DNA from: Methanolobus sp.
Lineage (GTDB): Archaea > Halobacteriota > Methanosarcinia > Methanosarcinales > Methanosarcinaceae
DNA: 64,000 nucleotides
Direction: 5' to 3'
NCBI RefSeq assembly: GCF_016278365.1
Contig: NZ_JADQBZ010000002.1
Span: forward strand, 241,507-305,506
The position numbers and the translations under genes were made by a program. Every line of letters starts with the position of its first letter. Position 1 is the first letter of the stretch. Of the stretch, positions 1 to 64,000 are shown in pieces. The notes under the pieces were generated by a model that was not told where the DNA came from, searched no databases, and saw nothing but the letters and a program-made list of their open reading frames with translations.

Positions 1-441
1 TCATTTACTGAATCTCACAGGCGCAAAGCCTCTGTTTGCATCGAAGATTCTCTCAGCAGTAATACCTGTGAGTTCAAGGATGAATACTTCTGCGACCATG
101 AATATCTCACTTCTGCCACGCATGCAACCTACTTTAGGTTCCATACCCCTACCTGCCGCAGCATGCAGATGTATCTTTGGCTGGCTATCCTCTGTAAAGA
201 TATTACCTATGCCAAGCACTTCATGTACATCCTGGAAACCGGCCCACTGGACATCAGGCGGAACTTTACTTTCCTTAGGCCCGACAACGAGACTGGCTTC
301 CTTAACAGCGCCAAGCAACACAAACATTGCAGACCTTATTCCTTCAGCTCTTGCAAGACCTTCCAGTTCATGGAGCAGATCGTCACCATGATCCATCCTA
401 ACAGTGAAAACCCTTCCTATAGACCCTTTTGTATATTCCAT
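1..441 (-). CDS. PPC/DUF296 domain protein
   Basis: A 146-residue protein matching the plant-and-prokaryote-conserved (PPC, DUF296) fold. In plants this domain sits beside AT-hook DNA-binding motifs; in prokaryotes it stands alone and its role is unsettled. Visible family features are the N-terminal segment around FTVRMDHGDDLLHEL, the core LLGAVKEASLVVGP, and a run of histidines (KIHLHAAAGRG) that could bind a metal. There is no AT-hook, signal peptide or membrane segment. The start has the Shine-Dalgarno GGTGG just upstream, and the gene begins 13 bases after the ABC ATPase gene ends on the same strand, so the two are probably co-transcribed. The stop codon lies at the first bases of the window, so the gene is complete. 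Fold assignment is good; function is unknown. Confidence 0.8.
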   Translation of the reverse strand: MEYTKGSIGRVFTVRMDHGDDLLHELEGLARAEGIRSAMFVLLGAVKEASLVVGPKESKVPPDVQWAGFQDVHEVLGIGNIFTEDSQPKIHLHAAAGRGMEPKVGCMRGRSEIFMVAEVFILELTGITAERIFDANRGFAPVRFSK

Positions 442-454
442 GTACCCACCTTAG

Positions 455-1138
455 TTAATCCTCGTATATCTTTCCGTCAACCAGCCGGATTACACGGTCT
501 GTCTTCTTTGCCATTTTCTCATCGTGTGTCACCAGAATGAATGTCTGCCCTTTTTCATGATTCAACTTCCTCAGCAGGTCATATATCATGTCACTTGATT
601 TTGTATCAAGATTACCGGTGGGCTCATCCCCTATGACTATACCCGGATTGTTTGCAAGTGCTCTTGCAACAGAAACTCTCTGGGCCTGCCCTCCTGAGAG
701 CTGGCTTGGCAGGTGATCCATTCTTTCAGCCAGGCCCACATCCTTAAGTATACCGGAAGCTACCTCTCTGGCATTTTTCTTATTGGTGCCGGCTATCAGC
801 AGAGGCATCATTACATTCTCAAGTGCGGTGAAATCAGGCAAAAGATGATGATACTGGAAAACGAATCCAAGTATTTCATTGCGCGCCTTTGAACGTTCTT
901 TTTCAGACATATCGGTTACAATGCGACCATCTATAGTAATAGTGCCCGAGGTTGGCGTGTCAAGTATGCCGATCATATGCAGCAAAGTACTTTTTCCCGA
1001 ACCGGAAGGCCCGATTATGGAAAGGAACTCACCTTTTTGAATATCGAGGTCTATGCCGTCAAGAGCGCGTACCTCCACACCACCAGGATAAACTTTAGAG
1101 AGATTCCTTATCTCAATGATACTGGATTTGTCATTCAT
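455..1138 (-). CDS. ABC transporter ATP-binding protein, LolD/MacB type
   Basis: A 227-residue nucleotide-binding subunit, the usual length for the LolD/MacB/FtsE class. Visible motifs are Walker A GPSGSGKST near residue 43, a Q-loop FQYHHLLPDF, the signature LSGGQAQRVSVARAL, Walker B IVIGDEPTGNLD with the PTGNLD ending typical of this class, and an H-loop LVTHD. Such ATPases pair with FtsX/MacB-like permeases that act on lipoproteins, peptides or the cell envelope. No permease lies in this window; transcription runs towards the left edge, so one may lie beyond it. The preceding gene on the same strand encodes a tubulin-like GTPase. The substrate cannot be told from this subunit. Confidence 0.88.
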   Translation of the reverse strand: MNDKSSIIEIRNLSKVYPGGVEVRALDGIDLDIQKGEFLSIIGPSGSGKSTLLHMIGILDTPTSGTITIDGRIVTDMSEKERSKARNEILGFVFQYHHLLPDFTALENVMMPLLIAGTNKKNAREVASGILKDVGLAERMDHLPSQLSGGQAQRVSVARALANNPGIVIGDEPTGNLDTKSSDMIYDLLRKLNHEKGQTFILVTHDEKMAKKTDRVIRLVDGKIYED

Positions 1139-1286
1139 AACCTATCAAGGATTTTAAAGCTACATTTGAGCTTACACTATTTCAATGTATTCGAGGAGAA
1201 TGATAAAAGAAAACAAAGAGGCAATAGAAATGAAGGCCTGGAGTCAAAGACTCCTACCTGAATGGAGGACACTGCCGAAAAAATGA

Positions 1287-2393
1287 TCAGTAGGAAGGAT
1301 CCATGCCATCTATCTGTGAGAAGGCCTTATCCATTTCTTTCATACTGTCGACACGTTCTTTTTTCTGGCGTTCGTAATTGATCGCTTCCACAGCTATGGC
1401 ATACAATTTCTCAAGCTCAACTGCAGACTCCAGGGTGAGCACTGTCAGCACCTGCGGCAATTCATCGTTACGCACAATTATTCCTTTGAACACCTGACCT
1501 ACACTGCTTGACAACTGCTCAACCTCAGATGAGACTTCATCAATGCTCATGTATTTCCGATCACCCCTGATAATTATCATTGATCGGCTTGCTTCCTGAT
1601 AAGCATCCGTGGAGAAAAGCAAACCTTCGGGGGAAAGAGCCTTCTTTATAACAGACCTGATGGGCATTTCGGAATCCGCTTCATAGAAGCCAATAGTTGC
1701 AACCCCTGCGCCGCCGCTCATAACTGTTTTGAAATCACCCAGATCAGTCACCATCATCATTTCACTATCGAGAGCATCCAACAGGAACAAGAGTCTTCTG
1801 GCGATCATATCGTTAATTCCATTGTAGGCTGACTCCACATTACCGCCCATTTGCTTGAGGAACTGGTTATCAGCAAGGATGATACCGTCAACACCGCTAT
1901 CACGCATATCTTTCAGGCAGAAGGCAGCATTCTGCAGATAAAGTGTCCCCTCTTCCCTGAAAGGCAGGACAACAATTGCATAAATAGGATAATTGCATTT
2001 TTGCTTAAGTTCTTTTATCAGCATCGGTGTAAAAGAAGAGCCCGTCCCTCCGGAAGCAGAAGTTATAACAAAAGCAACATCAAAGTTTCCTCGCTCCTGT
2101 ATGTTTTTCATTATGAGGGTCTTGTTGTCCTCAAAGACATGTTTGCCCACATTCCGGTTGGCACCGACTCCATGCAGATGTGGGGTGTGTATGCGGTCCT
2201 TCGCCTTGGTGAAATTCATCTCCTTGAGGTCGTTCACCGCAGTGTTGATAGCAATTGTCTGGACGTTACTTTTATATTTTTGATGAGATAGATACTTAGC
2301 AAAGCGGCTCTTGGTGCCAAAAGCGTCCCTGTTGATAGCATCAAGAATACGGTTTCCGCATTGTCCGTTCCCAATTATTAGTATATTGAGCAA
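1287..2393 (-). CDS. Tubulin/FtsZ superfamily GTPase (CetZ-like or divergent FtsZ)
   Basis: A 368-residue member of the tubulin/FtsZ superfamily. The N-terminal Rossmann segment reads NILIIGNGQCGNRILDAI, and the nucleotide-binding tubulin signature is SASGGTGSS at residues 112-120, in place of GGGTGTG of classical FtsZ. A T7-like loop with acidic residues (DLGDFKTVMSGGAG) suggests GTP hydrolysis on polymerisation. The start is TTG with a strong Shine-Dalgarno (AGGAGGA) 6-7 bases upstream; no better ATG exists. It lacks the C-terminal conserved peptide of cell-division FtsZ and looks closer to CetZ or the divergent FtsZ-like proteins of methanogens, which are linked to cell shape rather than division. 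The upstream gene on the same strand encodes a secreted wall-type protein. The superfamily is firm; the subfamily is inference. Confidence 0.8.
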   Translation of the reverse strand: MLNILIIGNGQCGNRILDAINRDAFGTKSRFAKYLSHQKYKSNVQTIAINTAVNDLKEMNFTKAKDRIHTPHLHGVGANRNVGKHVFEDNKTLIMKNIQERGNFDVAFVITSASGGTGSSFTPMLIKELKQKCNYPIYAIVVLPFREEGTLYLQNAAFCLKDMRDSGVDGIILADNQFLKQMGGNVESAYNGINDMIARRLLFLLDALDSEMMMVTDLGDFKTVMSGGAGVATIGFYEADSEMPIRSVIKKALSPEGLLFSTDAYQEASRSMIIIRGDRKYMSIDEVSSEVEQLSSSVGQVFKGIIVRNDELPQVLTVLTLESAVELEKLYAIAVEAINYERQKKERVDSMKEMDKAFSQIDGMDPSY

Positions 2394-2462
2394 GAGAGTC
2401 CTCCTATGATAAATATAATAGTAATATGATAAATCTTGTGCTCAGCATTTTCAGTAGCTGTA

Positions 2463-3722
2463 TCAGAACTTATACTGTCTGTGCCTGTGGAATAACAAGC
2501 CTGCTATAACTCCGATCACGATCAAAGGAATCAGATAGATATACACAGGCTGTTCTAGCAGATGATCATATTTTCCTTTTTTCACATAGATCGCATTGGT
2601 CACAGAAGTTGAACTGGCGATTTGCGGAGTAGGATCTACCCCGTCACTGAAACGGTAAGAATTTTGAGTTGACAGCGTATAAGTACCCTCATCCATTGCC
2701 TTCAGACTGAAAGATATCTCTTTTTCCTGCTGAATACCAAAAGACTCCATGTAGATAGTTGGTACACCGGAGATTATCTCAATACCCGAGTCACCATCTG
2801 AATATTCCATACCTGTGGGAACTATCAAATTCACTGTGACAGCACTTGCTGAAGATTCGCCAGTATTCTTTATCCGAATAGTTCCCTGAAGGTCATCTTT
2901 TCGGTCCACTGTATATTCATCTACTGCTAGAGTGATATCAAGATTGGCTTTCTTACTGCTATCTTCGACGGTTATGACAGGCGTATTGGAAGATGCCTGT
3001 GGGAAATCATCTCCGATACTGTTTGAATAGATAGCTGTTGTAGGGCTTAAAACAAATGTCCCGGACTCGGTAGCTTTCAAAGTATAGGTATAGATCAGCC
3101 GGGTTTCACCTTTGTCCAATGATATCTGCCCTGTGGGGGATATCAGGGTCTGCTGCAAAACAAACTTAGCAGGAGTAGGATCTGAAAAAATAACCTTTGT
3201 AGCTTCATCATCACCGGTGTTCTTCACTGAAACCTGCACAGTTACGACATCTCCGGCGCCAATCCTATCCATATCAACGGTTTTAGTTATCTCAAGGACC
3301 GGAGTTCCGGAGAACTCAGCTTCAGTATGACCTCCGCTGACCACACCCAGTGTTTTACTGTTTATGAAGCTTCCGTCAGTAACTGTTATTAAGAGCTTTG
3401 TGCGGGGTACTATGCCGGAATGTACTGATATTACAGTTACTTCTACGTCTTCACCTTCTATAGCGAACTTGTAGGAACCATCAACTGATATCATCTTATC
3501 ATATTTGGGCGTTTTACTCGCACCTTCGTAGACATGAAGGGTTACGCTATCATAATCAGGGAAGACTTCAGCTACATCGATAACGTAATTATTGATCTGA
3601 TACCCGTCACCCTCTGCTATAGTGTCATTGAACAATATCTTTCCCGAGGCACTGCCTGCTGATATCAGTAGCAGGAGTACAGCCAGCGAGATCAAAGTAA
3701 GTGTTTTTCCAAAATGCTTCAT
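2463..3722 (-). CDS. Secreted, membrane-anchored CARDB/DUF11-type surface protein
   Basis: A 419-residue exported protein. It begins with a signal peptide (residues 1-27: KH followed by a long hydrophobic stretch and the AGSASG cleavage region) and ends with one membrane helix (about 395-412) followed by a short basic tail HRHRQYKF, so most of it should face outwards. Residues about 140-250 and 265-370 look like two tandem beta-sandwich repeats of the CARDB/DUF11 kind (ITKTVDMDRIGAGDVVTVQV, then LAVDEYTVDRKDDLQGTI). This layout is common in Methanosarcinales envelope proteins. It lies upstream of the tubulin-like gene with a 69-base gap on the same strand. No enzymatic motif is seen; a structural or adhesion role is inferred. 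Confidence 0.75.
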   Translation of the reverse strand: MKHFGKTLTLISLAVLLLLISAGSASGKILFNDTIAEGDGYQINNYVIDVAEVFPDYDSVTLHVYEGASKTPKYDKMISVDGSYKFAIEGEDVEVTVISVHSGIVPRTKLLITVTDGSFINSKTLGVVSGGHTEAEFSGTPVLEITKTVDMDRIGAGDVVTVQVSVKNTGDDEATKVIFSDPTPAKFVLQQTLISPTGQISLDKGETRLIYTYTLKATESGTFVLSPTTAIYSNSIGDDFPQASSNTPVITVEDSSKKANLDITLAVDEYTVDRKDDLQGTIRIKNTGESSASAVTVNLIVPTGMEYSDGDSGIEIISGVPTIYMESFGIQQEKEISFSLKAMDEGTYTLSTQNSYRFSDGVDPTPQIASSTSVTNAIYVKKGKYDHLLEQPVYIYLIPLIVIGVIAGLLFHRHRQYKF

Positions 3723-3837
3723 GTTCCCTCAAACAGTTAGCCATTACCAAACTCTGGTTCCGTATAAGCCGATAAATATGTTGTAGATAATATAAAGGTT
3801 GTGTTATGCAATCGTTAGATGTATGGACTAATATATA

Positions 3838-4689
3838 TTAAATCTTGCTCTTTTGAGTGGAAAACTCAAGGCTAATATCTATCCATCTGGCCTGGTGTAT
3901 AAGTGAACCCATGGAAATCACATGAACACCTGTTCGTGCGTACGCTTCAAGATCACCAGGCCCGATGCCGCCAGAGACTTCAAGGATTATGTGTCCGGGA
4001 ATCCCGGCACTTTTCAGACAGGCCATAGTATCTGCAACCTGATGCGGCCCCATATTATCAAACATGATGATGTCCGCTCCAAGAGCTGCAGCCTGCAGTG
4101 CATCATTAGATGATTCAACCTCAACCTCGACCTTCTGAGTAAAACTCGCCTTCTTCCTTGCGGACCTTATAGCAGCCTCGATACCCATCATCCTGACATG
4201 GTTATCCTTTATCATGACTGCATCCGAAAGGTTGAACCGGTGTGGGTCGCCACCGCCTGCAATGACGGCAAGCTTCTCATACTTGCGCAGTCCAGGTGTA
4301 GTCTTTCTTGTGCATGCGACCCTCGCATCAGAGACACTTGCGACAGTATCCACGCACCTGCGTGTCAATGTTGCGATACCGCACAAGTGGCCCAGGAAAT
4401 TCAGAACTATACGCTCAGCCCGGAGTATCGATACTGAACTGCCATGGAGCGAAAATATAGTGCTTCCTTCTGAGATCCAATCCCCATCTGCACAACTGGT
4501 CACAGCATTTATTCCAAGATAATCAAAGAATGATCTTGCAACATCCACCCCGGCCATGACACAATCCTCTTTTGTGAAAATAATGGCTTCGACCTCACTA
4601 TCAGGAACAAGGGTACAGGACACGTCATTATATCCAAGATCCTCCGCCAGAAAATATTCCATATCAGTAATGAGCATCCTTTCTTTCAC
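3838..4689 (-). CDS. nadC: Nicotinate-nucleotide pyrophosphorylase (quinolinate phosphoribosyltransferase)
   Basis: A 283-residue enzyme that converts quinolinate and PRPP to nicotinate mononucleotide, CO2 and pyrophosphate in de novo NAD synthesis. Family signatures include the early EDLGYNDVSC, the RAERIVLNFLGHLCGIAT helix, the arginine motif CTRKTTPGLRKYEKLAV, the HRFNLSDAVMIKDNH segment with active-site His and Lys, VEVEVES, and the C-terminal phosphate-binding EVSGGI. Length is normal. It diverges from nadX and nadA, so the three form the whole aspartate-to-NaMN route. The start could be the GTG used here or the ATG four codons later. The ModD paralogue is ruled out by neighbourhood and motifs. 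Confidence 0.93.
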   Translation of the reverse strand: MKERMLITDMEYFLAEDLGYNDVSCTLVPDSEVEAIIFTKEDCVMAGVDVARSFFDYLGINAVTSCADGDWISEGSTIFSLHGSSVSILRAERIVLNFLGHLCGIATLTRRCVDTVASVSDARVACTRKTTPGLRKYEKLAVIAGGGDPHRFNLSDAVMIKDNHVRMMGIEAAIRSARKKASFTQKVEVEVESSNDALQAAALGADIIMFDNMGPHQVADTMACLKSAGIPGHIILEVSGGIGPGDLEAYARTGVHVISMGSLIHQARWIDISLEFSTQKSKI

Positions 4690-4811
4690 AGTGGGTAATT
4701 ACCTTCAATGGATTTATATGCTTCCTGATGCAAGGAAAACCTACTTAAGTAATCAATGTAAGCAGTGGAGTAAAAATATCAGTCAATGTATGCGATTTCA
4801 TGGTGTGAAGA

Positions 4812-5627
4812 ATGCTCAGGATAGGAGTAATAGGCTGCGGGACAATCGGCAAAGGAATATGCAAAGCCATAGATGACGGAACTGTGGAAGCCGAACTTGT
4901 TGCAGTCTATGACAGGAATACCTGCGATGCCGAGAAACTAAAGGGACAGTTCAATAGATGCAAGCCTGAATTCATGGAAACCGCCGAGATGGTACAAAAT
5001 GTAGACCTGCTGGTGGAATGTGCCTCACAGGAAGCGGTCTATGACATAGTTCCGCTTGCACTCATCTCTAAGTGTGATGTAATGATATTGAGCGTCGGTG
5101 CTCTTGCGGATGAGGAACTGCGCCATCGGATAGAGAACCTGGCTACGGATAACAATTGCAAGGTATATATCCCATCCGGAGCCATTGTTGGCCTCGACGG
5201 ACTGAAATCTGCATCCATTGGAGAAATACACTCCGCGACAATCACAACCAGAAAACCACCCGGCGGACTTGCCGGTGCGCCATTTGTAATCCGGAACAAT
5301 ATAGATCTTCACAGTATAACTGCACCTAGAGTACTGTTCGAAGGACCGGCAAGCGAAGCAGTCAAGGCGTTTCCGGCAAACGTTAATGTAGCAGCCACTT
5401 TAAGCGTTGCAGGCATCGGATTTGAGAAGACGATGGTTAGAGTAATTGCCGACCCGACAATAACACGCAATATACACGAAATCACAGTGGAGGGCTCTTT
5501 CGGGGGTTTTACTACGAAAGTTGAGAATGTCCCATCTCCTTCAAACCCTAAGAGCAGCTACCTTGCACAACTGTCTGCAATAGCGACTTTGAAGAAGATA
5601 TCTAGTCCTTTTCAGATAGGGACCTGA
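4812..5627 (+). CDS. nadX: Aspartate dehydrogenase
   Basis: A 271-residue NAD(P)-dependent L-aspartate dehydrogenase that makes iminoaspartate, the substrate of quinolinate synthase. It replaces the oxygen-linked NadB of aerobes, as expected in an anaerobe. The N-terminal Rossmann motif GVIGCGTIGKGICKAI is at residues 5-20. Also visible are the VECASQEAVYD segment, the IPSGAIVGLDGL loop and the conserved TTRKPPGGL near residue 145, which carries substrate-binding residues. Length fits the family (about 265). It is followed by nadA after 42 bases and diverges from nadC, leaving a 122-base gap that must hold both promoters. Confidence 0.93.
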   Translation: MLRIGVIGCGTIGKGICKAIDDGTVEAELVAVYDRNTCDAEKLKGQFNRCKPEFMETAEMVQNVDLLVECASQEAVYDIVPLALISKCDVMILSVGALADEELRHRIENLATDNNCKVYIPSGAIVGLDGLKSASIGEIHSATITTRKPPGGLAGAPFVIRNNIDLHSITAPRVLFEGPASEAVKAFPANVNVAATLSVAGIGFEKTMVRVIADPTITRNIHEITVEGSFGGFTTKVENVPSPSNPKSSYLAQLSAIATLKKISSPFQIGT

Positions 5628-5669
5628 AGGTCCGTCAGACTTATGAAATAACAATTTTCCAGTGATCCC

Positions 5670-6590
5670 ATGAAGGATATGAAAAAAACCATTGAAAGGA
5701 TCAATGAGCTAAAGCACATGCGCAATGCTGTCATCCTTGCCCATAATTACGAAAGGAGTGAGATCCAGGATGTAGCTGATTTCACAGGCGATTCTCTTGG
5801 CCTCAGCCAGCAGGCCATGCAACAGGAAGCAGATGTAATTGTATTCTGCGGTGTGCACTTCATGGCAGAAAGCGCTGCCATCCTGAGCCCGCAGAAAACC
5901 GTACTTCTGCCAGAGCTCCATGCGGGATGCCCCATGGCATCAATGATAACTGCCAGCTCCCTGCGTGAGGAAAAGAAGAAGTATCCTGGAGCTGCTGTTG
6001 TTTGTTATGTCAATTCTACTGCAGAAGTAAAAGCAGAGAGTGATATCTGTTGTACCTCGGCAAACGCTATCGAAGTCGTTAACTCTCTTGAGGAAGAAGA
6101 AGTGCTTTTTGTGCCCGACAGGAACCTTGCAGATTATGTTTCCAGAAACACCGATAAAAAAATAATCCCTTGGAACGGATACTGCCCGACACATAACCAG
6201 ATACTTGTGAGTGATATGATCAGGGCTAAGGAAGAGCATCCTGCCGCAGAGGTACTTGCCCACCCGGAATGCCGCAGAGAAGTACTAGACTTATCCGATA
6301 AAGTTTATAGTACTACCGGAATGCTTGATTACGCCGCCAGGTCGGCTGCTAGGGAGTTCATCATTGCAACTGAGAAAGGTGTCCTTCACAAGCTGGAAAA
6401 AGATAATCCTGACAAAAGATTCTATAATGCATCTGATTTCGCCGTATGTCCCGAGATGAAGGCCATAGACCTGAAGGCCCTTTTGATCAGCCTTGAGAAC
6501 ATGCAGCATATAATATCTGTTCCGGAAGATGTGAGAGTCAGGGCAAAGCTTGCACTTGACCGCATGCTTGCGATCAAAAGGAAGAGATAG
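5670..6590 (+). CDS. nadA: Quinolinate synthase
   Basis: A 306-residue [4Fe-4S] enzyme that condenses iminoaspartate with dihydroxyacetone phosphate to quinolinate. The three cluster cysteines are visible at C87 (HAGCPMA), C172 (NGYCPTHNQ) and C260 (AVCPEMKA), each in its usual context. Other conserved parts are the N-terminal [19 protein letters not shown] and [10 protein letters not shown]. Length equals that of typical archaeal NadA. It sits between nadX and the DGGGP synthase gene, 20 bases before the latter. The start could also be the internal ATG three codons later; an SD is not decisive. Confidence 0.95.
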
Positions 6591-6610
6591 AGGGCGGAGC
6601 TTAACAAAAA

Positions 6611-7462
6611 ATGAAGGCATATCTGGAACTGATGCGTTATGGCAATTGCATCATGGCTGCGATTGCTGCAGCCATAGGGGTTTTTATTGCATACAATATC
6701 CTGTCAGTGAATACTCCGGGTAGTTTACCATTCCCTTTTTACGAATCGGTTCTTGTCTTTCTGACTGTTTTCCTGGTGACCGGAGCCGGAAACGCCATCA
6801 ATGACTATTATGATGTTGAGATAGACAGGATTAACAAACCCAAAAGACCGATACCTTCAGAAAGGATTGGCACTTCTACAGCTCTTTATTTCTCACTTGC
6901 ACTATTTATAGCGGGTACAGTCAGCGCGTTCATAATAAACATTCCCTGTGGAATTATCGCGCTTTTCAACTCCCTGCTCCTGATATATTATGCAAAGAGT
7001 CTCAAGCGCACAGCTCTTCTTGGAAATCTGGCAGTGGGTTACCTTACCGGATCGACCTTCCTCTTCGGAGGAGCAGTCTTCTTTGAAAGAGGCGGGCTTG
7101 AAAATGTGTTCGTACTATTCCTGCTTGCAACTCTTGCAACAGTTGCCAGAGAGATAGTCAAGGATATCGAAGACGTGGATGGCGACAGGAAGGACGGCGC
7201 AAACACTCTTCCAATAGTCATAGGTGCCAGAAAGGCGGCTTATATTGCAGCATTCATAGGCCTTATCGCTGTGCTGGCAAGCCCGCTACCTTACTTGCAG
7301 TCCCTTATGAGCACCAGGTATCTTTTCCTCGTAGCTATCGCTGATATCCTGTTCGCGATTGCAGTATATGAGATACTGTTGAAGAATAACCCTGGTGGGT
7401 CGTCCCGCCTTTTCAAGATGGCAATGGCCTTTGCATTGATATCCTTCCTTGCGGGAGCCTGA
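6611..7462 (+). CDS. Digeranylgeranylglyceryl phosphate synthase (UbiA family)
   Basis: A 283-residue integral membrane prenyltransferase adding the second geranylgeranyl chain to GGGP, the second ether-bond step of archaeal membrane lipids. The two Asp-rich UbiA motifs are present: [20 protein letters not shown] (about residues 66-85) and [18 protein letters not shown] (about 188-205). Some eight hydrophobic helices fill the rest. The polar motif NKPKRPIPS and the neighbours argue for the lipid enzyme rather than a quinone-type UbiA. It follows nadA by 20 bases and is probably in that transcript. The first-step enzyme (GGGP synthase) is at 47852-48598, so both ether-lipid steps are in this window though not linked. 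Confidence 0.9.
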
Positions 7463-7476
7463 CATGTCCGACTCAG

Positions 7477-8691
7477 TCAGTACAAAGAGATCATTCCCCT
7501 TGCAAGTTCCATGGTGAACTGCTGAATACTCTCCAGTTCGGCATCTATTACTTCTTTAACCTCTTCCCTGACAGATTCGACAGAACCCTTTTTCATAAGT
7601 ATCTGGGCTGCTGCGACCTTTGGCTGGTCGATGGCGACGCCTATATCGCTCAAAAGCCACACATACGCCTCCTCCACATCGGGTACGCTAGTATATATCC
7701 GGTCTGCAATGCGATGTGAGAGTATATTGTAGATCTTGCCCACATGGCTCACCGGATTTTTTCCAGCCGCCGCCTCACTGCTTGCCGGGCGGTTGAGTGA
7801 TATTATACCGTTAACGCGATTGCCGCGGCCCACCTGCCCACAATCGGCGTCCTCAGCTGAAGTCCCTGTGACAGTAGTATAGATACCCTCCAGACCGCGC
7901 CCGGGAGTGTCAAGGTTGTTCAGTTTGAGAGATGTGTTAAGCGAAACTTTCTGTTCTTCCAGATAACCTGATATGTAAGCCTGCATAGCATCAATCAGAT
8001 CATCCTTCATACGGAAATAATGTTCTTCTGATTCTACAAAACTATCTATAAGAGGCATGGCTACGGTCATGTCGAAGTTCTTCCCCCTTCTCACACCCAT
8101 GACCTTTATGTCTTCACCTGACTCAGGATACTGTTCCTTGAAGGAAGCAGAGTTAAGATACTTCTCTGTATCCAGCACCATCCTTTCAGTGAAGGACAGG
8201 GGCGCATATCCTACAGCCGCAGAAGTATCATTGGCCCCCAGGAGCTCACCGCCCCTTCTGAAGATGCCTGTCAGTTCCGAGGAGCCAGGCCTCAGTTCCA
8301 CCTGGTAGTCCACATGCTCAGGTTTGACAAAGCGCAGATTCTCATCAAACCAGCTGGTGGCCGTATCGATAGCTATGCCACATACATCGACCTCTTCTCC
8401 CTCTGCCTCAAAGGTAGCGCGGTCCCCGATAACCAGAAGCATAGGATTCACAACCATCCCGCCTCCAAAGATGCCCGCCACCTCTCCGGCCACTAGCAGG
8501 CACTTGTCCGTATTATGATGAAGTATAGTGCCAAAACGCTCCAGATATTCCCCGGACAGGTTCACCGAAATCCTGTCCATTACGGCATCACATATACTGT
8601 CAGGATGGCCTTTTCCTTTCCTCTCAACTATCTCAAGGTCCTGTGCAGCCGCGCAGGATGCCCTGAATTCTTCTACTGATATGTTCCTCAC
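7477..8691 (-). CDS. mat: S-adenosylmethionine synthetase, archaeal type
   Basis: A methionine adenosyltransferase of the archaeal family, unrelated in close sequence to bacterial MetK. Diagnostic stretches are EIVERKGKGHPDSICDAVMD near the N-terminus, VAGEVAGIFGGGMVVNPM, the VTGTSAEDADCGQVGRGNR nucleotide loop, and SHVGKIYNILSHRIAD. I chose the GTG at 8691: it has a GGGGGT ribosome site six bases upstream and gives 404 residues, the usual archaeal size. An in-frame ATG at 8727 adds 12 residues (416 in all) but has no clear ribosome site. The gene lies 63-100 bases after the HARP gene on the same strand and is likely co-transcribed. It supplies AdoMet for the several radical SAM proteins and methyltransferases nearby and in the rest of the genome. 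Confidence 0.93.
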   Translation of the reverse strand: MRNISVEEFRASCAAAQDLEIVERKGKGHPDSICDAVMDRISVNLSGEYLERFGTILHHNTDKCLLVAGEVAGIFGGGMVVNPMLLVIGDRATFEAEGEEVDVCGIAIDTATSWFDENLRFVKPEHVDYQVELRPGSSELTGIFRRGGELLGANDTSAAVGYAPLSFTERMVLDTEKYLNSASFKEQYPESGEDIKVMGVRRGKNFDMTVAMPLIDSFVESEEHYFRMKDDLIDAMQAYISGYLEEQKVSLNTSLKLNNLDTPGRGLEGIYTTVTGTSAEDADCGQVGRGNRVNGIISLNRPASSEAAAGKNPVSHVGKIYNILSHRIADRIYTSVPDVEEAYVWLLSDIGVAIDQPKVAAAQILMKKGSVESVREEVKEVIDAELESIQQFTMELARGMISLY

Positions 8692-8790
8692 TTGTTTACC
8701 CCCATGTACCCCTACATGTGCTTTCATTATCGCGGAGACAGTCCTGATCCGACAGCTGGTGGCGGTATCAGGGTTTCCGGCAAACGATCA

Positions 8791-9501
8791 TCATATATCT
8801 GATTCCTTATCCCAGGGGTGATTGGCTACTGGTGCATGTTCCATATATTCCTGCAGTATCATAGGAAATGTGTTTGCGGGAACATACCTTACTCCAAGCT
8901 CTTCCGCCCATTTCTGTATGCCAAAATCACTCGCAACGACAGCAGCTTCCAGTTCCCTGGCGAGGATGAGCACGTCAATATCAGGAGCGCTGTCCAGAAT
9001 ACCATAACGCAGAGCGCTGCGATATTTGTTCCTGAACTTTCCGATATGGACACCTATTACGCCACGCTCGATATCGGAATCGATATCCTTCTTATTGTCT
9101 GCCTTGGTCTGGATCAGCAGGCAATCAGTGGATGATTCCCATATCGTTTCCTCGGCGATTACCATTCCCTTATTGATACGCTCCCTCATGTGTGAAACAT
9201 ACTCATGGAAAACTTTGGAAGGAATCGACACATTATACCTGTCAGGAGCTTTCTTCACCAGCCATGTATCAATCTTTGCTATCACGTCGGCATCACAGCC
9301 GTTGTTCTGTGCGAAATCACGCAGCTCATTATAAACTGAAGGGAAGGGCACATAACAGCTGATGCCAAGCTGCAGGCGTGCAGATGCTATCAGCTCCAGC
9401 ACTTTCCTCATCCCGTCACACATACCTGTCACACCCAGCTTCTCGCGGGCCTGCAGATCAGTGAGCGCGGTAGTATCCAGAACAAAACGCTGCCTTAACA
9501 T
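8791..9501 (-). CDS. HARP-type protein-only RNase P (PIN domain; formerly 'RNA ligase partner')
   Basis: A 236-residue PIN-domain nuclease of the HARP family (homologues of Aquifex RNase P, UPF0278/RNA ligase partner), which can remove the 5' leader of pre-tRNA without an RNA subunit. Visible landmarks are the N-terminal [12 protein letters not shown] with the first catalytic Asp at residue 9, and the C-terminal acidic cluster [19 protein letters not shown] followed by ASDFGIQ. The helical insert between about residues 75 and 160 is typical. The start is the ATG at 9501, which has AGGGAG five or six bases upstream; the longer reading frame up to 9606 adds 35 residues that do not resemble the family. 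It precedes the SAM synthetase gene. Methanogens usually also have RNA-based RNase P, so its role here is accessory or unknown. Confidence 0.88.
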
Positions 9502-9680
9502 GTAACTCCCTGAGTGGACCACAGGCCTCATTTGAGAGTTGCCTGCCATTAATAAAGGGGGTCCCAAGGTTAAGTATTTTTGGTAGTCCTCCTGACTCGA
9601 ATACAACCCAAAACTAGAGAGAAAATCACAATAAATATATATACTTAGGCATTTAAAACCCTACAGAACTGCAGGAGAAT

Positions 9681-10061
9681 ATGACCAAGATACTCGTTGT
9701 AGAAGATAACCCCATGAACATGGAACTTGTCACCTTTATTCTGGCAGCCGGAGGCATTGATGTTACGCAGGCCTTCGACGGACCGGAAGCACTTGAAAAA
9801 ATAAAAGATACCCATTTTGACCTTATACTGCTTGACATTCAACTACCTGGAATGGATGGCATCGAAGTCATCAAAAACATAAATGCAGGTAAGACAATCC
9901 CCAATATCCCCATAGTCGCACTGACAGCTCACGCAATGCACGGAGACAGGCAAAAATTCATTGATGCGGGATGCGTGGGGTATATTTCAAAGCCAATAGA
10001 TGTTTCAACCTTTGTAGAAAGAGTACTTTCATATGTTGCAGAGGGAGGAACAAAACCCTGA
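9681..10061 (+). CDS. Single-domain response regulator (CheY/DivK-like)
   Basis: A 126-residue receiver domain with no output domain. The phosphoacceptor is D52 in LILLDIQLPGMDG; the acidic pocket is VVEDNPMN near the N-terminus; the Thr/Lys switch residues lie in ALTAHAM and YISKPID. The DNPMNMEL start resembles the receivers of hybrid-kinase pathways such as DivK. Its stop codon overlaps the start of the next gene, a hybrid histidine kinase, by four bases (CTGA), so the two are translationally linked and probably form a phosphorelay. Upstream a TATA-like run (AAATATATATA near 9632) supplies a promoter. Confidence 0.92.
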   Translation: MTKILVVEDNPMNMELVTFILAAGGIDVTQAFDGPEALEKIKDTHFDLILLDIQLPGMDGIEVIKNINAGKTIPNIPIVALTAHAMHGDRQKFIDAGCVGYISKPIDVSTFVERVLSYVAEGGTKP

Positions 10062-12709
10062 AAATACGCAACAGAACACTTGCAATCCTTACGATAACCT
10101 TTATCTGCCTATTCCTTCTGCTCGCGGTGATCACGGAATCAATAATGGATGATAGTTTCTCCAATCTTGAAGAGCGGGAAGTTGCAACGAACGTTTTCAG
10201 AGCGAAAGCATCTATTGATTCACAGACCAATTACCTTACAGCCACAGCAAAAGATTGGGGCCAGTGGGTCGACACGTTCAATTTTATGCACGGAGACGAA
10301 ACTTACATTGACAATAATCTTGACGTAGAATCATTGGCAAACCTGCAGATAGATATGATGTTGTTCTTTGATGCTTCCGGCGAATTATATTATATTGCAG
10401 GTGTGGATCATCACACCATTGAAGAGAGGAACATATCAGCCACTTTTCGTGAGTATATAGCTACAGAACATCTGCTTTTTTTAGAACCATCCCTTGATAA
10501 ATATGTTTCCGGCATGATCAGTACTCCTGAAGGCCCGATGATGGTTGGGACAAGTCCTATAACACCTAATCCCATCGATGAAACTATTGCAGGCACTATA
10601 GTCATAGCAAAATTCCTGGACCCCGGATTTATTGAGGAACTGGAGGAAACTACCCAGCTCTCCATCAATATAAAAGATATCGTCCCGTACATCCCATCTC
10701 TTGATAATAATTCCGCGCTTCTGCAAGATAGTGAGAGCTTTCAGATAGACTATGCGGATGAAGGTACTGCTGTAGGAACCACATTATTGAAAGACATCAA
10801 TGGGGTTCCTGCACTGGCCATGGAAATAGAGATGCAAAGGGATGTGTATCAACAAGGGCAATCTGCTATCCACTACGTGTTATACGCACTGTTCGCTATA
10901 GGAGCAGTTTATGGCCTTGTTTTGATATTATTGATCGAAAAATCAGTACTTGCACGTGTGACACTTCTGAGCCGTAACGTGAACTCTATAACCGAGAACG
11001 GTTCACTTTCATCCCGGGTGCATATAAGTGGCAATGACGAGCTGCGCATGCTTGCAGACAACATGAATCACATGCTGCAAACATTGGAAGATAACGAAGA
11101 AAAACTACAGGCAGCAGAGCATGAGAACCAGCAAAAAATGGAGGCTGTGCTTGCAAACATACTCAGCGGAATTCTTATCATAGATTCTCAAACACATAAA
11201 ATAATAGATGTCAACCCTGCAGCAGAAGACATCATCGGGCTTCCTAAAAAAGAGTTAGTGGGGCGTGAATGTCATGAATTCATATGCCCTGCAGAGAAAG
11301 GAAAATGCCCTATAAGTGATCTTGGGATGAGTGTGAACAGGTCAGAACGCATGCTGATCAATCAAGAGGGCAAAAAGATATGGATTCTTAAATCAGTCGT
11401 ACCTGTGACCGTATCAGGCAAGGATTACTTCATCGAGAGCTTTGTGGACCTGAGTAAGATAAAGGAAGCCGAAGAGAAACTCATCCAGGCAAGAGTAGCA
11501 GCTGAGACTGCAAACCGCGCCAAGAGTGATTTCCTCACAACCATGAGCCATGAACTGAGAACACCACTTAACTCTATTATAGGATTTTCGGACCTTATAA
11601 TCAGTGGCAGTGTTGGACAAATATCCGACACACAGAGACGGTTCATTGAAAATATATCCTCAAGCGGGAAGCATTTGCTTGCTCTTATAAATAACGTACT
11701 CGACCTTTCGAAGGTAGAAGCAAACAAGATGGAACTGTACTATGAGATATTCTCTGTTGCAGACGTATTTAGCGAAGTGAAACAACTCATCTCACCCTTA
11801 GCTGCCGGAAGTGGGCTCAGGGTAGAGTTTCACAGGGAAGATAATATTACAACCATGTATGCCGATAAGACCAGATTCAAGCAGATACTCTTTAACCTGA
11901 TCAGTAATGCAATCAAATTCACTCCAACAGATGGCAGTGTGGCTGTTTTTGCAAGCAGAAAAGGAGACATGGCAGAATTCATTGTCAAAGATACGGGCAT
12001 AGGGATATCGAAGAACGATAAAGGCAGACTGTTCCAGCCCTTCACACAGCTGGATTCTGCAATAAACCGCCAGTATGCGGGCACGGGACTTGGGCTGTCC
12101 CTTGTGAAGCAGTTCATAGAGATGCACAATGGGAATATCAGAGTTGATAGCGAAGTAGGGAAGGGTACGACCTTTACCTTTGAATTACCCCTGATAAAAA
12201 GAGATATCAAGGAAGTAAATCTGAGAGAAGCTCGGGACAAAGGGGATGGATTGGGCGAGGCGAATATCGTATCAGGAACTATCAGGCAGGAAAATACGAT
12301 CATCGAAGAACCATTGATCCTGGTGATTGAAGATGATGATAATTCAAGAGAATTGCTTGAGGTCACCCTGAAAAATGAAGGTTATCGTGTGGCATCCGCT
12401 TCCAGCGGAGCGGAAGCACTTAAACTTGCTGAGAGATTAAAACCTCTTGCGATCACCCTGGACATAATGATGCCAGGTATGGATGGCTGGGATGTCCTCA
12501 AACACCTGAAAGAGGAGGAAAGGACAAAAGACATACCTGTGATTATCACTTCCATGCTGGATGACAAGGAAATAGGCAGGACATGGGGAGCAATTGACTA
12601 TTTCATCAAGCCTGTAGATAAAGATGTCCTCATAGCTGCGCTGGAGAAGATCGAAGGTAACGTTTTAAAAAGGGACGCAAGGGAAACTGCCAAAAGCAGT
12701 ATCAATTGA
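10058..12709 (+). CDS. Hybrid sensor histidine kinase (CHASE4-HAMP-PAS-HisKA-HATPase-REC)
   Basis: An 883-residue membrane kinase. After a short basic N-terminus come a membrane helix (about 8-28), a CHASE4-like extracellular sensor (about 35-250, with the AKDWGQWVDTFNFM motif), a second helix (about 258-280), a HAMP linker, a PAS domain (about 365-465), the HisKA box with H498 in MSHELRTPL, an ATPase domain with DTGIGI and GTGLGLSLV, and a C-terminal receiver with D802 in LDIMMPGMDG. The start is unusual: the only upstream ATG (9971) lies 91 bases inside the regulator gene and has no ribosome site, whereas a CTG at 10058 follows GGAGGA by eight bases and overlaps the regulator stop. The first downstream ATG or GTG would cut into or remove the first helix. 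Confidence 0.88.
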   Translation: MKIRNRTLAILTITFICLFLLLAVITESIMDDSFSNLEEREVATNVFRAKASIDSQTNYLTATAKDWGQWVDTFNFMHGDETYIDNNLDVESLANLQIDMMLFFDASGELYYIAGVDHHTIEERNISATFREYIATEHLLFLEPSLDKYVSGMISTPEGPMMVGTSPITPNPIDETIAGTIVIAKFLDPGFIEELEETTQLSINIKDIVPYIPSLDNNSALLQDSESFQIDYADEGTAVGTTLLKDINGVPALAMEIEMQRDVYQQGQSAIHYVLYALFAIGAVYGLVLILLIEKSVLARVTLLSRNVNSITENGSLSSRVHISGNDELRMLADNMNHMLQTLEDNEEKLQAAEHENQQKMEAVLANILSGILIIDSQTHKIIDVNPAAEDIIGLPKKELVGRECHEFICPAEKGKCPISDLGMSVNRSERMLINQEGKKIWILKSVVPVTVSGKDYFIESFVDLSKIKEAEEKLIQARVAAETANRAKSDFLTTMSHELRTPLNSIIGFSDLIISGSVGQISDTQRRFIENISSSGKHLLALINNVLDLSKVEANKMELYYEIFSVADVFSEVKQLISPLAAGSGLRVEFHREDNITTMYADKTRFKQILFNLISNAIKFTPTDGSVAVFASRKGDMAEFIVKDTGIGISKNDKGRLFQPFTQLDSAINRQYAGTGLGLSLVKQFIEMHNGNIRVDSEVGKGTTFTFELPLIKRDIKEVNLREARDKGDGLGEANIVSGTIRQENTIIEEPLILVIEDDDNSRELLEVTLKNEGYRVASASSGAEALKLAERLKPLAITLDIMMPGMDGWDVLKHLKEEERTKDIPVIITSMLDDKEIGRTWGAIDYFIKPVDKDVLIAALEKIEGNVLKRDARETAKSSIN

Positions 12710-12725
12710 GATGATTATACTGCAT

Positions 12726-13262
12726 TCAGAGTTTTCCCAGATATCCAGCGAGCTTGTCCAGAGATTCGTTCCATCCCTGCTTCATATCTGCAAGGTCTGT
12801 TTCACTGATGCCTTCTATGTTTGGATATTTCAGGGTGAACTTTGTCTTACCATCCTGTTCTTCGAACATCACTGTAACAAGCATTTGCAGAGGCCAGTCT
12901 ACGCTCATCCCATAGTATGATGCCGGGACCACGTTGCCTTTCTCATCCGCAAAGGAGTCAGTAGCTACTATTCTCTCCATTGGAACAATCTCACGGTAAG
13001 AACCGGTGCTCCAGAAGTCCTGACCCTCAGGTGAGCGCATGCAATAGAGATAGGAGCCCCCTACACGCAGATCTATACTGCAGAAGGGCGATGTGAAACC
13101 TTTCGGTCCCCACCACTGCATTACATGTTCAGGTGTTGTCCAGACTTTCCATACAAGTTCACGCGGCGCGTCGAAGACACGTGCGATGAAAAGTTCCCTA
13201 CCATCAGTATTTGATATAGCATTGATTTTCACTTCACTCTCATCCATACCCATTCCCCCCAC
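12726..13262 (-). CDS. SRPBCC/AHSA1 family protein
   Basis: A 178-residue protein of the START-like SRPBCC fold, subgroup AHSA1 (activator of Hsp90 ATPase homologue 1-like). Typical features are REL(F)IARVFDAPRELVWKVWT near residue 25, the PEHVMQWWGPKGFTSP segment, SIDLRVGGSYLYCMRSPEG, and the C-terminal helix MKQGWNESLDKLAGYL. The fold makes a hydrophobic pocket; ligands are seldom known and archaeal members are uncharacterised. It is convergent with the hybrid kinase (17-base gap) and has no obvious operon partner. The first residues MGGMGMDESEV are rich in Met and the true start may be one of the internal ATGs. Confidence 0.85.
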   Translation of the reverse strand: MGGMGMDESEVKINAISNTDGRELFIARVFDAPRELVWKVWTTPEHVMQWWGPKGFTSPFCSIDLRVGGSYLYCMRSPEGQDFWSTGSYREIVPMERIVATDSFADEKGNVVPASYYGMSVDWPLQMLVTVMFEEQDGKTKFTLKYPNIEGISETDLADMKQGWNESLDKLAGYLGKL

Positions 13263-13441
13263 TTAAATAGTATTTGTTCTATCCTATAGATTATACGGAG
13301 AAAAATCTAAGACTTCGTCTCTATGGGACAATACCAGCACTATCCTTTTGTTATTTCCAAGTACCACTTTGTGGCAGTCAGTAGCTGTAATAAGCAAACT
13401 GGTGAAGCAGCCACGATCCAAAAATCAAAAATGCCGTGTGT

Positions 13442-13618
13442 TCACGACATTGAGATTGCATCGACGGGGCAGGTATCTACACAATCACCACAGTCTACGC
13501 ATGTGTCCGGGTCAACGACCGCAAGGTCTTTATCGTTCATTGAGATCGCTTCCACAGGGCATGAATCTACACATGCTCCACATCCGGTACAAAGATCCTT
13601 ATTGACAATAGCTGGCAT
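13442..13618 (-). CDS. Small 2x[4Fe-4S] ferredoxin
   Basis: A 58-residue ferredoxin read directly from the minus strand. It contains two CxxCxxCxxxCP motifs, CTGCGACVDSCP (from C10) and CVDCGDCVDTCP (from C40), the standard binding sites for two [4Fe-4S] clusters, in a nearly perfect internal repeat (each followed by V-[ED]-A-I-S-M). The start ATG at 13618 follows GGAGT by eight bases and the stop is TGA. Such clostridial-type ferredoxins carry low-potential electrons in methanogens. It stands alone between the AHSA1 gene and the chemoreceptor gene; T-rich stretches follow on the minus strand (13419-13432) and may end transcription. Assignment is firm; its redox partner is unknown. Confidence 0.92.
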   Translation of the reverse strand: MPAIVNKDLCTGCGACVDSCPVEAISMNDKDLAVVDPDTCVDCGDCVDTCPVDAISMS

Positions 13619-13862
13619 CTGATTTCACTCCTATAGTACCTTTACAAAAGGCAATATAATCATAGTGTGGGACTCTCTGATAAATACCTGTCGAATTTGA
13701 TTTGAATATAATCACTATTTATATTTTTGTATTTATAATGATAATATAGGCGATGCAGACGCGACAGTAAATAATACAATAGAAAAATATATATTTAATG
13801 TTTTTAATAGTGACAGCAATTTATGCTCATTTATAACATGTAACTTTAAAAAGAGAGATACC

Positions 13863-16010
13863 ATGAACTTAAAAAAAATGACTATCAAAAGCAAGCTCAT
13901 TTTGTATATTGTAGTCAGTGTTGCGCTATTAATGTCAGCCAGCACCTACATGATTGTTGATAAAGTAACTGACCAGAACATCGAACAAGCCTATGAACAA
14001 GCTGACAATGTTGCAGCAGGCTACGCATACAGGTATGATAGCGACATGCGTGCTAACCAGCTGATAGGACAGACAATTGCACACACATTGGAAAATTACA
14101 ACAGCGCTGACAGGAGCGAGGTCAATACTATTCTCAGGAACCTGCTTCTGGAAAATCCCGGTCTGCTTGCAACTTATGCAGGATACGAAGCAAATGCTTT
14201 TGATGGAACCGACGCAACTTTTGTGAATACAGAGGGACATGATGCAACAGGCAGGTTCATACCCACGTGGAGTGCAACAGGTAGCGGTGCAGCTCTCGCT
14301 CCGCTTGAAGGTTATGACACTTATGAGTACTACCAGTTGCCGAAATCCCTTAAAAAAGATGTCATACTTGAACCTTACATATATGATGGTATAATGATCG
14401 TCAGCTACGTTTCACCTATTATGAAAGACGGGAAATTTGCAGGTATTGCCGGTGTGGATGTTTCCCTGGATTATATTGATGAAGAGGTTTCCCAGGTGGA
14501 AATGTTTGATACCGGATATGCTTTTATGGTAAGCAATATGGGAATGTTCATGTCACATCCTACAGAAAAGCAATGGGTAGGCACAAAGTACCTCTCTGAA
14601 TTCAATGACCCTGCAATCAACAGGATGGCATCCGATATAAAGAATGGAGTGGGCGGACGAATACAGGTTGTAGACCCGGCCACCGGCAAAAATGTAGCCA
14701 TGGTATACCAGCCACTGGACACAGCAGATTTTGCATTCGTACTGACCATCCCCGAAGAGGAGATGTTCGCTGGTGCAGTAGACCTGCGTAACCAGTTAAT
14801 CGTTATATCAATAGTTGCAGTACTTGCAATGGCAGGCATTGCATACCTTATAGCGCGTTCCATAACCAGACCAATAAAGGATATAGTCAATGATTTTGAA
14901 CAGATATCCACCGATGCGCTTGAAGGTAAGCTTGACAGGAGAGCAGACACTGATGTGGGAATTGACTTTGAGGCAATACCCAAAGGACTAAACGATATCC
15001 TGAGATCCCTTACAGACATTATAGTCAATATCAGCAGGAATGCAAATACTGTTGCAAGTACTTCCGAAGAGATGTCTGCATCCATAGAAGAGATTACCGC
15101 AGCATCAAGCCAGGTCTCACAAACAATAAACAGCATTGCTAAAGGTGCTCTGGACCAGTCCTCAAAAGCGCAGGAGATCTCGCGTGCTATGGACGACATG
15201 AGCTCAAGCGTACAGGAGATAGCCGTCAATGCCCAGAGATCTGCTGAGATATCCATGGACTCCAGTAAAAAGACCACGGCAGTCGGGAACAAGTCCGAGG
15301 ACCTGATGATCCAGATGGAAGAGATAAAAAAAGCATCCATGGAATCTGCAGCGGCCATAAAGGAGCTTGATAACAAGTCCAAGCAGATAGGAGAGATAGT
15401 CAGCCTTATCACAAACATTGCAGATCAGACAAACCTGCTGGCTCTCAACGCAGCCATCGAGGCAGCGAGGGCCGGGGAACACGGACGGGGATTTGCTGTT
15501 GTTGCAGATGAGGTGCGCAAGCTTGCAGAGGAATCGGGGGACGCCGCAAAGGAAATATCCGGGCTTATAAAGCAGATACAGCACGATACAGGAGTGGTAG
15601 TTGGATCGGTTGAAAAAGGTAACATAACTGTGGCCAGCGGTGTTGAAGCTTTGAATGAAACGGTCAGTGCCATGAAGGATATAGTTCAGGGAGCAATAAG
15701 AACTGCTGAGATGGTCCAGGATATTGCCGCTGCCGCCCAGGAGCAGTCCGCATCTATAGAACAGATTACAGCTTCTGTTGAGGAAGTCACTTCAATATCT
15801 GAAGGAGCAGCCACTGGAACCGAGCAGACATCCGCTGCAGTCGAACAACAGAGTGCCTCCCTACAGGAAATCGCACACAGTTCTCAGGAACTCTCCGGCA
15901 TGGCTATTGCAATGCAGGAAATGGTCAATCGATTCGTCCTGGCCCGGGAAGAACTTGAGGAACAGGTCGGTGCACCTCAAGTGATTAAGAACAGAAAGGG
16001 ACTGAAATAA
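13863..16010 (+). CDS. Methyl-accepting chemotaxis protein with dCache sensor
   Basis: A 715-residue transmembrane chemoreceptor. A membrane helix at about residues 13-32 is followed by an extracellular double-Cache region (about 40-305; motifs [27 protein letters not shown] and [11 protein letters not shown]), a second helix (about 313-335), a HAMP domain and a long cytoplasmic coiled coil. The signalling tip is the near-universal [20 protein letters not shown]. Gln/Glu-rich pairs flanking the tip are potential methylation sites. dCache domains often bind amino acids or other small ligands; the ligand here is unknown. Promoter TATA (AAATATATATT) lies upstream and GAGAGAT serves as ribosome site. 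A hairpin straddling the stop codon ends the transcript. No che genes are in the window. Confidence 0.93.
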
Positions 16011-16022
16011 ATCCCTTTTTTA
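15995..16022 (+). terminator. Hairpin plus T-run at the end of the dCache chemoreceptor gene
   Basis: A 7-bp perfect stem (AAAGGGA with TCCCTTT) surrounds the TAA stop codon in its ten-base loop and runs directly into a tract of seven or eight T. Position and shape fit a transcription end between this gene and the convergent CDC48 gene. Confidence 0.55.
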
Positions 16023-16049
16023 TCTTATCTGCTTTCTTTTTTGAGATAT

Positions 16050-18290
16050 TTACTGGTATCCGGTTTCCCCGCCAAGATCGGGGACCTTTTCTTCCTCATT
16101 GGCAGCATATCTTGCAAACGCCTCGGAAGCCTGCTCATAGAGGCTCATTGCGGTGCGGGACGTAGTTGGTTTGACACGGCGTATGGCTTTCATGAAATGA
16201 ACGGATGTTATTTTGATGCCTACTACCCTGGATCTGGCTTCCTCCCTGCTTAGACCGGGAGTGACGATCTCACGCAGAGCAAGCATGGAGGCTTCGCGGC
16301 AGATAGCTTCGATATCAGAGCCTACGTAACCTTCGGTCATATGTGCCAGTTCATGGACATTCACATCATCACCAAGGGGCTTGCCATGGAGATGGATGTC
16401 AAATATTTTTTCCCGGCCTTTAGTATCCGGGGGGCGGACATATATGAGCCTGTCAAAGCGCCCCGGACGCAACAGAGCAGGGTCAACGATGTCCGGGCGA
16501 TTGGTTGCAGCGATTATTACCACATCCCTTAGCTCCTCAACGCCGTCTATTTCAGTGAGTATCTGGCTCACGACACGTTCGCTTGAGTGGGCATCGATAC
16601 TTGATCCACGCTCAGAAGCCATCGAGTCTATCTCGTCAAAGAATATCACGGTCGGAGCAGCCTGTTTAGCCTTGCGGAAGGTCTCGCGCACTGCACGCTC
16701 CGACTCGCCCACGTAGCGACTTAAGAGTTCAGGGCCCTTGATGCTGATGAAGTTAGCCTCACTCTCGGTTGCCACAGCCTTTGCCAGCATGGTCTTACCG
16801 GTACCGGGGGGACCGAAGAGCATGATTCCGCGCGGAGGTCTTGTACTCACTGCCTCAAACAGTTCCGGGTACTTCAAAGGCCACTCCACTGCCTCCGAAA
16901 GTTCCTGCTTGGCAGCATCCAGACCGCCAATCTCATTCCACCTCACCGAGGGCATCTCCACGAAAACCTCACGCATGGCTGAAGGCTCGATATTCCGGAG
17001 AGCATCATCAAAGTCCTTTCTGGTCACCTGCAGCTTTTCCATGAACTCCGGAGGGATCTCATCCTCCACATCATCTATCTTAAGGTCGGGTAGCATCCTC
17101 CTGAGGGCGTGCATCGCAGCTTCCTTGCACAAAGAAGAAAGATCGGCACCCACAAACCCATGTGTGACAGCAGCTATTTCCTCAAGGCTGATCCCTTCCT
17201 CCAGAGGCATGCCTCTTGTATGGACAAAGAGTATCTGAAGACGGCCCGCACTGTCAGGTATCCCTACTTCGATCTCACGGTCGAACCTGCCACCTCTGCG
17301 CAAGGCTTCATCAATAGAGTTTGGGCGATTGGTTGCGGCTATGACTATGACCTTGCCTCTTGATGTAAGTCCATCCATCAGGGACAATAGTTGAGCGACT
17401 ATCCTGCGCTCCATCTCACCTAATACCTCGTCACGCTTAGGTGCAATGGAATCTATCTCGTCTATGAAAATTATCGAGGGAGCGTTCTTTTCCGCATCCT
17501 CGAATATCTGTCTCAGCTTGTGTTCGCTCTCCCCGTAGTACTTGGAAACAATTTCAGGACCGCTCACAGATATGAAATTTGCATCAGTTTCACTTGCAAC
17601 AGCTCTTGCTATCAGCGTTTTCCCCGTTCCGGGAGGACCATATAGAAGAACACCTTTGGGAGGATCTACTGCAAGCTTCTGGAACAGCTCCGGGTGCTTG
17701 AGGGGAAGTTCGATCATTTCCCTCACAAGCCCCAACTCGCGTTTGAGGCCTCCAATATCCTCATAGTTGATCTGTCCGGCAACGCCCTCCTGCACCACAG
17801 TACTCTCCCTGAGATTTATCTGGGTATTCCTGCTAACTACCACAGGACCTGCAGGAATAGTAGATAACACAACAAAAGAAACCGGGTTACTGACAGCTTC
17901 TACGCGTACAGCCTGCCCTTTTATGACCGGGCGCCCTTCAAGTATTCTCAGGATAAAGCGCGGCCCTCCCACAAGACGGGTCTCTCTTGTGGGAGCGAGG
18001 GTTATCTTCTCTGCTTCGCTAACAGTAACCTTCCTGACCGTTACCTTATCATCAATGCTGACTTTTGCATTGTTCCTGAGATTGCCGTCAATCCTGATAA
18101 CGTCCTTGCCTGCATCCTCCAGATATCCGGGCCAGACGATAGCATAACATTTCTCCTTGTTTCTTATTTCAACGATATCGCCACTGATAACCCCTATAGA
18201 TTCCATAAGGACCTTATCAAGCCTGGCAATTCCCCGGCCCGCATCCCTTGGGTAAGCCTGTCCCACACTGACGGTAATTTCCTCAGTCAA
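16050..18290 (-). CDS. CDC48/VCP family AAA+ ATPase
   Basis: A 746-residue archaeal CDC48, the hexameric unfoldase that extracts and unfolds proteins, often for the proteasome. In order: an N-terminal double-psi barrel domain (about 1-180), the D1 ATPase with GPPGTGKT near residue 217, Walker [15 protein letters not shown] and the ATNRPNSID second region, and the D2 ATPase with GPPGTGKT near 491, [14 protein letters not shown] and [20 protein letters not shown]. Both modules keep Walker and arginine-finger residues. Length matches Thermoplasma VAT. The start is TTG with GGTGAT upstream; no ATG gives the conserved N-terminal sequence. It is monocistronic, convergent with the chemoreceptor gene. 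Confidence 0.95.
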
Positions 18291-18397
18291 CTATGATCAC
18301 CATGATAGAATATACGGCATATGCTAACTACGTAATTGCTCAAGCGGGATTTAAAAAGGTTCCCGCGATAAATAAGAAAATAGAAATGAAAGAGAGA

Positions 18398-19096
18398 TCA
18401 CATCTCGCTTTTCAGTCTGGAAACAAGTTCTTCCTGTATGGTGGAAGTGCGGTCGCCGCCGCATACCATGCCCCGCACACCAATGATATCAGGCCGGATG
18501 CGCCTGAGCATGGGAAGATCCTCAAACTTGAGAGTGCCGGCAAGCGCTGATTCAAGACCCTGGTCCCTGATTGCACTTGTAAAGCTCGTCAGTTCTTCCT
18601 CGTCCATGAACTCAAAGGTCGAGCGCCCGTCCTTGATGCCTGTGTCTACCATTACCACGTCGACACCCGCCTGCGCGCCGATGGCGGGGAGCAGGTGAGG
18701 AGATATGGAGTTGATTCTCCTGTAATCTGAATAACCTGATGCGACAACTTTTTTGGAAGGGTCCAGGTCCTTGACAGAACGTGTGATCTTGGTCAGCATA
18801 TCCAGAGCCTGCTCTTCGGTCTGGATATCATAGAGGCCCACCTTGATATAGTGAGCGCCTGCAACAGCAGCGCCAAGAGCTGCAAGCGATGCGGTGCCGG
18901 GTTTATAATTAAAGTCTCCGATTGTCGCACTTATAGGCTTTTGAGAGCCGATGGCTTCTTTCACAGACCTTATGACCCAGGGGAAATTAGCGCCCAAGGA
19001 CCCTTCTTTAGGGTTTTTCACATCAATAATGTCAGCACCACCTTTGTGTGCTGCTATTGCTTCCTCAGGATTAATGGGACTGACAAGTAACTTCAT
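18398..19096 (-). CDS. mfnB: (5-formylfuran-3-yl)methyl phosphate synthase
   Basis: A 232-residue TIM-barrel enzyme (DUF556) that condenses two molecules of glyceraldehyde 3-phosphate into the furan phosphate of methanofuran, the C1 carrier of the first step of CO2 reduction in methanogenesis. The Schiff-base lysine is K27 in DIIDVKNPKEGSLGANFPW; further conserved parts are ATIGDFNYKPGT, HYIKVGLYD and VMVDTGIKDGRSTF. Length is that of characterised MfnB. The ATG follows GAGGT by a few bases. It diverges from the HisA/F-like gene across 30-45 bases, so the two may share a control region. Confidence 0.93.
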   Translation of the reverse strand: MKLLVSPINPEEAIAAHKGGADIIDVKNPKEGSLGANFPWVIRSVKEAIGSQKPISATIGDFNYKPGTASLAALGAAVAGAHYIKVGLYDIQTEEQALDMLTKITRSVKDLDPSKKVVASGYSDYRRINSISPHLLPAIGAQAGVDVVMVDTGIKDGRSTFEFMDEEELTSFTSAIRDQGLESALAGTLKFEDLPMLRRIRPDIIGVRGMVCGGDRTSTIQEELVSRLKSEM

Positions 19097-19140
19097 AGCA
19101 TAACCTCTTTTTTATAGCATGACAGATGTATGAATTAAAT

Positions 19141-19848
19141 ATGTTTCGTATCCTTTTTGTTCTTGACGTTTTCAACCGGACGGTAGTTCACGCACAGGGC
19201 GGAAACAGGAGGGAATACAAGCCCATTCATTTTTCCAGCCGCATTTGTGATAGTTCGGATGCTATCAGGATAGTTGATACAGTAAAACCCAGAGAGGTAT
19301 ATATTGCTGACCTGAACCTTCTTGAAGATATAGGTAAGAGAGAAAAGAACTTTGAGGTTATTCAGGGAGTAAACCAAAGAGCAACTACAATGGTTGACGC
19401 CGGAATTACATCCTTTGCAGAAACAGAAGACATACTGGAAATAGTGCCCACAATAGTACTCGGTACTGAAACAGCCTCCATCGAAACAATAGAAGAGGTG
19501 GCTTTAAATTATCCAGGCCGCGCTGTAGTCAGCATTGATAAAAAGTACGGCAGAATACTAACCAAAGACCCTGCTATGCCGAATGACCCCTTTGAGATAG
19601 TTAAGATGCTCAATAAGTTTAATCTGCAGGACATAATAATCCTGGACCTTGACAGGGTTGGTACAACAAGCGGCGTAGACTCACAATTCTTAAGTAAAAT
19701 AGCATCAATCTCAGAGCACAATGTACTTCTTGGCGGAGGGGTTCGCAACATCGAGGATATAGAAACACTTGAAAAAATAGGCATTGAGGGTGCCCTTGTG
19801 GCAACTGCTCTGCATAATGGTTCACTTCCCCTTGAGAAGGTACGATAA
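19141..19848 (+). CDS. HisA/HisF-related TIM-barrel protein
   Basis: A 235-residue (beta/alpha)8 protein of the HisA/HisF-related family found in methanogens and in methylotrophs with methanopterin-dependent C1 enzymes. Seen motifs: FRILFVLDVFNRTVVHAQGG at the start (Asp and the following loop equal the HisA catalytic region), EVYIADLNLLE, and two phosphate-binding loops IILDLDRVGTTSG and LLGGGVRNIEDIE. It is not the histidine isomerase proper, which has other active-site loops. Its place beside mfnB fits a cofactor role (methanofuran or tetrahydromethanopterin), but that is inference. I placed the start at the ATG at 19141, where family members begin; an ATG at 19126 adds five residues. Confidence 0.78.
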   Translation: MFRILFVLDVFNRTVVHAQGGNRREYKPIHFSSRICDSSDAIRIVDTVKPREVYIADLNLLEDIGKREKNFEVIQGVNQRATTMVDAGITSFAETEDILEIVPTIVLGTETASIETIEEVALNYPGRAVVSIDKKYGRILTKDPAMPNDPFEIVKMLNKFNLQDIIILDLDRVGTTSGVDSQFLSKIASISEHNVLLGGGVRNIEDIETLEKIGIEGALVATALHNGSLPLEKVR

Positions 19849-19879
19849 AATAATAATTTAATCCGTTAATGGTGTAAAC

Positions 19880-20113
19880 ATGGCAGAAAATGAGGAATTA
19901 GTTGAAGTTGGCGAAGGATATGCCGAAATAAAGATGGGAGCAGGCTGGTTCCTGACAATCACACTTGCATCCAGTGAAAAATACGAAAACCAATATATTG
20001 AGATAGCTAAAGAGAGAGCCGGGCAGAAAAAAGGGCGGTTCAATCTGAATCCCAAATATGCGCGCACATTGGGCGAAGCGCTTATCAAATTCGCCGATGC
20101 TAACGAACTTTAG
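19880..20113 (+). CDS. Conserved-looking small protein of unknown function
   Basis: A 77-residue protein that I do not recognise. It is acidic at the start (MAENEELVEVGEGYAEIKMG), has a hydrophobic strand (GWFLTITLASSEKYENQYIEIA) and a basic middle (RAGQKKGRFNLNPKYARTL) before a helix ending ALIKFADANEL. No Cys, signal peptide or membrane helix is seen. GGTG precedes the ATG at a good distance, and it follows the HisA/F-like gene by 31 bases, so it is probably in the same transcript. Its last 14 bases overlap the 3' end of the convergent kinase gene. Confidence 0.6.
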   Translation: MAENEELVEVGEGYAEIKMGAGWFLTITLASSEKYENQYIEIAKERAGQKKGRFNLNPKYARTLGEALIKFADANEL

Positions 20114-21629
20114 GTCTATCCGGGTTACATGCAGCTTTGCTAAATGTGACCCAGAAAACACTGCCTTTTCCCTTTGGATTATCCTCAACTCCGTAACCGC
20201 CGCAGTGCATTTCCATTATACGTTTCACGATCGCAAGTCCAAGACCTGTTCCCTTCACACCTTTCTTTTCCAGGCGCTTGAAACGATTGAAAACCGAAGT
20301 CTTGTTGTCATCAGGAATCCCATCGCCCTCATCAGTCACTGTAACCTTGATAACATCAGCATCTTCCAGGAAAGATATATCTATTCTCCCGTTTTCCGGA
20401 CTGTACTTGACAGCATTTGACAGAAGATTTGCAAAAACTTCGCTCACCAGAGGATTAACATTTGAATAATATGAGCTATTCGAAGAAAGATTCATAGTTA
20501 TGTTCCTTTCCTGCGCATAAGAGGTGAAATCCAGCAAAGTGTTCCTGAAAAGATTTACAAGATCAGTATGATAATAGTCGATCTCATCAATGCTGTTCAG
20601 CCTCTCGTATTTGGAAGCACTCTCAATGAGATCAATGAGTCTCTTGGTGCTTGCTTCTATTACCTTCAGTAAATTGAGCTTTTCCTGGTCGCCTTCTATT
20701 TCCTGCAGGATCTCAACATATCCTTTGATGGTACCCGCAGGAGTAAGCAGGTCATGTCTGATAATGTCCGAAAAGAGATCCTTTAATGCGTTTAACTGCT
20801 CCAGTTCTGCAGTATGCTTCTCAAGTTCCTCCTCATACCTTTTCTTATCGCTTATATCCAGTACTATTCCCTCAAACCGGAAGGGTTTACCCTGCTCATC
20901 CTTGTGAAGCAGAGAAAGTTCACGAACCCAGAGGAATTCGCCGGTTTTTCTTAAAAACCTGTATTCATGAGAAAAGCACGCTTCATCAGTCAGTGTGAAT
21001 CGGGAAACAGCCTCAAGTAGTTTGACCCGGTCCTGCGGATGGATCATATCAATATAATGCATGTTTTCGGATTCAAGTTCCTCTTTGGTGTAACCAAGCT
21101 GAGAAATATTCTCTGATACGAACAGAACAGGCCACCCCTCTTCAGAGGACCATTTCAGAACAATCACAGGGACTTCCCTATAGATCGATTCGAGCTTGCC
21201 GACACCGGATAATTTGTCAAGCAAACCCCTTTCTCTAAGACAATAGTTACTAACGTCTTCAACATAACAGACCATTCCAGAATAACTGCCATCTTCATCA
21301 AATAATGGTACAAGGGATATTGATTGATAACTAAGGATATTATTAGGAGTAATTATGGGCATATTTTGCCGGAAAGATCTCCTTAGAGAATGTTTTGTAT
21401 TCAGGTAAAACTGCCTGAAATTTGCTTCCCCTCCGAGAGTATGGTCCGGAACTGATTGGAAGAGATTCTTCCCAATAACATCGCAAGATGACATGCCCGA
21501 GATAGACTCCATCTCCTTATTGAAAAAAACGAAATTATCATCCTTGTCAAAGATACAGATACCCATCGGAGCGTCCTGCAGAACCATAGAATTTAATCTC
21601 TGTCCTATGTTACCCAATCGTTCACCCAC
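20100..21629 (-). CDS. PAS-PAS sensor histidine kinase, soluble
   Basis: A 509-residue kinase without membrane helices, so it senses inside the cell. Two PAS domains are visible: about residues 12-128 (MGICIFDKDDNFVFFNKEME) and about 145-262 (FVSENISQLGYTKEELES, then HEYRFLRKTGEFLWVRE with a PAC tail). The phosphoacceptor is H292 in IIRHDLLTPAGTIKGY, a HisKA variant with RHDLLTP that is common in Methanosarcinales, followed by the ATPase domain with NLLSNAVKYSPENG, DEGDGIP and GTGLGLAIV. There is no receiver domain and no response regulator nearby. The start is GTG, preceded by GGGATA. It overlaps the convergent small gene by 14 bases. Confidence 0.9.
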   Translation of the reverse strand: MGERLGNIGQRLNSMVLQDAPMGICIFDKDDNFVFFNKEMESISGMSSCDVIGKNLFQSVPDHTLGGEANFRQFYLNTKHSLRRSFRQNMPIITPNNILSYQSISLVPLFDEDGSYSGMVCYVEDVSNYCLRERGLLDKLSGVGKLESIYREVPVIVLKWSSEEGWPVLFVSENISQLGYTKEELESENMHYIDMIHPQDRVKLLEAVSRFTLTDEACFSHEYRFLRKTGEFLWVRELSLLHKDEQGKPFRFEGIVLDISDKKRYEEELEKHTAELEQLNALKDLFSDIIRHDLLTPAGTIKGYVEILQEIEGDQEKLNLLKVIEASTKRLIDLIESASKYERLNSIDEIDYYHTDLVNLFRNTLLDFTSYAQERNITMNLSSNSSYYSNVNPLVSEVFANLLSNAVKYSPENGRIDISFLEDADVIKVTVTDEGDGIPDDNKTSVFNRFKRLEKKGVKGTGLGLAIVKRIMEMHCGGYGVEDNPKGKGSVFWVTFSKAACNPDRPKVR

Positions 21630-21778
21630 TATCCCGACAAATGGAAGTAGATAGGTATCTTACGCAGAGGTATAAATACATTACTTGGATACTATATATA
21701 ATTAATAAATATAAGAAGAAAAAATAATCTAAGTTAATATATAAAACTTGCTTTCGAAAAAAGGCACATCCTTAAGGG

Positions 21779-22384
21779 TTATAAATGAGAGGAAATTGTC
21801 CTGATAACATCAGACTCAATCTCATAAGTACTCCTGTCAGAGTCTATTATAACAAAGGATGACGGATTTTCTTCGGCCAGGCGCAGGTAGTTATTCCTTA
21901 CACCTTCCAGAAAGCCGACTTTCTCGAACTTGGTCTTATCACCCCTGGCGCCACATCGTGCAACTGCTTCCATGGGGCCAATATCAAAAAGAATTGTCAG
22001 ATCCGGTACTATAGTCCACTCTTTGTGGATGTCCTGTATCCATTGCAGTGGGTCTTTGAACCTGCCTTGTAGTGTCATCCCCTGATATGCATAGCGACTG
22101 GCAGAATACCTGTCAGAGATAACATGCCTGCCACTTTCCAGGGAAGGCAGGATCAGTTTGGAAATATGCTCTGCATGATCTGCGACAAAAAGAAAAAGCT
22201 CTGCAAGATGGTCCGTGTCAGAATGTATGGCCCTGTTAACAGCCTCACCTATCCAGCTTCCCGTCGGCTCCCGGGTGAATACGAATTCACTGAAATATGG
22301 ATTTGAGGCAAGGGACTTTGCGATGGTAGATTTACCTGAGCCGTCAATCCCTTCAAGAGTTATGAGTTTTCCCTTTGCTGGCAT
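21779..22384 (-). CDS. tmk: Thymidylate kinase
   Basis: A 201-residue dTMP kinase. The P-loop is EGIDGSGKST near residue 10, the DR(Y/x) motif is SDRYSASRYAYQG around residue 91, FTREPTGSWIGEAVN holds the dTMP-binding Arg, and the LID segment ARCGARGDKTKFEKVGFLE follows. Length fits. It makes dTDP for DNA synthesis. A very short zinc-ribbon gene lies 52 bases upstream on the same strand and DUF166 diverges from that; DUF166 has sometimes been annotated as thymidylate synthase, so the cluster could be nucleotide-related, though this is uncertain. Confidence 0.93.
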   Translation of the reverse strand: MPAKGKLITLEGIDGSGKSTIAKSLASNPYFSEFVFTREPTGSWIGEAVNRAIHSDTDHLAELFLFVADHAEHISKLILPSLESGRHVISDRYSASRYAYQGMTLQGRFKDPLQWIQDIHKEWTIVPDLTILFDIGPMEAVARCGARGDKTKFEKVGFLEGVRNNYLRLAEENPSSFVIIDSDRSTYEIESDVIRTISSHL

Positions 22385-22436
22385 GTATCATGAAAGAGAA
22401 CGGATATTATTTAGCCTATTTGCATCCATTAGAAGG

Positions 22437-22565
22437 TCATGCACGAGACACGTTCTCCGAATCGCACTGGAAACATTTTACAGGAAAACGATCCGGATCT
22501 TCCTGGAACAGGAAGTCACATATGTTGCATCTGAAATATACGGTTGATGGGTTGTAGTCATCCAT
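22437..22565 (-). CDS. Very small zinc-ribbon protein
   Basis: A 42-residue protein read by eye. It has two well-spaced CxxC knuckles, CNIC (from C13) and CFQC (from C31), in an otherwise polar chain (MDDYNPSTVYFRCNICDF at the start), the pattern of a single-zinc rubredoxin-like ribbon. The ATG at 22565 follows GGTGA by four bases; the stop is TGA. It lies 52 bases upstream of tmk on the same strand and may share its transcript. Similar tiny ribbons are frequent in archaea and rarely studied; some act as subunits of larger complexes. The conserved knuckles and ribosome site make chance unlikely. The overlapping plus-strand frames (22215-22557) lack such features. Confidence 0.7.
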   Translation of the reverse strand: MDDYNPSTVYFRCNICDFLFQEDPDRFPVKCFQCDSENVSRA

Positions 22566-22659
22566 GATCTCACCTTAAGTAATATAGAAAATATTAATAT
22601 AAAAATCTCTGCCAAAACATATAATGTAAGGATGCCCATTTTCTGAAAAGGACAAATAT

Positions 22660-23334
22660 ATGACCATAATTGGAATTATTACCAGGGGAAAATACGGCAA
22701 GCGGCTTATTGAAACCGTGCTGGAAAGGACCAGCCTTGGTGTGGTTCATACGGCTGTACCGGAAAAACTCCCTGGATTCATTGATGATCCGGAAGAGTTC
22801 CTCGGGGAGCTTGCCCTCGATAATGCCGTATTTGGCACTGACATAATGATAACTTACTCCCTTCACCCTGACCTCACTGCCGCAATCGCAGAAAGAGCTG
22901 GAAAAAATGGTGTCAGAGCGCTCATCGTCCCGGGAGGAGCTGCAAAAGCACCGATTCGGGAGTTGGAGCAGATCTCAGGGAAATACGGGATGTACATTGA
23001 AGTTGAAGATATATGCTGCACTCTTTCCGATAACCCTGCGATATATGAATTCTCTTCAGAGCTGGCCAGCCCCGTGCTTAATATAGAGACAGATAACGGA
23101 AAAGTCTCAGATGTAAAGGTTATCCGCGGCGCTCCTTGCGGGAGTACCTGGCAGATGGCAAAAGAGCTGATCGGCACAAAGATAGAGGATGCACCTGCCA
23201 GGGCAGGCTTGCTGATACAACAGTATCCTTGCAGGGCTGTGCGTGGAACCCTTGGGGGCATCCACCAGTCCGCTGAGATTCACAAGACTGCAGTTGAGAA
23301 GGCCCTTCTCTCGAAACAAAAGAAAGAGGATTAG
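22660..23334 (+). CDS. DUF166 family protein
   Basis: A 224-residue member of DUF166, a family found mainly in methanogens and relatives. Conserved segments visible are GIITRGKYGKRLIETV at the start, DIMITYSLHPDLT, LIVPGGAAKA, the Cys pair in EDICCTL, and GAPCGSTWQMAKELIG followed by HQSAEIHKTAVEKAL. Database names such as thymidylate synthase have been attached to this family without firm proof. It lies divergent from tmk and its zinc-ribbon partner and 34 bases upstream of polX, on the same strand as polX. Three invariant-looking Cys and a terminal His suggest a metal or redox centre, which is inference. Confidence 0.8.
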   Translation: MTIIGIITRGKYGKRLIETVLERTSLGVVHTAVPEKLPGFIDDPEEFLGELALDNAVFGTDIMITYSLHPDLTAAIAERAGKNGVRALIVPGGAAKAPIRELEQISGKYGMYIEVEDICCTLSDNPAIYEFSSELASPVLNIETDNGKVSDVKVIRGAPCGSTWQMAKELIGTKIEDAPARAGLLIQQYPCRAVRGTLGGIHQSAEIHKTAVEKALLSKQKKED

Positions 23335-23368
23335 GCAACTACAATACATAATCATAGGAGCTTTTGTG

Positions 23369-25129
23369 ATGGACAATGCTGAGATTGCGGATATCCTCAG
23401 CCGCATGGGCAGGCTGCTGGAATTCAAAGGAGAGGACCCGTTCAAGATAATGGCCTACGAAAAAGCTGCCAGGAGTATTAAAAGACTTGAAACGGACATA
23501 AGTAGCATCCATAAGGAAGGGCATCTTTCAGACTTACCTGGTGTGGGAAAAGCCATTGAGGACAAGATAGAGGAATTACTGGCCACAGGGACCTTCGAGG
23601 CGTATGAGAGAATTCAGGCAGAAATTCATCCAGGGATAATCGAAATAATGGATATATCCGGCATCGGTCCCAAAACTGCAAAGATCCTGTATGAAAGACT
23701 TGAAATTGAATCCATAGGAGAACTTATCAAAGCGGCAGAAGAACATCGCATCCGCCGGCTCCCACGTATGGGACCTAAGCAGGAGGAAAGAATTTTGAAA
23801 TCAGCCAGGAACCGGGTTCAGAGCAGTGATTTCAGGAGAACTCCTCTTGCAGTTGCGACCGCCATTGGGCAACAGTTCGTTGAGGAACTTAGCGTCAACC
23901 CCTATATAAAGAAGGTTATGCCTGTCGGAAGTCTTAGAAGAAAAAGGGAAACAGTTGGGAATATTGACCTTTTTGCCCTTTCCGATGAACCTGAAAAAGC
24001 CATTGATGCATTCATGCATCTTGGAAAAGCCGTTCCGGTGTCGGAAATCAGGAATATGCACGAAGGAAGTGCACATGCAGCCATTGTCCATGAAAACGGC
24101 ATAAGGATAGACCTGTATGTATGCTCCGGAGGTTGTTGTGGCTCACTGATGCAGTATCTTACAGGTTCAAAAGAACATAATGTCCGCCTGCAGGAAGTAG
24201 CGCGTGCCCGTGGATACACTGTCAGCGAGAAGGGATTGATCTGCAAGGAAAAAATCAGAGGGAAGAAAGGATTAACAAATGAAGCCGGAGAGTTTTCAGA
24301 AGAGGCAGACATCTATGAACTTCTTGGGCTTGGATACCTCCCGCCTGAACTCCGGGAGGACCGGGGTGAGATCGAGGCAGGCCTGGAAAGCAGACTCCCT
24401 GCGCTGATAGAGCGGAGGGATATAAAAGGGGACCTTCATGTCCATTCAAGATGGAGTGATGGAAGGAACACTATTGAAGAACTTGCGTTATATGCAAGAG
24501 GGCTTGGCTATGAATATATAGCCATAACGGACCACTCACCTTCCACGGGAGTCGCGAACGGTCTGTCCGAGCAGAGATTGCTTGACCATATACGCGAGAT
24601 AGAGGAAATCAATGACAGAATAGACGGTATCAGGTTGCTCTCGGGCACTGAGTGCGACATCAGATCCGACGGCAGGCTTGATTACAGCAACGAAGTCCTG
24701 GAGAGACTTGATATTGTTGTCGTTGCCGTACATGCCGGTCTGGAACAGGATAGGGAAAGCATGACAAAGCGTGTTATTGCTGCACTTGAGAATGAACATG
24801 TGGACATACTTGCCCACCCCACCGGAAGAAAATTCGGAAAGCGTTCTGGATATGATATAAATATGGAAAAGGTTATGCAGGCGGCTTTTGATAACGACAA
24901 GGTCCTTGAGATCAATTCTTCACCCTCAAGGCTTGACCTGAATGACATGCATGCAAGGATGGCAAAAGAAGTAGGAGTGAAGATAGCCATCAATACGGAC
25001 ACGCATTCACTTGCACATTTTGACAACATCGACTATGGCATCGATGTTGCCCGCCGGTCATGGCTTGAACCTGCGGATGTCGTGAATACGCGCGGCTTGA
25101 GAGACATATGCTCCATGTTCCGGATATGA
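23369..25129 (+). CDS. polX: PolX-type DNA polymerase/PHP nuclease with altered polymerase site
   Basis: A 586-residue PolX. Order: an 8-kDa-like N-terminal domain with helix-hairpin-helix motifs (LPGVGKAIEDKI, ISGIGPKTAKIL), the palm (PVGSLRRKRETV), fingers (YLTGSKEHN), then a C-terminal PHP domain. The PHP metal ligands all appear present: HVHSRWSDG, TDHSP, TECD, VHAG, AHPTG and NTDTHS. In the palm the usual catalytic Asp-x-Asp is Asn198-Ile-Asp200 (family norm D-x-D), with the third Asp at D248 (RIDLYV). Loss of the first acid should cripple nucleotidyl transfer, leaving the nuclease. Start chosen is the ATG at 23369 with ATAGGAG eight bases before it; the longer frame to 23243 runs over DUF166. 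Role: base-excision or gap processing, inferred from the family. Confidence 0.9.
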   Translation: MDNAEIADILSRMGRLLEFKGEDPFKIMAYEKAARSIKRLETDISSIHKEGHLSDLPGVGKAIEDKIEELLATGTFEAYERIQAEIHPGIIEIMDISGIGPKTAKILYERLEIESIGELIKAAEEHRIRRLPRMGPKQEERILKSARNRVQSSDFRRTPLAVATAIGQQFVEELSVNPYIKKVMPVGSLRRKRETVGNIDLFALSDEPEKAIDAFMHLGKAVPVSEIRNMHEGSAHAAIVHENGIRIDLYVCSGGCCGSLMQYLTGSKEHNVRLQEVARARGYTVSEKGLICKEKIRGKKGLTNEAGEFSEEADIYELLGLGYLPPELREDRGEIEAGLESRLPALIERRDIKGDLHVHSRWSDGRNTIEELALYARGLGYEYIAITDHSPSTGVANGLSEQRLLDHIREIEEINDRIDGIRLLSGTECDIRSDGRLDYSNEVLERLDIVVVAVHAGLEQDRESMTKRVIAALENEHVDILAHPTGRKFGKRSGYDINMEKVMQAAFDNDKVLEINSSPSRLDLNDMHARMAKEVGVKIAINTDTHSLAHFDNIDYGIDVARRSWLEPADVVNTRGLRDICSMFRI

Positions 25130-25151
25130 AACAGCATTAGATGAGCATACT

Positions 25152-26594
25152 CTAATTTCGGTCTTTTCTCTTTTGAAGTTTTATGCGCTGTCCCAGAATA
25201 CACTTTCCACCCCTGTGCCCTCCAAGAGGATTGAACGTGGTACCCATGGAATTCATGCACCTTGCCATGACAGCTGCGCCGCGTGCAAGGCCGTCATCAA
25301 CGAAAACAACATTCTCCTCGATCTTATGATTAATTCCAAGATCATGCAGGTACTGCAGGATAAGTCTGGGTTTAGCTCCGGTGATACCTGCCCTGCCAGT
25401 GATACCAATGGCAGTATCTTCAAATACAAGACCTTCTTCTTGTGCTACTTTCACCAGGCGTTGAACTACCCTTGCCATGACGACATCAATTACTGCAAAG
25501 AGAGTCTTTAGATTATGCTCCTCATATATCTCCGCTCCTATTTCCGACAACTTGTCCATATCTGTGCCATTGTTGCCAACATCGCATCCGATGAGTACAA
25601 CACCTATGGCATCGGCTGCCTCCGAATTGACTGGAACGCTTCCGTATCTCTTGCGGCCTTTAGGAACTCGCTCTATCAGTATGTACTTGTGGATCCGTTC
25701 AGCATACTCTTTTATAGCCTTACTTTTCAGTTTAAGGGAAAGCATATCCAGTGAGGTCTTGTCTGCAACATCAAGAGCAGTTCCTTTCTTGGAATCTACC
25801 AGCCCTGTCCCTTTGATAATGGCATCAGGGATCGCACCTGCATAACCACAGAAATTCCCGATAGTCTTTGCATAAGGGACGTCGGAGCTGATTACCCTGC
25901 CATCAAGCGTGGTACCGAAGTCTATGGAAATGCAGGGGTTTCTAAAATCGATATCCACCCATTTGGCTCCCTCCTTGATCCCAGCGGTTGCCAATTCGCC
26001 TTCCATCTCATTAGCAACGATCTCAACGCCAGTAGCACCTGTAGGGGGCGTGACACTCGCCACAGCCCCGTCAAATACTACATGCTCAAGTTTCGTGTGC
26101 TTGCGGAACCTCTCAGGCACATTGGACATACCCATTGGAGGTGTCATCCGGTTTGGAGGCACTCCCGCCATCAGGCAGCCATCGGCCAGGGCTTTTATAA
26201 ATTCTCCAACCTCGTCGGGAGTATCAAATCCGGCAACCACACCTGTGGACCTTACCACAAAATGTACATCTGCCTTGATATCCAGATTTGACTGCCTCAC
26301 TGCTTTAAGCAGAGTGTCACGCACCAACTCGGCAACCGACTGGCGCGTTAGTTCAACACCATTGAGAGTCCTCCCAAAGACCTCTTCCCCTTCCCCGGGA
26401 GGCCGGACATCTCTGGTCATACTTACGATCTTATTGACAAGGCGGGTTTTCCCGTCCTCAAGATTTGTGGCGGTCAGTATACATTTTGTTGTGGTATTAC
26501 CTACCTCTACCGATGCTACTATGAAATAAGGTTTGGATTTCAAATCTATCAGACGCACTGACGGACTTTCTGCCATTCTTGGTTTAAATCCCAT
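25152..26594 (-). CDS. Methanogenesis marker protein 14
   Basis: A 480-residue protein of the methanogenesis-marker-14 family (DUF2114), restricted to methanogens and close kin. It appears to be an ASKHA-type ATPase-like fold, with VEVGNTTTKCILTATN near residue 30, IDFGTTLDGRV around 225, GCDVGNNGTDMDKL near 340, and GITGRAGITG and VFVDDGLARGA towards the end. Its biochemical role is not known to me; the methanogen-only distribution points to coenzyme or methyl-coenzyme M reductase maturation. It begins ten bases after the thioredoxin gene on the same strand, which suggests a redox link. An alternative start is the ATG at 26576. Confidence 0.9.
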   Translation of the reverse strand: MGFKPRMAESPSVRLIDLKSKPYFIVASVEVGNTTTKCILTATNLEDGKTRLVNKIVSMTRDVRPPGEGEEVFGRTLNGVELTRQSVAELVRDTLLKAVRQSNLDIKADVHFVVRSTGVVAGFDTPDEVGEFIKALADGCLMAGVPPNRMTPPMGMSNVPERFRKHTKLEHVVFDGAVASVTPPTGATGVEIVANEMEGELATAGIKEGAKWVDIDFRNPCISIDFGTTLDGRVISSDVPYAKTIGNFCGYAGAIPDAIIKGTGLVDSKKGTALDVADKTSLDMLSLKLKSKAIKEYAERIHKYILIERVPKGRKRYGSVPVNSEAADAIGVVLIGCDVGNNGTDMDKLSEIGAEIYEEHNLKTLFAVIDVVMARVVQRLVKVAQEEGLVFEDTAIGITGRAGITGAKPRLILQYLHDLGINHKIEENVVFVDDGLARGAAVMARCMNSMGTTFNPLGGHRGGKCILGQRIKLQKRKDRN

Positions 26595-26604
26595 TTTTCA
26601 TTCC

Positions 26605-26997
26605 TCACATTAAAGGCTGCAGCCTCTGGACGATCCTTTGTTTTGGAACCGCACCTATTATCCGGTCTACGAGCTTGCCATTCTTGAAAACCAGCAGTGC
26701 CGGTATGCTGGTAATAGCATATTTTCCAGCAGTAGATTTATTAGCATCAACGTTAAGCTTGCCAAAGACCACTTTTCCCTGAAGTTCTGATGCCAGTTCG
26801 TCGATGATAGGAGAGATCATACGGCATGGGCCACACCACTGCGCCCAGCAGTCCACAACCGTCAGGTTATATTTTGAGGTGAACTCATCAAATGCAGCAT
26901 CTGTAACTTCGACAGGGTTACCCGGATGCTCACGTTTCTCAAGCTCCTTCTTCAAATCTTCCATTTTCCTCTGCCTTATCTCATCTATTTCGTCCAT
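26605..26997 (-). CDS. Thioredoxin
   Basis: A 130-residue thioredoxin. The active site WCGPCRM has its cysteines at C55 and C58, the fold's cis-Pro is in TSIPALLVF, and the Asp and Lys partners (VVDCWAQ, KLNVDANKS) are in place. About 28 extra charged residues (MDEIDEIRQRKMEDLKKEL) precede the fold, a helical extension present in several archaeal homologues. No signal peptide, so it acts in the cytoplasm. It is followed by marker 14 after ten bases and is probably cotranscribed with it. Confidence 0.95.
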   Translation of the reverse strand: MDEIDEIRQRKMEDLKKELEKREHPGNPVEVTDAAFDEFTSKYNLTVVDCWAQWCGPCRMISPIIDELASELQGKVVFGKLNVDANKSTAGKYAITSIPALLVFKNGKLVDRIIGAVPKQRIVQRLQPLM

Positions 26998-27200
26998 TTG
27001 CTTACCTACCTTTAAAGAACCGGATCATCAATAACACTATAAAATGACGCATTTTGTCACTGCTGTTTTTTCTATATGTAGTTACATGCTTTGATAACTT
27101 AAAGTTTTGCATGGTTGTGTGAGAGTTATACATAACCATACTGATATGTAATAGGATTATAATATAATTGTTACGCGATTAATCTTTGTGGCTGATAGGA

Positions 27201-27374
27201 ATGGCAGATAAGAAGGGAAAAAACACTCCTGTAGCAGACAGGACTATCTTTGACCAGAAATGCATCACATGCGGAACATGGATGCAGAGGACCGTAAAAG
27301 TAGGAAGGAACGGGATAGGTTCATTCACATATTTCTGTCCGGAATGCGGCTTATCTTATACTGTGGATGAATGA
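27201..27374 (+). CDS. Small zinc-ribbon protein
   Basis: A 57-residue protein with two CxxC knuckles, CITC and CPEC, separated by about 22 residues, the pattern of one structural zinc. The N-terminus is basic (MADKKGKNTPVADR). The ATG at 27201 follows GATAGG closely; a TTG 15 bases upstream is a less likely start. Its stop codon overlaps the ATG of the next gene (ATGA), which shows tight translational coupling to the Mrr-type nuclease, so the two proteins probably work together. No closer family assignment can be made. Confidence 0.78.
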   Translation: MADKKGKNTPVADRTIFDQKCITCGTWMQRTVKVGRNGIGSFTYFCPECGLSYTVDE

Positions 27375-28396
27375 GCAAAATGGAAAAATGGTCACTCGGA
27401 CAACTGCAGGAAATAGAGCCATACAATTTTGAAAAACTCCTTGCTCAGCTTTTCAGGAAGATGGGGTATGCAGTTGAAGAAACGCAGTACTCTCATGACA
27501 GGGGCATTGACCTAATTATCAGGGTAGTGCATTTCGGCCTATCGCACTCATGGATAGTGCAGGCGAAAAGATATACAGAGCCCGTGGGAGTGAAGGCTGT
27601 CAGGGAGTATAGCAGCCTGAGATACCGTGACAGGGTCGATGGGGTAATTATAGTTGCCACCTCCAGCTTTACTAGGGAAGGGCAGGATGAGGCCGCAGAG
27701 CATAACGTCAAACTCATAGATGGTAACCTACTTGTTGAGATGCTCAATCACTATCTGCTTGAAGAGAACAGGGAACTGTATGTAAACGAAGCCAGAGAGA
27801 ATGATGATACACCGGGACAAGAAACTTCAACCATCATGAGAAGAGGAGAGGAATTGCTTGCTGAGGAGCCGGTGATTTTTGGAAAGGAAAAAATGATCAT
27901 GATGATCACGAACAAGAACATACTCTTCAAAAAAGGATCAGGCCTGCTCTTCAGAAAAGAGGACATAGTGCAGCGTATAGAGATGAAGGACCTGGCGGGA
28001 GTACATGCTGACCAGCAAGGTCTTTTCCTCATAGCAGGGCAGAAACGCCTGGTAGTATATCAGATATCTGCCAGGAAAAGAGAGAGGATACTGGAACTTC
28101 TTGAAAACCTCAGGCCGGAATATGTGCGCGGGGAGCATCTCCTTATGTCCTCACGAAATAACTCGGAAATGACGATCCTTACGAACAAAAGACTGGTGCA
28201 GATAGGCATTGAGAATGGGGAAATGGAAGATATCCCATTGTCAAAGATAATAGGAGTGGAGGCCGGAGGAGGACTCTTTAAAAAAGATAGGATTATGATC
28301 TCAGAATCCTCTAATGGTGTGAAGAAGCATTCTTTGGAAGTGGATAACGCCCTTGGATGGAAAAAGGTTATTGAACAAAAGGTGAGAGTTACCTGA
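27371..28396 (+). CDS. Mrr-type endonuclease domain fused to two PH-like domains
   Basis: A 341-residue protein. Residues 1-130 are a restriction-endonuclease-like Mrr catalytic domain: PYNFEKLLAQLFRKMGYAV (helix with E21), the first catalytic Asp D47 in HDRGIDLII, and Q64-A65-K66 in WIVQAKRY, giving the D...QxK core. Residues about 150-240 and 245-341 look like two copies of a bacterial-type PH fold, each with a T-N-K signature strand (MMITNKNILFKK and TILTNKRLVQIG). No methyltransferase gene is adjacent; the nearest is 25 kb away. It could be a modification-dependent nuclease or a repair enzyme. It is translationally coupled to the zinc-ribbon gene before it. Confidence 0.75.
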   Translation: MSKMEKWSLGQLQEIEPYNFEKLLAQLFRKMGYAVEETQYSHDRGIDLIIRVVHFGLSHSWIVQAKRYTEPVGVKAVREYSSLRYRDRVDGVIIVATSSFTREGQDEAAEHNVKLIDGNLLVEMLNHYLLEENRELYVNEARENDDTPGQETSTIMRRGEELLAEEPVIFGKEKMIMMITNKNILFKKGSGLLFRKEDIVQRIEMKDLAGVHADQQGLFLIAGQKRLVVYQISARKRERILELLENLRPEYVRGEHLLMSSRNNSEMTILTNKRLVQIGIENGEMEDIPLSKIIGVEAGGGLFKKDRIMISESSNGVKKHSLEVDNALGWKKVIEQKVRVT

Positions 28397-28443
28397 TCAT
28401 CGCCTGTTAACTCTGTTAACTGTTGAGAAACCCTTAATAGTAT

Positions 28444-28460
28444 AATACCAGATAGGTATT
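28444..28460. promoter_or_regulatory. Inverted repeat in the copZ promoter region
   Basis: AATACC and GGTATT form perfect six-base arms around AGATA. The element lies 42 bases before the copZ start, next to a TATA-like TATAATA. It is a plausible operator for a copper-responsive regulator, though no such regulator lies nearby. Confidence is limited because the region is AT-rich. Confidence 0.4.
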
Positions 28461-28501
28461 GTATAGTAATCATATCGTTTGGAAGTAACGGGAGTTCTGA
28501 T

Positions 28502-28711
28502 ATGAGGGAAGAGACCATAAAAATAGAAGGGATGATGTGCGGACACTGCCAGATGTCAGTGGAAAAGGCTATAAGGGCTGTAAAGGGAGTGCAGGAAGTA
28601 AGGGTCAGTCTTGGTACTAAGCAGGCTGAAGTTTCTTATGACCCGGGCATCACAGACCCTGTAGAGATTAAGTCCGCTGTGATCAAAGCAGGTTACAAGA
28701 TAGTGGATTAA
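28502..28711 (+). CDS. copZ: Copper chaperone, HMA domain
   Basis: A 69-residue single heavy-metal-associated domain. The metal site is [10 protein letters not shown] (C13, C16), followed by the standard beta-alpha-beta pattern ([23 protein letters not shown], then [14 protein letters not shown]). It should bind Cu(I) and hand it to the P-type ATPase encoded 38 bases downstream on the same strand. An inverted repeat just upstream may be the operator. Related chaperones bind zinc or mercury, but the neighbour favours copper. Confidence 0.9.
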
Positions 28712-28749
28712 GCAAGCAGTTAGCTGCCAATATTCATCTTTTTCCATAT

Positions 28750-31524
28750 ATGAATACAAAGATCAAAGTACACGGAATGACATGCATGCACTGTCATAAG
28801 CGTGTGACAGATGCTATTATGGCCATTGAAGGCGTTTATTCTGTCGATGTAAGTCTTGAGGATGAGAGCGCCACGGTGGAGTTTAACTCCGGGAAGACCA
28901 GCCTTGAAGAGATCAGGCAGGCTGTCACAGATGCGGGATACGAAGTGGGAGAAGAGGAGTGCAGGCTGCCTGAAGAATCACAGCAGGTGCAGGCATGCCC
29001 GATAGTTTCCGATGAAGACCTGGGAGAGCAAAGGAAACCCGAGCCAGGCCAAGTGGAAGATATCGTAATAAAGGTTGCAGGAATGACCTGTGCATCCTGC
29101 GCCCAGAACGTTGAGAATATCCTGAAGAAACAGGCAGGAGTAGCATCAGCCAGTGTGAACCTGCCCATGGAAAGGGCGGCTGTCAGGTATGAGTCTGCGA
29201 TCATAAGCCGGGAAGAACTGGAGAAGGCTATTGAATCTATCGGCTACCGGGTGGTCAGGGACAGGATCACCCTTGATGTGGGTGGCATGACGTGCGCATC
29301 CTGTGCCATGAATGTTGAAAAGGTCCTTAAAAGGCTCAAAGGCGTTAGTACTGTCAGTGTCAACGTTTCCCTGGGAAAGGCACGTATAGAGTATAACTCT
29401 TCCCTGGTTTCCGTGGAAGAGATGATAGCGGCTGTAGATGGGATCGGTTACTCGGCTTCCCTGCCTGCCGGCAGAGAGGAGACCGAGGACAGGGAAAGGA
29501 AAGAAAGGGAAGCGGATATACGCCGCCAGAGAAACAATCTGATAATCTCTGCATTGATAGCCATACCTGTAATGTTTGGAAGCATGAAGGACGGATTTCC
29601 GGAACTGCTCTCCTTCGTACCGGACTTCCTTAAGAACGAGAACCTCCTTTTCCTGCTGACAACCATTGTCATAGTTTTCCCGGGAAGACAGTTCTTTGTC
29701 GGTACTTACCGCGGGCTAAAGCACGGTGTGACCGACATGAACCTGCTCATTGCAACGGGAACCGGAGCGGCCTATGTCATAAGTGTCGCCTCCACATATC
29801 TCGACCTTGGACCCGGATATGAGCACCTGTATTATGACACTGCGGTAATGCTCATTACATTCATAATATTTGGAAGATACCTGGAAGCCCGTGCAAAGGG
29901 CAGGACATCCGAATCCATAAAGAAGCTCATAGGACTACAGGCAAAGACTGCGCATATCATTGAGGATGGTCAGGAAAAGGAAGTGCCTGTAGAGAACGTG
30001 GAAGTCGGAGACATTGTTTTTGTCAGACCGGGCGAGAAGATACCTGTGGATGGAGTGGTTATTGAGGGTTCTTCTGCTGTTGATGAGTCCATGATAACCG
30101 GAGAGAGCATACCTGTTGAGAAAGAGAGCGGGGACCAGGTGATCGGCTCAACCCTCAACCGCAGCGGAGCCCTCAAGTTCAGGGCAAGTAACGTGGGTGC
30201 TGATACTGCACTCGCAAGGATAATCGAGCTTGTGGAAAATGCCCAGAACTCCAAGGCACCCATACAGAGAGTTGCTGACGTTGTTGCGGGCCATTTCATC
30301 CTTGTAGTACATGTACTGGCACTACTTGCTTTCTTCTTCTGGTTCTTCATCGGATTCGAGAGGTACGACGTTCCGGTCAATTCGGGGATCACGAGTCCTT
30401 TCCTGTTCGCGCTTCTTATTTCCATAACCGTTCTTGTCATATCCTGCCCCTGTGCAGTGGGCCTGGCTACCCCCGCAGCCATCATGGTAGGTACGGGCAA
30501 AGGTGCTGAGAACGGCATACTTATCAAAGGCGGTGAAGCCCTTGAGAGAACACTGAAGATTGATACTATTGTGTTCGATAAGACAGGGACCCTGACCAGG
30601 GGAGAGCCTGAACTTACCGACATAGTTCCTCTTGCTGATCTGAGCGCCGATGAAGTACTTATGATGGCAGCAAGCGCCGAAAAGGGCTCGGAGCATCCCC
30701 TGGGGGAAGCCATAGTCAGAGGTGCTGAGCAACGGAATCTTAAGTTAAGGGATGTCGAGGGTTTCAGTTCCATCGCAGGCAAAGGTGTGGAGGCGAACAT
30801 CAGCGGAAGCAGGATATTGCTCGGAACCCGAAAGCTCATGCAGGACAATGGTATCGATATTGCTTCTGTAGAAGGCATGATGCAGAGCCTTGAAGCACAT
30901 GGCAGGACAGCCATGATAGCTGCAAAGGATGGCAGTATCGTAGGTCTTGTGGCTGTTGCGGATACCCTGAAGGAAAATTCCAAAGAAGCCGTTGAGCAGA
31001 TACTCGATATGAATATTGAGGTTGTGATGATCACAGGGGACAATCGCCGGACAGCGGATGCCATTGCAGGTAGCATTGGCATCAAAAGAATTCTGGCAGA
31101 AGTTCTTCCCGAGGATAAGGCTGCAGAGATAAAAAAACTGCAGCAGGAAGGACGCATAGTTGCAATGGTGGGTGACGGGATCAATGATGCTCCCGCGCTT
31201 ACCCAGGCAGATATCGGGATTGCCATGGGAGCAGGGACCGACGTTGCCATGGAGTCTGCACAGATAGTACTCATTAAGAATGACCTGCGGGACGTGATTG
31301 CCGCCATCAGGCTGAGCAGGCTCACTATGAACAAGATCAAACAGAACCTTTTCTGGGCTTTCGGTTACAACACAATAGGTATACCACTTGCAGCCGGGAT
31401 ACTTTACCCCTTCGTCCATACTATCCTGATAACACCCGCACTTGCCGCAGCCTTCATGGCCCTCAGTTCGGTATCAGTTACGACGAACTCTTTGCTGATG
31501 AAGAGGAAGAGCATAAAACAATAG
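28750..31524 (+). CDS. copA: Cu(I)-translocating P1B-type ATPase
   Basis: A 924-residue copper exporter. It has three N-terminal HMA domains (GMTCMHC, GMTCASC, GMTCASC), where most have one or two. The membrane part has eight helices with the Cu(I)-site CPC in [13 protein letters not shown] in [10 protein letters not shown] and MxxSS in MALSSVS, which together define subtype P1B-1. The cytoplasmic loops carry TGES ([10 protein letters not shown]), the phosphorylation site DKTGTLTRG, the HP locus SEHPLGEAI and [10 protein letters not shown]. All catalytic residues are seen. It lies in a copZ-copA-small membrane protein operon and should protect the cell from excess copper. Confidence 0.95.
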
Positions 31525-31543
31525 ATATAAGGAGTTTTTCAGC

Positions 31544-31798
31544 ATGAGTGGTAAGGATACAAGTGGAAAAAGCATTTCAAAGGGCAAGTATGCACTGATA
31601 GCCAGCCTGGCATCATCACTGGCACTTGTGATTCTCTTTGCGGTCCTTGCCGTGGCGGTCAACAGCTCGCGTGGCGGCATGCCCCCATACACCCAGGTGG
31701 ACATAATTGCAGGTATGGTGTTTGTCTTCGTGCTCAGCATGATAGTTTCAGCCTCTGTATGGCCGGGGATTGTTGAAAAAAAGATGAAGAACAGGTAG
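31544..31798 (+). CDS. Small two-helix membrane protein
   Basis: An 84-residue protein with two predicted membrane helices (about 18-42 and 55-75), short basic ends (KGKYAL, EKKMKNR) and no Cys or His-rich metal motif. It starts 19 bases after copA with GGAG upstream, so it is the third gene of the copper operon. I know no family for it. It could stabilise CopA, but nothing in the sequence shows that. Confidence 0.65.
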   Translation: MSGKDTSGKSISKGKYALIASLASSLALVILFAVLAVAVNSSRGGMPPYTQVDIIAGMVFVFVLSMIVSASVWPGIVEKKMKNR

Positions 31799-31829
31799 AA
31801 AGGCTGCATCGGCCTGCCCACATATGATA

Positions 31830-32810
31830 TTATTTAAGATCTAAATGCGGGTTGATATCGCATCCTGTACACGGCAGACACATGGTTTTGAAAGTGTCCG
31901 CGCGCAGGCCATGATCATCCAGCTTTTCCTGCAGAAAACGATTGAGCATAAGCAGCCTTTCCGCAGAAGGCCGTTCAATGAACACTTCACCTTCCCTTAA
32001 GGGATGTCTGGCAGCAGCCCTGAGTATGGGAACAACGCCAATGGAAACTAATTCCTCAATACCCTTTTTAACAGATTCGTCCGACTCACCGAGACCGATA
32101 ATGAAGTTTGAGCAGACATTGTTCCTGCCGAATACCTCTACTCCCTCAGCAAGAGCCTTAAGGAGAAGTTCAAGGTCCTGTTCCGGACAGACCTTACTGT
32201 AAATATCCCGGTCCATGGTCTCCACATTATATTTCAACTCATCCGCGCCAGCAATTTTAAGCCTGCGAGTGGAGTCCTCTGTAGGATAGACTGAAACCCC
32301 TATGGGGACAGAGTATATCTTTCGGAGCTGTCGGATGAGCTCCTCGGCCCGGTCAACTTCCGCTTCTGCTGACTCCTCTACACCGGAAGTTATGGAGATT
32401 GCATGCATCCTTCCGGTATTGTGGGCTTCCTCCATCATCATTAGCATCTCATCCATGGACTTGACCTTCCCGCTGAGCTTGGGAACAGGGCAGAACTTGC
32501 AGTCGAAGATACATTTTTCGCACATTGTTATGAATGCCTGGTCAGGACAATGAATGAGCTCCGGTTCGATGCTGCCCCTTGCTACCTCTATACCGTCTTT
32601 ACTGATGACAAGCTCGCCACCATACATTTCAGCTTTCAACGGAGATTCTTTTTTTACGGCAAGGCGTACACGGTGTCCTCCCGAGTTAAAAAAGAAAGCT
32701 ACATTTCCGGCTCCCGGGCCCGCTGTGGGGATGGTTAACCTGTGAATGAGAGAAGGATCCATGTTCACTGAACCTATTGAGATGAGCTGTGCTTTGGTTT
32801 CTGGCCTCAT
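31830..32810 (-). CDS. Radical SAM protein
   Basis: A 326-residue radical SAM enzyme. The cluster motif CxxxCxxC is C100-x3-C104-x2-C107 (CIFDCKFC), with one more Cys at 97. Further down are the SAM-binding GVSVYPTE and the FIIGLGESDESV glycine motif. The last residues, CLPCTGCDINPHLDLK, add three cysteines that could hold a second cluster or a zinc. The N-terminal 85 residues form a separate small domain. The overall plan resembles the biotin-synthase/HmdB-like group, but I cannot assign a substrate. It is convergent with the copper operon and diverges from the YHS-FrhB gene. Confidence 0.8.
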   Translation of the reverse strand: MRPETKAQLISIGSVNMDPSLIHRLTIPTAGPGAGNVAFFFNSGGHRVRLAVKKESPLKAEMYGGELVISKDGIEVARGSIEPELIHCPDQAFITMCEKCIFDCKFCPVPKLSGKVKSMDEMLMMMEEAHNTGRMHAISITSGVEESAEAEVDRAEELIRQLRKIYSVPIGVSVYPTEDSTRRLKIAGADELKYNVETMDRDIYSKVCPEQDLELLLKALAEGVEVFGRNNVCSNFIIGLGESDESVKKGIEELVSIGVVPILRAAARHPLREGEVFIERPSAERLLMLNRFLQEKLDDHGLRADTFKTMCLPCTGCDINPHLDLK

Positions 32811-33001
32811 GAGTTCTCCGATACCAAGGGATTGACCTTTTTAGTTACGGTATTTGCTATCTTCTGTGCAGGCATACTTTATTCTTTTCCTAGAATCAGC
32901 CAGAACATCAGGAAACTTCATGATTATACGCTTCAAATTTTATTATATAGAAAAAAGGTATATTTATCTGGCATAATAACACAACTTTAAAAAGGTAAAG
33001 T

Positions 33002-34162
33002 ATGCCAATCGATCCCATATGTAAGAACAAGGTGCAGGAAGACACTCCGTACTTCACAGAATACGGAGGAAAAAGATATCGTTTCTGCTCACCCGAGTGT
33101 AAAACAAAGTTCGACCATCTTGAAAAGAGCGTAATACGTCTGAAGAGGTCTATTGCCGAGCAGGAGCGGATATCCTTTGGCAACCTTAGAAGAGATATCA
33201 TCAAACCTGGAATATGCACCCTTTGCGGAGCCTGCGCTGCATCATGCGAATCCATTGCAATAGAGCACGAACAGCCAAAACTTGTAGGCAGATGCACCGC
33301 CTGTGGAGTATGCTACAACCAGTGTCCCCGGACAATAACCACCGAAGAAGGCCTCATCGGCAAGATACGTCACGCCTACTGTGCCAAGACCGCGATACCG
33401 GACCTTAAGGGACAGGACGGGGCAGTGGTCACTTCCATGCTGGCATACGCCCTTGAAGAGGGACTCATAGACTGCGCCATAGTGACTGTGAAATCCGAGG
33501 AAGAGCCCTGGAAACCGGTGCCTGTCATAGCAAAGACATATGATGAGGTTGTGGAAGCCGCCGGGAGTATTTACAGCCACAGCATGACTATCGAATCCCT
33601 GATGAGTGCCGTAAAGCAGGGCATGAGAAGTATTGCATTTGTGGGTACAAGCTGCAATATTGACGCAGTCTACAAGATGCAGAAGAGCCCTTACGGTTTC
33701 CTGCACCTGTTCATGCGTGCCAATATCCTGAAAATGGGACTTTTCTGCATGGACACTTTCTCCTACGAGGGCATAAAGGAGTTTATCCAGAGTAAGGACA
33801 TGCGCCTGGAAGATATCGAGTCCATGAAGATCCGCAAGGGTAAATTAGAGTTGCAGGCTTCGGAGGAGCTAAAGGTCTTTGGCCTTGAGGAACTGGACCG
33901 TTACAGGAGCAGTTCATGCAAGTACTGCACTGATCTGACTGCAGAAAGTTCCGATCTTTCCTTTGGAGGTGTCGGGACCCCAAAGAACTGGACCACAGTG
34001 CTTGCACGCTCAGGGCTTGGCTACGAGATCTATAATGAGGCGGTAGATAATGGTTATATAGAGTCCCGCCTGCTTAAGGAAAAGGAAATGAACAGCGTGC
34101 TCAACCTTGCAAAGATGAAGAAGATCCAGATGTACTCGCTGCACCGCAGGGAGAATCCCTGA
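33002..34162 (+). CDS. FrhB/FpoF-family F420 oxidoreductase subunit with N-terminal YHS domain
   Basis: A 386-residue fusion. Residues 1-40 form a YHS/TRASH metal-binding domain (DPICKNKV, then GGKRYRFCSPECKTKF with C29 and C33). Residues about 70-110 bind two [4Fe-4S] clusters (CTLCGACAASC and CTACGVCYNQCP). The rest is the FrhB fold that binds F420 and flavin (AVVTSMLAYALEEG, FVGTSCNIDAVYKMQ, and CKYCTDLTAESSDLSFGGVG with more cluster cysteines). It should oxidise or reduce coenzyme F420 against an iron-sulphur partner; related proteins include F420-dependent sulphite and glutamate synthase subunits. The YHS domain at the front is unusual. It is a single gene behind an AT-rich promoter (GGTATATTTATC). 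Confidence 0.85.
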   Translation: MPIDPICKNKVQEDTPYFTEYGGKRYRFCSPECKTKFDHLEKSVIRLKRSIAEQERISFGNLRRDIIKPGICTLCGACAASCESIAIEHEQPKLVGRCTACGVCYNQCPRTITTEEGLIGKIRHAYCAKTAIPDLKGQDGAVVTSMLAYALEEGLIDCAIVTVKSEEEPWKPVPVIAKTYDEVVEAAGSIYSHSMTIESLMSAVKQGMRSIAFVGTSCNIDAVYKMQKSPYGFLHLFMRANILKMGLFCMDTFSYEGIKEFIQSKDMRLEDIESMKIRKGKLELQASEELKVFGLEELDRYRSSSCKYCTDLTAESSDLSFGGVGTPKNWTTVLARSGLGYEIYNEAVDNGYIESRLLKEKEMNSVLNLAKMKKIQMYSLHRRENP

Positions 34163-34376
34163 TGAAGCATTTCAATATGAAGATATAAAGGCATAAAAGG
34201 TGAATAACTGACTTCAAGAATCACAAAAAACTAAAAAACAGGAGCTTGTTCAAATAGAGATATCTTCATAAATATTTATGAATGTGGACAATTTTTCTTC
34301 TGTTTATTAGATTGCAGAGTCTAAAACTTTAATTGTAATATTCCTCAGAAGTATCGAAAAAAGATGAGATTCATTT

Positions 34377-34856
34377 TTAACCTATTATCAAATTATACAA
34401 AGACCATAATAATACTACGATCATAATCGCAGAAGTGGCGGTAAAGCCCTTGTATCTGTCAGATTCTTCGATCTTATTCCTCAAATAGAAATAGATAGTA
34501 GACAGTGTAATATAGCCTCCAGCTTGGAATGCGTAAGTATCTATATTTATATTTTCCACTGTTAGAACTATCGCTACAAATAGCCACACAAAAAAACCTA
34601 TTAGTAAACTTTTTATACTTACCTCATCCTCTGTTTTCTTACTTTTTGAAATAACGTTGCCAGCTACAAGGTAATGCCCTGTGATAAGAAAAAACGGAAG
34701 AAGGCCTACTATCACCCAGTTATATGTATACCCCATTGTTCCGAACTCAGAACTCAAAATAATAAATGCAAAAGACCACATGTAAAAAAATATTCCCCCA
34801 ACAATAACCCCTATTATTTCTTCAATTTTTATATTTGCTGATCTCACTTGTTTCAC
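34377..34856 (-). CDS. Integral membrane protein of unknown function
   Basis: A 159-residue protein with about five membrane helices (12-33, 45-68, 82-100, 108-127, 138-158) and short polar loops (SKSKKTEDEVS, RNKIEESDRYKG). No family is recognised and no catalytic motif is seen. Its base composition is visibly more AT-rich than its neighbours, and it sits next to a 440-base non-coding stretch, which may point to acquired or poorly conserved DNA. Confidence 0.65.
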   Translation of the reverse strand: MKQVRSANIKIEEIIGVIVGGIFFYMWSFAFIILSSEFGTMGYTYNWVIVGLLPFFLITGHYLVAGNVISKSKKTEDEVSIKSLLIGFFVWLFVAIVLTVENINIDTYAFQAGGYITLSTIYFYLRNKIEESDRYKGFTATSAIMIVVLLWSLYNLIIG

Positions 34857-35297
34857 CTTACCAATATTTCCACAATATAGAAATTATAAATAATTAAGAA
34901 GACAAAATTAGTGTCTTCTTCAAAATAGACTTACCCATATCAAGGACTTGGCATACTTATTTTATTCCACAATGTATAAGGACCGACTCTAAAATACTTT
35001 GGGAGCATCTCGTATTCACTACTATTGCTATATAAATTTTTTGTGTGTACTGTAAAATACTTACCCTATTGCATATTATAGTATTACAAGTAATAAAATT
35101 TAAAACGTGTTGCGTATGGAAATTAGCCCCTATGCAGTCTTTTCCTGTATATCAACTCCGTCTAGAATTATTGTAGGACGATTGTACAAGTCTCAGTTTA
35201 AACGTTTGGCCATAAGCAATAAATACAAAAGAAGTTGGAAAAAAATATCCAATGCAAGCCTCTATATATTTAAGGAAAGTGGGATTATTATTGAGTT
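34857..35297. other. AT-rich non-coding stretch
   Basis: About 440 bases of AT-rich sequence between the divergent membrane-protein and methyltransferase genes. It holds several TATA-like runs and one perfect short palindrome, TATTAC-AA-GTAATA at 35082-35095. A 64-codon frame at 35107-35301 has no ribosome site and no protein-like composition. I see no RNA gene. Confidence 0.5.
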
Positions 35298-36104
35298 ATG
35301 ACTCCTCACGATTACGTCCACGGCTATTCCGAAAGAGAATCTGTCCGCCTCAGTGACCAGGCAAAAACACTGGAAGAGCTCCTGCACAGCGATACCAAGT
35401 ACCCCGCAGGCAGCCTTATACTTGAAGCGGGATGCGGCATCGGTGCCCAGACAGTAATCCTCTCAAGGAACAGCCCGCAGGCCCGGATAACATCCATTGA
35501 TATCTCAGAGGACTCCCTGAAGAAAGCTAAGGAACGTGCCGCCAGCGAGGGGGTAAGTAACGTGGAGTTCCGCGTGGAGAACATTTTCGACCTGCCCTTT
35601 AAGGATGAGAGCTTCGACCATATCTTCGTCTGCTTCGTTCTGGAACACCTCAAGGAGCCCGTCAAGGCGCTGACCTGCCTGCACAGGGTATTGAAGAAAG
35701 GCGGCACAATCACAGTTATCGAAGGCGACCACGGCTCATGCTTCTTCCACCCCGAGACCGAAGCCGGAGTAAGGGCCTGGAACAGCCTGGTGGAAGTACA
35801 GGCAAGGCTTGGCGGCAATTCACTTATCGGCAGACAGGTCTACCCACTTCTCAGGAAGGCAGGCTTCTCCGATATCACAGTCTCACCCCGCATGGTCTAC
35901 AGTGATGCAAGCCGCCCTCACGTGGAGGAGGGTTTTGTGAGAAGGACCATCATCCCGATGGTGGAAGGTGTCAGGGAAAGCGCCATCGAGATTGGAATAA
36001 TCGATGCGGAGAGCTTTGACATGGGAATCGGGGATTTGCACAGGACGGCGGGGGAGGAAGGGACGTTCAACTATATGTTCTTCAAGGGTGTGGGGAGAAG
36101 ATAG
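35298..36104 (+). CDS. Class I SAM-dependent methyltransferase
   Basis: A 268-residue UbiE/Methyltransf_11-type enzyme. Motif I is ILEAGCGIGAQTVIL near residue 44, the acidic end of strand 2 is TSIDIS, motif II is FDHIFVCFVLEHL and motif III is LKKGGTITVIEGDHG. A C-terminal 100-residue part is not part of the core fold and probably sets the substrate. No neighbour points to a pathway; the next gene is 118 bases away. Substrate unknown. Confidence 0.87.
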   Translation: MTPHDYVHGYSERESVRLSDQAKTLEELLHSDTKYPAGSLILEAGCGIGAQTVILSRNSPQARITSIDISEDSLKKAKERAASEGVSNVEFRVENIFDLPFKDESFDHIFVCFVLEHLKEPVKALTCLHRVLKKGGTITVIEGDHGSCFFHPETEAGVRAWNSLVEVQARLGGNSLIGRQVYPLLRKAGFSDITVSPRMVYSDASRPHVEEGFVRRTIIPMVEGVRESAIEIGIIDAESFDMGIGDLHRTAGEEGTFNYMFFKGVGRR

Positions 36105-36222
36105 TTCTTTTCTGAGACAGACACCTCTGATTGCTTCAAGCTGACGGAAGTCCTAAATGCCTCAAAACACAATACAAAGTTGACTAATCAGTCCAATACT
36201 TATATGAGTGGAGGGAGACGGA

Positions 36223-37461
36223 ATGCTCTACAGGGAAGTACCGAAAAATGGGGACAAGCTATCAATACTCGGATTCGGGGCCATGAGGCTTCCAAAGAAA
36301 GATGGTGCTATTGATCAGGAGAAGGCCACCGCCCTTCTTCGTCATGCCATCGATAACGGGATAAATTATATCGATACCGCATGGACATACCAGAAGGAAC
36401 AGAGCGAAAGCTTTCTTGGCAGTGCTCTGGCAGACGGTTATCGGGAGAAGGTCAGAATTGCCACTAAAATGCCTCACTGGCTCATCAGGGACCGGCAGGA
36501 TATGGACAAAATACTCCAATTCCAGTTAAATAAACTGCATACTGACTATATAGATTACTATCTCATCCACTCCCTGACAAAAGGTGGCTGGGAAAAGATG
36601 AAAGAGAATGGGGTGCTGGAGTTCCTTGACAGGGCAAAGAATGACGGGCGCATAAGGAACACTGGTTTTTCCTTCCATGACAACTTAGAACTTTTCAAGG
36701 AGATCATCGATTCCTATGACTGGGACATCTGCCTGATACAGTACAATTACCTTGACAAGCACAACCAGGCAGGAACAGAAGGCCTGAGATATGCAGCGGA
36801 AAAAGGAATTGCCGTTATGGTGATGGAACCACTCCGCGGCGGGAACCTTGCCAGGAACATAACGCCTGAAATATCGGATATCTGGAGCGAAGCGGATGTA
36901 AAAAGAACACCTGCCGAGTGGGCTCTCAGGTGGGTATGGAACCATCCCGAGGTCACTGTCGTCCTCTCCGGAATGAATGATATCTCACAGGTCGATGAAA
37001 ATATCCGGACAGCATCCGAAGCGTATCCGAACTCACTCAACCAAAAAGAGCTGGACACGGTCGCAAGGGTCGCGGAAAAGTACAGTGATCTCATGACAAT
37101 ACCCTGTACAGGATGCAACTATTGCATGCCCTGCCCTGCAGGTGTCGATATCCCCGGCTGCTTCGAGATGTATAACAGCAGAGAGATATTCAAGGGTACA
37201 GGCAGCGATGATACCCAATACCGGTATCTCTTATACCAGATGGGTATTCTTGGAAACAGGTCATCAGCCTCACTGTGCATAAACTGCGGGAAATGCAAGG
37301 AGCAATGTCCCCAGCATATCGACATACCCGGAAAGATGAAGGAAGTAGAGGCTCAGTTCGAGAAACCTGTCATAAAGCTCAAGGCCACGGCCATGAGGCA
37401 TATCCTGCCATTTTTCAGGCAATTCAGTCTCTTCAAAAACCGGCAAAGGAACAAGAACTGA
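36223..37461 (+). CDS. Aldo/keto reductase with C-terminal [4Fe-4S] domain
   Basis: A 412-residue protein: an N-terminal aldo/keto reductase barrel (GFGAMRLP, DTAWTYQKEQSESFLG, KMPHWLIRD, DYYLIHSL with the catalytic His, and VMVMEPLRGGNLA) followed by a ferredoxin-like C-terminus with CTGCNYCMPCPAGVDIPGC and CINCGKCKEQCP motifs. Such fusions are common in anaerobes and pass electrons to or from ferredoxin; substrates are mostly unknown. The ATG at 36223 lies six bases after GGAGGGA, so it is preferred over the GTG at 36208 that the same ribosome site overlaps. Confidence 0.88.
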   Translation: MLYREVPKNGDKLSILGFGAMRLPKKDGAIDQEKATALLRHAIDNGINYIDTAWTYQKEQSESFLGSALADGYREKVRIATKMPHWLIRDRQDMDKILQFQLNKLHTDYIDYYLIHSLTKGGWEKMKENGVLEFLDRAKNDGRIRNTGFSFHDNLELFKEIIDSYDWDICLIQYNYLDKHNQAGTEGLRYAAEKGIAVMVMEPLRGGNLARNITPEISDIWSEADVKRTPAEWALRWVWNHPEVTVVLSGMNDISQVDENIRTASEAYPNSLNQKELDTVARVAEKYSDLMTIPCTGCNYCMPCPAGVDIPGCFEMYNSREIFKGTGSDDTQYRYLLYQMGILGNRSSASLCINCGKCKEQCPQHIDIPGKMKEVEAQFEKPVIKLKATAMRHILPFFRQFSLFKNRQRNKN

Positions 37462-37507
37462 AAATGATCCACGGGAACAGCGTGATGTCCTGAAGCAGTC
37501 TATCGAT

Positions 37508-39658
37508 CTATACTTCATGGCATTCTGGAGGAGGAATCTGTGAATTGCCAGGAGTCATTGGAAGTATGAATTCAAAAGTGCTTCCGACTCCGGGTTTACT
37601 TGTTACCCATATCCGTCCTCTCTGCAGCTCTATAAATTCTTTTGCAAGCGTTAACCCAAGACCTGTTCCTTCACTGGTTCTTGTGAGAGCGGGTTCCAGT
37701 TGCACAAAAGGATGGAACAGCTTCTTTTGATTTTCTTCGGGAATACCTATACCATTATCTTTTACCGTGAAATGGAGGCGGTCATCTTTGCTTTTTTTAA
37801 TGTTTATGCTGACGGCTCCTTTTTCGGGAGTGAATTTGATGGCGTTGTTTATAATGTTAAGAAGTATCAATTTGAGCTTGGAGCGATCGGAACATATTGT
37901 TTTTATGCTGCTGTCGATGTTGAATTTCATATCTATGTCTTTCTTATTTGCAAAAGGCGTGGATATTTGCTGAATATCTTCAATAAGTAAGAGTAATGAG
38001 AACTCCGACTTTTCAATTTCCATTTTACCGTTCTCTATTTCGGAAATCTGGATCAGGGATGTGATCAGGTCAAAAAGTTTCACTGCGGCAGTATTTATAT
38101 TTGTGACATATTTCTCCTGGGTACGGGAAAGAGGCTCCTTCAAGTGATTCAACAGGACATCCGAAAATCCCAGGATCAGACTCAGAGGAGTTCGTAACTC
38201 ATGATTTATGGTGGATACGAAATCCTTCTTCACACAGGCTGCATTCTCCAGTAATAGTTTTGCCTCAAACTGCATTTTCTCGATTTTCTTGAGTTCCGTG
38301 ACGTCACGTGCGATGCCTGCTATTTTTTCAGGCATGTTGTCACCTCCCATAATAGCGTGAGCATTGACAGAGGCATAAATGATTTCGTTGTCTCTTGTTT
38401 TCAATTTCAATATATGATTGTTCACGGAACCTTCGCGTTTTAATTTTTCAAGAAAGGAGGTCCTTTCCTGTGGCATTACATAAAATCCGGATGCCTCATG
38501 ACCTATCATCTCTTCCAGTTCAAATCCCAGATGTTCCTTAGCCGACGGGCTCAAGGTGATAATCCTGCCATTCATTTCTGTTTCAAAATAAACATCATGT
38601 ATGTTCTCAAAAATTGTCCTGTATTTTATTTCATTTTCCTTGGTCTCTATTTCATTGCGTTTATGCTCAAGAGCATTCACGAAAACGTCCCCCATCAAAT
38701 GAAGTATATCCATGTATCCTCCGGGCCAGTCCATTTTTTCCGAGGAACTGAGAAGCAGGCACCCGATAATTTGTTCCCTGTACATGAGAGGTACGACGGC
38801 CAATGAAACGGTATTCGTCTTCCTGAAAATCTTTTTTTCAAAGTTTGCTTCTGCTGGCAGTTCCCGGATGTCCTCAATTAACAGGTATTTCCCCCTAAAC
38901 AGTTGTTTTACAAGCCATGAATCCGTATTTACCTCACAACTGTCGAAACACTCATTATCGCGGTTTGTATTTTCAGTGCACCATTGGTGTTTCAGAAAGA
39001 ATTTTTCTTTTTTGTCATCTGATAAAAATATCTTGACTTTATCCGCACCGGTAACTTCCCCTATCTTTGCAAGGGTATGGTCTATATTCTCATCGACCTT
39101 TTCGTAGTCCAGACCGATGAAATGAGTCGATATCTCGGAATGCAGCTTTCCGAATGTCTTCATATCTTCAAGTTCCTTCCAGCCTTTCGAACGGCTAAAT
39201 GCATGACTTATGCAGACGGTAATGGTTTCGAGTACGATGCTAGCTTCACCGGACAGTTCCTTGAAATGGCAGGAACCTAGGACCAGTACTATTATTGTTT
39301 TTCCTTTATCCTGTATCGGGATAGCAAAAACCGATGTCAGTTTTTCATATGGCAGCAAGTCTTTGAAAAGAGATTTCCTTACGGGGTGTGCAAAGGTACA
39401 GTTTTCGGATTCAAAGAAACTACGTATGTCAGTTGATAATTTGATTTCCTCACATATTTCCGGTTCCCCTTCCAGCTGCCATTCCGAAACAGCAAGGGTC
39501 ATTTTTTCTGCTTTCCCATCGACGAGGAAAACAGCTCCCACATCTATTTCATCCAGTCTGAGTGCATGATGGAGCAGTATGTGGGAGACTTCCCGGGGAT
39601 TGGCTGCAGAACTTATGGCAAGGGTCATATCGCGCTGTATGAAAAGATGTTTTGTCAC
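37508..39658 (-). CDS. GAF-GAF-PAS sensor histidine kinase, soluble
   Basis: A large cytoplasmic kinase of 716 residues. Two GAF-type sensor regions fill about residues 10-160 and 175-335, a PAS domain follows (about 345-465: TIFENIHDVYFETEMNGRII), then HisKA with H486 in INHELRTPLS, and the ATPase domain with NIINNAIKFTPEKG, DNGIGIP and GTGLGLTLAKEF. I chose the GTG at 39658, since a TATA box (TTATATATA, minus strand at 39699-39691) lies about 33 bases upstream, which makes the longer frame to 39760 unlikely to be transcribed in full. GGGG lies before the GTG. It has no receiver domain and no partner regulator nearby. Convergent with the Fe-S reductase gene. Confidence 0.85.
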   Translation of the reverse strand: MTKHLFIQRDMTLAISSAANPREVSHILLHHALRLDEIDVGAVFLVDGKAEKMTLAVSEWQLEGEPEICEEIKLSTDIRSFFESENCTFAHPVRKSLFKDLLPYEKLTSVFAIPIQDKGKTIIVLVLGSCHFKELSGEASIVLETITVCISHAFSRSKGWKELEDMKTFGKLHSEISTHFIGLDYEKVDENIDHTLAKIGEVTGADKVKIFLSDDKKEKFFLKHQWCTENTNRDNECFDSCEVNTDSWLVKQLFRGKYLLIEDIRELPAEANFEKKIFRKTNTVSLAVVPLMYREQIIGCLLLSSSEKMDWPGGYMDILHLMGDVFVNALEHKRNEIETKENEIKYRTIFENIHDVYFETEMNGRIITLSPSAKEHLGFELEEMIGHEASGFYVMPQERTSFLEKLKREGSVNNHILKLKTRDNEIIYASVNAHAIMGGDNMPEKIAGIARDVTELKKIEKMQFEAKLLLENAACVKKDFVSTINHELRTPLSLILGFSDVLLNHLKEPLSRTQEKYVTNINTAAVKLFDLITSLIQISEIENGKMEIEKSEFSLLLLIEDIQQISTPFANKKDIDMKFNIDSSIKTICSDRSKLKLILLNIINNAIKFTPEKGAVSINIKKSKDDRLHFTVKDNGIGIPEENQKKLFHPFVQLEPALTRTSEGTGLGLTLAKEFIELQRGRIWVTSKPGVGSTFEFILPMTPGNSQIPPPECHEV

Positions 39659-39690
39659 GTTTACCCCGTCTTCGGTAAAATTTAAATCTG

Positions 39691-39699
39691 TATATATAA
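39691..39699 (-). promoter_or_regulatory. TATA box of the GAF/PAS kinase gene
   Basis: TTATATATA on the minus strand. Transcription would start about 25 bases downstream, near 39670, leaving a short leader before the GTG at 39658. This is the evidence against the upstream ATG. Confidence 0.5.
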
Positions 39700-39876
39700 T
39701 TAAAGAGGATCCTTTTTTATGTTTATAAAAGTTTCTATTTAGTAGTATATTAAAATTCAATTGTCAATAAGATAAATAGATATTATTTAGAGTAATTCGT
39801 TTGATGTTCTTTTAGGACATAACTTACTAAACATATGTAGAAATATTTAAAGCACAAAAAATTAAAGATATTGCCG

Positions 39877-41019
39877 ATGAACGCTTTACTTATTGAACCT
39901 GACTATTATACCCGTTATCCTCCCCTCGGTCTTATGAAACTTGCTACCTATCATCGTTCACGCGGAGATCATGTGCAGCTTGTAAGAGGAACGACCTATG
40001 ACGTGGATTTTCACCCTGATACTATTGAGATCACATCTTTGTTTACCTATGCATGGAAACGGGTTCACGAATCCATCGATTTTTACCATAAAATGTTCCC
40101 TGATTCACAGATTACCGTAGGCGGGATTTATGCTTCATTGATGCCTGAACAGATCATTTCGGAATTCCCTTTTGTAAATGTACATATAGGATTGCATGGG
40201 GCAGCAGAAAAATGCATGCCTGCATATGATATTCTGAAAAACGTCACCAAATGGAAGAATTGGGACGCATCCATAATATTCACCTCAAGGGGCTGTATAA
40301 GGAAATGCCCATTTTGTTCGGTCCCGACGATAGAAGGGGGATTTCGTCAGATTGTGAAAAACGTGGAGGAATATATATACCCCGGCCACAGGAAAGTGAT
40401 CCTGTGGGATAACAATTTTCTCGCATCCTCTTACTGGAAAGAGATAATTTCAACCCTCAGGTCCCTGGATCTGGAAATTGATTTTAACCAGGGGCTTGAT
40501 GCAAGGCTCATGGATGAAGAAAAAGCCTGCATATTGGCAGATCTGAAAATGCCTGCCGTAAGGATGGCTTATGATTCTCCGGAAGAGAAAGATGCGATAC
40601 TAAAAGCGGTAGAAATGCTGCACGACAGTGGAGTTCGGAAAAGGAAGATTATATTCTACAATCTTTACAATTTCTATGATGCCGGAAGGTCAACCGGAGA
40701 TGATCCCGAATCTTTCTTTTCGCGTGTAAAGGAAGTTTTGAATCTTGGCTGCGTCTCCTATCCGATGCGTTTCGAACCCATGACATCCCTGAAGAAAAAT
40801 AAATTCGTATCCCCGCTATGGACCGCCGGAGAACTTGAAATGGTCGCAAAATCCCGAAGGGTCATAGGCTATGGCGGAGTTTTTCCTCCGTACAGAGGCC
40901 TTCTGAAGAAGATGAATAATGCATCATGTTTCAGGGAAGGCTTCGAACTGTATCCGGCAAAAAGAACGGATTCATTTCTAAATTATGAATCCTGCCCTCC
41001 CGGAAACCAGATAATATAA
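39877..41019 (+). CDS. Radical SAM protein, B12-binding-domain type without full cobalamin motif
   Basis: A 380-residue radical SAM protein. The first 125 residues resemble the cobalamin-binding Rossmann domain of this class (LLIEPDYYTRYPPLGLMKLATY, ITVGGIYASLMPE) but the DxHxxG cobalamin motif is not evident. The cluster motif is C140-x3-C144-x2-C147 (CIRKCPFC). Later landmarks are ILWDNNFLASSYWKEI, NQGLDARLMDEEKACIL and MRFEPMTSLKKN. The substrate is unknown. Start chosen is the ATG at 39877, two codons inside a longer TTG frame. It precedes ogt by 71 bases. Confidence 0.8.
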   Translation: MNALLIEPDYYTRYPPLGLMKLATYHRSRGDHVQLVRGTTYDVDFHPDTIEITSLFTYAWKRVHESIDFYHKMFPDSQITVGGIYASLMPEQIISEFPFVNVHIGLHGAAEKCMPAYDILKNVTKWKNWDASIIFTSRGCIRKCPFCSVPTIEGGFRQIVKNVEEYIYPGHRKVILWDNNFLASSYWKEIISTLRSLDLEIDFNQGLDARLMDEEKACILADLKMPAVRMAYDSPEEKDAILKAVEMLHDSGVRKRKIIFYNLYNFYDAGRSTGDDPESFFSRVKEVLNLGCVSYPMRFEPMTSLKKNKFVSPLWTAGELEMVAKSRRVIGYGGVFPPYRGLLKKMNNASCFREGFELYPAKRTDSFLNYESCPPGNQII

Positions 41020-41090
41020 AAGAAAAGCAACGTTATTGGAAATGAGTGCGGGATATCATGCCATTCAAAATGCGGGGTTACCGATAAACC

Positions 41091-41564
41091 ATGAAAAATA
41101 TGTTCTTCTATCAAACCGACATCGGCAAGATAGGTATTGCCGAAAGTGATAACGCTATTATGAGCCTGTATTTTCACGGAGAGGACATCCCTGAAGATGC
41201 CGTCGTACATGAAACTGAGCTCCTGAAAGAGGCAGGCAGGCAATTGCAGGACTATCTTGCGGGAAAGCGAAGGGATTTCACGCTTCCCCTTGCCCCTGCC
41301 GGCACGGAATTCATGCTGCGTGTCTGGGAAGTCCTGCGCGCCATTCCGTATGGCGAGACACGGAGCTACCGGAAAATCGCCCAAATCACGGGCAATCAAA
41401 AGGCTTCGAGAGCGCTGGGGCTTGCCAACAACCGCAATCCAATTCCGATCTTTGTTCCCTGTCACCGGGTGATTGGCACGAACGGGAAACTGACCGGCTA
41501 TCGCGGAGGCCTGCAGACCAAGGAACGATTGCTGGAACTGGAAAAGCAGCATGCAGCTCTTTAA
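41091..41564 (+). CDS. ogt: Methylated-DNA--[protein]-cysteine S-methyltransferase
   Basis: A 157-residue suicide repair protein that removes alkyl groups from O6 of guanine. The acceptor Cys is C124 in FVPCHRVIG, the helix-turn-helix with the arginine finger is SYRKIAQITGNQKASRALGLANNRNPIP, and the C-terminal YRGGLQTKERLLELE is standard. The N-terminal domain is short but present. Immediately downstream lies a remnant of an AlkA-type glycosylase gene, so this was probably once an alkylation-repair operon. Confidence 0.93.
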   Translation: MKNMFFYQTDIGKIGIAESDNAIMSLYFHGEDIPEDAVVHETELLKEAGRQLQDYLAGKRRDFTLPLAPAGTEFMLRVWEVLRAIPYGETRSYRKIAQITGNQKASRALGLANNRNPIPIFVPCHRVIGTNGKLTGYRGGLQTKERLLELEKQHAAL

Positions 41565-41568
41565 ATGA

Positions 41569-41670
41569 GGACAAGCCGAGCTTGACTATCTGAAAAAGAA
41601 GGACAAAATACTCGGCTCTGCCATAGACCGGATCGGAACGGTGGAACGTGAGGTTATCCCTGACCTGTGA
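41569..41670 (+). pseudogene. Remnant of a DNA-3-methyladenine glycosylase II (AlkA-like) gene
   Basis: A 33-codon open fragment that starts right after an in-frame stop overlapping the end of ogt and ends in TGA. It reads with the N-terminal consensus of archaeal and clostridial AlkA-type glycosylases: DYLKKKDKILGSAIDRIG followed by TVEREVIPDL, which in intact genes continues into the helix bearing the catalytic domain. That continuation is absent here; the next 50 bases do not match in any frame. The gene is therefore truncated at both ends. The place directly after ogt fits a decayed alkylation-repair pair. Assignment is from memory of the family pattern. Confidence 0.55.
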
Positions 41671-41721
41671 TGAAGGAAACTGAAGATCACCCCAAAACAG
41701 ATTCCGGATTAAGATGGTACT

Positions 41722-42402
41722 TCAGGCTTCTTTTCTCCCCACCGCCACAAACCCGTTTACCCGGTTACCTGTCTTCGTCACAAACTTATCATTCTTGAAG
41801 AACTCTATCTCAAACCCGTTCTCGACCAGCAGGAACACCAATTCCTTTTCAGTGAAATGATGAGCGATATAAGAGACCTCTCCCGTCTGCTGGTCATAGG
41901 CAATGATGGAGCCTTCCTCCTTTGTCACCGGCAGGTCATTGATATAGCGCTCGCGATATATTCCGGAATGCCAGGTCTGCCCGAAATCCGCAAGATACAG
42001 GTAACCGCCTGGCTGCAGAACCCTGCATGCCTCCCGGATTATCCTTACACGGTCCTCTTTTGTGATAATGGTAGTCAGGAAGGCCTGCATAATGACGATA
42101 TCGAAAGATTCAGGAGTGAATGGAAGAGTTATGGCATCTGCCCTGACAAATAAGGGAACCTGATAGGAATTACGGGATAATGAAGATCTCCTGGCCATCT
42201 GCAGGACCTCTGGATTGATGTCAATGCCTGTAACCAGAAAACCTTGCGATGCCAGAGGGATACTGGCATTTCCGGCGCTACAGCCGATATCAAGGATATG
42301 ACAGCCGGGAGAGGTGAACCTGTGGATGACATGATCAAGTTTGATGGTTGCGGGGATATCCTTTCCCTTAAGGCTGGACCATGGGATCGTCCGGTCGTTC
42401 AT
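41722..42402 (-). CDS. Class I SAM-dependent methyltransferase
   Basis: A 226-residue methyltransferase. Motif I is HILDIGCSAGNASIPLA near residue 37, GIDINPEVLQMA gives the acidic loop, FDIVIMQAFLTTI is motif II and LQPGGYLYLADFG motif III. The C-terminal TEKELVFLLVENGFEIEFFKND is typical of small-molecule methyltransferases of the Methyltransf_25/11 group. It is an isolated gene. Substrate unknown. Confidence 0.87.
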   Translation of the reverse strand: MNDRTIPWSSLKGKDIPATIKLDHVIHRFTSPGCHILDIGCSAGNASIPLASQGFLVTGIDINPEVLQMARRSSLSRNSYQVPLFVRADAITLPFTPESFDIVIMQAFLTTIITKEDRVRIIREACRVLQPGGYLYLADFGQTWHSGIYRERYINDLPVTKEEGSIIAYDQQTGEVSYIAHHFTEKELVFLLVENGFEIEFFKNDKFVTKTGNRVNGFVAVGRKEA

Positions 42403-42479
42403 TCTTTTCTCATCTCCTCTCTGGCTTCCCTGGATGGATAAGCAGGCTTTAAGCTGTACGAGATCATCTTACTTTTGAG

Positions 42480-43652
42480 TCATATCACAAATCCGGATGT
42501 GTCTTCGACCATACCCCTTCCACTACCGGTTTCTTCCAGTGTTATGATTTTACCTTCGGTTTCGATCTTCAGATCTAAGACATCTACAAGGTTTTCTACA
42601 TATATGAAATTGAAGTTGTTCTTGAATTCGAAGATTTCTTTACAATAACTCTTCATAACCACAAAAACTCTGTTATCCTCAGCTGTAATTACCCATCTCT
42701 TATCTCCTTTTTCAGAAGGGTACTCATGAACTTTGGCTTTTTTAAATCTGTGAATGTTCTTTGTATCAGCATCATAGAATTCCATGAAATTACGTATATT
42801 ATACTCCAGTCCCACAAACTCGATATTGGGTATGTAATAAGTCAGTATTGACCCGTTCCTGAAAACTATTCTCGACCATTTCCACGGAATGAGCGGACCA
42901 ACGACAATTACCTTCTGAACATAGCATTTTCCGGAGAACTCCTTCTCAAACAACATTCCCTTGAAATCAAAATAAAGGTTAGCTACCCTGTAACCGAACA
43001 AGCCTTTGAAGTTTTCAGACAGCTCAGAGTTGCAGTTCTCGTCTGCCGGCTCTGTGATATCCAGACAGCATATCATCTTGTCGCCACTTGAAATATCGAG
43101 TGTGTATTTTGGAAATGACCCATGGAAACTTGCCAGGATATCCCGTGTGGAACAGGTCACTTTATCGTCTTTTACCTCAATGGTTCCCAGATGGTCAGTG
43201 ATCTTTCTCTGAATTTCATCATATGCCCAGGAAACACAATATCCTTCTGTTCTATTATTCATTATCCGACTGTTCTCTACATACCTGCCATTGACCTCGA
43301 TATCCCCCGCAGACCTACCGAACATGAGGAAAAACTGGCACCTTGAACCATCGTTTGCTGTGAATTTCATGAACCAGTACTCTTTCCCGAACAGAGGCAA
43401 GTCCTCGAAAGAGAAAAGTATCTCATTGATACCTTTATTCAGCTCCTTTTTCAGCAGCAATCTTTCTATTTTATCTTTACTTTCTTTAATCGTCTCGATC
43501 GAGGCCATGAACGCTTTCTTTTCAACCTCAGGTAAGTTTTTGATGTAATCATTCCTCTCTTTTATAAAATTCAGAAGCCGGTCCTTTTCGATTACAAATC
43601 TCTCTTCAAAATTTTTGTTTTTAGGTTCTTTGTCACTTATTGTGGCATTCAC
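42480..43652 (-). CDS. Large protein of unknown function, beta-rich
   Basis: A 390-residue protein that I do not recognise. A charged helical start (to about residue 70: EERFVIEKDRLLNFIKERNDYI) is followed by long beta-rich stretches with many aromatic residues (KEYWFMKFTANDGSRCQFFL, SWAYDEIQRKITDHLG, VVGPLIPWKWSRIVFRNGS, RNFMEFYDADTKNIHRF). This faintly recalls lipocalin-like carotenoid hydratase or AttH-type domains, which I would not press. No signal peptide or membrane helix is seen. AT content is above that of the neighbours. Its neighbours give no clue to its job. Confidence 0.6.
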   Translation of the reverse strand: MNATISDKEPKNKNFEERFVIEKDRLLNFIKERNDYIKNLPEVEKKAFMASIETIKESKDKIERLLLKKELNKGINEILFSFEDLPLFGKEYWFMKFTANDGSRCQFFLMFGRSAGDIEVNGRYVENSRIMNNRTEGYCVSWAYDEIQRKITDHLGTIEVKDDKVTCSTRDILASFHGSFPKYTLDISSGDKMICCLDITEPADENCNSELSENFKGLFGYRVANLYFDFKGMLFEKEFSGKCYVQKVIVVGPLIPWKWSRIVFRNGSILTYYIPNIEFVGLEYNIRNFMEFYDADTKNIHRFKKAKVHEYPSEKGDKRWVITAEDNRVFVVMKSYCKEIFEFKNNFNFIYVENLVDVLDLKIETEGKIITLEETGSGRGMVEDTSGFVI

Positions 43653-43886
43653 TTTATCACCGGTTGGCTCTGTAAAAAACTATCATGATCAATAGCATAT
43701 AGCTAAGAGGCAACTACTGAGCTGGTTTCGAAAGTATAAATACTCTCATATAATAATAGTATCGGATTTTGAGTATGGGATTTTGGACGATACTTTTTGG
43801 AACCAACATTTTTAATATAATCGTTTGCTTTTCTAAGGTTAAATACAGACATACAACTATGTTATTTCATATATGAGGAACTTGCG

Positions 43887-44168
43887 ATGATCACTAAAGA
43901 GAAGGTAGAACATATAGGCTGGCTCGCACGTATCGAGATAGATGAGAAGGAAGCCGATACGTATGCAGAGAAACTTAACTCTGTTCTGGATTATTTCGGG
44001 CAGCTTGATGAGGTTGACACTGATGGCGTGGAGCCCACCTATCACGTAATGGATGTCGTGAATGTCTTCAGGAAAGACGAAGTACGAAAGTCCCTGCCGC
44101 AGGAAGAAGTGCTTGCGAACACCGAGCACAGGCAGGAAGGCAACTTCAAGGCCCCGAGGATAATGTGA
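43887..44168 (+). CDS. gatC: Asp-tRNA(Asn)/Glu-tRNA(Gln) amidotransferase subunit C
   Basis: A 93-residue GatC, the small subunit that clamps GatA to GatB. Conserved points are VEHIGWLARIEIDEKE at the start, LNSVLDYFGQLDEVDTDGVEPTYHV, and the C-terminal RKDEVRKSLPQEEVLANTEH. First gene of gatCAB, followed by gatA after nine bases. In archaea, which use GatDE for glutamine, GatCAB mainly makes Asn-tRNA. Confidence 0.93.
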   Translation: MITKEKVEHIGWLARIEIDEKEADTYAEKLNSVLDYFGQLDEVDTDGVEPTYHVMDVVNVFRKDEVRKSLPQEEVLANTEHRQEGNFKAPRIM

Positions 44169-44177
44169 GGTATACGC

Positions 44178-45605
44178 ATGACAGCATGGACAGACATTTC
44201 AGGCATTAAGCAACGCATCGCAGCAAGTTCTGCGGAAGAGGTTACCGCCTCATACCTTGAGACCATTGAAAAAAGCAGGATCAACGGCTTTACAACCGTC
44301 TGGGACAAGGCTCTGGAAGTTGCCCGGGGAATAGATAAGGATGGAAACAGCGGACTTCTGGCAGGAGTTCCTATCGCCATCAAGGAAAATATCTCCACCA
44401 CAGGACTTTCCACAACCTGCTCCTCTAAGATATTGCAGGGCTACGTGCCACCTTACGATGCACACGTCATCGAGAAACTCAAGGCGGCAGGTGCCGTTAT
44501 CCTTGGGAAGACCAATATGGATGAATTTGCCATGGGGACATCCACCGAATCCAGCTGCTACGGGCCCACGCTCAACCCATGGGATACCGGCAGGGTTCCC
44601 GGAGGCTCATCCGGTGGCAGTGCGGCAGTTGTCGCAGCAGGCGAGGTACCCTTGTCCCTCGGCTCGGACACCGGTGGATCAGTAAGATGCCCTGCGGCCT
44701 TCTGCGGTGTAGTCGGACTTAAACCCACGTATGGTGCCGTTTCAAGGTACGGGCTTATCTCCTATGCCAACTCCCTTGAACAGATAGGGCCTATGGCAAC
44801 CACTGTTACAGATATTGCCATACTTATGGATGTTATCGGCGGTTACGACCACCGGGACAGCACATCCATCAACAGGAAGAACACTTACAGTGATGCCCTG
44901 AAAGATGATGTAAAGAGTCTGAAAATTGGAGTACCCGAGGAATATTTAGGGGAAGGTATTGATGAAGCCGTGGAAAAGGCTGTATGGGATGCCATAGGCA
45001 AATATGAGGACATGGGAGCTTCCTGGAAAAAAGTGTCAATGCCTCACACTAAATATGCCCTGGCATCATATTATATCATAGCTATGAGCGAAGCATCCTC
45101 AAACCTTGCCCGTTTTGATGGTACAAGGTACGGTTTAAGGGTTGAAGGGGACAACTGGCATATAATGGCCTCAAAGACCAGAGCACAGGGATTCGGTGAA
45201 GAGGTCAAGCGCAGGATATTGCTGGGTACATATGCCCTGTCTGCCGGATATCACGACAAGTACTATCTCAAGGCACTCAAGGTAAGGACCCTTGTTAAAC
45301 AGGATTTTGACAGAGCGCTTTCAGATGTTGACGTGCTAATGGCACCTACCATGCCGACACCAGCCTTTAAGATTGGAGAGAAGATAGACGATCCTCTCTC
45401 ACTGTACCTGACAGATGTGAACACAGTCCCGATCAACCTTGCAGGCGTGCCATCCATATCTGTCCCCTGTGGATTTGCAGACGGGATGCCTGTAGGATTG
45501 CAGATCATCGGAAAGCCATTTGATGAGAACACAATACTCAGGGCTGCCTACAGCTTTGAACAGAACACCGACCATCACACAAAAAGACCTGCAGAGGTGG
45601 CATAA
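44178..45605 (+). CDS. gatA: Amidotransferase subunit A (amidase)
   Basis: A 475-residue amidase that releases ammonia from glutamine or asparagine for tRNA amidation. The Ser-cisSer-Lys triad is seen in [10 protein letters not shown] (Lys) and [15 protein letters not shown] followed by [26 protein letters not shown] and the end ([16 protein letters not shown]) are typical. It abuts gatB: its TAA is followed at once by the gatB ATG. Translation is probably coupled. Confidence 0.96.
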
Positions 45606-47027
45606 ATGGTATACGATAACCCGGATGGTGTCAGGATCGGACTGGAAGTACACGTCCAGTTGAACAAGCTTAATACAAAACTATTCTGTGGATGCTCTAC
45701 GGAATACCATGATGACGAGCCCAACACCCATGTATGTCCCGTATGCCTGGGACTCCCGGGATCACTGCCGGTGATCAATGAAAAGGCGGTTGAGTTCGCC
45801 ATGAAGATAGGGCTTGCTCTGAACTGCGAGATTGTAGGGCAGACCCAGTTCCACAGGAAGAATTACTATTATCCGGACCTGCCAAAAGGATTCCAGACAA
45901 CCCAATACGATTATCCTATCGCCAGCAGGGGAAAGGTCGTAATCGAAGGTGAGGATGGAGAACGCGTGATAGGGGTTACCCGTGCCCACATGGAGGAAGA
46001 CCCCGGCAAGCTGCAGCATATAGGTTCCATCGAAAAATCCAAGGGTACGTTCATCAACTACAACCGCTCGGGAATGACGCTCATCGAGATCGTCAGTGAC
46101 CCGGATATGAGAAGCCCGAAGGAAGCAAGACGCTACCTGGACAAGCTCAGGAGCATACTGGATTACCTGGATGTATTCAACGGAGACCTGGAGGGTGCTA
46201 TGAGAGTGGATGCCAACGTTTCAGTCTTTGGCGGTGATCGTGTGGAGGTCAAGAATATTTCATCCTTCAAGGGTGCCGAAAGGGCTCTGCTTTATGAGAT
46301 AATGAGGCAGAAGAATCACATACGCCGTGGCGGGAAAATCGTCCTGGAGACCAGGCACTTCGATGAGGCAAGAGGTGTCACCATTTCCATGCGTACCAAG
46401 GAAGAGGAGCACGACTATCGCTACTTCCCCGAGCCCGACCTCGTACCAATGAGGGTTGCGGACAAAGTCCCTGATATCCTGAAGACACTTCCCGAACTGC
46501 CTGATGCAAAGCGTGAGCGTTTTAATATCCAGTACGGGATTGCAGACATGCACGCCAGGGCACTGACCATACAGATCAAGGTCGCGAATTTCTATGAGGA
46601 GGTCGCGGCAGAAGTGGACCCAAAAGATGCAGCAGTATGGGTTGCTGATATCCTCAAAGGTGAACTCAATTACCGTGACACAGATGTGGATGCATTCAAA
46701 GTGAGCGATATTATTGAGATTATCAGTCTTGTGAAACAGGAAAAGATCACCGAACAGAGCGGCGTGCAGATAATTCGCACGATTCTGGACGAGGGCGGCA
46801 AACCCCAGGACATAGTCGTGTCACAAGGCCTGCTCAAAGTAGAGGATGACATCGTTGCAAAGGCAGTGGAAGAAGCAATCACTGAAAGTCCTGAAGCTGT
46901 TACTGATTATCTCGCTGGCAAGGAAAAATCCCTGAACTTCATTGTTGGCAAGGTCATGCAGAAGACAAAAGGACGCGCCGATGCCCGTGAAGCCAGAGAG
47001 AAAGTGCTTGCCAGGATAAACAAGTAA
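45606..47027 (+). CDS. gatB: Amidotransferase subunit B
   Basis: A 473-residue GatB, which binds the mischarged tRNA and phosphorylates the acyl group. Recognisable features are GLEVHVQLNKLNTKLFCGC with Cys ligands, CPVCLGLPGSLPVINEKAVE, the KNYYYPDLPKGFQTTQYDYP motif, NRSGMTLIEIVSDPDMRSP, and the C-terminal YqeY-like helical tail ending FIVGKVMQKTKGRADA. The zinc site Cys are present. It ends with a strong hairpin and T-run. Confidence 0.96.
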   Translation: MVYDNPDGVRIGLEVHVQLNKLNTKLFCGCSTEYHDDEPNTHVCPVCLGLPGSLPVINEKAVEFAMKIGLALNCEIVGQTQFHRKNYYYPDLPKGFQTTQYDYPIASRGKVVIEGEDGERVIGVTRAHMEEDPGKLQHIGSIEKSKGTFINYNRSGMTLIEIVSDPDMRSPKEARRYLDKLRSILDYLDVFNGDLEGAMRVDANVSVFGGDRVEVKNISSFKGAERALLYEIMRQKNHIRRGGKIVLETRHFDEARGVTISMRTKEEEHDYRYFPEPDLVPMRVADKVPDILKTLPELPDAKRERFNIQYGIADMHARALTIQIKVANFYEEVAAEVDPKDAAVWVADILKGELNYRDTDVDAFKVSDIIEIISLVKQEKITEQSGVQIIRTILDEGGKPQDIVVSQGLLKVEDDIVAKAVEEAITESPEAVTDYLAGKEKSLNFIVGKVMQKTKGRADAREAREKVLARINK

Positions 47028-47064
47028 TTGTCCCCCGTGGCGTAAATCAATCTTGAGATTTGAA

Positions 47065-47092
47065 GGGGCATTTGCCCCGAATAGCTTTTTTT
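47065..47092 (+). terminator. Hairpin plus T-run after gatB
   Basis: A six-base stem (GGGGCA with TGCCCC) is followed eight bases later by seven T. It closes the gatCAB operon before the convergent winged-helix gene. Confidence 0.6.
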
Positions 47093-47125
47093 AAAAGACG
47101 GGTTAAATCTAAAGCTTCAGATGCC

Positions 47126-47476
47126 TCACTTGAGGTCGTGCTGGGATTCCACGTTTGCCAGGAACGCCTCGCCGCGCGGAGTTAAATAGTATTCTGTCCC
47201 GCTTTCCTTTTCCTCTTTTTCGATATAGAGGGTGTCCAGAAGCAAACCTAAGTTGAATTTCGCATGCACGTCATCCAGCTTGAACTCTTCCTTTATTTTC
47301 TCGTAGCTCATCCTGCTTTCTTCACCAAGCTTTTTCATGATATTTCTGCGCACAGGGTTCTGAAGTGCCTCGAGTCCTGCTCTGTGATCCTCGGTGGGAT
47401 TTGCCTTGAGCTTACCTTCTTTCTTTGCTTTCTCATACCATTCATCTCTTTTTTTCATCAGTTCTTCGTCAGCCAT
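47126..47476 (-). CDS. Winged-helix DNA-binding protein
   Basis: A 116-residue protein with a helical, basic N-terminus (MADEELMKKRDEWYEKAKKE) and an ArsR/DUF7347-like winged helix (ALQNPVRRNIMKKLGEESRMSYEKIKEEFKL, recognition helix, then TEYYLTPRGEAFL as the wing). It lacks the Cys metal sites of ArsR sensors. It is likely a transcription regulator with an unknown target. ATG at 47476 is chosen over a TTG nine bases upstream; a TATA-like TTTATCAATA lies about 35 bases before it, with little or no leader. Single gene. Confidence 0.78.
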   Translation of the reverse strand: MADEELMKKRDEWYEKAKKEGKLKANPTEDHRAGLEALQNPVRRNIMKKLGEESRMSYEKIKEEFKLDDVHAKFNLGLLLDTLYIEKEEKESGTEYYLTPRGEAFLANVESQHDLK

Positions 47477-47695
47477 AACAATCAATCATTATTAATGATG
47501 ATATTGATAAATAAACTTTGCTCAAGGAAGGACAAATAATAAATCTGAGAAAGCGGATTTGAAGTAATTATATGTGGCTGAATCCTATAAGCGGCTATTG
47601 CCAAAACAATTATATGTTTTGACCTTCATGTAAGCAGCCTATCATTATTCTAATCTATCATATTACAATAACTCACTATAATACAGGTGAAGATC

Positions 47696-47845
47696 ATGGC
47701 AAGATTCCCAGAAGCTGAAAACAGAATACTGAACAAGAAGATTTGTATGAAATGTAATGCACGCAATGCAAGCCGTGCAACCAGATGCAGAAAATGCAGC
47801 AGCGAGAGCCTGCGTCCAAAATCCAAGGAAGCCAAGGGTGGCTGA
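47696..47845 (+). CDS. rpl40e: Ribosomal protein L40e
   Basis: A 49-residue ribosomal protein read by eye. It begins [20 protein letters not shown] and has two CxxC zinc knuckles (CMKC and CRKC) with a basic tail ([11 protein letters not shown]). This is the standard archaeal L40e, a small zinc protein of the large subunit. GGTGA lies five bases before the ATG. The stop lies six bases before the GGGP synthase start, so the two are cotranscribed. Confidence 0.94.
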
Positions 47846-47851
47846 TCATTC

Positions 47852-48598
47852 TTGATCCAAGTGGAAAAGTACCTGAACGAGATCGCAGAGCGCGAGGGTA
47901 CAGTTCACTTGACACTGATCGACCCGGCATCTCAGTCTCCTGACGAAGCAGCAGAGATAGCCTTTGCTGCGGCACAGGGAGGTACGGATGCTATCATGGT
48001 CGGCGGTTCCACGGGAGCCGGAGGAGTGCTGCTTGATCAGACACTCCTTAAGATCAAAGAAAGGACAGACAGACCAACTATCCTTTTCCCCGGAAATGCT
48101 GCAGGTGTCAGCAGGCATGCAGATGCCATATTCTTTATGAGCCTGCTTAATTCCAGGGACATAAATTTTGTAACTACTAACCAGGCAATGGGAGCGCCCC
48201 TTGTCTACAAGAGCGGCATCGAACCCATCTCGATGGCATACATTATCGTAGAACCCGGAGGTACTGTAGGCTGGGTAGGGGATGCGAGACTTATCCCAAA
48301 GGGCAAGCCGGAAATAGCAGTTGCCTATGCACTTGCAGGAAAATACCTGGGTATGCATTACACATACCTTGAAGCAGGTTCCGGAGCTGACGAGCCGATA
48401 AGGCCCGAAATGATCGCTGCGGTAAAGCATGTCCTCGGAGACAATAAGCTTATCATCGGCGGAGGCATACGCGATGCTGCAACTGCAAAGCAATGTGCAC
48501 TTGCCGGCGCGGATATGATTGTCACGGGTACAGTGGTTGAAAAGAACTCTCATGTCACCGCAAAGATAGAGGAACTGGTATCAGCTATCAAGACCTGA
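47852..48598 (+). CDS. Geranylgeranylglyceryl phosphate synthase
   Basis: A 248-residue TIM-barrel prenyltransferase that joins geranylgeranyl diphosphate to sn-glycerol 1-phosphate, the first committed step of archaeal ether lipids. Family parts: HLTLIDPASQS at the start, IMVGGSTGAGG, ILFPGNAAGVSRHADAIFFM, YTYLEAGSGADEPI and LIIGGGIRDAATA. It belongs to the larger group II type. The start is TTG; GGTGGC lies about ten bases before it, and no ATG is available. Cotranscribed with L40e. DGGGP synthase, the next enzyme, is at 6611-7462. Confidence 0.94.
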   Translation: MIQVEKYLNEIAEREGTVHLTLIDPASQSPDEAAEIAFAAAQGGTDAIMVGGSTGAGGVLLDQTLLKIKERTDRPTILFPGNAAGVSRHADAIFFMSLLNSRDINFVTTNQAMGAPLVYKSGIEPISMAYIIVEPGGTVGWVGDARLIPKGKPEIAVAYALAGKYLGMHYTYLEAGSGADEPIRPEMIAAVKHVLGDNKLIIGGGIRDAATAKQCALAGADMIVTGTVVEKNSHVTAKIEELVSAIKT

Positions 48599-48662
48599 TG
48601 CACCGAAAGCGATTTTCCTTTTTTATACTTATTTTCATTGATTTTCATCAGAGGTTTTGACA

Positions 48663-50381
48663 ATGCTTGAAGTATCCGACATCGTAAAGGAATATAACTC
48701 CTGTAGTGGTAAAAAGCGTGTTCTGGGCAGCATCGGTTTTGCTGTTGCAGATGGGGAGATACTTGGAATAACAGGGAAGAGTGGCAGTGGTAAGACCACT
48801 CTTTTAAAGATACTTCGGGGAATTGAGACATTCGATCAGGGGACAATCGAGCTTGATGGAAGGAAAGTGACCCCGCAGTCCGGAGAAGAGGGAATGAGGC
48901 ACCTCCAGTCTGTAAGTGCTATCCACCTGCAGCGTAACTTTGGACTGTGGAACGGACCTGCTTTTGAGAACATAGTTCGCCGGCTGAATGCACTGGAGAC
49001 AGGAGATGAAAGCGTTCCGGAGCCGGATTCTCCTAATTATGACGAACTTAAGAAAGAAGCCATGGAGTACATGAAACTCGTGGGACTTGAACATAAAGCT
49101 CTCCATTCCGCGAACCTGCTCAGCGGAGGCGAGAAGCAAAGGCTTATACTTGCCCGCCAGCTTGCAGCAAAGCCTCGTTTGTTACTTCTGGATGAGCCGG
49201 TCACTATGACGGGGCCGGGCACGAAACAGGAAATGCTTGATGTCATAAAGGACCTCAAAGGAAAACTTAGCATACCCATCATTGTAGTATCACATCTTCC
49301 GGAAGTACACCTTTATCTTTGTGACCGGGTCGCATATCTTGAAGACGGAAAGATGATCGAGATCGGAAAGCCTGAGGAAGTACTCCGCCACTTTATCAAA
49401 GGCATTGCTGAGCAGATAGGAATAACTCAGATTGACAAGAAGGAGCCCGTTATAAGGGTCAAGAACCTTTCAAAGAGATTTTCTCTTTTAAGGGTTGGTG
49501 AAGTACTCAAATTCACAGACCTTTCCCTAGACATTAACGCAGGAGAAATAACGGCACTCGTCGGCCAGTCAGGTGCGGGCAAGACTACCCTGCTAAAAAT
49601 GATAGAAGGCTTAAGAGTACCGAAGGAAGGAAATATATATTACCTGCATGAGGGCCAATGGACGAACATCCTGGAGTATTCGAGACAACGCATGGACCTG
49701 CGCAAGAAGATAAGTATCATGCATCAGGAGTTCACCTTATCTCCAAATTCCACCGTGCGGGAGCAGATGGCTTTCAGGCTCCGCCTTAAAGGTAAAAGAT
49801 CACTGGAATATGCCAGAGAAAAAGCTGCTGAAATAGGGATATCGGACAAGGTACTGGACAGCCTTTACAGCCTTCCGGACCTGTCAGAAGAAGAAAAGGA
49901 TGTGCTGATGCGGCAGATGAACCTGACAGCCGATATATATTCCCGCCTTTTCCCGTCCATCACAAAAGGAGATGTGGATGGATACGCACAAGACATCTTT
50001 GCTGCACTTGACCTCCCCCTTGAGATACTGGACAAAACACCATACCAGATAAGTGGCGGAGAACATGTGCGCGCATACATTGCCCTTGCGCTCATAACCT
50101 ATCCTGAAATCCTCATACTCGATGAGCCGTTCGGGGATCTCGACCCAGTCACCCTCAGGGACGTGACCAACTCCCTCAAAAGAATAAACAGCAAGATGGG
50201 CACTACTATTGTATTGGTGAGCCATCACATGGACTTTGTCAGAGAGGTTGCGCACAGAGCAATACTAGTTGACAATGCGAAGATAATAATGGACGGGAAG
50301 CCCGAAGATGTATGTGACAGGCTTATTCGGATGAGTGATGCCAGATACCTTGAGCATGACCTGAAGGAACTGGAAAGCTGA
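48663..50381 (+). CDS. atwA: Methyl-coenzyme M reductase activation component A2 (two ABC domains)
   Basis: A 572-residue soluble ABC protein needed for the ATP-dependent reductive activation of the nickel cofactor of methyl-coenzyme M reductase. Both halves have full ATPase motifs: GKSGSGKTT, LSGGEKQRLILARQLA and LLLLDEP in the first, and GQSGAGKTT, ISGGEHVRAYIALAL and ILILDEPFGDLD in the second. It has no membrane span. Start is the ATG at 48663 with GAGGTT six bases upstream. It lies after the L40e-GGGP synthase pair. Diagnostic for methanogens and ANME archaea. Confidence 0.93.
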   Translation: MLEVSDIVKEYNSCSGKKRVLGSIGFAVADGEILGITGKSGSGKTTLLKILRGIETFDQGTIELDGRKVTPQSGEEGMRHLQSVSAIHLQRNFGLWNGPAFENIVRRLNALETGDESVPEPDSPNYDELKKEAMEYMKLVGLEHKALHSANLLSGGEKQRLILARQLAAKPRLLLLDEPVTMTGPGTKQEMLDVIKDLKGKLSIPIIVVSHLPEVHLYLCDRVAYLEDGKMIEIGKPEEVLRHFIKGIAEQIGITQIDKKEPVIRVKNLSKRFSLLRVGEVLKFTDLSLDINAGEITALVGQSGAGKTTLLKMIEGLRVPKEGNIYYLHEGQWTNILEYSRQRMDLRKKISIMHQEFTLSPNSTVREQMAFRLRLKGKRSLEYAREKAAEIGISDKVLDSLYSLPDLSEEEKDVLMRQMNLTADIYSRLFPSITKGDVDGYAQDIFAALDLPLEILDKTPYQISGGEHVRAYIALALITYPEILILDEPFGDLDPVTLRDVTNSLKRINSKMGTTIVLVSHHMDFVREVAHRAILVDNAKIIMDGKPEDVCDRLIRMSDARYLEHDLKELES

Positions 50382-50487
50382 GACCTCAATTTCTCTTATC
50401 CATTCCTACTTTTTTCAAACAGCTTTAACAGGGTTAGAATAAGATATTTATCATAACACCTACCAATTAATCATTGGAGGTTTAGAA

Positions 50488-50865
50488 TTGAGAGATATGA
50501 CCGAATTATGGAGAAAAGCCACCCTGTTTGGCATTGGCATGTGGGCCCTCACCGAAGAAAAAATTCAGGATTTCACTGATGATCTGATCGAAAATGGTGA
50601 AATGAGAAAGGAAGAAGGCAAGAAATTCGTACGCGAACTGGTAGACGAACAGAAAAAGCAAAAAGAAGAAATGGAAAACAGAATCACTGCCAGAGTACAG
50701 GATACCTTCAAAAAAGCCGATTATGCAACCAGGGACGAAGTCAAAGACCTCAAGGAAATGATGATCGGGTTGGAAAACAAGATAGATATGCTCATAAACA
50801 GGGAAAAGGCAATGCATGAGCAACCCGTACCTTCATCTTTAAGTAAAGAGGAAGAAGACATTTAA
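50488..50865 (+). CDS. Phasin-like coiled-coil protein
   Basis: A 125-residue, highly charged, mostly helical protein. The start (DMTELWRKATLFGIGMWALTEEKI) and the long helix DEQKKQKEEMENRITARVQDTF match the polyhydroxyalkanoate granule-associated (phasin) family PF05597. Archaeal members in genomes without known PHA synthesis are uncharacterised and may bind membranes or lipid bodies. TTG start with GGAGG seven bases before it; the ATG nine bases later is too far. It is 30 bases ahead of the next gene and probably in one transcript. Confidence 0.7.
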   Translation: MRDMTELWRKATLFGIGMWALTEEKIQDFTDDLIENGEMRKEEGKKFVRELVDEQKKQKEEMENRITARVQDTFKKADYATRDEVKDLKEMMIGLENKIDMLINREKAMHEQPVPSSLSKEEEDI

Positions 50866-50895
50866 TTCAAATACCAGGTATCTGGAGGAGGGAGT

Positions 50896-51507
50896 GTGGT
50901 CATCAGTAAAGGTGAGAACTTATTCCTTGTTTTTGCTAAATTCATCTATTCCCTGACACAGGGACCGCAGGCAACTCCTGAAAAGTCTGAAGCTGAAGTT
51001 GCAAGCTGGAGTATCCTGCCGGAAAATCCGAATGCAGGGGATGTCCTGATAATTCAGGGTAAGACAGAGCCCGATAAGGCGATGGACATCGAAGTCTCAT
51101 TTTCAAGAGATGTGGCTGTCAGGGACGGCTCTTACGAGTATAGTTTTGAGGGAATCAGAATCCCAAAAGGCAGGAACCGTTTTATGGTCAGGTCCAGGCC
51201 CGTAAAGGACCTCAATTTTATAGTGAAGATGTTCATTGACTTTAAAAGGAGTTTTGACGCAAATGGAGACATTGCCGAATTTGCGGAAGATAACGTTCCT
51301 CACGGTACATACGACATACTCATCAATGGGGAAGCCCAGGAAGGCGAAAAGAAGGTGAGGCTGGATTTCACAGCCACGCAGGCCGTAAACTCGGACAGTG
51401 ATGGTAACTTTAACCACAGCTATGGAACAGACGCACTTCCGGCGGGTGATTTCACCGTAAGCCTTGGAAATTCGGAGAAGAAGATAACTTTAGGACCTGC
51501 AAAGTGA
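50896..51507 (+). CDS. Beta-sandwich protein of unknown function
   Basis: A 203-residue protein. A short hydrophobic start (NLFLVFAKFIYSL) could be an atypical membrane anchor; the rest is two Ig-like repeats (SWSILPENPNAGDVLIIQG with a GIRIPKGRNRF end, then GTYDILINGEAQEG with ALPAGDFTVSLGN). Similar repeats are common in Methanosarcinales envelope or secreted proteins. GTG start, with GGAGGAG before it. Follows the phasin-like gene closely. No enzymatic residues. Confidence 0.65.
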   Translation: MVISKGENLFLVFAKFIYSLTQGPQATPEKSEAEVASWSILPENPNAGDVLIIQGKTEPDKAMDIEVSFSRDVAVRDGSYEYSFEGIRIPKGRNRFMVRSRPVKDLNFIVKMFIDFKRSFDANGDIAEFAEDNVPHGTYDILINGEAQEGEKKVRLDFTATQAVNSDSDGNFNHSYGTDALPAGDFTVSLGNSEKKITLGPAK

Positions 51508-51517
51508 CATCAAATAA

Positions 51518-51543
51518 AAAGGGAGTTATATCAGACTCCCTTT
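51518..51543. terminator. Bidirectional hairpin between convergent genes
   Basis: A nine-base perfect stem (AAAGGGAGT with ACTCCCTTT) with an eight-base loop. It overlaps the end of the DUF3303 gene and could end transcription from both sides. Confidence 0.5.
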
Positions 51544-51800
51544 GAGCTCATAAGTTTAATGAAATCAGTAGATTCCATTACCGGGCAACTCTCTATATAG
51601 CAAATGTCAGACCAGGGCAGATTGAATTCTGCAAACGCTTTAGCGTCATTGGTCTCGTACAGTATAAAGTACCTGCCGCCTGAAATATCCACCCACTGAT
51701 TCATGATGTTTACGCCCGCCGGTGGCCTCAGCTTCTTGAAATGTTCAATTACCTGGTCACTTTCTTCGGGTTGCCATGTGCTTATACTTAAAAATAACAT
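51531..51800 (-). CDS. DUF3303 family protein
   Basis: An 89-residue small alpha/beta protein of the ferredoxin-like (dimeric alpha-beta barrel) type, matching DUF3303: MLFLSISTWQPEESDQVIEHF at the start, VNIMNQWVDISGGRYFILYE in the middle and the DAKAFAEFNLPWSD end. The fold often forms dimers that bind small ligands. Function unknown. GGAG precedes the ATG. Confidence 0.8.
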   Translation of the reverse strand: MLFLSISTWQPEESDQVIEHFKKLRPPAGVNIMNQWVDISGGRYFILYETNDAKAFAEFNLPWSDICYIESCPVMESTDFIKLMSSKGV

Positions 51801-51955
51801 ATTTTCACTCCTTCTATTAATTGTAGACAGAGCATGAACTCAAGATTCTACGCCCTATCCCACTTATTACAAATTGGAGTTAAAGATTATTTAACAATTT
51901 CCCCGAATGTAAACAATAGCTATGTTAAGTCATAATTTAATAAGAACTACAAGAA

Positions 51956-52236
51956 TTGAAGATATCCCATCTACCGGATGTCACTGAAAAAGGGTATCTT
52001 AAGCTCAGATTCGATTACAGCTTTGACAGAATAGTGGTCAAGCTTGATGCAGCAAGTAATCGACTTGCATTCAGCCTCATAATATCTGCCATAATAGTAG
52101 GCTCTGTACTTATTATCCAGACACGACTGGAGCCATACATCTGGGGAAGGCCCATGCCGGGAGTTATCAGGTTTATAATGCAGGGTTTTTAGGGATGTGG
52201 CTTGTGGTATACATACTCCGGACAGGACTCATCTGA
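51956..52236 (+). pseudogene. C-terminal remnant of an ABC1/AarF/UbiB-type kinase gene
   Basis: A frame of 78 codons (51956-52192) followed by 14 codons in the next frame that together look like the C-terminal membrane tail of an ABC1-kinase: DRIVVKLDAASNRLAF then SLIISAIIVGSVLIIQT, and after a one-base frameshift in the GGGTTTTTAG run, GMWLVVYILRTGLI. In intact archaeal proteins these are continuous (GFLG-type glycine stretch, then a second helix). Nothing of the 400-residue kinase domain lies upstream; the frame is closed at 51941. A real short membrane protein starting with TTG is the alternative, but it has no ribosome site. The frameshift could also be a sequencing error in a short T-run. 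Confidence 0.6.
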
Positions 52237-52261
52237 ATACACACAACTTAAATAAGAGGCA

Positions 52262-52289
52262 CGGTCTATTAGTTAGAGTGATCAGACCG
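52262..52289. promoter_or_regulatory. Inverted repeat before nrpR
   Basis: CGGTCT and AGACCG form six-base perfect arms 16 bases apart, 24 bases before the nrpR ATG. It might be an autoregulatory site or a leader hairpin. It does not match the element at amt and nifH. Confidence 0.3.
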
Positions 52290-52312
52290 GCTAAAGGCCA
52301 AATGGTGAGAAA

Positions 52313-53290
52313 ATGACAGACCCGAATGTTGAGAGAAAACTTGTGGAAATCATGCGCATCATCAGTGAGAGTGATAAGCCTGTAGGTGCACGGCTTATTG
52401 CCGACGAACTTCACAATCGTGGCTATGCGATAGGAGAGAGGGCTGTCAGATATCATCTGAGGATACTTGATGAAAGAGGTTTCACTAAAAAGCACGGATA
52501 TATAGGCCGTACCATCACAGAGCGCGGTAAAAAAGAGCTCAGTGACGCCCTTATCAGCGACAGGCTCGGCTTCATCATCACAAGGATAGAAGAACTCATA
52601 TACAGGACCGATTACGATCTCAATACAGGAAAGGGAAACGTCATCGTCAATGTTACCTATATTGACAAGGACGATTTTGACAATGCTATTGATGTTGTCA
52701 GGTATGCAATGTCCCAGGGGGCAACGATCAGCTCCAAGGCTGCTATTTTCGAAGAGGACAACACAGAGTTAGACATTTATGTGCCTGAGGGCCAGATAGC
52801 TCTGGCAACGGTATGCAGTGTCACATTTGACGGGTTGCTGCTCAAAAGCGGAATACCTGTTTCCCCCGCATATGGCGGGCTGATGCAAATAGAAAAACAG
52901 GAGCCTGAAGGGTTTATTGACCTCATATCCTATAATGGCACATCTATCGATCCGATTAAATTATTCTTAAGAAGGAAAGCTACCTCCGTCCTCCAGACCT
53001 TCGACACTGGCACCGGGAGAATGCTGGCCAATGTGCGGGAGATACCTGCGGCTGCAGCATCCAAAGCCCTGGAAGTGATCGAGCTTGCCAAAAAGGCAGA
53101 TATTCAGGGCCATATATGTATCGGTGAGCCCGGAGAAGAAGTATTTTATGCGCCGGTATCAAGAGGAATGGTCGGTATCCCTGTAATGGCAGGCATCAAC
53201 GCAGTGGCTGCAGTAGAGGAAGCAGGCATTCAGGTAGAGACACTTCCGGTTTCCACAGTAATGGAATATAAGCTGATGAAAGAGCTTTGA
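52313..53290 (+). CDS. nrpR: Global nitrogen regulator NrpR (HTH plus one NRD domain)
   Basis: A 325-residue repressor of nitrogen genes in methanogens. Residues 1-75 form a winged helix (EIMRIISESDKPVGARLIADEL, RAVRYHLRILDERGF) and residues about 85-325 one DUF128/NRD domain that binds 2-oxoglutarate (NVTYIDKDDFDNAIDVVRYAM, GGLMQIEKQEPEGFIDLISYNGTSIDP, IGEPGEEVFYAPVSRGMVGIPV). One HTH plus one NRD is the NrpRI layout of Methanosarcina, which works with a separate NrpRII. When nitrogen is ample it should block the amt-glnK and nif promoters located 1.3-7 kb downstream. It ends in a hairpin with a T-run. Confidence 0.92.
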   Translation: MTDPNVERKLVEIMRIISESDKPVGARLIADELHNRGYAIGERAVRYHLRILDERGFTKKHGYIGRTITERGKKELSDALISDRLGFIITRIEELIYRTDYDLNTGKGNVIVNVTYIDKDDFDNAIDVVRYAMSQGATISSKAAIFEEDNTELDIYVPEGQIALATVCSVTFDGLLLKSGIPVSPAYGGLMQIEKQEPEGFIDLISYNGTSIDPIKLFLRRKATSVLQTFDTGTGRMLANVREIPAAAASKALEVIELAKKADIQGHICIGEPGEEVFYAPVSRGMVGIPVMAGINAVAAVEEAGIQVETLPVSTVMEYKLMKEL

Positions 53291-53312
53291 CAGATTCCAC
53301 ATTCTCTACCCG

Positions 53313-53344
53313 AAAGCAGAAGAAACTATCGTCTGCTTTTTTTT
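53313..53344 (+). terminator. Hairpin plus T-run after nrpR
   Basis: An eight-base perfect stem (AAAGCAGA with TCTGCTTT) passes into eight T. It lies between nrpR and the convergent DNA methyltransferase and overlaps the latter's last codons. Confidence 0.6.
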
Positions 53345-54291
53345 ACAATATTCATCATTGAGAAGTAACCCCTGCCAAACTCCTGCGACAGAATGGAATA
53401 AGCCTGCCTGTCACTGACTCCCGTGCACTTTATATTATGATAGCGTTCCATTACGTTACCAGTCTCTTCTTTTGTCCAGCGTTTTCGCTGGTTGAAATGC
53501 GGATTACCGCCATTTGACCTCATCCCTGCCAGCATCCACCCGCGTTGGATGTTACTGATCTGACCAACCTGATGATCATAGGCCGTTCCGTTTATCTCAA
53601 AACCGGTAGAGTACCTCCCGAGAGAACGGGCGACCTTTGCGGTGGAAAAACTGCCCAGGAAAAAGTCACATATGAGGTCATCCTCATCCGAAGAATAAAG
53701 CATCATCTTCATAAGAAGTTCAACGGGAAGCTGATTCCTGTTCTTTGTCCTGCCCTTTTTGAAATCCCGCCCGATAGTCCATACATCCTCAAGGTCACAA
53801 TACAGCATGGATGAACCCTCTGAATCCTTTTCCTCAGCACCGAAACGGCAGTAAGGATTGAACTTAACTTCTGCATTGCCCTTTTTCCGGCAGTAGAGGA
53901 TATGATAATGAGAAGTCACGAATTTGTGCTTGGTGCTTACCCCGAAGTTGTATTTCCAGATCATGTGATTGATGAGCTCAAGGCCGTTCTGCTCAATGGC
54001 AAGCAAGATATCCAGCAGGTTGGTCCATCCTGAAACAATGTACATGGAACCTGTATCTTTCAGAACCCTCTTTGCCTGCTCTATCCACCTGAAAGAGAAC
54101 TCCCTGTACTTTTCTTTTGAGACTTCCACATAACCTTCCACAACATATTCTTCCTTGCGATTGTAGAGCTTGTGCAACTGATCGCCTTCTATGGCAAAAG
54201 GAGGGTCAGTGATAATAAGGTCCACCATTGCATCCGGAAGATAAGTTTTCGCACCTGTGATGCAGTCCATATTGTAGTACGTGTCCCTCAT
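53326..54291 (-). CDS. Orphan DNA methyltransferase, beta class (probably N6-adenine)
   Basis: A 321-residue DNA methylase. The catalytic motif IV DPPF lies near residue 29 (LIITDPPFAIEG), and the SAM-binding motif I comes later (DLICDFFLGSFSTAKVA near residue 222), the order of beta-class enzymes. DPPF favours N6-adenine rather than N4-cytosine (SPPY), though this is not decisive. A C-terminal 70-residue tail (HFNQRKRWTKEETGNVM and onwards) may read DNA. No restriction endonuclease gene adjoins it, so it is either a solitary methylase or a relic. It lies between nrpR and amt, divergent from amt. Confidence 0.85.
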   Translation of the reverse strand: MRDTYYNMDCITGAKTYLPDAMVDLIITDPPFAIEGDQLHKLYNRKEEYVVEGYVEVSKEKYREFSFRWIEQAKRVLKDTGSMYIVSGWTNLLDILLAIEQNGLELINHMIWKYNFGVSTKHKFVTSHYHILYCRKKGNAEVKFNPYCRFGAEEKDSEGSSMLYCDLEDVWTIGRDFKKGRTKNRNQLPVELLMKMMLYSSDEDDLICDFFLGSFSTAKVARSLGRYSTGFEINGTAYDHQVGQISNIQRGWMLAGMRSNGGNPHFNQRKRWTKEETGNVMERYHNIKCTGVSDRQAYSILSQEFGRGYFSMMNIVKKSRR

Positions 54292-54504
54292 CAGAGCGAA
54301 ATATGCACTTACAGTATATATACACGCCTTGATATTATTATATTAATGAGTATAAATATTCAAGAGAGAGGATTTCCTGCAGCTTGGCATTAATGAGACT
54401 CGCGTACATAAGATGACTGAGCGGAAATATGAGTACTTTATACAAGACGTAATTACGGATTAATATGAATAAACCATTGTGGTAATAACCGGATAATGAT
54501 TAAC

Positions 54505-54512
54505 TATAAATA
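54505..54512 (+). promoter_or_regulatory. TATA box of amt
   Basis: TATAAATA, 67 bases before the amt ATG. Transcription start is expected about 25 bases on, inside the operator-like palindrome at 54528-54545. Confidence 0.6.
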
Positions 54513-54527
54513 GTATAAACTCTACAC

Positions 54528-54545
54528 TAGGTATCCGTCTACCTA
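54528..54545. promoter_or_regulatory. Candidate NrpR operator at amt
   Basis: TAGGTA-TCCGTC-TACCTA, a perfect palindrome with six-base arms and a six-base spacer. It starts 23 bases after the TATA box starts, so it should cover the transcription start. A related element sits at the same distance from the TATA box of nifH. Spacing and symmetry fit the GG..-N6-..CC operators described for NrpR. Confidence 0.65.
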
Positions 54546-54571
54546 ATAAAACAAAATTCAGGAGTATAGCC

Positions 54572-55981
54572 ATGATCAGAACGTTACCAAAATTTGATTC
54601 CAGAATGATATTGCAGTTCTTGCTGCTTATCAGTGTCATACTTATGGCATTTGCCGTGCCGGGTTCGGCTGAAACCGTAGAACAGAATACAGAGGATATC
54701 GCAAGTCTCCAGACTGCCCTTACATTCCTGTGGCTGATAATTGCAGGTGCCATTGTATTCCTGATGCATGCGGGATTCTCGCTTGTTGAGATCGGACTTA
54801 CCCGTACAAAGAACACAGCCAACATTCTCATGAAGAATTTCATGACCATCTGTCTGGGCGTAGTTGTGTACTGGGCAGTCGGATGGGGAATAATGTACGG
54901 TGCGGATTATGCCGGGCTTATAGGCATTGACCAGTTCTTCCTGATGGGAGCTGACAACGCCATGTGGAACAGCTGGTGGTTCCAGATGGTCTTCGCAGCA
55001 ACCGGTGCAACAATCGTTTCAGGCGCTATGGCTGAGAGGACCGACTTCAAGGCATATTTAATTTACACAGTACTTATGGTAGCCCTTATCTACCCTGTAT
55101 ACGGACACTGGGTATGGAGCGGTGCAGGAATTCTTACAAGCGGCTTCCTCGTTGATGCCATCGGTGTTGCACACCACGACTTTGCAGGATCGGGAGTCGT
55201 ACACTCCATTGGCGGATATGCTGCACTGGCCGGTGTACTGGTAGTAGGGTCAAGGATCGGGAAGTTCAGGAATGGCAAGCCCCTGGCAATACCAGGTCAC
55301 AGCCTTCCCCTGGCATTCCTCGGTACCCTTATCCTGGCATTCGGCTGGGTAGGATTCAACGGTGGCAGCACCCTTGACGGTAACGACCCATACATCAACC
55401 TCGTAATAGCAAACACGTTCCTGGCAGGTGCAGCAGGTTGTATCGCAGTGATGCTGATCACCTGGCTAAAGACAGGAAAGCCAGACCCTTCCCTCACAGC
55501 AAACGGAATGCTTGCAGGCCTTGTAGCAATCACAGCACCTTGTGGCTCTGTTGAGAACTGGGCAGCAATAGTCATAGGTATTGTAGGCGGTATCATAGTA
55601 TACGCAGGTGTAATGTTCAATGAAAATGTGCTCAAGCTGGACGACCCGGTCGGTGCTATCGCAGTACATGGATATTCCGGAAGCTGGGGATTGCTCTCAG
55701 TGGGAATATTCTCAGTAGGCATGGGCAATGGCATACTTGCAGATGCAGTATATGCAGCAGAGGGTGTAGGACTGATCTATGGAGGATACCAGCAGTTCCT
55801 TATCCAGGTAGTTGCTGTAATAATCAGTATAGTATGGGCATTTGGTATCTCATTCATAATCTTCAAGGTGCTCGACTGGACCATAGGACTGCGTGTATCT
55901 GAAGAACACGAGATCACCGGGCTGGACATAGTAGAACATGGTATCAGTGCATACCCTGAGTTCATGATTCAGGAGGAGTGA
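54572..55981 (+). CDS. amt: Ammonium transporter
   Basis: A 469-residue Amt-family channel with a signal-like first segment (MILQFLLLISVILMAFAVPGSAE) and eleven membrane helices. The conserved pore residues are in GSGVVHSIGGYAALAG (first pore His) and AIAVHGYSGSWGLLSVG (second His); GFNGGSTL and the fourth-helix WGIMYGADYAG are typical. It passes ammonium or ammonia inwards at low supply. The glnK gene follows five bases after its stop, the near-universal pairing in which GlnK plugs the pore. Operator and TATA box are upstream. Confidence 0.95.
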   Translation: MIRTLPKFDSRMILQFLLLISVILMAFAVPGSAETVEQNTEDIASLQTALTFLWLIIAGAIVFLMHAGFSLVEIGLTRTKNTANILMKNFMTICLGVVVYWAVGWGIMYGADYAGLIGIDQFFLMGADNAMWNSWWFQMVFAATGATIVSGAMAERTDFKAYLIYTVLMVALIYPVYGHWVWSGAGILTSGFLVDAIGVAHHDFAGSGVVHSIGGYAALAGVLVVGSRIGKFRNGKPLAIPGHSLPLAFLGTLILAFGWVGFNGGSTLDGNDPYINLVIANTFLAGAAGCIAVMLITWLKTGKPDPSLTANGMLAGLVAITAPCGSVENWAAIVIGIVGGIIVYAGVMFNENVLKLDDPVGAIAVHGYSGSWGLLSVGIFSVGMGNGILADAVYAAEGVGLIYGGYQQFLIQVVAVIISIVWAFGISFIIFKVLDWTIGLRVSEEHEITGLDIVEHGISAYPEFMIQEE

Positions 55982-55986
55982 TTTAA

Positions 55987-56325
55987 ATGATGAAGATAGA
56001 AGCGATCATAAGGCCAACAAAGATTCACGAAGTCAAGGATGCACTTGATGCAGCAGGATTTGAGAGTGTTACAGTTACCGATGTAAAAGGCCGCGGTAAG
56101 CAGAAGGGTGTAATGCAGCAGTGGAGAGGACGCAAGTATTGCGTGGACCTGCTGCCAAAGATAAAGATGGAAATTGTTGTTAATGACATAGACATCGACA
56201 AGGTCGTTGACATCATTTCAAAGGCAGCAGCCACCGGAACCATCGGCGACGGTAAGATCTTTGTTTATCCGATTGCAAAGATAGTAAGGATACGTACAGG
56301 AGAAACCGATGGAGATGCGCTTTAA
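55987..56325 (+). CDS. glnK: PII signal protein GlnK
   Basis: A 112-residue PII trimer subunit. Signatures are IEAIIRPTKIHEVKDAL, the T-loop VKGRGKQKGVMQQWRGRKYCVDLLPK (Y51, the residue modified in bacteria, is kept; Y46 is Trp), and the end of domain TGTIGDGKIFVYPI. It senses ADP/ATP and 2-oxoglutarate and blocks Amt. GGAGTGA precedes the start; another ATG lies one codon later. Directly after amt. Its stop sits within a strong hairpin (56311-56335). Confidence 0.95.
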   Translation: MMKIEAIIRPTKIHEVKDALDAAGFESVTVTDVKGRGKQKGVMQQWRGRKYCVDLLPKIKMEIVVNDIDIDKVVDIISKAAATGTIGDGKIFVYPIAKIVRIRTGETDGDAL

Positions 56326-56335
56326 GCGCATTTCC
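56311..56335. terminator. Hairpin across the glnK stop codon
   Basis: GGAGATGCGCTT pairs with AAGCGCATTTCC with one mismatch, giving a 12-base arm around the TAA. A T-run (TTTTTT) follows only at 56390, so it may rather be an RNA processing or stability hairpin than a terminator. Confidence 0.4.
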
Positions 56336-56412
56336 AATACCTCCTTCTACTTTTACAGGCTTTAACCCAGTATTTTCAAAAGATATAGGCTTTTTTGGTA
56401 CAGGGATGTCCA

Positions 56413-56595
56413 TTACGCGGGCTTCCTCAATTTTTCTTCATTCCAGCATTTACCGAATGTCCGTGCACATAGAGCGGAATCTGTATTACACATAGAAATA
56501 AATTGACCTGCTTTTTTGGATATGCACATACTGCACCTGACAGAGACATCATATTTTGCGTGATGATGCAACTGCAAAGATGTATGAAGATACAC
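56413..56595 (-). CDS. Possible small Cys-rich protein
   Basis: A 60-codon frame with GTG start that ends 88 bases from the glnK stop, converging on it. The C-terminal two-thirds looks protein-like and zinc-binding: RCSMC (CxxC), then single Cys in SMCNTD, SALCARTF and GKCWNEEKL. No ribosome site is clear, and an internal ATG at the CxxC region is possible. A second frame begins at its stop (TAATG) and reads MDIPVPKKPISFENTG before running antisense into glnK. Could be real, a remnant or chance. Confidence 0.3.
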   Translation of the reverse strand: MYLHTSLQLHHHAKYDVSVRCSMCISKKAGQFISMCNTDSALCARTFGKCWNEEKLRKPA

Positions 56596-56668
56596 TGAAT
56601 CTGACTATATACCTGAAAGTGCACTGCACATTCTTGATAGTGGTTTTTGAATATATGCATTCACGAGA

Positions 56669-56718
56669 ATAGATATATATAGAATAGATATATATATATA
56701 TATTAAATATAGTATATA
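56669..56718. repeat. AT-rich GATA/TA repeat tract
   Basis: Two copies of AGAATAGATATATATA-like sequence merge into a run of TA dinucleotides. It lies about 100 bases before the chemoreceptor start and offers several possible TATA boxes. Confidence 0.55.
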
Positions 56719-56819
56719 TCCGCTAATTCTATACTCAGATTTTGCAATTTAACATGAGAACTCTAGTAAAATATGTAACATACATGCGAAAGTGTATATA
56801 CAGATTGGGGCGTGCTTAA

Positions 56820-58871
56820 ATGAAGCTTAAAAACATAACAATCAATAAGAAAATAATTGCAGTTTGCCTGCTATTGACTATCCTGCCCGTTGCAATCGTC
56901 GGGTTCTATGCATATGAACAAACAGCCTCTGCTATCAGAGACCAGCTGAACGAAAGACTGGATGATCAGGTATTCCTTGAAGAACAATATATTGAAGCAG
57001 TCTTCAATGGTGCCCAGGAAAAACTTCAGGTGGGCATAAGTGTGGCTCATAATGAGGTCAATTCCCATGGTAGCCCGGCAATAGTTGACGGTAAGATGAT
57101 GCTTGGTGAAGATCATACGGTCAACAGCAATTATGCTATAGTAGATGAAATAAAAAGTGAAACCGGTGCAGATGCAACCATATTCCAGGTTAAAGATGGT
57201 TCAGCAACCCGGATATCCAGCACCTTTACCAACGACAACGGAAATCGCGTAATTGGAACAGACCTTCCTGAAGCTATCTATACTGCTGTTGTCAAAAAGG
57301 ACCAGACCTACAGTGGAAGAGCAGATGTACTCGGCAATTGGTACCTGACCATCTATGAGCCAATAAAAGATAATTCAGGAAAGATTATTGGAGTTCTATT
57401 CATAGGCATGCCAGAAGAGCACTACAGACAACTTATCAAGGAACAGATCTCAGGTATCACTGTTGGTGAAACCGGATATATGTATATCATGGATTCAAAA
57501 GGCAATGTGGTAATCCATCCGGAACTTGAAGGAGAAAATCTTTATGCTCATAATTTTGCAAAAGAGATGGCTTCTAAGAAGGAAGGAAATATCATTTATG
57601 ACTGGAATGGCCGAGACAAGATGATGAGCTATGCGTACTACGCACCAAATGACTGGGTTATTGCATCAGGCACTTATATTGACGAGTTTGAGGCACCCGT
57701 GAGAGCTATTAGAGACAGCCTCATAATAGCAGTCCTGGCCTTTGCAGCCCTGGGCGGCGGAGCTGCATTCCTGGTCAGCAGGTCGATCTCAGGAGGAATT
57801 CAGAAGATCGTTGCAGATTTCAAACAGATATCTGATGACGCCATGAAGGGCAAGATCAATACCAGGGCGGAGACTGATGTAGATATAGATTTCACCGCAA
57901 TCCCCAAGGGCCTGAACGAGATATTGAACTCAATGACAGAAGTCATCAACCTTGTGAGTAAAAGCGCTAACAGTGTCGCTTCTACAGCAGAAGAGATGTC
58001 GGCATCCATTGAAGAAATGACTGCAGCCTCAAACCAGATATCCACAACAGTTGGAGAGATAGCCAAGGGGTCACAGGAACAGGCAGGTATGTCCGACCAG
58101 GTTGCACATACAATGAACGATATGACCATAGGTGTCCAGGATATTGCCAACAATGCTCAGCAGGCAGCAGGAGCTGCGACCACTGCAAGTGAGTTCATAC
58201 GGGATGTCGGAAAACAGTCTCAGGACATGCTACTCCAGATGGCTGCAATTCAGAAAGCTACCGATGGTTCTGCCAGTGTTATAAAAGAGCTTGATGAGAA
58301 ATCCAGGCAGATCGGAGAAATTGCAGAGCTGATCACCAACATTGCAGACCAGACAAACCTGCTGGCCCTTAATGCAGCAATCGAAGCTGCAAGGGCAGGA
58401 GAACATGGACGAGGGTTTGCTGTGGTTGCAGATGAGGTCAGAAAGCTCGCCGAGGATTCCAGAAAAGCTGCATCACAGATAGCAAGTCTGCTTATTGAGA
58501 TCAGAGACGGAACTCATGCTGCAGTATCTTCTATGGAAACAGGCACCCAGACAGTATCGACAGGAGTACAGGCCCTCAACCATACAGTAGAAGCGGTCCA
58601 GAAGATAGTGGATGAAAGCAATAAGGTTGCCCTAATGGCGCAGAACATTGCAGCTGCTGCAGAAGAGCAGTCCGCTTCCATTGAGGAGATAACTGCAACA
58701 GTAGACGAGGTCGCCTCGCTGTCACAGGAAGCAGCTGCAGGAACAGAGGAAACCTCTGCTGCCGTGGAGCAGCAGAATGCTTCCATGCTGGAGCTGGCAA
58801 AGAGTTCACAGGAACTCTCGCAGATGGCTTCCGACATGCAGCAGATGGTTTCAAAATATCTTTCAGAATAA
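56820..58871 (+). CDS. Methyl-accepting chemotaxis protein with Cache3/Cache2-type sensor
   Basis: A 683-residue chemoreceptor. Membrane helix at 12-31; a long extracellular region (about 35-295) with a Cache3-type part ([52 protein letters not shown]) then a second Cache2-type part ([32 protein letters not shown]); helix about 299-322; HAMP; and the signalling coiled coil with [20 protein letters not shown]. Its signalling half is close to that of the receptor at 13863, so they are paralogues with different sensors. It lies between glnK and nifH on the same strand. Ligand unknown; a nitrogen compound is a fair guess from context only. Confidence 0.93.
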
Positions 58872-58873
58872 GC

Positions 58874-58911
58874 AGAAGGGATTTTTTGCCCTTCTCCTAT
58901 ATTTATTTTTT
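58874..58911 (+). terminator. Hairpin plus T-rich tail after the chemoreceptor gene
   Basis: A seven-base stem (AGAAGGG with CCCTTCT) around ATTTTTTG is followed by a T-rich stretch (TATTTATTTTTTAT). It should insulate nifH from the receptor gene. Confidence 0.6.
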
Positions 58912-59173
58912 ATCGACCCTCTTTCTGGTTTTCTCGTCCTGAACCGCTGACTTTGGGATTTGAATCTTAATGCTTGCCTTGACCCATTAGCGAGCGTCCT
59001 AAAATGAAGTTCTACATAAAGATCGTTCTTGATCAGACAGAATTTCCCGTAATAACACCTGGATACTAAAAATGAAATACTCCATTGTTAATTTCCAAAG
59101 TAGCTGAATAGGTGCAACTAATATTCTTTTTGCTTATTTTTATAAATTATACCACATTTATTTTTTGCAAAGA

Positions 59174-59181
59174 TTTATATA
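59174..59181 (+). promoter_or_regulatory. TATA box of nifH
   Basis: TTTATATA, 100 bases before the nifH ATG. The expected transcription start is near 59200, inside the adjacent operator-like element. Confidence 0.6.
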
Positions 59182-59189
59182 TTATTATC

Positions 59190-59214
59190 TAGTACATAGG
59201 ATTCCGTTGTACTA
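59190..59214. promoter_or_regulatory. Candidate NrpR operator and inverted repeat at nifH
   Basis: Two overlapping signals. TAGTACA (59190-59196) and TGTACTA (59208-59214) are perfect seven-base inverted arms, with a third TAGTACA at 59236. Within, TAGGATTCCGTTGTACTA (59197-59214) matches the amt palindrome at 12 of 18 positions (TAGG..TCCGT....CTA) and starts, as there, 23 bases after the TATA box starts. Likely the operator for the nif operon. Confidence 0.55.
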
Positions 59215-59264
59215 CAAAGAAATGCAGCTCCGAAATAGTACAAAAACAAGTAACAAAGAATTGA

Positions 59265-60095
<831 letters not shown>

Positions 60096-60105
60096 GGTGA
60101 TAACA

Positions 60106-60423
60106 ATGCAAATGATCCGTGCAATTATCAGGCCGAACAAGGTCTCATATGTCGTAGAAGAACTTGAGAAGGAAGGCTTCGTCTCCCTTACCAAGGTAGA
60201 TGTATTCGGAAGGGGAAAACAGAGAGGTATTCATACATCAGAGGTCCATTTTGACGAACTTCCAAAGACAATGCTCATGATGGTCGTTGACGACGAGAAT
60301 CAGGAAAAGATCGTGGAAATAATTAAGCGATCAGCTCACACCGGCAAGTACGGTGACGGCAAGATATTCATCAACCCCATAGAGAGCTCATACACAATAC
60401 GCACTGGAGAGACAGGCATTTGA
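60106..60423 (+). CDS. nifI1: Nitrogenase-regulating PII protein NifI1
   Basis: A 105-residue PII-family protein. Conserved parts: [18 protein letters not shown], the shortened T-loop [25 protein letters not shown], and [15 protein letters not shown]. With NifI2 it binds NifDK and switches nitrogenase off when ammonium appears, relieved by 2-oxoglutarate and ATP. Start is the ATG at 60106 (GAGGTGA seven bases before), not the upstream frame from 60076 that overlaps nifH. Placement between nifH and nifD is diagnostic. Confidence 0.95.
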
Positions 60424-60442
60424 TTCTCGCAGAGGAATGAAA

Positions 60443-60823
60443 ATGAAGGAAATAACAGCCATCATCCGCATGAACAAGGTCCAGCGGACGATCGAGGCCC
60501 TTTCAGACTGCGGATATCCTTCTTTCACGGTCCAGGTGGTCATGGGCCGGGGCAAGCAAAAGGGATTGTGTTATGAATTTGAACCACCGCTACCAAATCC
60601 GGAGGGTGCTGCGTCAAAGAACTGCATACCTTTTGTTCCGAAGCGTATGTTCACAATTGTTGTTGATGACGAGGCAGCTGATGAGGTTGTCCGGAAGATA
60701 ATTGAAGTGAACAAAACAGGGCACGCCGGAGACGGAAAGGTATTTGTGACAGACATACCGGGATCGATCAGGATACGGACCGGGGAAGAAGGCGCCATTA
60801 CTGTAGAGAGGGAATTACAATGA
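60443..60823 (+). CDS. nifI2: Nitrogenase-regulating PII protein NifI2
   Basis: A 126-residue PII-family protein, longer than NifI1 because of its extended T-loop ([19 protein letters not shown], then [20 protein letters not shown]). The start ([20 protein letters not shown]) and [16 protein letters not shown] complete the fold. It acts with NifI1 in a complex on NifDK. I chose the ATG at 60443, six bases after AGAGGA; the ATG at 60437 touches the ribosome site. Its TGA overlaps the nifD ATG (ATGA). Confidence 0.95.
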
Positions 60824-62397
60824 GCTCTGAAGTAGAAGCCACACAGAACATCGTTGATGAAATGATGAAGAGGTATCCGGAGAAGGTTGCCAGGGACAGG
60901 AGAAAACATGTGGTTGTAAGGGACTGTTCCACAGACCAGCACATAGAAGCCGACAGCAAGGTAGTTCCCGGCATCATGACAAACCGCGGCTGCGCTTTTG
61001 CAGGCGGCAAGGGCGTGGTCATGGGACCTATCAAGGACATGGTGCATATCGTCCATGGCCCTATAGGGTGCGGTTATTACACCTGGGGAACCCGCCGTAA
61101 CATGGGAAAGGCGGAGAATGGCGGAGATAACTACCTGCAGTACAGTTTCTCAACTGATATCATAGAAACCGATATTGTGTTCGGTGGTGAGAAGAAGCTC
61201 AAGACTGCCATTGATGACGTGGTCAGGATCTTCAAGCCTGGCGCGATTTCCATCTGCGCTACATGCCCTGTGGGACTGATCGGAGATGATATAGAAGCAG
61301 TAGCTCTTGAGGCACAGAAGGAACATGGCATCAAGGTCATGGCACTTCGCTGTGAAGGCTACAGAGGGGTCAGCCAGTCAGCCGGGCATCACATTGCAAG
61401 CAACGTGCTCATGGAACATGTTGTAGGTACGGAGGAATTGGAGAATCCGACTCCATTCGACATCAACATCTTTGGAGAATATAACATCGGAGGAGACCTA
61501 TGGGAGATCAAGCCACTATTTGAGAAGATAGGATACCGCATAGTCTCAAGCTTTACAGGCGACGGCTCGTTCCATAGTCTTGCAAAGGCTCACAAGGCAA
61601 AGCTAAGTATCCTGCTATGCCACAGGTCTGTGAACTATACAAACCGCATGATGGAAGAAAGGTATGGCGTACCCTGGCTTAAGGTCAACTATGTGGGAGT
61701 AGAGGGCACAAAGAAGTCACTTCGAAAGATGGCCCAGTTTTTCGATGACCCAGAACTGACCAGGAAGACAGAGGAAGTAATAGAAGAAGAAATGGCAAAG
61801 ATCCAGCCCGAACTTGAGAAGTATAGAAGGAAACTGGCAGGCAAGAAGGTATTCATATACTCCGGCGGCTCCAGGTCACACCACTACCAGAATCTCTTCG
61901 AGGACCTCGGCATGAAGGTGATTGTTGCCGGATATCAGTTCGCGCACCGGGATGATTACGAAGGCAGGAAGGTCCTTGAAGGTATGAAGGAGAAGGCTTC
62001 CAGTTCAATACTTGAGGACCTGCACTATGAAATGGAGGAAGGGTACAAGCCTGCCATCAGTGAAGAGCGCGTGAAGGAACTCAAGGAACAGCTTGGACTG
62101 ATGGATTATGAAGGAATGTTCCCCGAAATGAAGGATGGGACAGTCGTTGTAGACGATCTTAACCATTATGAAACGGAGTTCCTCATAAAGGAGCTAAAGC
62201 CGGACCTGTTCTGTTCAGGTATAAAGGACAAGTACATGGCACAAAAGATGGGAATTCCATCAAGACAGATACACTCCTATGATTACAGTGGAAGGTACAC
62301 CGGATTCTCAGGAGTGCTGAACTTTGCGAGGGATGTTGACATGTCAGTGAACAATCCGACGTGGAGTCTGATGAAGACACCCTGGAAGGCAGAATAA
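60820..62397 (+). CDS. nifD: Nitrogenase molybdenum-iron protein alpha chain
   Basis: A 525-residue alpha subunit. P-cluster ligands C58 (NRGCAFAG), C84 (GPIGCGYY) and C149 ([11 protein letters not shown]); cofactor ligands C267 (LLCHRSVNY) and H485 (QIHSYDYSG); Q186 and H190 in [10 protein letters not shown] around the active site. It is longer than the Azotobacter protein owing to an insert of about 50 residues at roughly 375-445, as in clostridial and methanogen NifD. The genes around it (nifI1, nifI2, nifK, nifE) and lack of a delta-subunit gene favour the Mo enzyme. Coupled to nifI2. Confidence 0.96.
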
Positions 62398-62410
62398 AAG
62401 GAGAGATAGA

Positions 62411-63781
62411 ATGCTAGATTATACGCCAAAGGAAAAGGTTGAGAGAAATGCACTGGTAGTCAACCCTGCCAAGATCTGCCAGCCCATAGGGGCGGTGTAT
62501 GCTGCAATGGGCGTGCACAATTGTATGCCTCACAGCCATGGATCGCAGGGATGTCTCTCATATTTGCGCATGTGTCTCACAAGGCATTACAGGGAACCAA
62601 CTGCAGCTACAAGCAGCAGTTTTTCTGAAGGGACCGCGGTGTTTGGAGGAGCATCAAACCTCAGGGAAGCACTCACGAACATAGAGGCAGTCTACCAGCC
62701 CGAGGTCATAGCCATACACACCACCTGTGTAGCTGAGACCATTGGTGACGATGTTAACCAGATAATTGAGGATGTGAAGATGGAGGAACTCATCGATCCA
62801 TCCATTAAGCTCTGTGCAGCATCCACGCCAAGCTATGTAGGCTCTCATGTGACAGGCTATGACAACATGGTGAAGTCCTTTGTCACAAGCTTCGCCCGCA
62901 AGTCAAAGCCCAACGGGAAGCTCAATGTCATACCCGGCTTTGTGGATCCGGGGGATATCCGGGAGATCAAGAGGATACTTTCCATAATGAAGATACCTGC
63001 GATCGTGTTCCCGGACCAGACAAACGTATTCGACTCTGGCCTTTTAGGAGACGGCTCACTATACGCAAAGGGCGGTACACCTGTCGGAGATATCGAGGAT
63101 ACTGCAAACTCTGTCGGGACGATTGCATTATGCAGCATGGCCGGTGGGGCGGCAGCGCAGTTACTCAAGACAAAGTTCAAGGTCCCTGCACAGACAGGAC
63201 CAGTGCCGATCGGTGTGCGATACACTGACAGGTTCATCATGAAGGCAGCGGAACTTGCGAATGTTCCGATACCACCGGAACTCGAGCAGGAAAGAGCAAG
63301 AGTTGTCGATATGATGACCGATGCCCATCCACACTACTATGGGAAGAAGGTCGCGATCTTTGGTGACCCTGACATAATCCATGGCCTGACAAGCCTGGTG
63401 CTTGAGATGGGGATGGAGCCAACCGTAGTCCTTACTGGAACTACGAGCAAGGTATTTGAGAGTGAGATGGCACAGTTGGTACACCCACTGTATCCGGATT
63501 CACAGATACTTACCGGAGCCGATCTGTTCACTCTCCATCAGATAATGAAGAACGAACCTGTGGATATGCTCATAGGCAATACCTACGGAAAGCACATCGC
63601 ACTCGCAGAGGACATACCGCTCATAAGAGTAGGATTCCCCATCATGGACAGAGCAAATATGCACCACTTCCCGGTCATGGGATATGCAGGGGCAGCCAGG
63701 ATGGTCGAGTGGATCGGCAACACTTTCCTGGATATAAAGGACAAGACAATTCCTGAAGAAGAACTGGAGGTCGTACAGTAA
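62411..63781 (+). CDS. nifK: Nitrogenase molybdenum-iron protein beta chain
   Basis: A 456-residue beta subunit. P-cluster cysteines C23 (KICQPIGA), C48 (GSQGCLSYLRM) and C106 (TTCVAETIGDD); FSEGTAVFGGASNL around residue 71-84 is the typical region that follows. It lacks the N-terminal extension of about 50 residues of Azotobacter NifK, as is usual for archaea. Thirteen bases after nifD, with GGAGAGA upstream of its ATG. Confidence 0.96.
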   Translation: MLDYTPKEKVERNALVVNPAKICQPIGAVYAAMGVHNCMPHSHGSQGCLSYLRMCLTRHYREPTAATSSSFSEGTAVFGGASNLREALTNIEAVYQPEVIAIHTTCVAETIGDDVNQIIEDVKMEELIDPSIKLCAASTPSYVGSHVTGYDNMVKSFVTSFARKSKPNGKLNVIPGFVDPGDIREIKRILSIMKIPAIVFPDQTNVFDSGLLGDGSLYAKGGTPVGDIEDTANSVGTIALCSMAGGAAAQLLKTKFKVPAQTGPVPIGVRYTDRFIMKAAELANVPIPPELEQERARVVDMMTDAHPHYYGKKVAIFGDPDIIHGLTSLVLEMGMEPTVVLTGTTSKVFESEMAQLVHPLYPDSQILTGADLFTLHQIMKNEPVDMLIGNTYGKHIALAEDIPLIRVGFPIMDRANMHHFPVMGYAGAARMVEWIGNTFLDIKDKTIPEEELEVVQ

Positions 63782-63812
63782 CGACCTCATAAACCATTTA
63801 AGGAGGAACAAT

Positions 63813-64000
63813 ATGCCGGAAATCATAAGCGTTGTGAACACGCTGGACGAGAGACAGCCATACATAGCCCTCAAGCAGGCTAAGAGAAATGATACTGCAC
63901 TTGCCTGTGACAGTACGTCCCTAGCAGGCGCAATGAGCCAGAGGGCTTGCGTGTATTCAGGTGCGCGTGTGGCCTTAAATCCCGTAACCGACGCGGTACA
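63813..64000 (+). CDS. nifE: FeMo-cofactor scaffold protein NifE, N-terminal part
   Basis: The first 62 codons of nifE, cut by the end of the window. AGGAGGA lies five bases before the ATG. The read sequence contains RACVYSGARVALNPVTDAV, a hallmark of NifE, whose Cys helps hold the cofactor precursor. NifE with NifN forms the scaffold on which the iron-molybdenum cofactor is finished. Its presence after nifK supports a Mo-nitrogenase operon. Confidence 0.92.
   Translation, partial: MPEIISVVNTLDERQPYIALKQAKRNDTALACDSTSLAGAMSQRACVYSGARVALNPVTDAV

Follow-up and report, generated by a model that had tools for sequence, protein, structure and literature searches.

A vertically inherited Mrr-type nuclease with two PH-like domains in Methanolobus and its possible placement at the inner face of the membrane

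The window, a stretch of 64,000 nucleotides of a Methanolobus sp. genome, harbors a pair of overlapping genes that encode a small zinc ribbon and a nuclease with a two-part C-terminal tail, termed Mrr-PH here (Table 1). The two genes, their ATGA overlap, coordinates and reading frames had all been given correctly in a preliminary description of this DNA. The ribbon is of the form CITCG ... CPECG, with C21, C24, C46 and C49 invariant in 15/15 alignment rows, and Mrr-PH shares 82-83% identity with its counterparts in two Methanolobus relatives, as determined by a single-sequence scan of genome contigs. A search of NCBIfam found no family near cut-off for either protein. Directly downstream of Mrr-PH (window positions 28502-31524), genes for a heavy-metal-associated protein (Pfam HMA) and, judged by eye, a P-type metal ATPase form a pair that is conserved in Methanolobus, without constancy across other genera carrying Mrr-PH. 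A constant link of Mrr-PH with such copper-type HMA/CopA genes was considered and rejected, as they are not adjacent in several genera that keep the nuclease (loci L059, L060, L062, L130, L131, L134-L141, L143 and L144).

Table 1. Positions of the gene pair, its domains and predicted functional residues in the window.
Feature	Position	Strand	Remarks
Thioredoxin	26605..26997	-	Pfam 1.5e-28; divergent conserved neighbor; context, outside the mechanism
Zinc ribbon	27201..27374	+	57 aa; CxxCG...CPECG; four invariant cysteines
Mrr-PH protein	27371..28396	+	341 aa; ATGA overlap with ribbon gene
Mrr_cat (PD-(D/E)XK) nuclease domain	27404..27745	+	residues 12-125; Pfam E 4e-30
Predicted catalytic D47	27509..27511	+	invariant 31/31
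Predicted catalytic Q64-x-K66	27560..27568	+	Q64 and K66 invariant 31/31
Variable linker	27755..27832	+	residues 129-154; lowest conservation (0.32 for residues 129-152)
PH-like domain 1 (PH1)	27833..28117	+	residues 155-249; AlphaFold model, PDB comparison, Pfam PH_SLA1, charge
PH1 hydrophobic-basic loop	27938..27958	+	residues 190-196; pattern in 18/21 members
PH-like domain 2 (PH2)	28118..28393	+	residues 250-341; bPH_3 and PDB profile matches
PH2 hydrophobic-basic loop GLFKK	28271..28285	+	residues 301-305; pattern in 21/21 members

The nuclease domain scores 104.7 bits with Pfam family PF04471 (Mrr_cat), whose cut-off is 21, a result far above chance, and is matched in 21/21 family members. 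The D...QxK core named in the preliminary description is borne out: it reads D47...Q64-x-K66 throughout the 31 orthologs, a set from which the shattered gene of genome G020 was left out and in which the copy of G009 was kept with its stop as X. A full-length AlphaFold model was computed from an alignment of three sequences, namely the window copy and the two relatives from the single-sequence scan; its mean pLDDT is 45, with residues 160-250 best defined. As the Mrr part of this model is poor (pLDDT mostly under 50), the Mrr fold is assigned from the Pfam match. In 21/21 members the Mrr domain carries a net negative charge and the linker a zero or negative one. Mrr-PH thus resembles Mrr/Mrr_cat proteins in the domain and its core, and differs from them in its two C-terminal PH-like domains, instead of which E. 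coli Mrr carries an N-terminal DNA-binding domain. The protein is apparently an intact nuclease with two PH-like domains and, judging from the Mrr family, probably a DNA endonuclease of the Mrr type with putative activity.

Two C-terminal repeats with a T-N-K signature had been proposed to be PH-like. The repeats are confirmed: at the corresponding place of both, 21/21 aligned members carry a TNK-type triplet ([TS][NSK][KR]); the exact letters TNK occur in repeat 1 of 9/21 and in repeat 2 of 12/21. Alignment of repeat 1 with repeat 2 by hhalign yielded an E value of 5.3e-4, at a probability of only 31% over 51 columns. A PH superfold of PH1 is supported by its model, which displays seven strands and a C-terminal helix at moderate confidence (three sequences, pLDDT about 52-78 per ten-residue block). 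Structure comparison of residues 151-252 with the PDB gave Z scores of 10.5-12.2, and the 50 rows retrieved are nearly all PH, PTB, FERM, PH-GRAM or GLUE proteins, part of these assignments being presumed from the entry titles; the title of row 17 (4tyz) gives the protein as unknown. Pfam PH_SLA1 matches repeat 1 in 6/21 members (best 4.3e-6), and the PH1 profile found no match among PDB sequences at E up to 1. Because the turn between beta1 and beta2 is short in the model (strands 162-170 and 173-180), a classical phosphoinositide site would not be expected in PH1. For PH2, a PH-like fold is favored by sequence profiles: bPH_3 (PF14470) matches 9/21 members (best 4.6e-4), the window copy itself lying below the Pfam cut-off (E 0.033, 15.1 bits versus a gathering score of 23), and at E up to 1 the PH2 profile retrieved only the bacterial PH proteins 3dcx (0.017) and 3hsa (0.036) from the PDB. 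Modeled alone, PH2 reached a pLDDT of 55 and a best Z of 2.6, a model too weak for the missing PH rows to count as evidence against the fold. Structure prediction therefore upholds the PH claim for PH1 (Z to 12.2), whereas for PH2, whose model failed, it is carried by the profiles.

Both PH-like domains contain a loop in which two hydrophobic residues are followed by basic ones, and PH1 is net positive in 21/21 members, with charges of +2 to +10 across the family. The tandem PH domains of Rtt106 and the PH domain of TFIIH p62 are chromatin-reading parallels, and the PH tandem might likewise read archaeal chromatin and bring the nuclease to it. Rttp106-like_middle is matched by one of 21 PH2 members (E 0.017), and the p62 PH domain is among the PDB rows of PH1 (7bmv, Z 10.8). 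As this is one weak match, however, and rows of this kind come from many PH folds, we regard a chromatin reader as very improbable.

Mrr-PH is under purifying selection, with whole-gene dN/dS values of 0.08-0.20 in five pairs and relaxed values of 0.27-2.4 in the linker. It was found in 27/27 Methanolobus genomes (that of the window and the 26 of its genus among the genomes searched) at one chromosomal place, and 25 copies are intact; the broken ones are the shattered gene of G020 and that of G009, with a stop at residue 315 of 341. Upstream thioredoxin and a gene that we take to be methanogenesis marker 14 flank Mrr-PH in 47/50 loci read (31/31 plus 16/19). The exceptions are G182 and two genomes of another family, f5 (G111 and G112), in which the ribbon-nuclease pair is found next to DUF1786 and purE, or next to PGK. 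Distances between Mrr copies track those of each of five neighbor genes (r 0.90-0.94, with 0 of 2000 permutations for each), as expected of vertical inheritance, and Mrr-PH is read as a vertically inherited chromosomal gene. It nevertheless varies more between species than these five neighbors, at a mean distance of 0.42-0.46 versus 0.16-0.34. In two loci (L130 and L131, genomes G140 and G142), an in-frame TAG stands at aligned Mrr-PH residue 247, a lysine in relatives; pyrrolysine is known in related archaea and could possibly be encoded by this codon.

Beyond the genus, 63/237 genomes of the class match at E up to 1e-15. Sixty of these carry Mrr-PH, broken copies included (58 in the family and two in f5), and G092, G162 and G172 match with Mrr only. 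Within the family, Mrr-PH is present in 6/11 genomes of genus g3; in G150, a SAM gene lies about 200 bases past thioredoxin, with no nuclease between. In the rest of the order the gene is nearly absent, with two genomes. Such absences weigh less in incomplete assemblies than in complete ones. Across the phylum (392 genomes), matches at E up to 1e-25 were found in 11 genomes outside the class; these are to the Mrr part, and no full-length Mrr-PH was found there. A mobile origin was also considered and rejected: neither 1335 plasmid records nor five phage records contained a match covering 80% of the Mrr-PH query, and 16 viral contigs match at most up to query residue 144, so that a near full-length relative was absent from plasmids, phages and viral contigs alike. 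The preliminary description had named, as the outcome that would speak against its proposal, a housekeeping gene universal in the order with conserved non-defense neighbors. The neighbors are indeed conserved and non-defense, whereas the gene is universal in the genus only and patchy in the family.

The zinc ribbon follows a distribution of its own. It occurs in 74/236 class genomes and, outside the class, in one genome of the phylum sample (G366). In the window's family, all 31 genomes with a ribbon have Mrr-PH directly downstream (31/31). Outside the family, only two of 43 ribbon-bearing class genomes have Mrr-PH, adjacent again, and 41 class genomes of other families harbor the ribbon without an Mrr-PH match. 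Forty ribbon loci were examined, from 38 of these 41 ribbon-only genomes (all except G064, G070 and G078), G111 and G366, the neighbors around L166-L168 being covered less fully; among the matches listed, DUF1786 (Pfam 9.3e-84) precedes the ribbon in other families, as does a gene that we read as HMG-CoA reductase. Conversely, at E up to 1e-4 no ribbon is matched in 17/27 Methanolobus genomes. One of them, G011 (L034), retains a decayed remnant upstream of an intact nuclease, shortened by about 93 bases relative to other copies; in an eighteenth, G013, the ribbon is broken, with a substitution of the last conserved cysteine and a stop after it. The nuclease remains under purifying selection in ribbon-less species, with a dN/dS of 0.083 for the pair G019/G025. 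The pairing of ribbon and Mrr-PH is therefore real where both occur, and neither needs the other. As 17 of the 27 Methanolobus genomes lack it, the ribbon is no obligate partner, and its proposed role as the target reader is disfavored. It belongs by definition to the CPxCG small zinc fingers, with under 100 aa and two Cys pairs 7-40 residues apart, one of them CPxCG-like; such proteins are described as common in archaea, and one of them, Brz, regulates its adjacent gene (PMC2253796). Like Brz, which is described as regulating bop (PMC2253796), the ribbon is a small archaeal zinc finger directly upstream of a same-direction gene. It may be an accessory, perhaps one that regulates the neighboring gene as Brz does, or a nucleic-acid-binding subunit that can be dispensed with, rather than the sole target reader.

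A defense role, as suggested in the preliminary description, receives no support from the neighborhood. No defense gene was found among the neighbors tested, and the constant flanks described above are non-defense genes. PADLOC identified no defense system among 10 neighbors; a Cdc48-type AAA protein and a thymidylate kinase among them match defense models, which we put down to common domains. Mrr-PH lies neither among defense genes nor on mobile elements, as anti-phage defense islands would have it. In PADLOC, Mrr-PH itself matches best to ZorD, PDC-S02 and type IV enzymes, all via the Mrr domain. The ZorD match (E 4e-18) could hint at a component of a Zorya-like or other multi-gene defense, yet the model, 1071 positions long, is covered over only some 130 aa, and no gene of a Zorya operon (ZorA/B/C plus ZorD/E) was detected by PADLOC among the 10 neighbors; the neighborhood contradicts this explanation, and we give it next to no weight. 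The Mrr domain and the same list of matches would also suit a type IV, modification-dependent Mrr-like restriction enzyme directed at foreign DNA that is methylated or modified in another way, with the PH domains as modified-DNA readers or dimerization modules. Pfam, however, matched no modified-base reader domain, the PADLOC matches are limited to the Mrr part, and the locus is fixed and without mobile signs, rendering such an enzyme quite unlikely.

What the PH tandem may do is suggested by comparison with other nucleases. Most likely, it positions the nuclease, either at the membrane or on a partner protein. The membrane location raised in the preliminary description remains a live option. 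No transmembrane helix is predicted in Mrr-PH itself (maximum hydropathy 1.24 across 21 members, by hydropathy window only). We analyzed 15 of the nearest other Mrr proteins by hydropathy window, a partial sample made up of 10 places from the 11 phylum matches (those in G485 and G386 left out, G509 giving two) and five more. Transmembrane segments are predicted in eight of the 15, located C-terminal to the Mrr domain in five (L189, L193, L195, L196 and L197; the L189 frame has an internal stop) and N-terminal to it in three (L198, L200 and L202); the remaining seven have none, which counts against a tether. The former five, among the best Mrr matches in the phylum outside the class, share with Mrr-PH the order of Mrr first and a C-terminal module second, and differ in having transmembrane segments where Mrr-PH has PH domains. 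L196 (671-1750) combines an N-terminal CxxC-CxxC ribbon, Mrr and C-terminal transmembrane segments in one protein, and L200 (240-1793) has N-terminal transmembrane segments, Mrr and a long C-terminal part that by eye resembles the formylglycine-generating-enzyme type. In G046 (L157, 1733-2620), the slot between ribbon and purE, which holds Mrr-PH in the congeneric G111, is taken by an RmuC gene (2.5e-33) whose product has a hydrophobic helix at its N terminus; among the matches listed, this swap is seen in one genome only.

Membrane-associated nucleases of other families have been described. Phage defense by a membrane-bound enzyme is known from ShdA, an RmuC nuclease; like Mrr it is a PD-(D/E)XK nuclease, and RmuC (PF02646) is the family found after the ribbon in G046, but ShdA has a transmembrane helix and no PH domain and is located in defense islands (PMC10270631). 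A possible role in guarding against foreign DNA was proposed in 2005 for COG4741, a PD-(D/E)XK family that is mostly archaeal and has a membrane helix (PMC1189080). Some SNIPE homologs without transmembrane helices carry PH domains, a combination of nuclease and PH domain for which membrane targeting was proposed; SNIPE differs in its GIY-YIG nuclease, N-terminal PH domain, DUF4041 and demonstrated defense (PMC13190303), and a Pfam search of Mrr-PH found neither DUF4041 nor GIY-YIG. These homologs soften the earlier statement that PH domains are rare on nucleases (PMC13190303). A search limited to open-licence papers found no account of Mrr with PH domains, which is weak evidence of absence. 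Support for a nuclease positioned in this way comes by analogy with such proteins, PH domains on a membrane nuclease being already in print for SNIPE homologs.

Our preferred reading, to which we assign a probability of about 0.42, is that of a vertically inherited and probably active Mrr nuclease that is positioned by its PH tandem, most likely at the inner face of the cell membrane. A peripheral tether is suggested by the net-positive PH1, the hydrophobic-basic loops and the membrane segments of related nucleases. The tandem would hold the nuclease at this site, and cutting, presumably metal-dependent DNA cleavage as in the Mrr family, would occur mainly there, with incoming foreign DNA or DNA misplaced to the envelope as putative substrates. 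A stronger version would see a core-genome, membrane-guarding innate DNA restriction module, in which a ribbon and a nuclease with an interchangeable anchor cut entering DNA without a modification or sequence signal; Mrr-PH would use its PH tandem for this purpose, other archaeal Mrr proteins their transmembrane helices, and a relative belonging to a different family of the order would have RmuC. We consider this version unlikely.

The main competitor is a housekeeping nuclease of DNA repair or chromosome quality control, whose PH tandem would form a protein-protein or oligomerization module, such as a PF08000-like ring, and play no membrane role. The conserved non-defense neighbors and the vertical inheritance agree with it, as does the proximity of PH2 to 3dcx and 3hsa. 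PH2 has a weak sequence match to bPH_1/bPH_3 (PF08000/PF14470), and PF08000 is the bacterial PH family nearest to it; oligomeric rings are reported for this family, and Xu et al. argued from a short beta1-beta2 hairpin and an electronegative site that it does not bind membranes, predicting protein binding instead (PMC2817789). The available text of that description does not mention nucleases, a point of difference from Mrr-PH (PMC2817789). The patchy presence in the family, with clean absences as in genus g3 and between the thioredoxin and SAM-gene flanks of G150, and the greater divergence of Mrr-PH relative to its neighbors both speak against a housekeeping function. The absence of defense genes nearby and the restriction of the RmuC swap to one genome count against the membrane reading. 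As the short turn is shared by the PH1 model, it and the argument of Xu et al. also weigh against the membrane, which is why the tether is rated so cautiously and the protein module is kept as a serious, somewhat less probable reading.

Should the PH tandem tether Mrr to the membrane, archaea would possess in their core genome an equivalent of SNIPE and ShdA, both membrane nucleases, foreign DNA would be told by location rather than by sequence, and a prokaryotic PH tandem would gain a function. If Mrr-PH is a housekeeping DNase instead, Mrr domains would serve stable chromosomal roles outside restriction.
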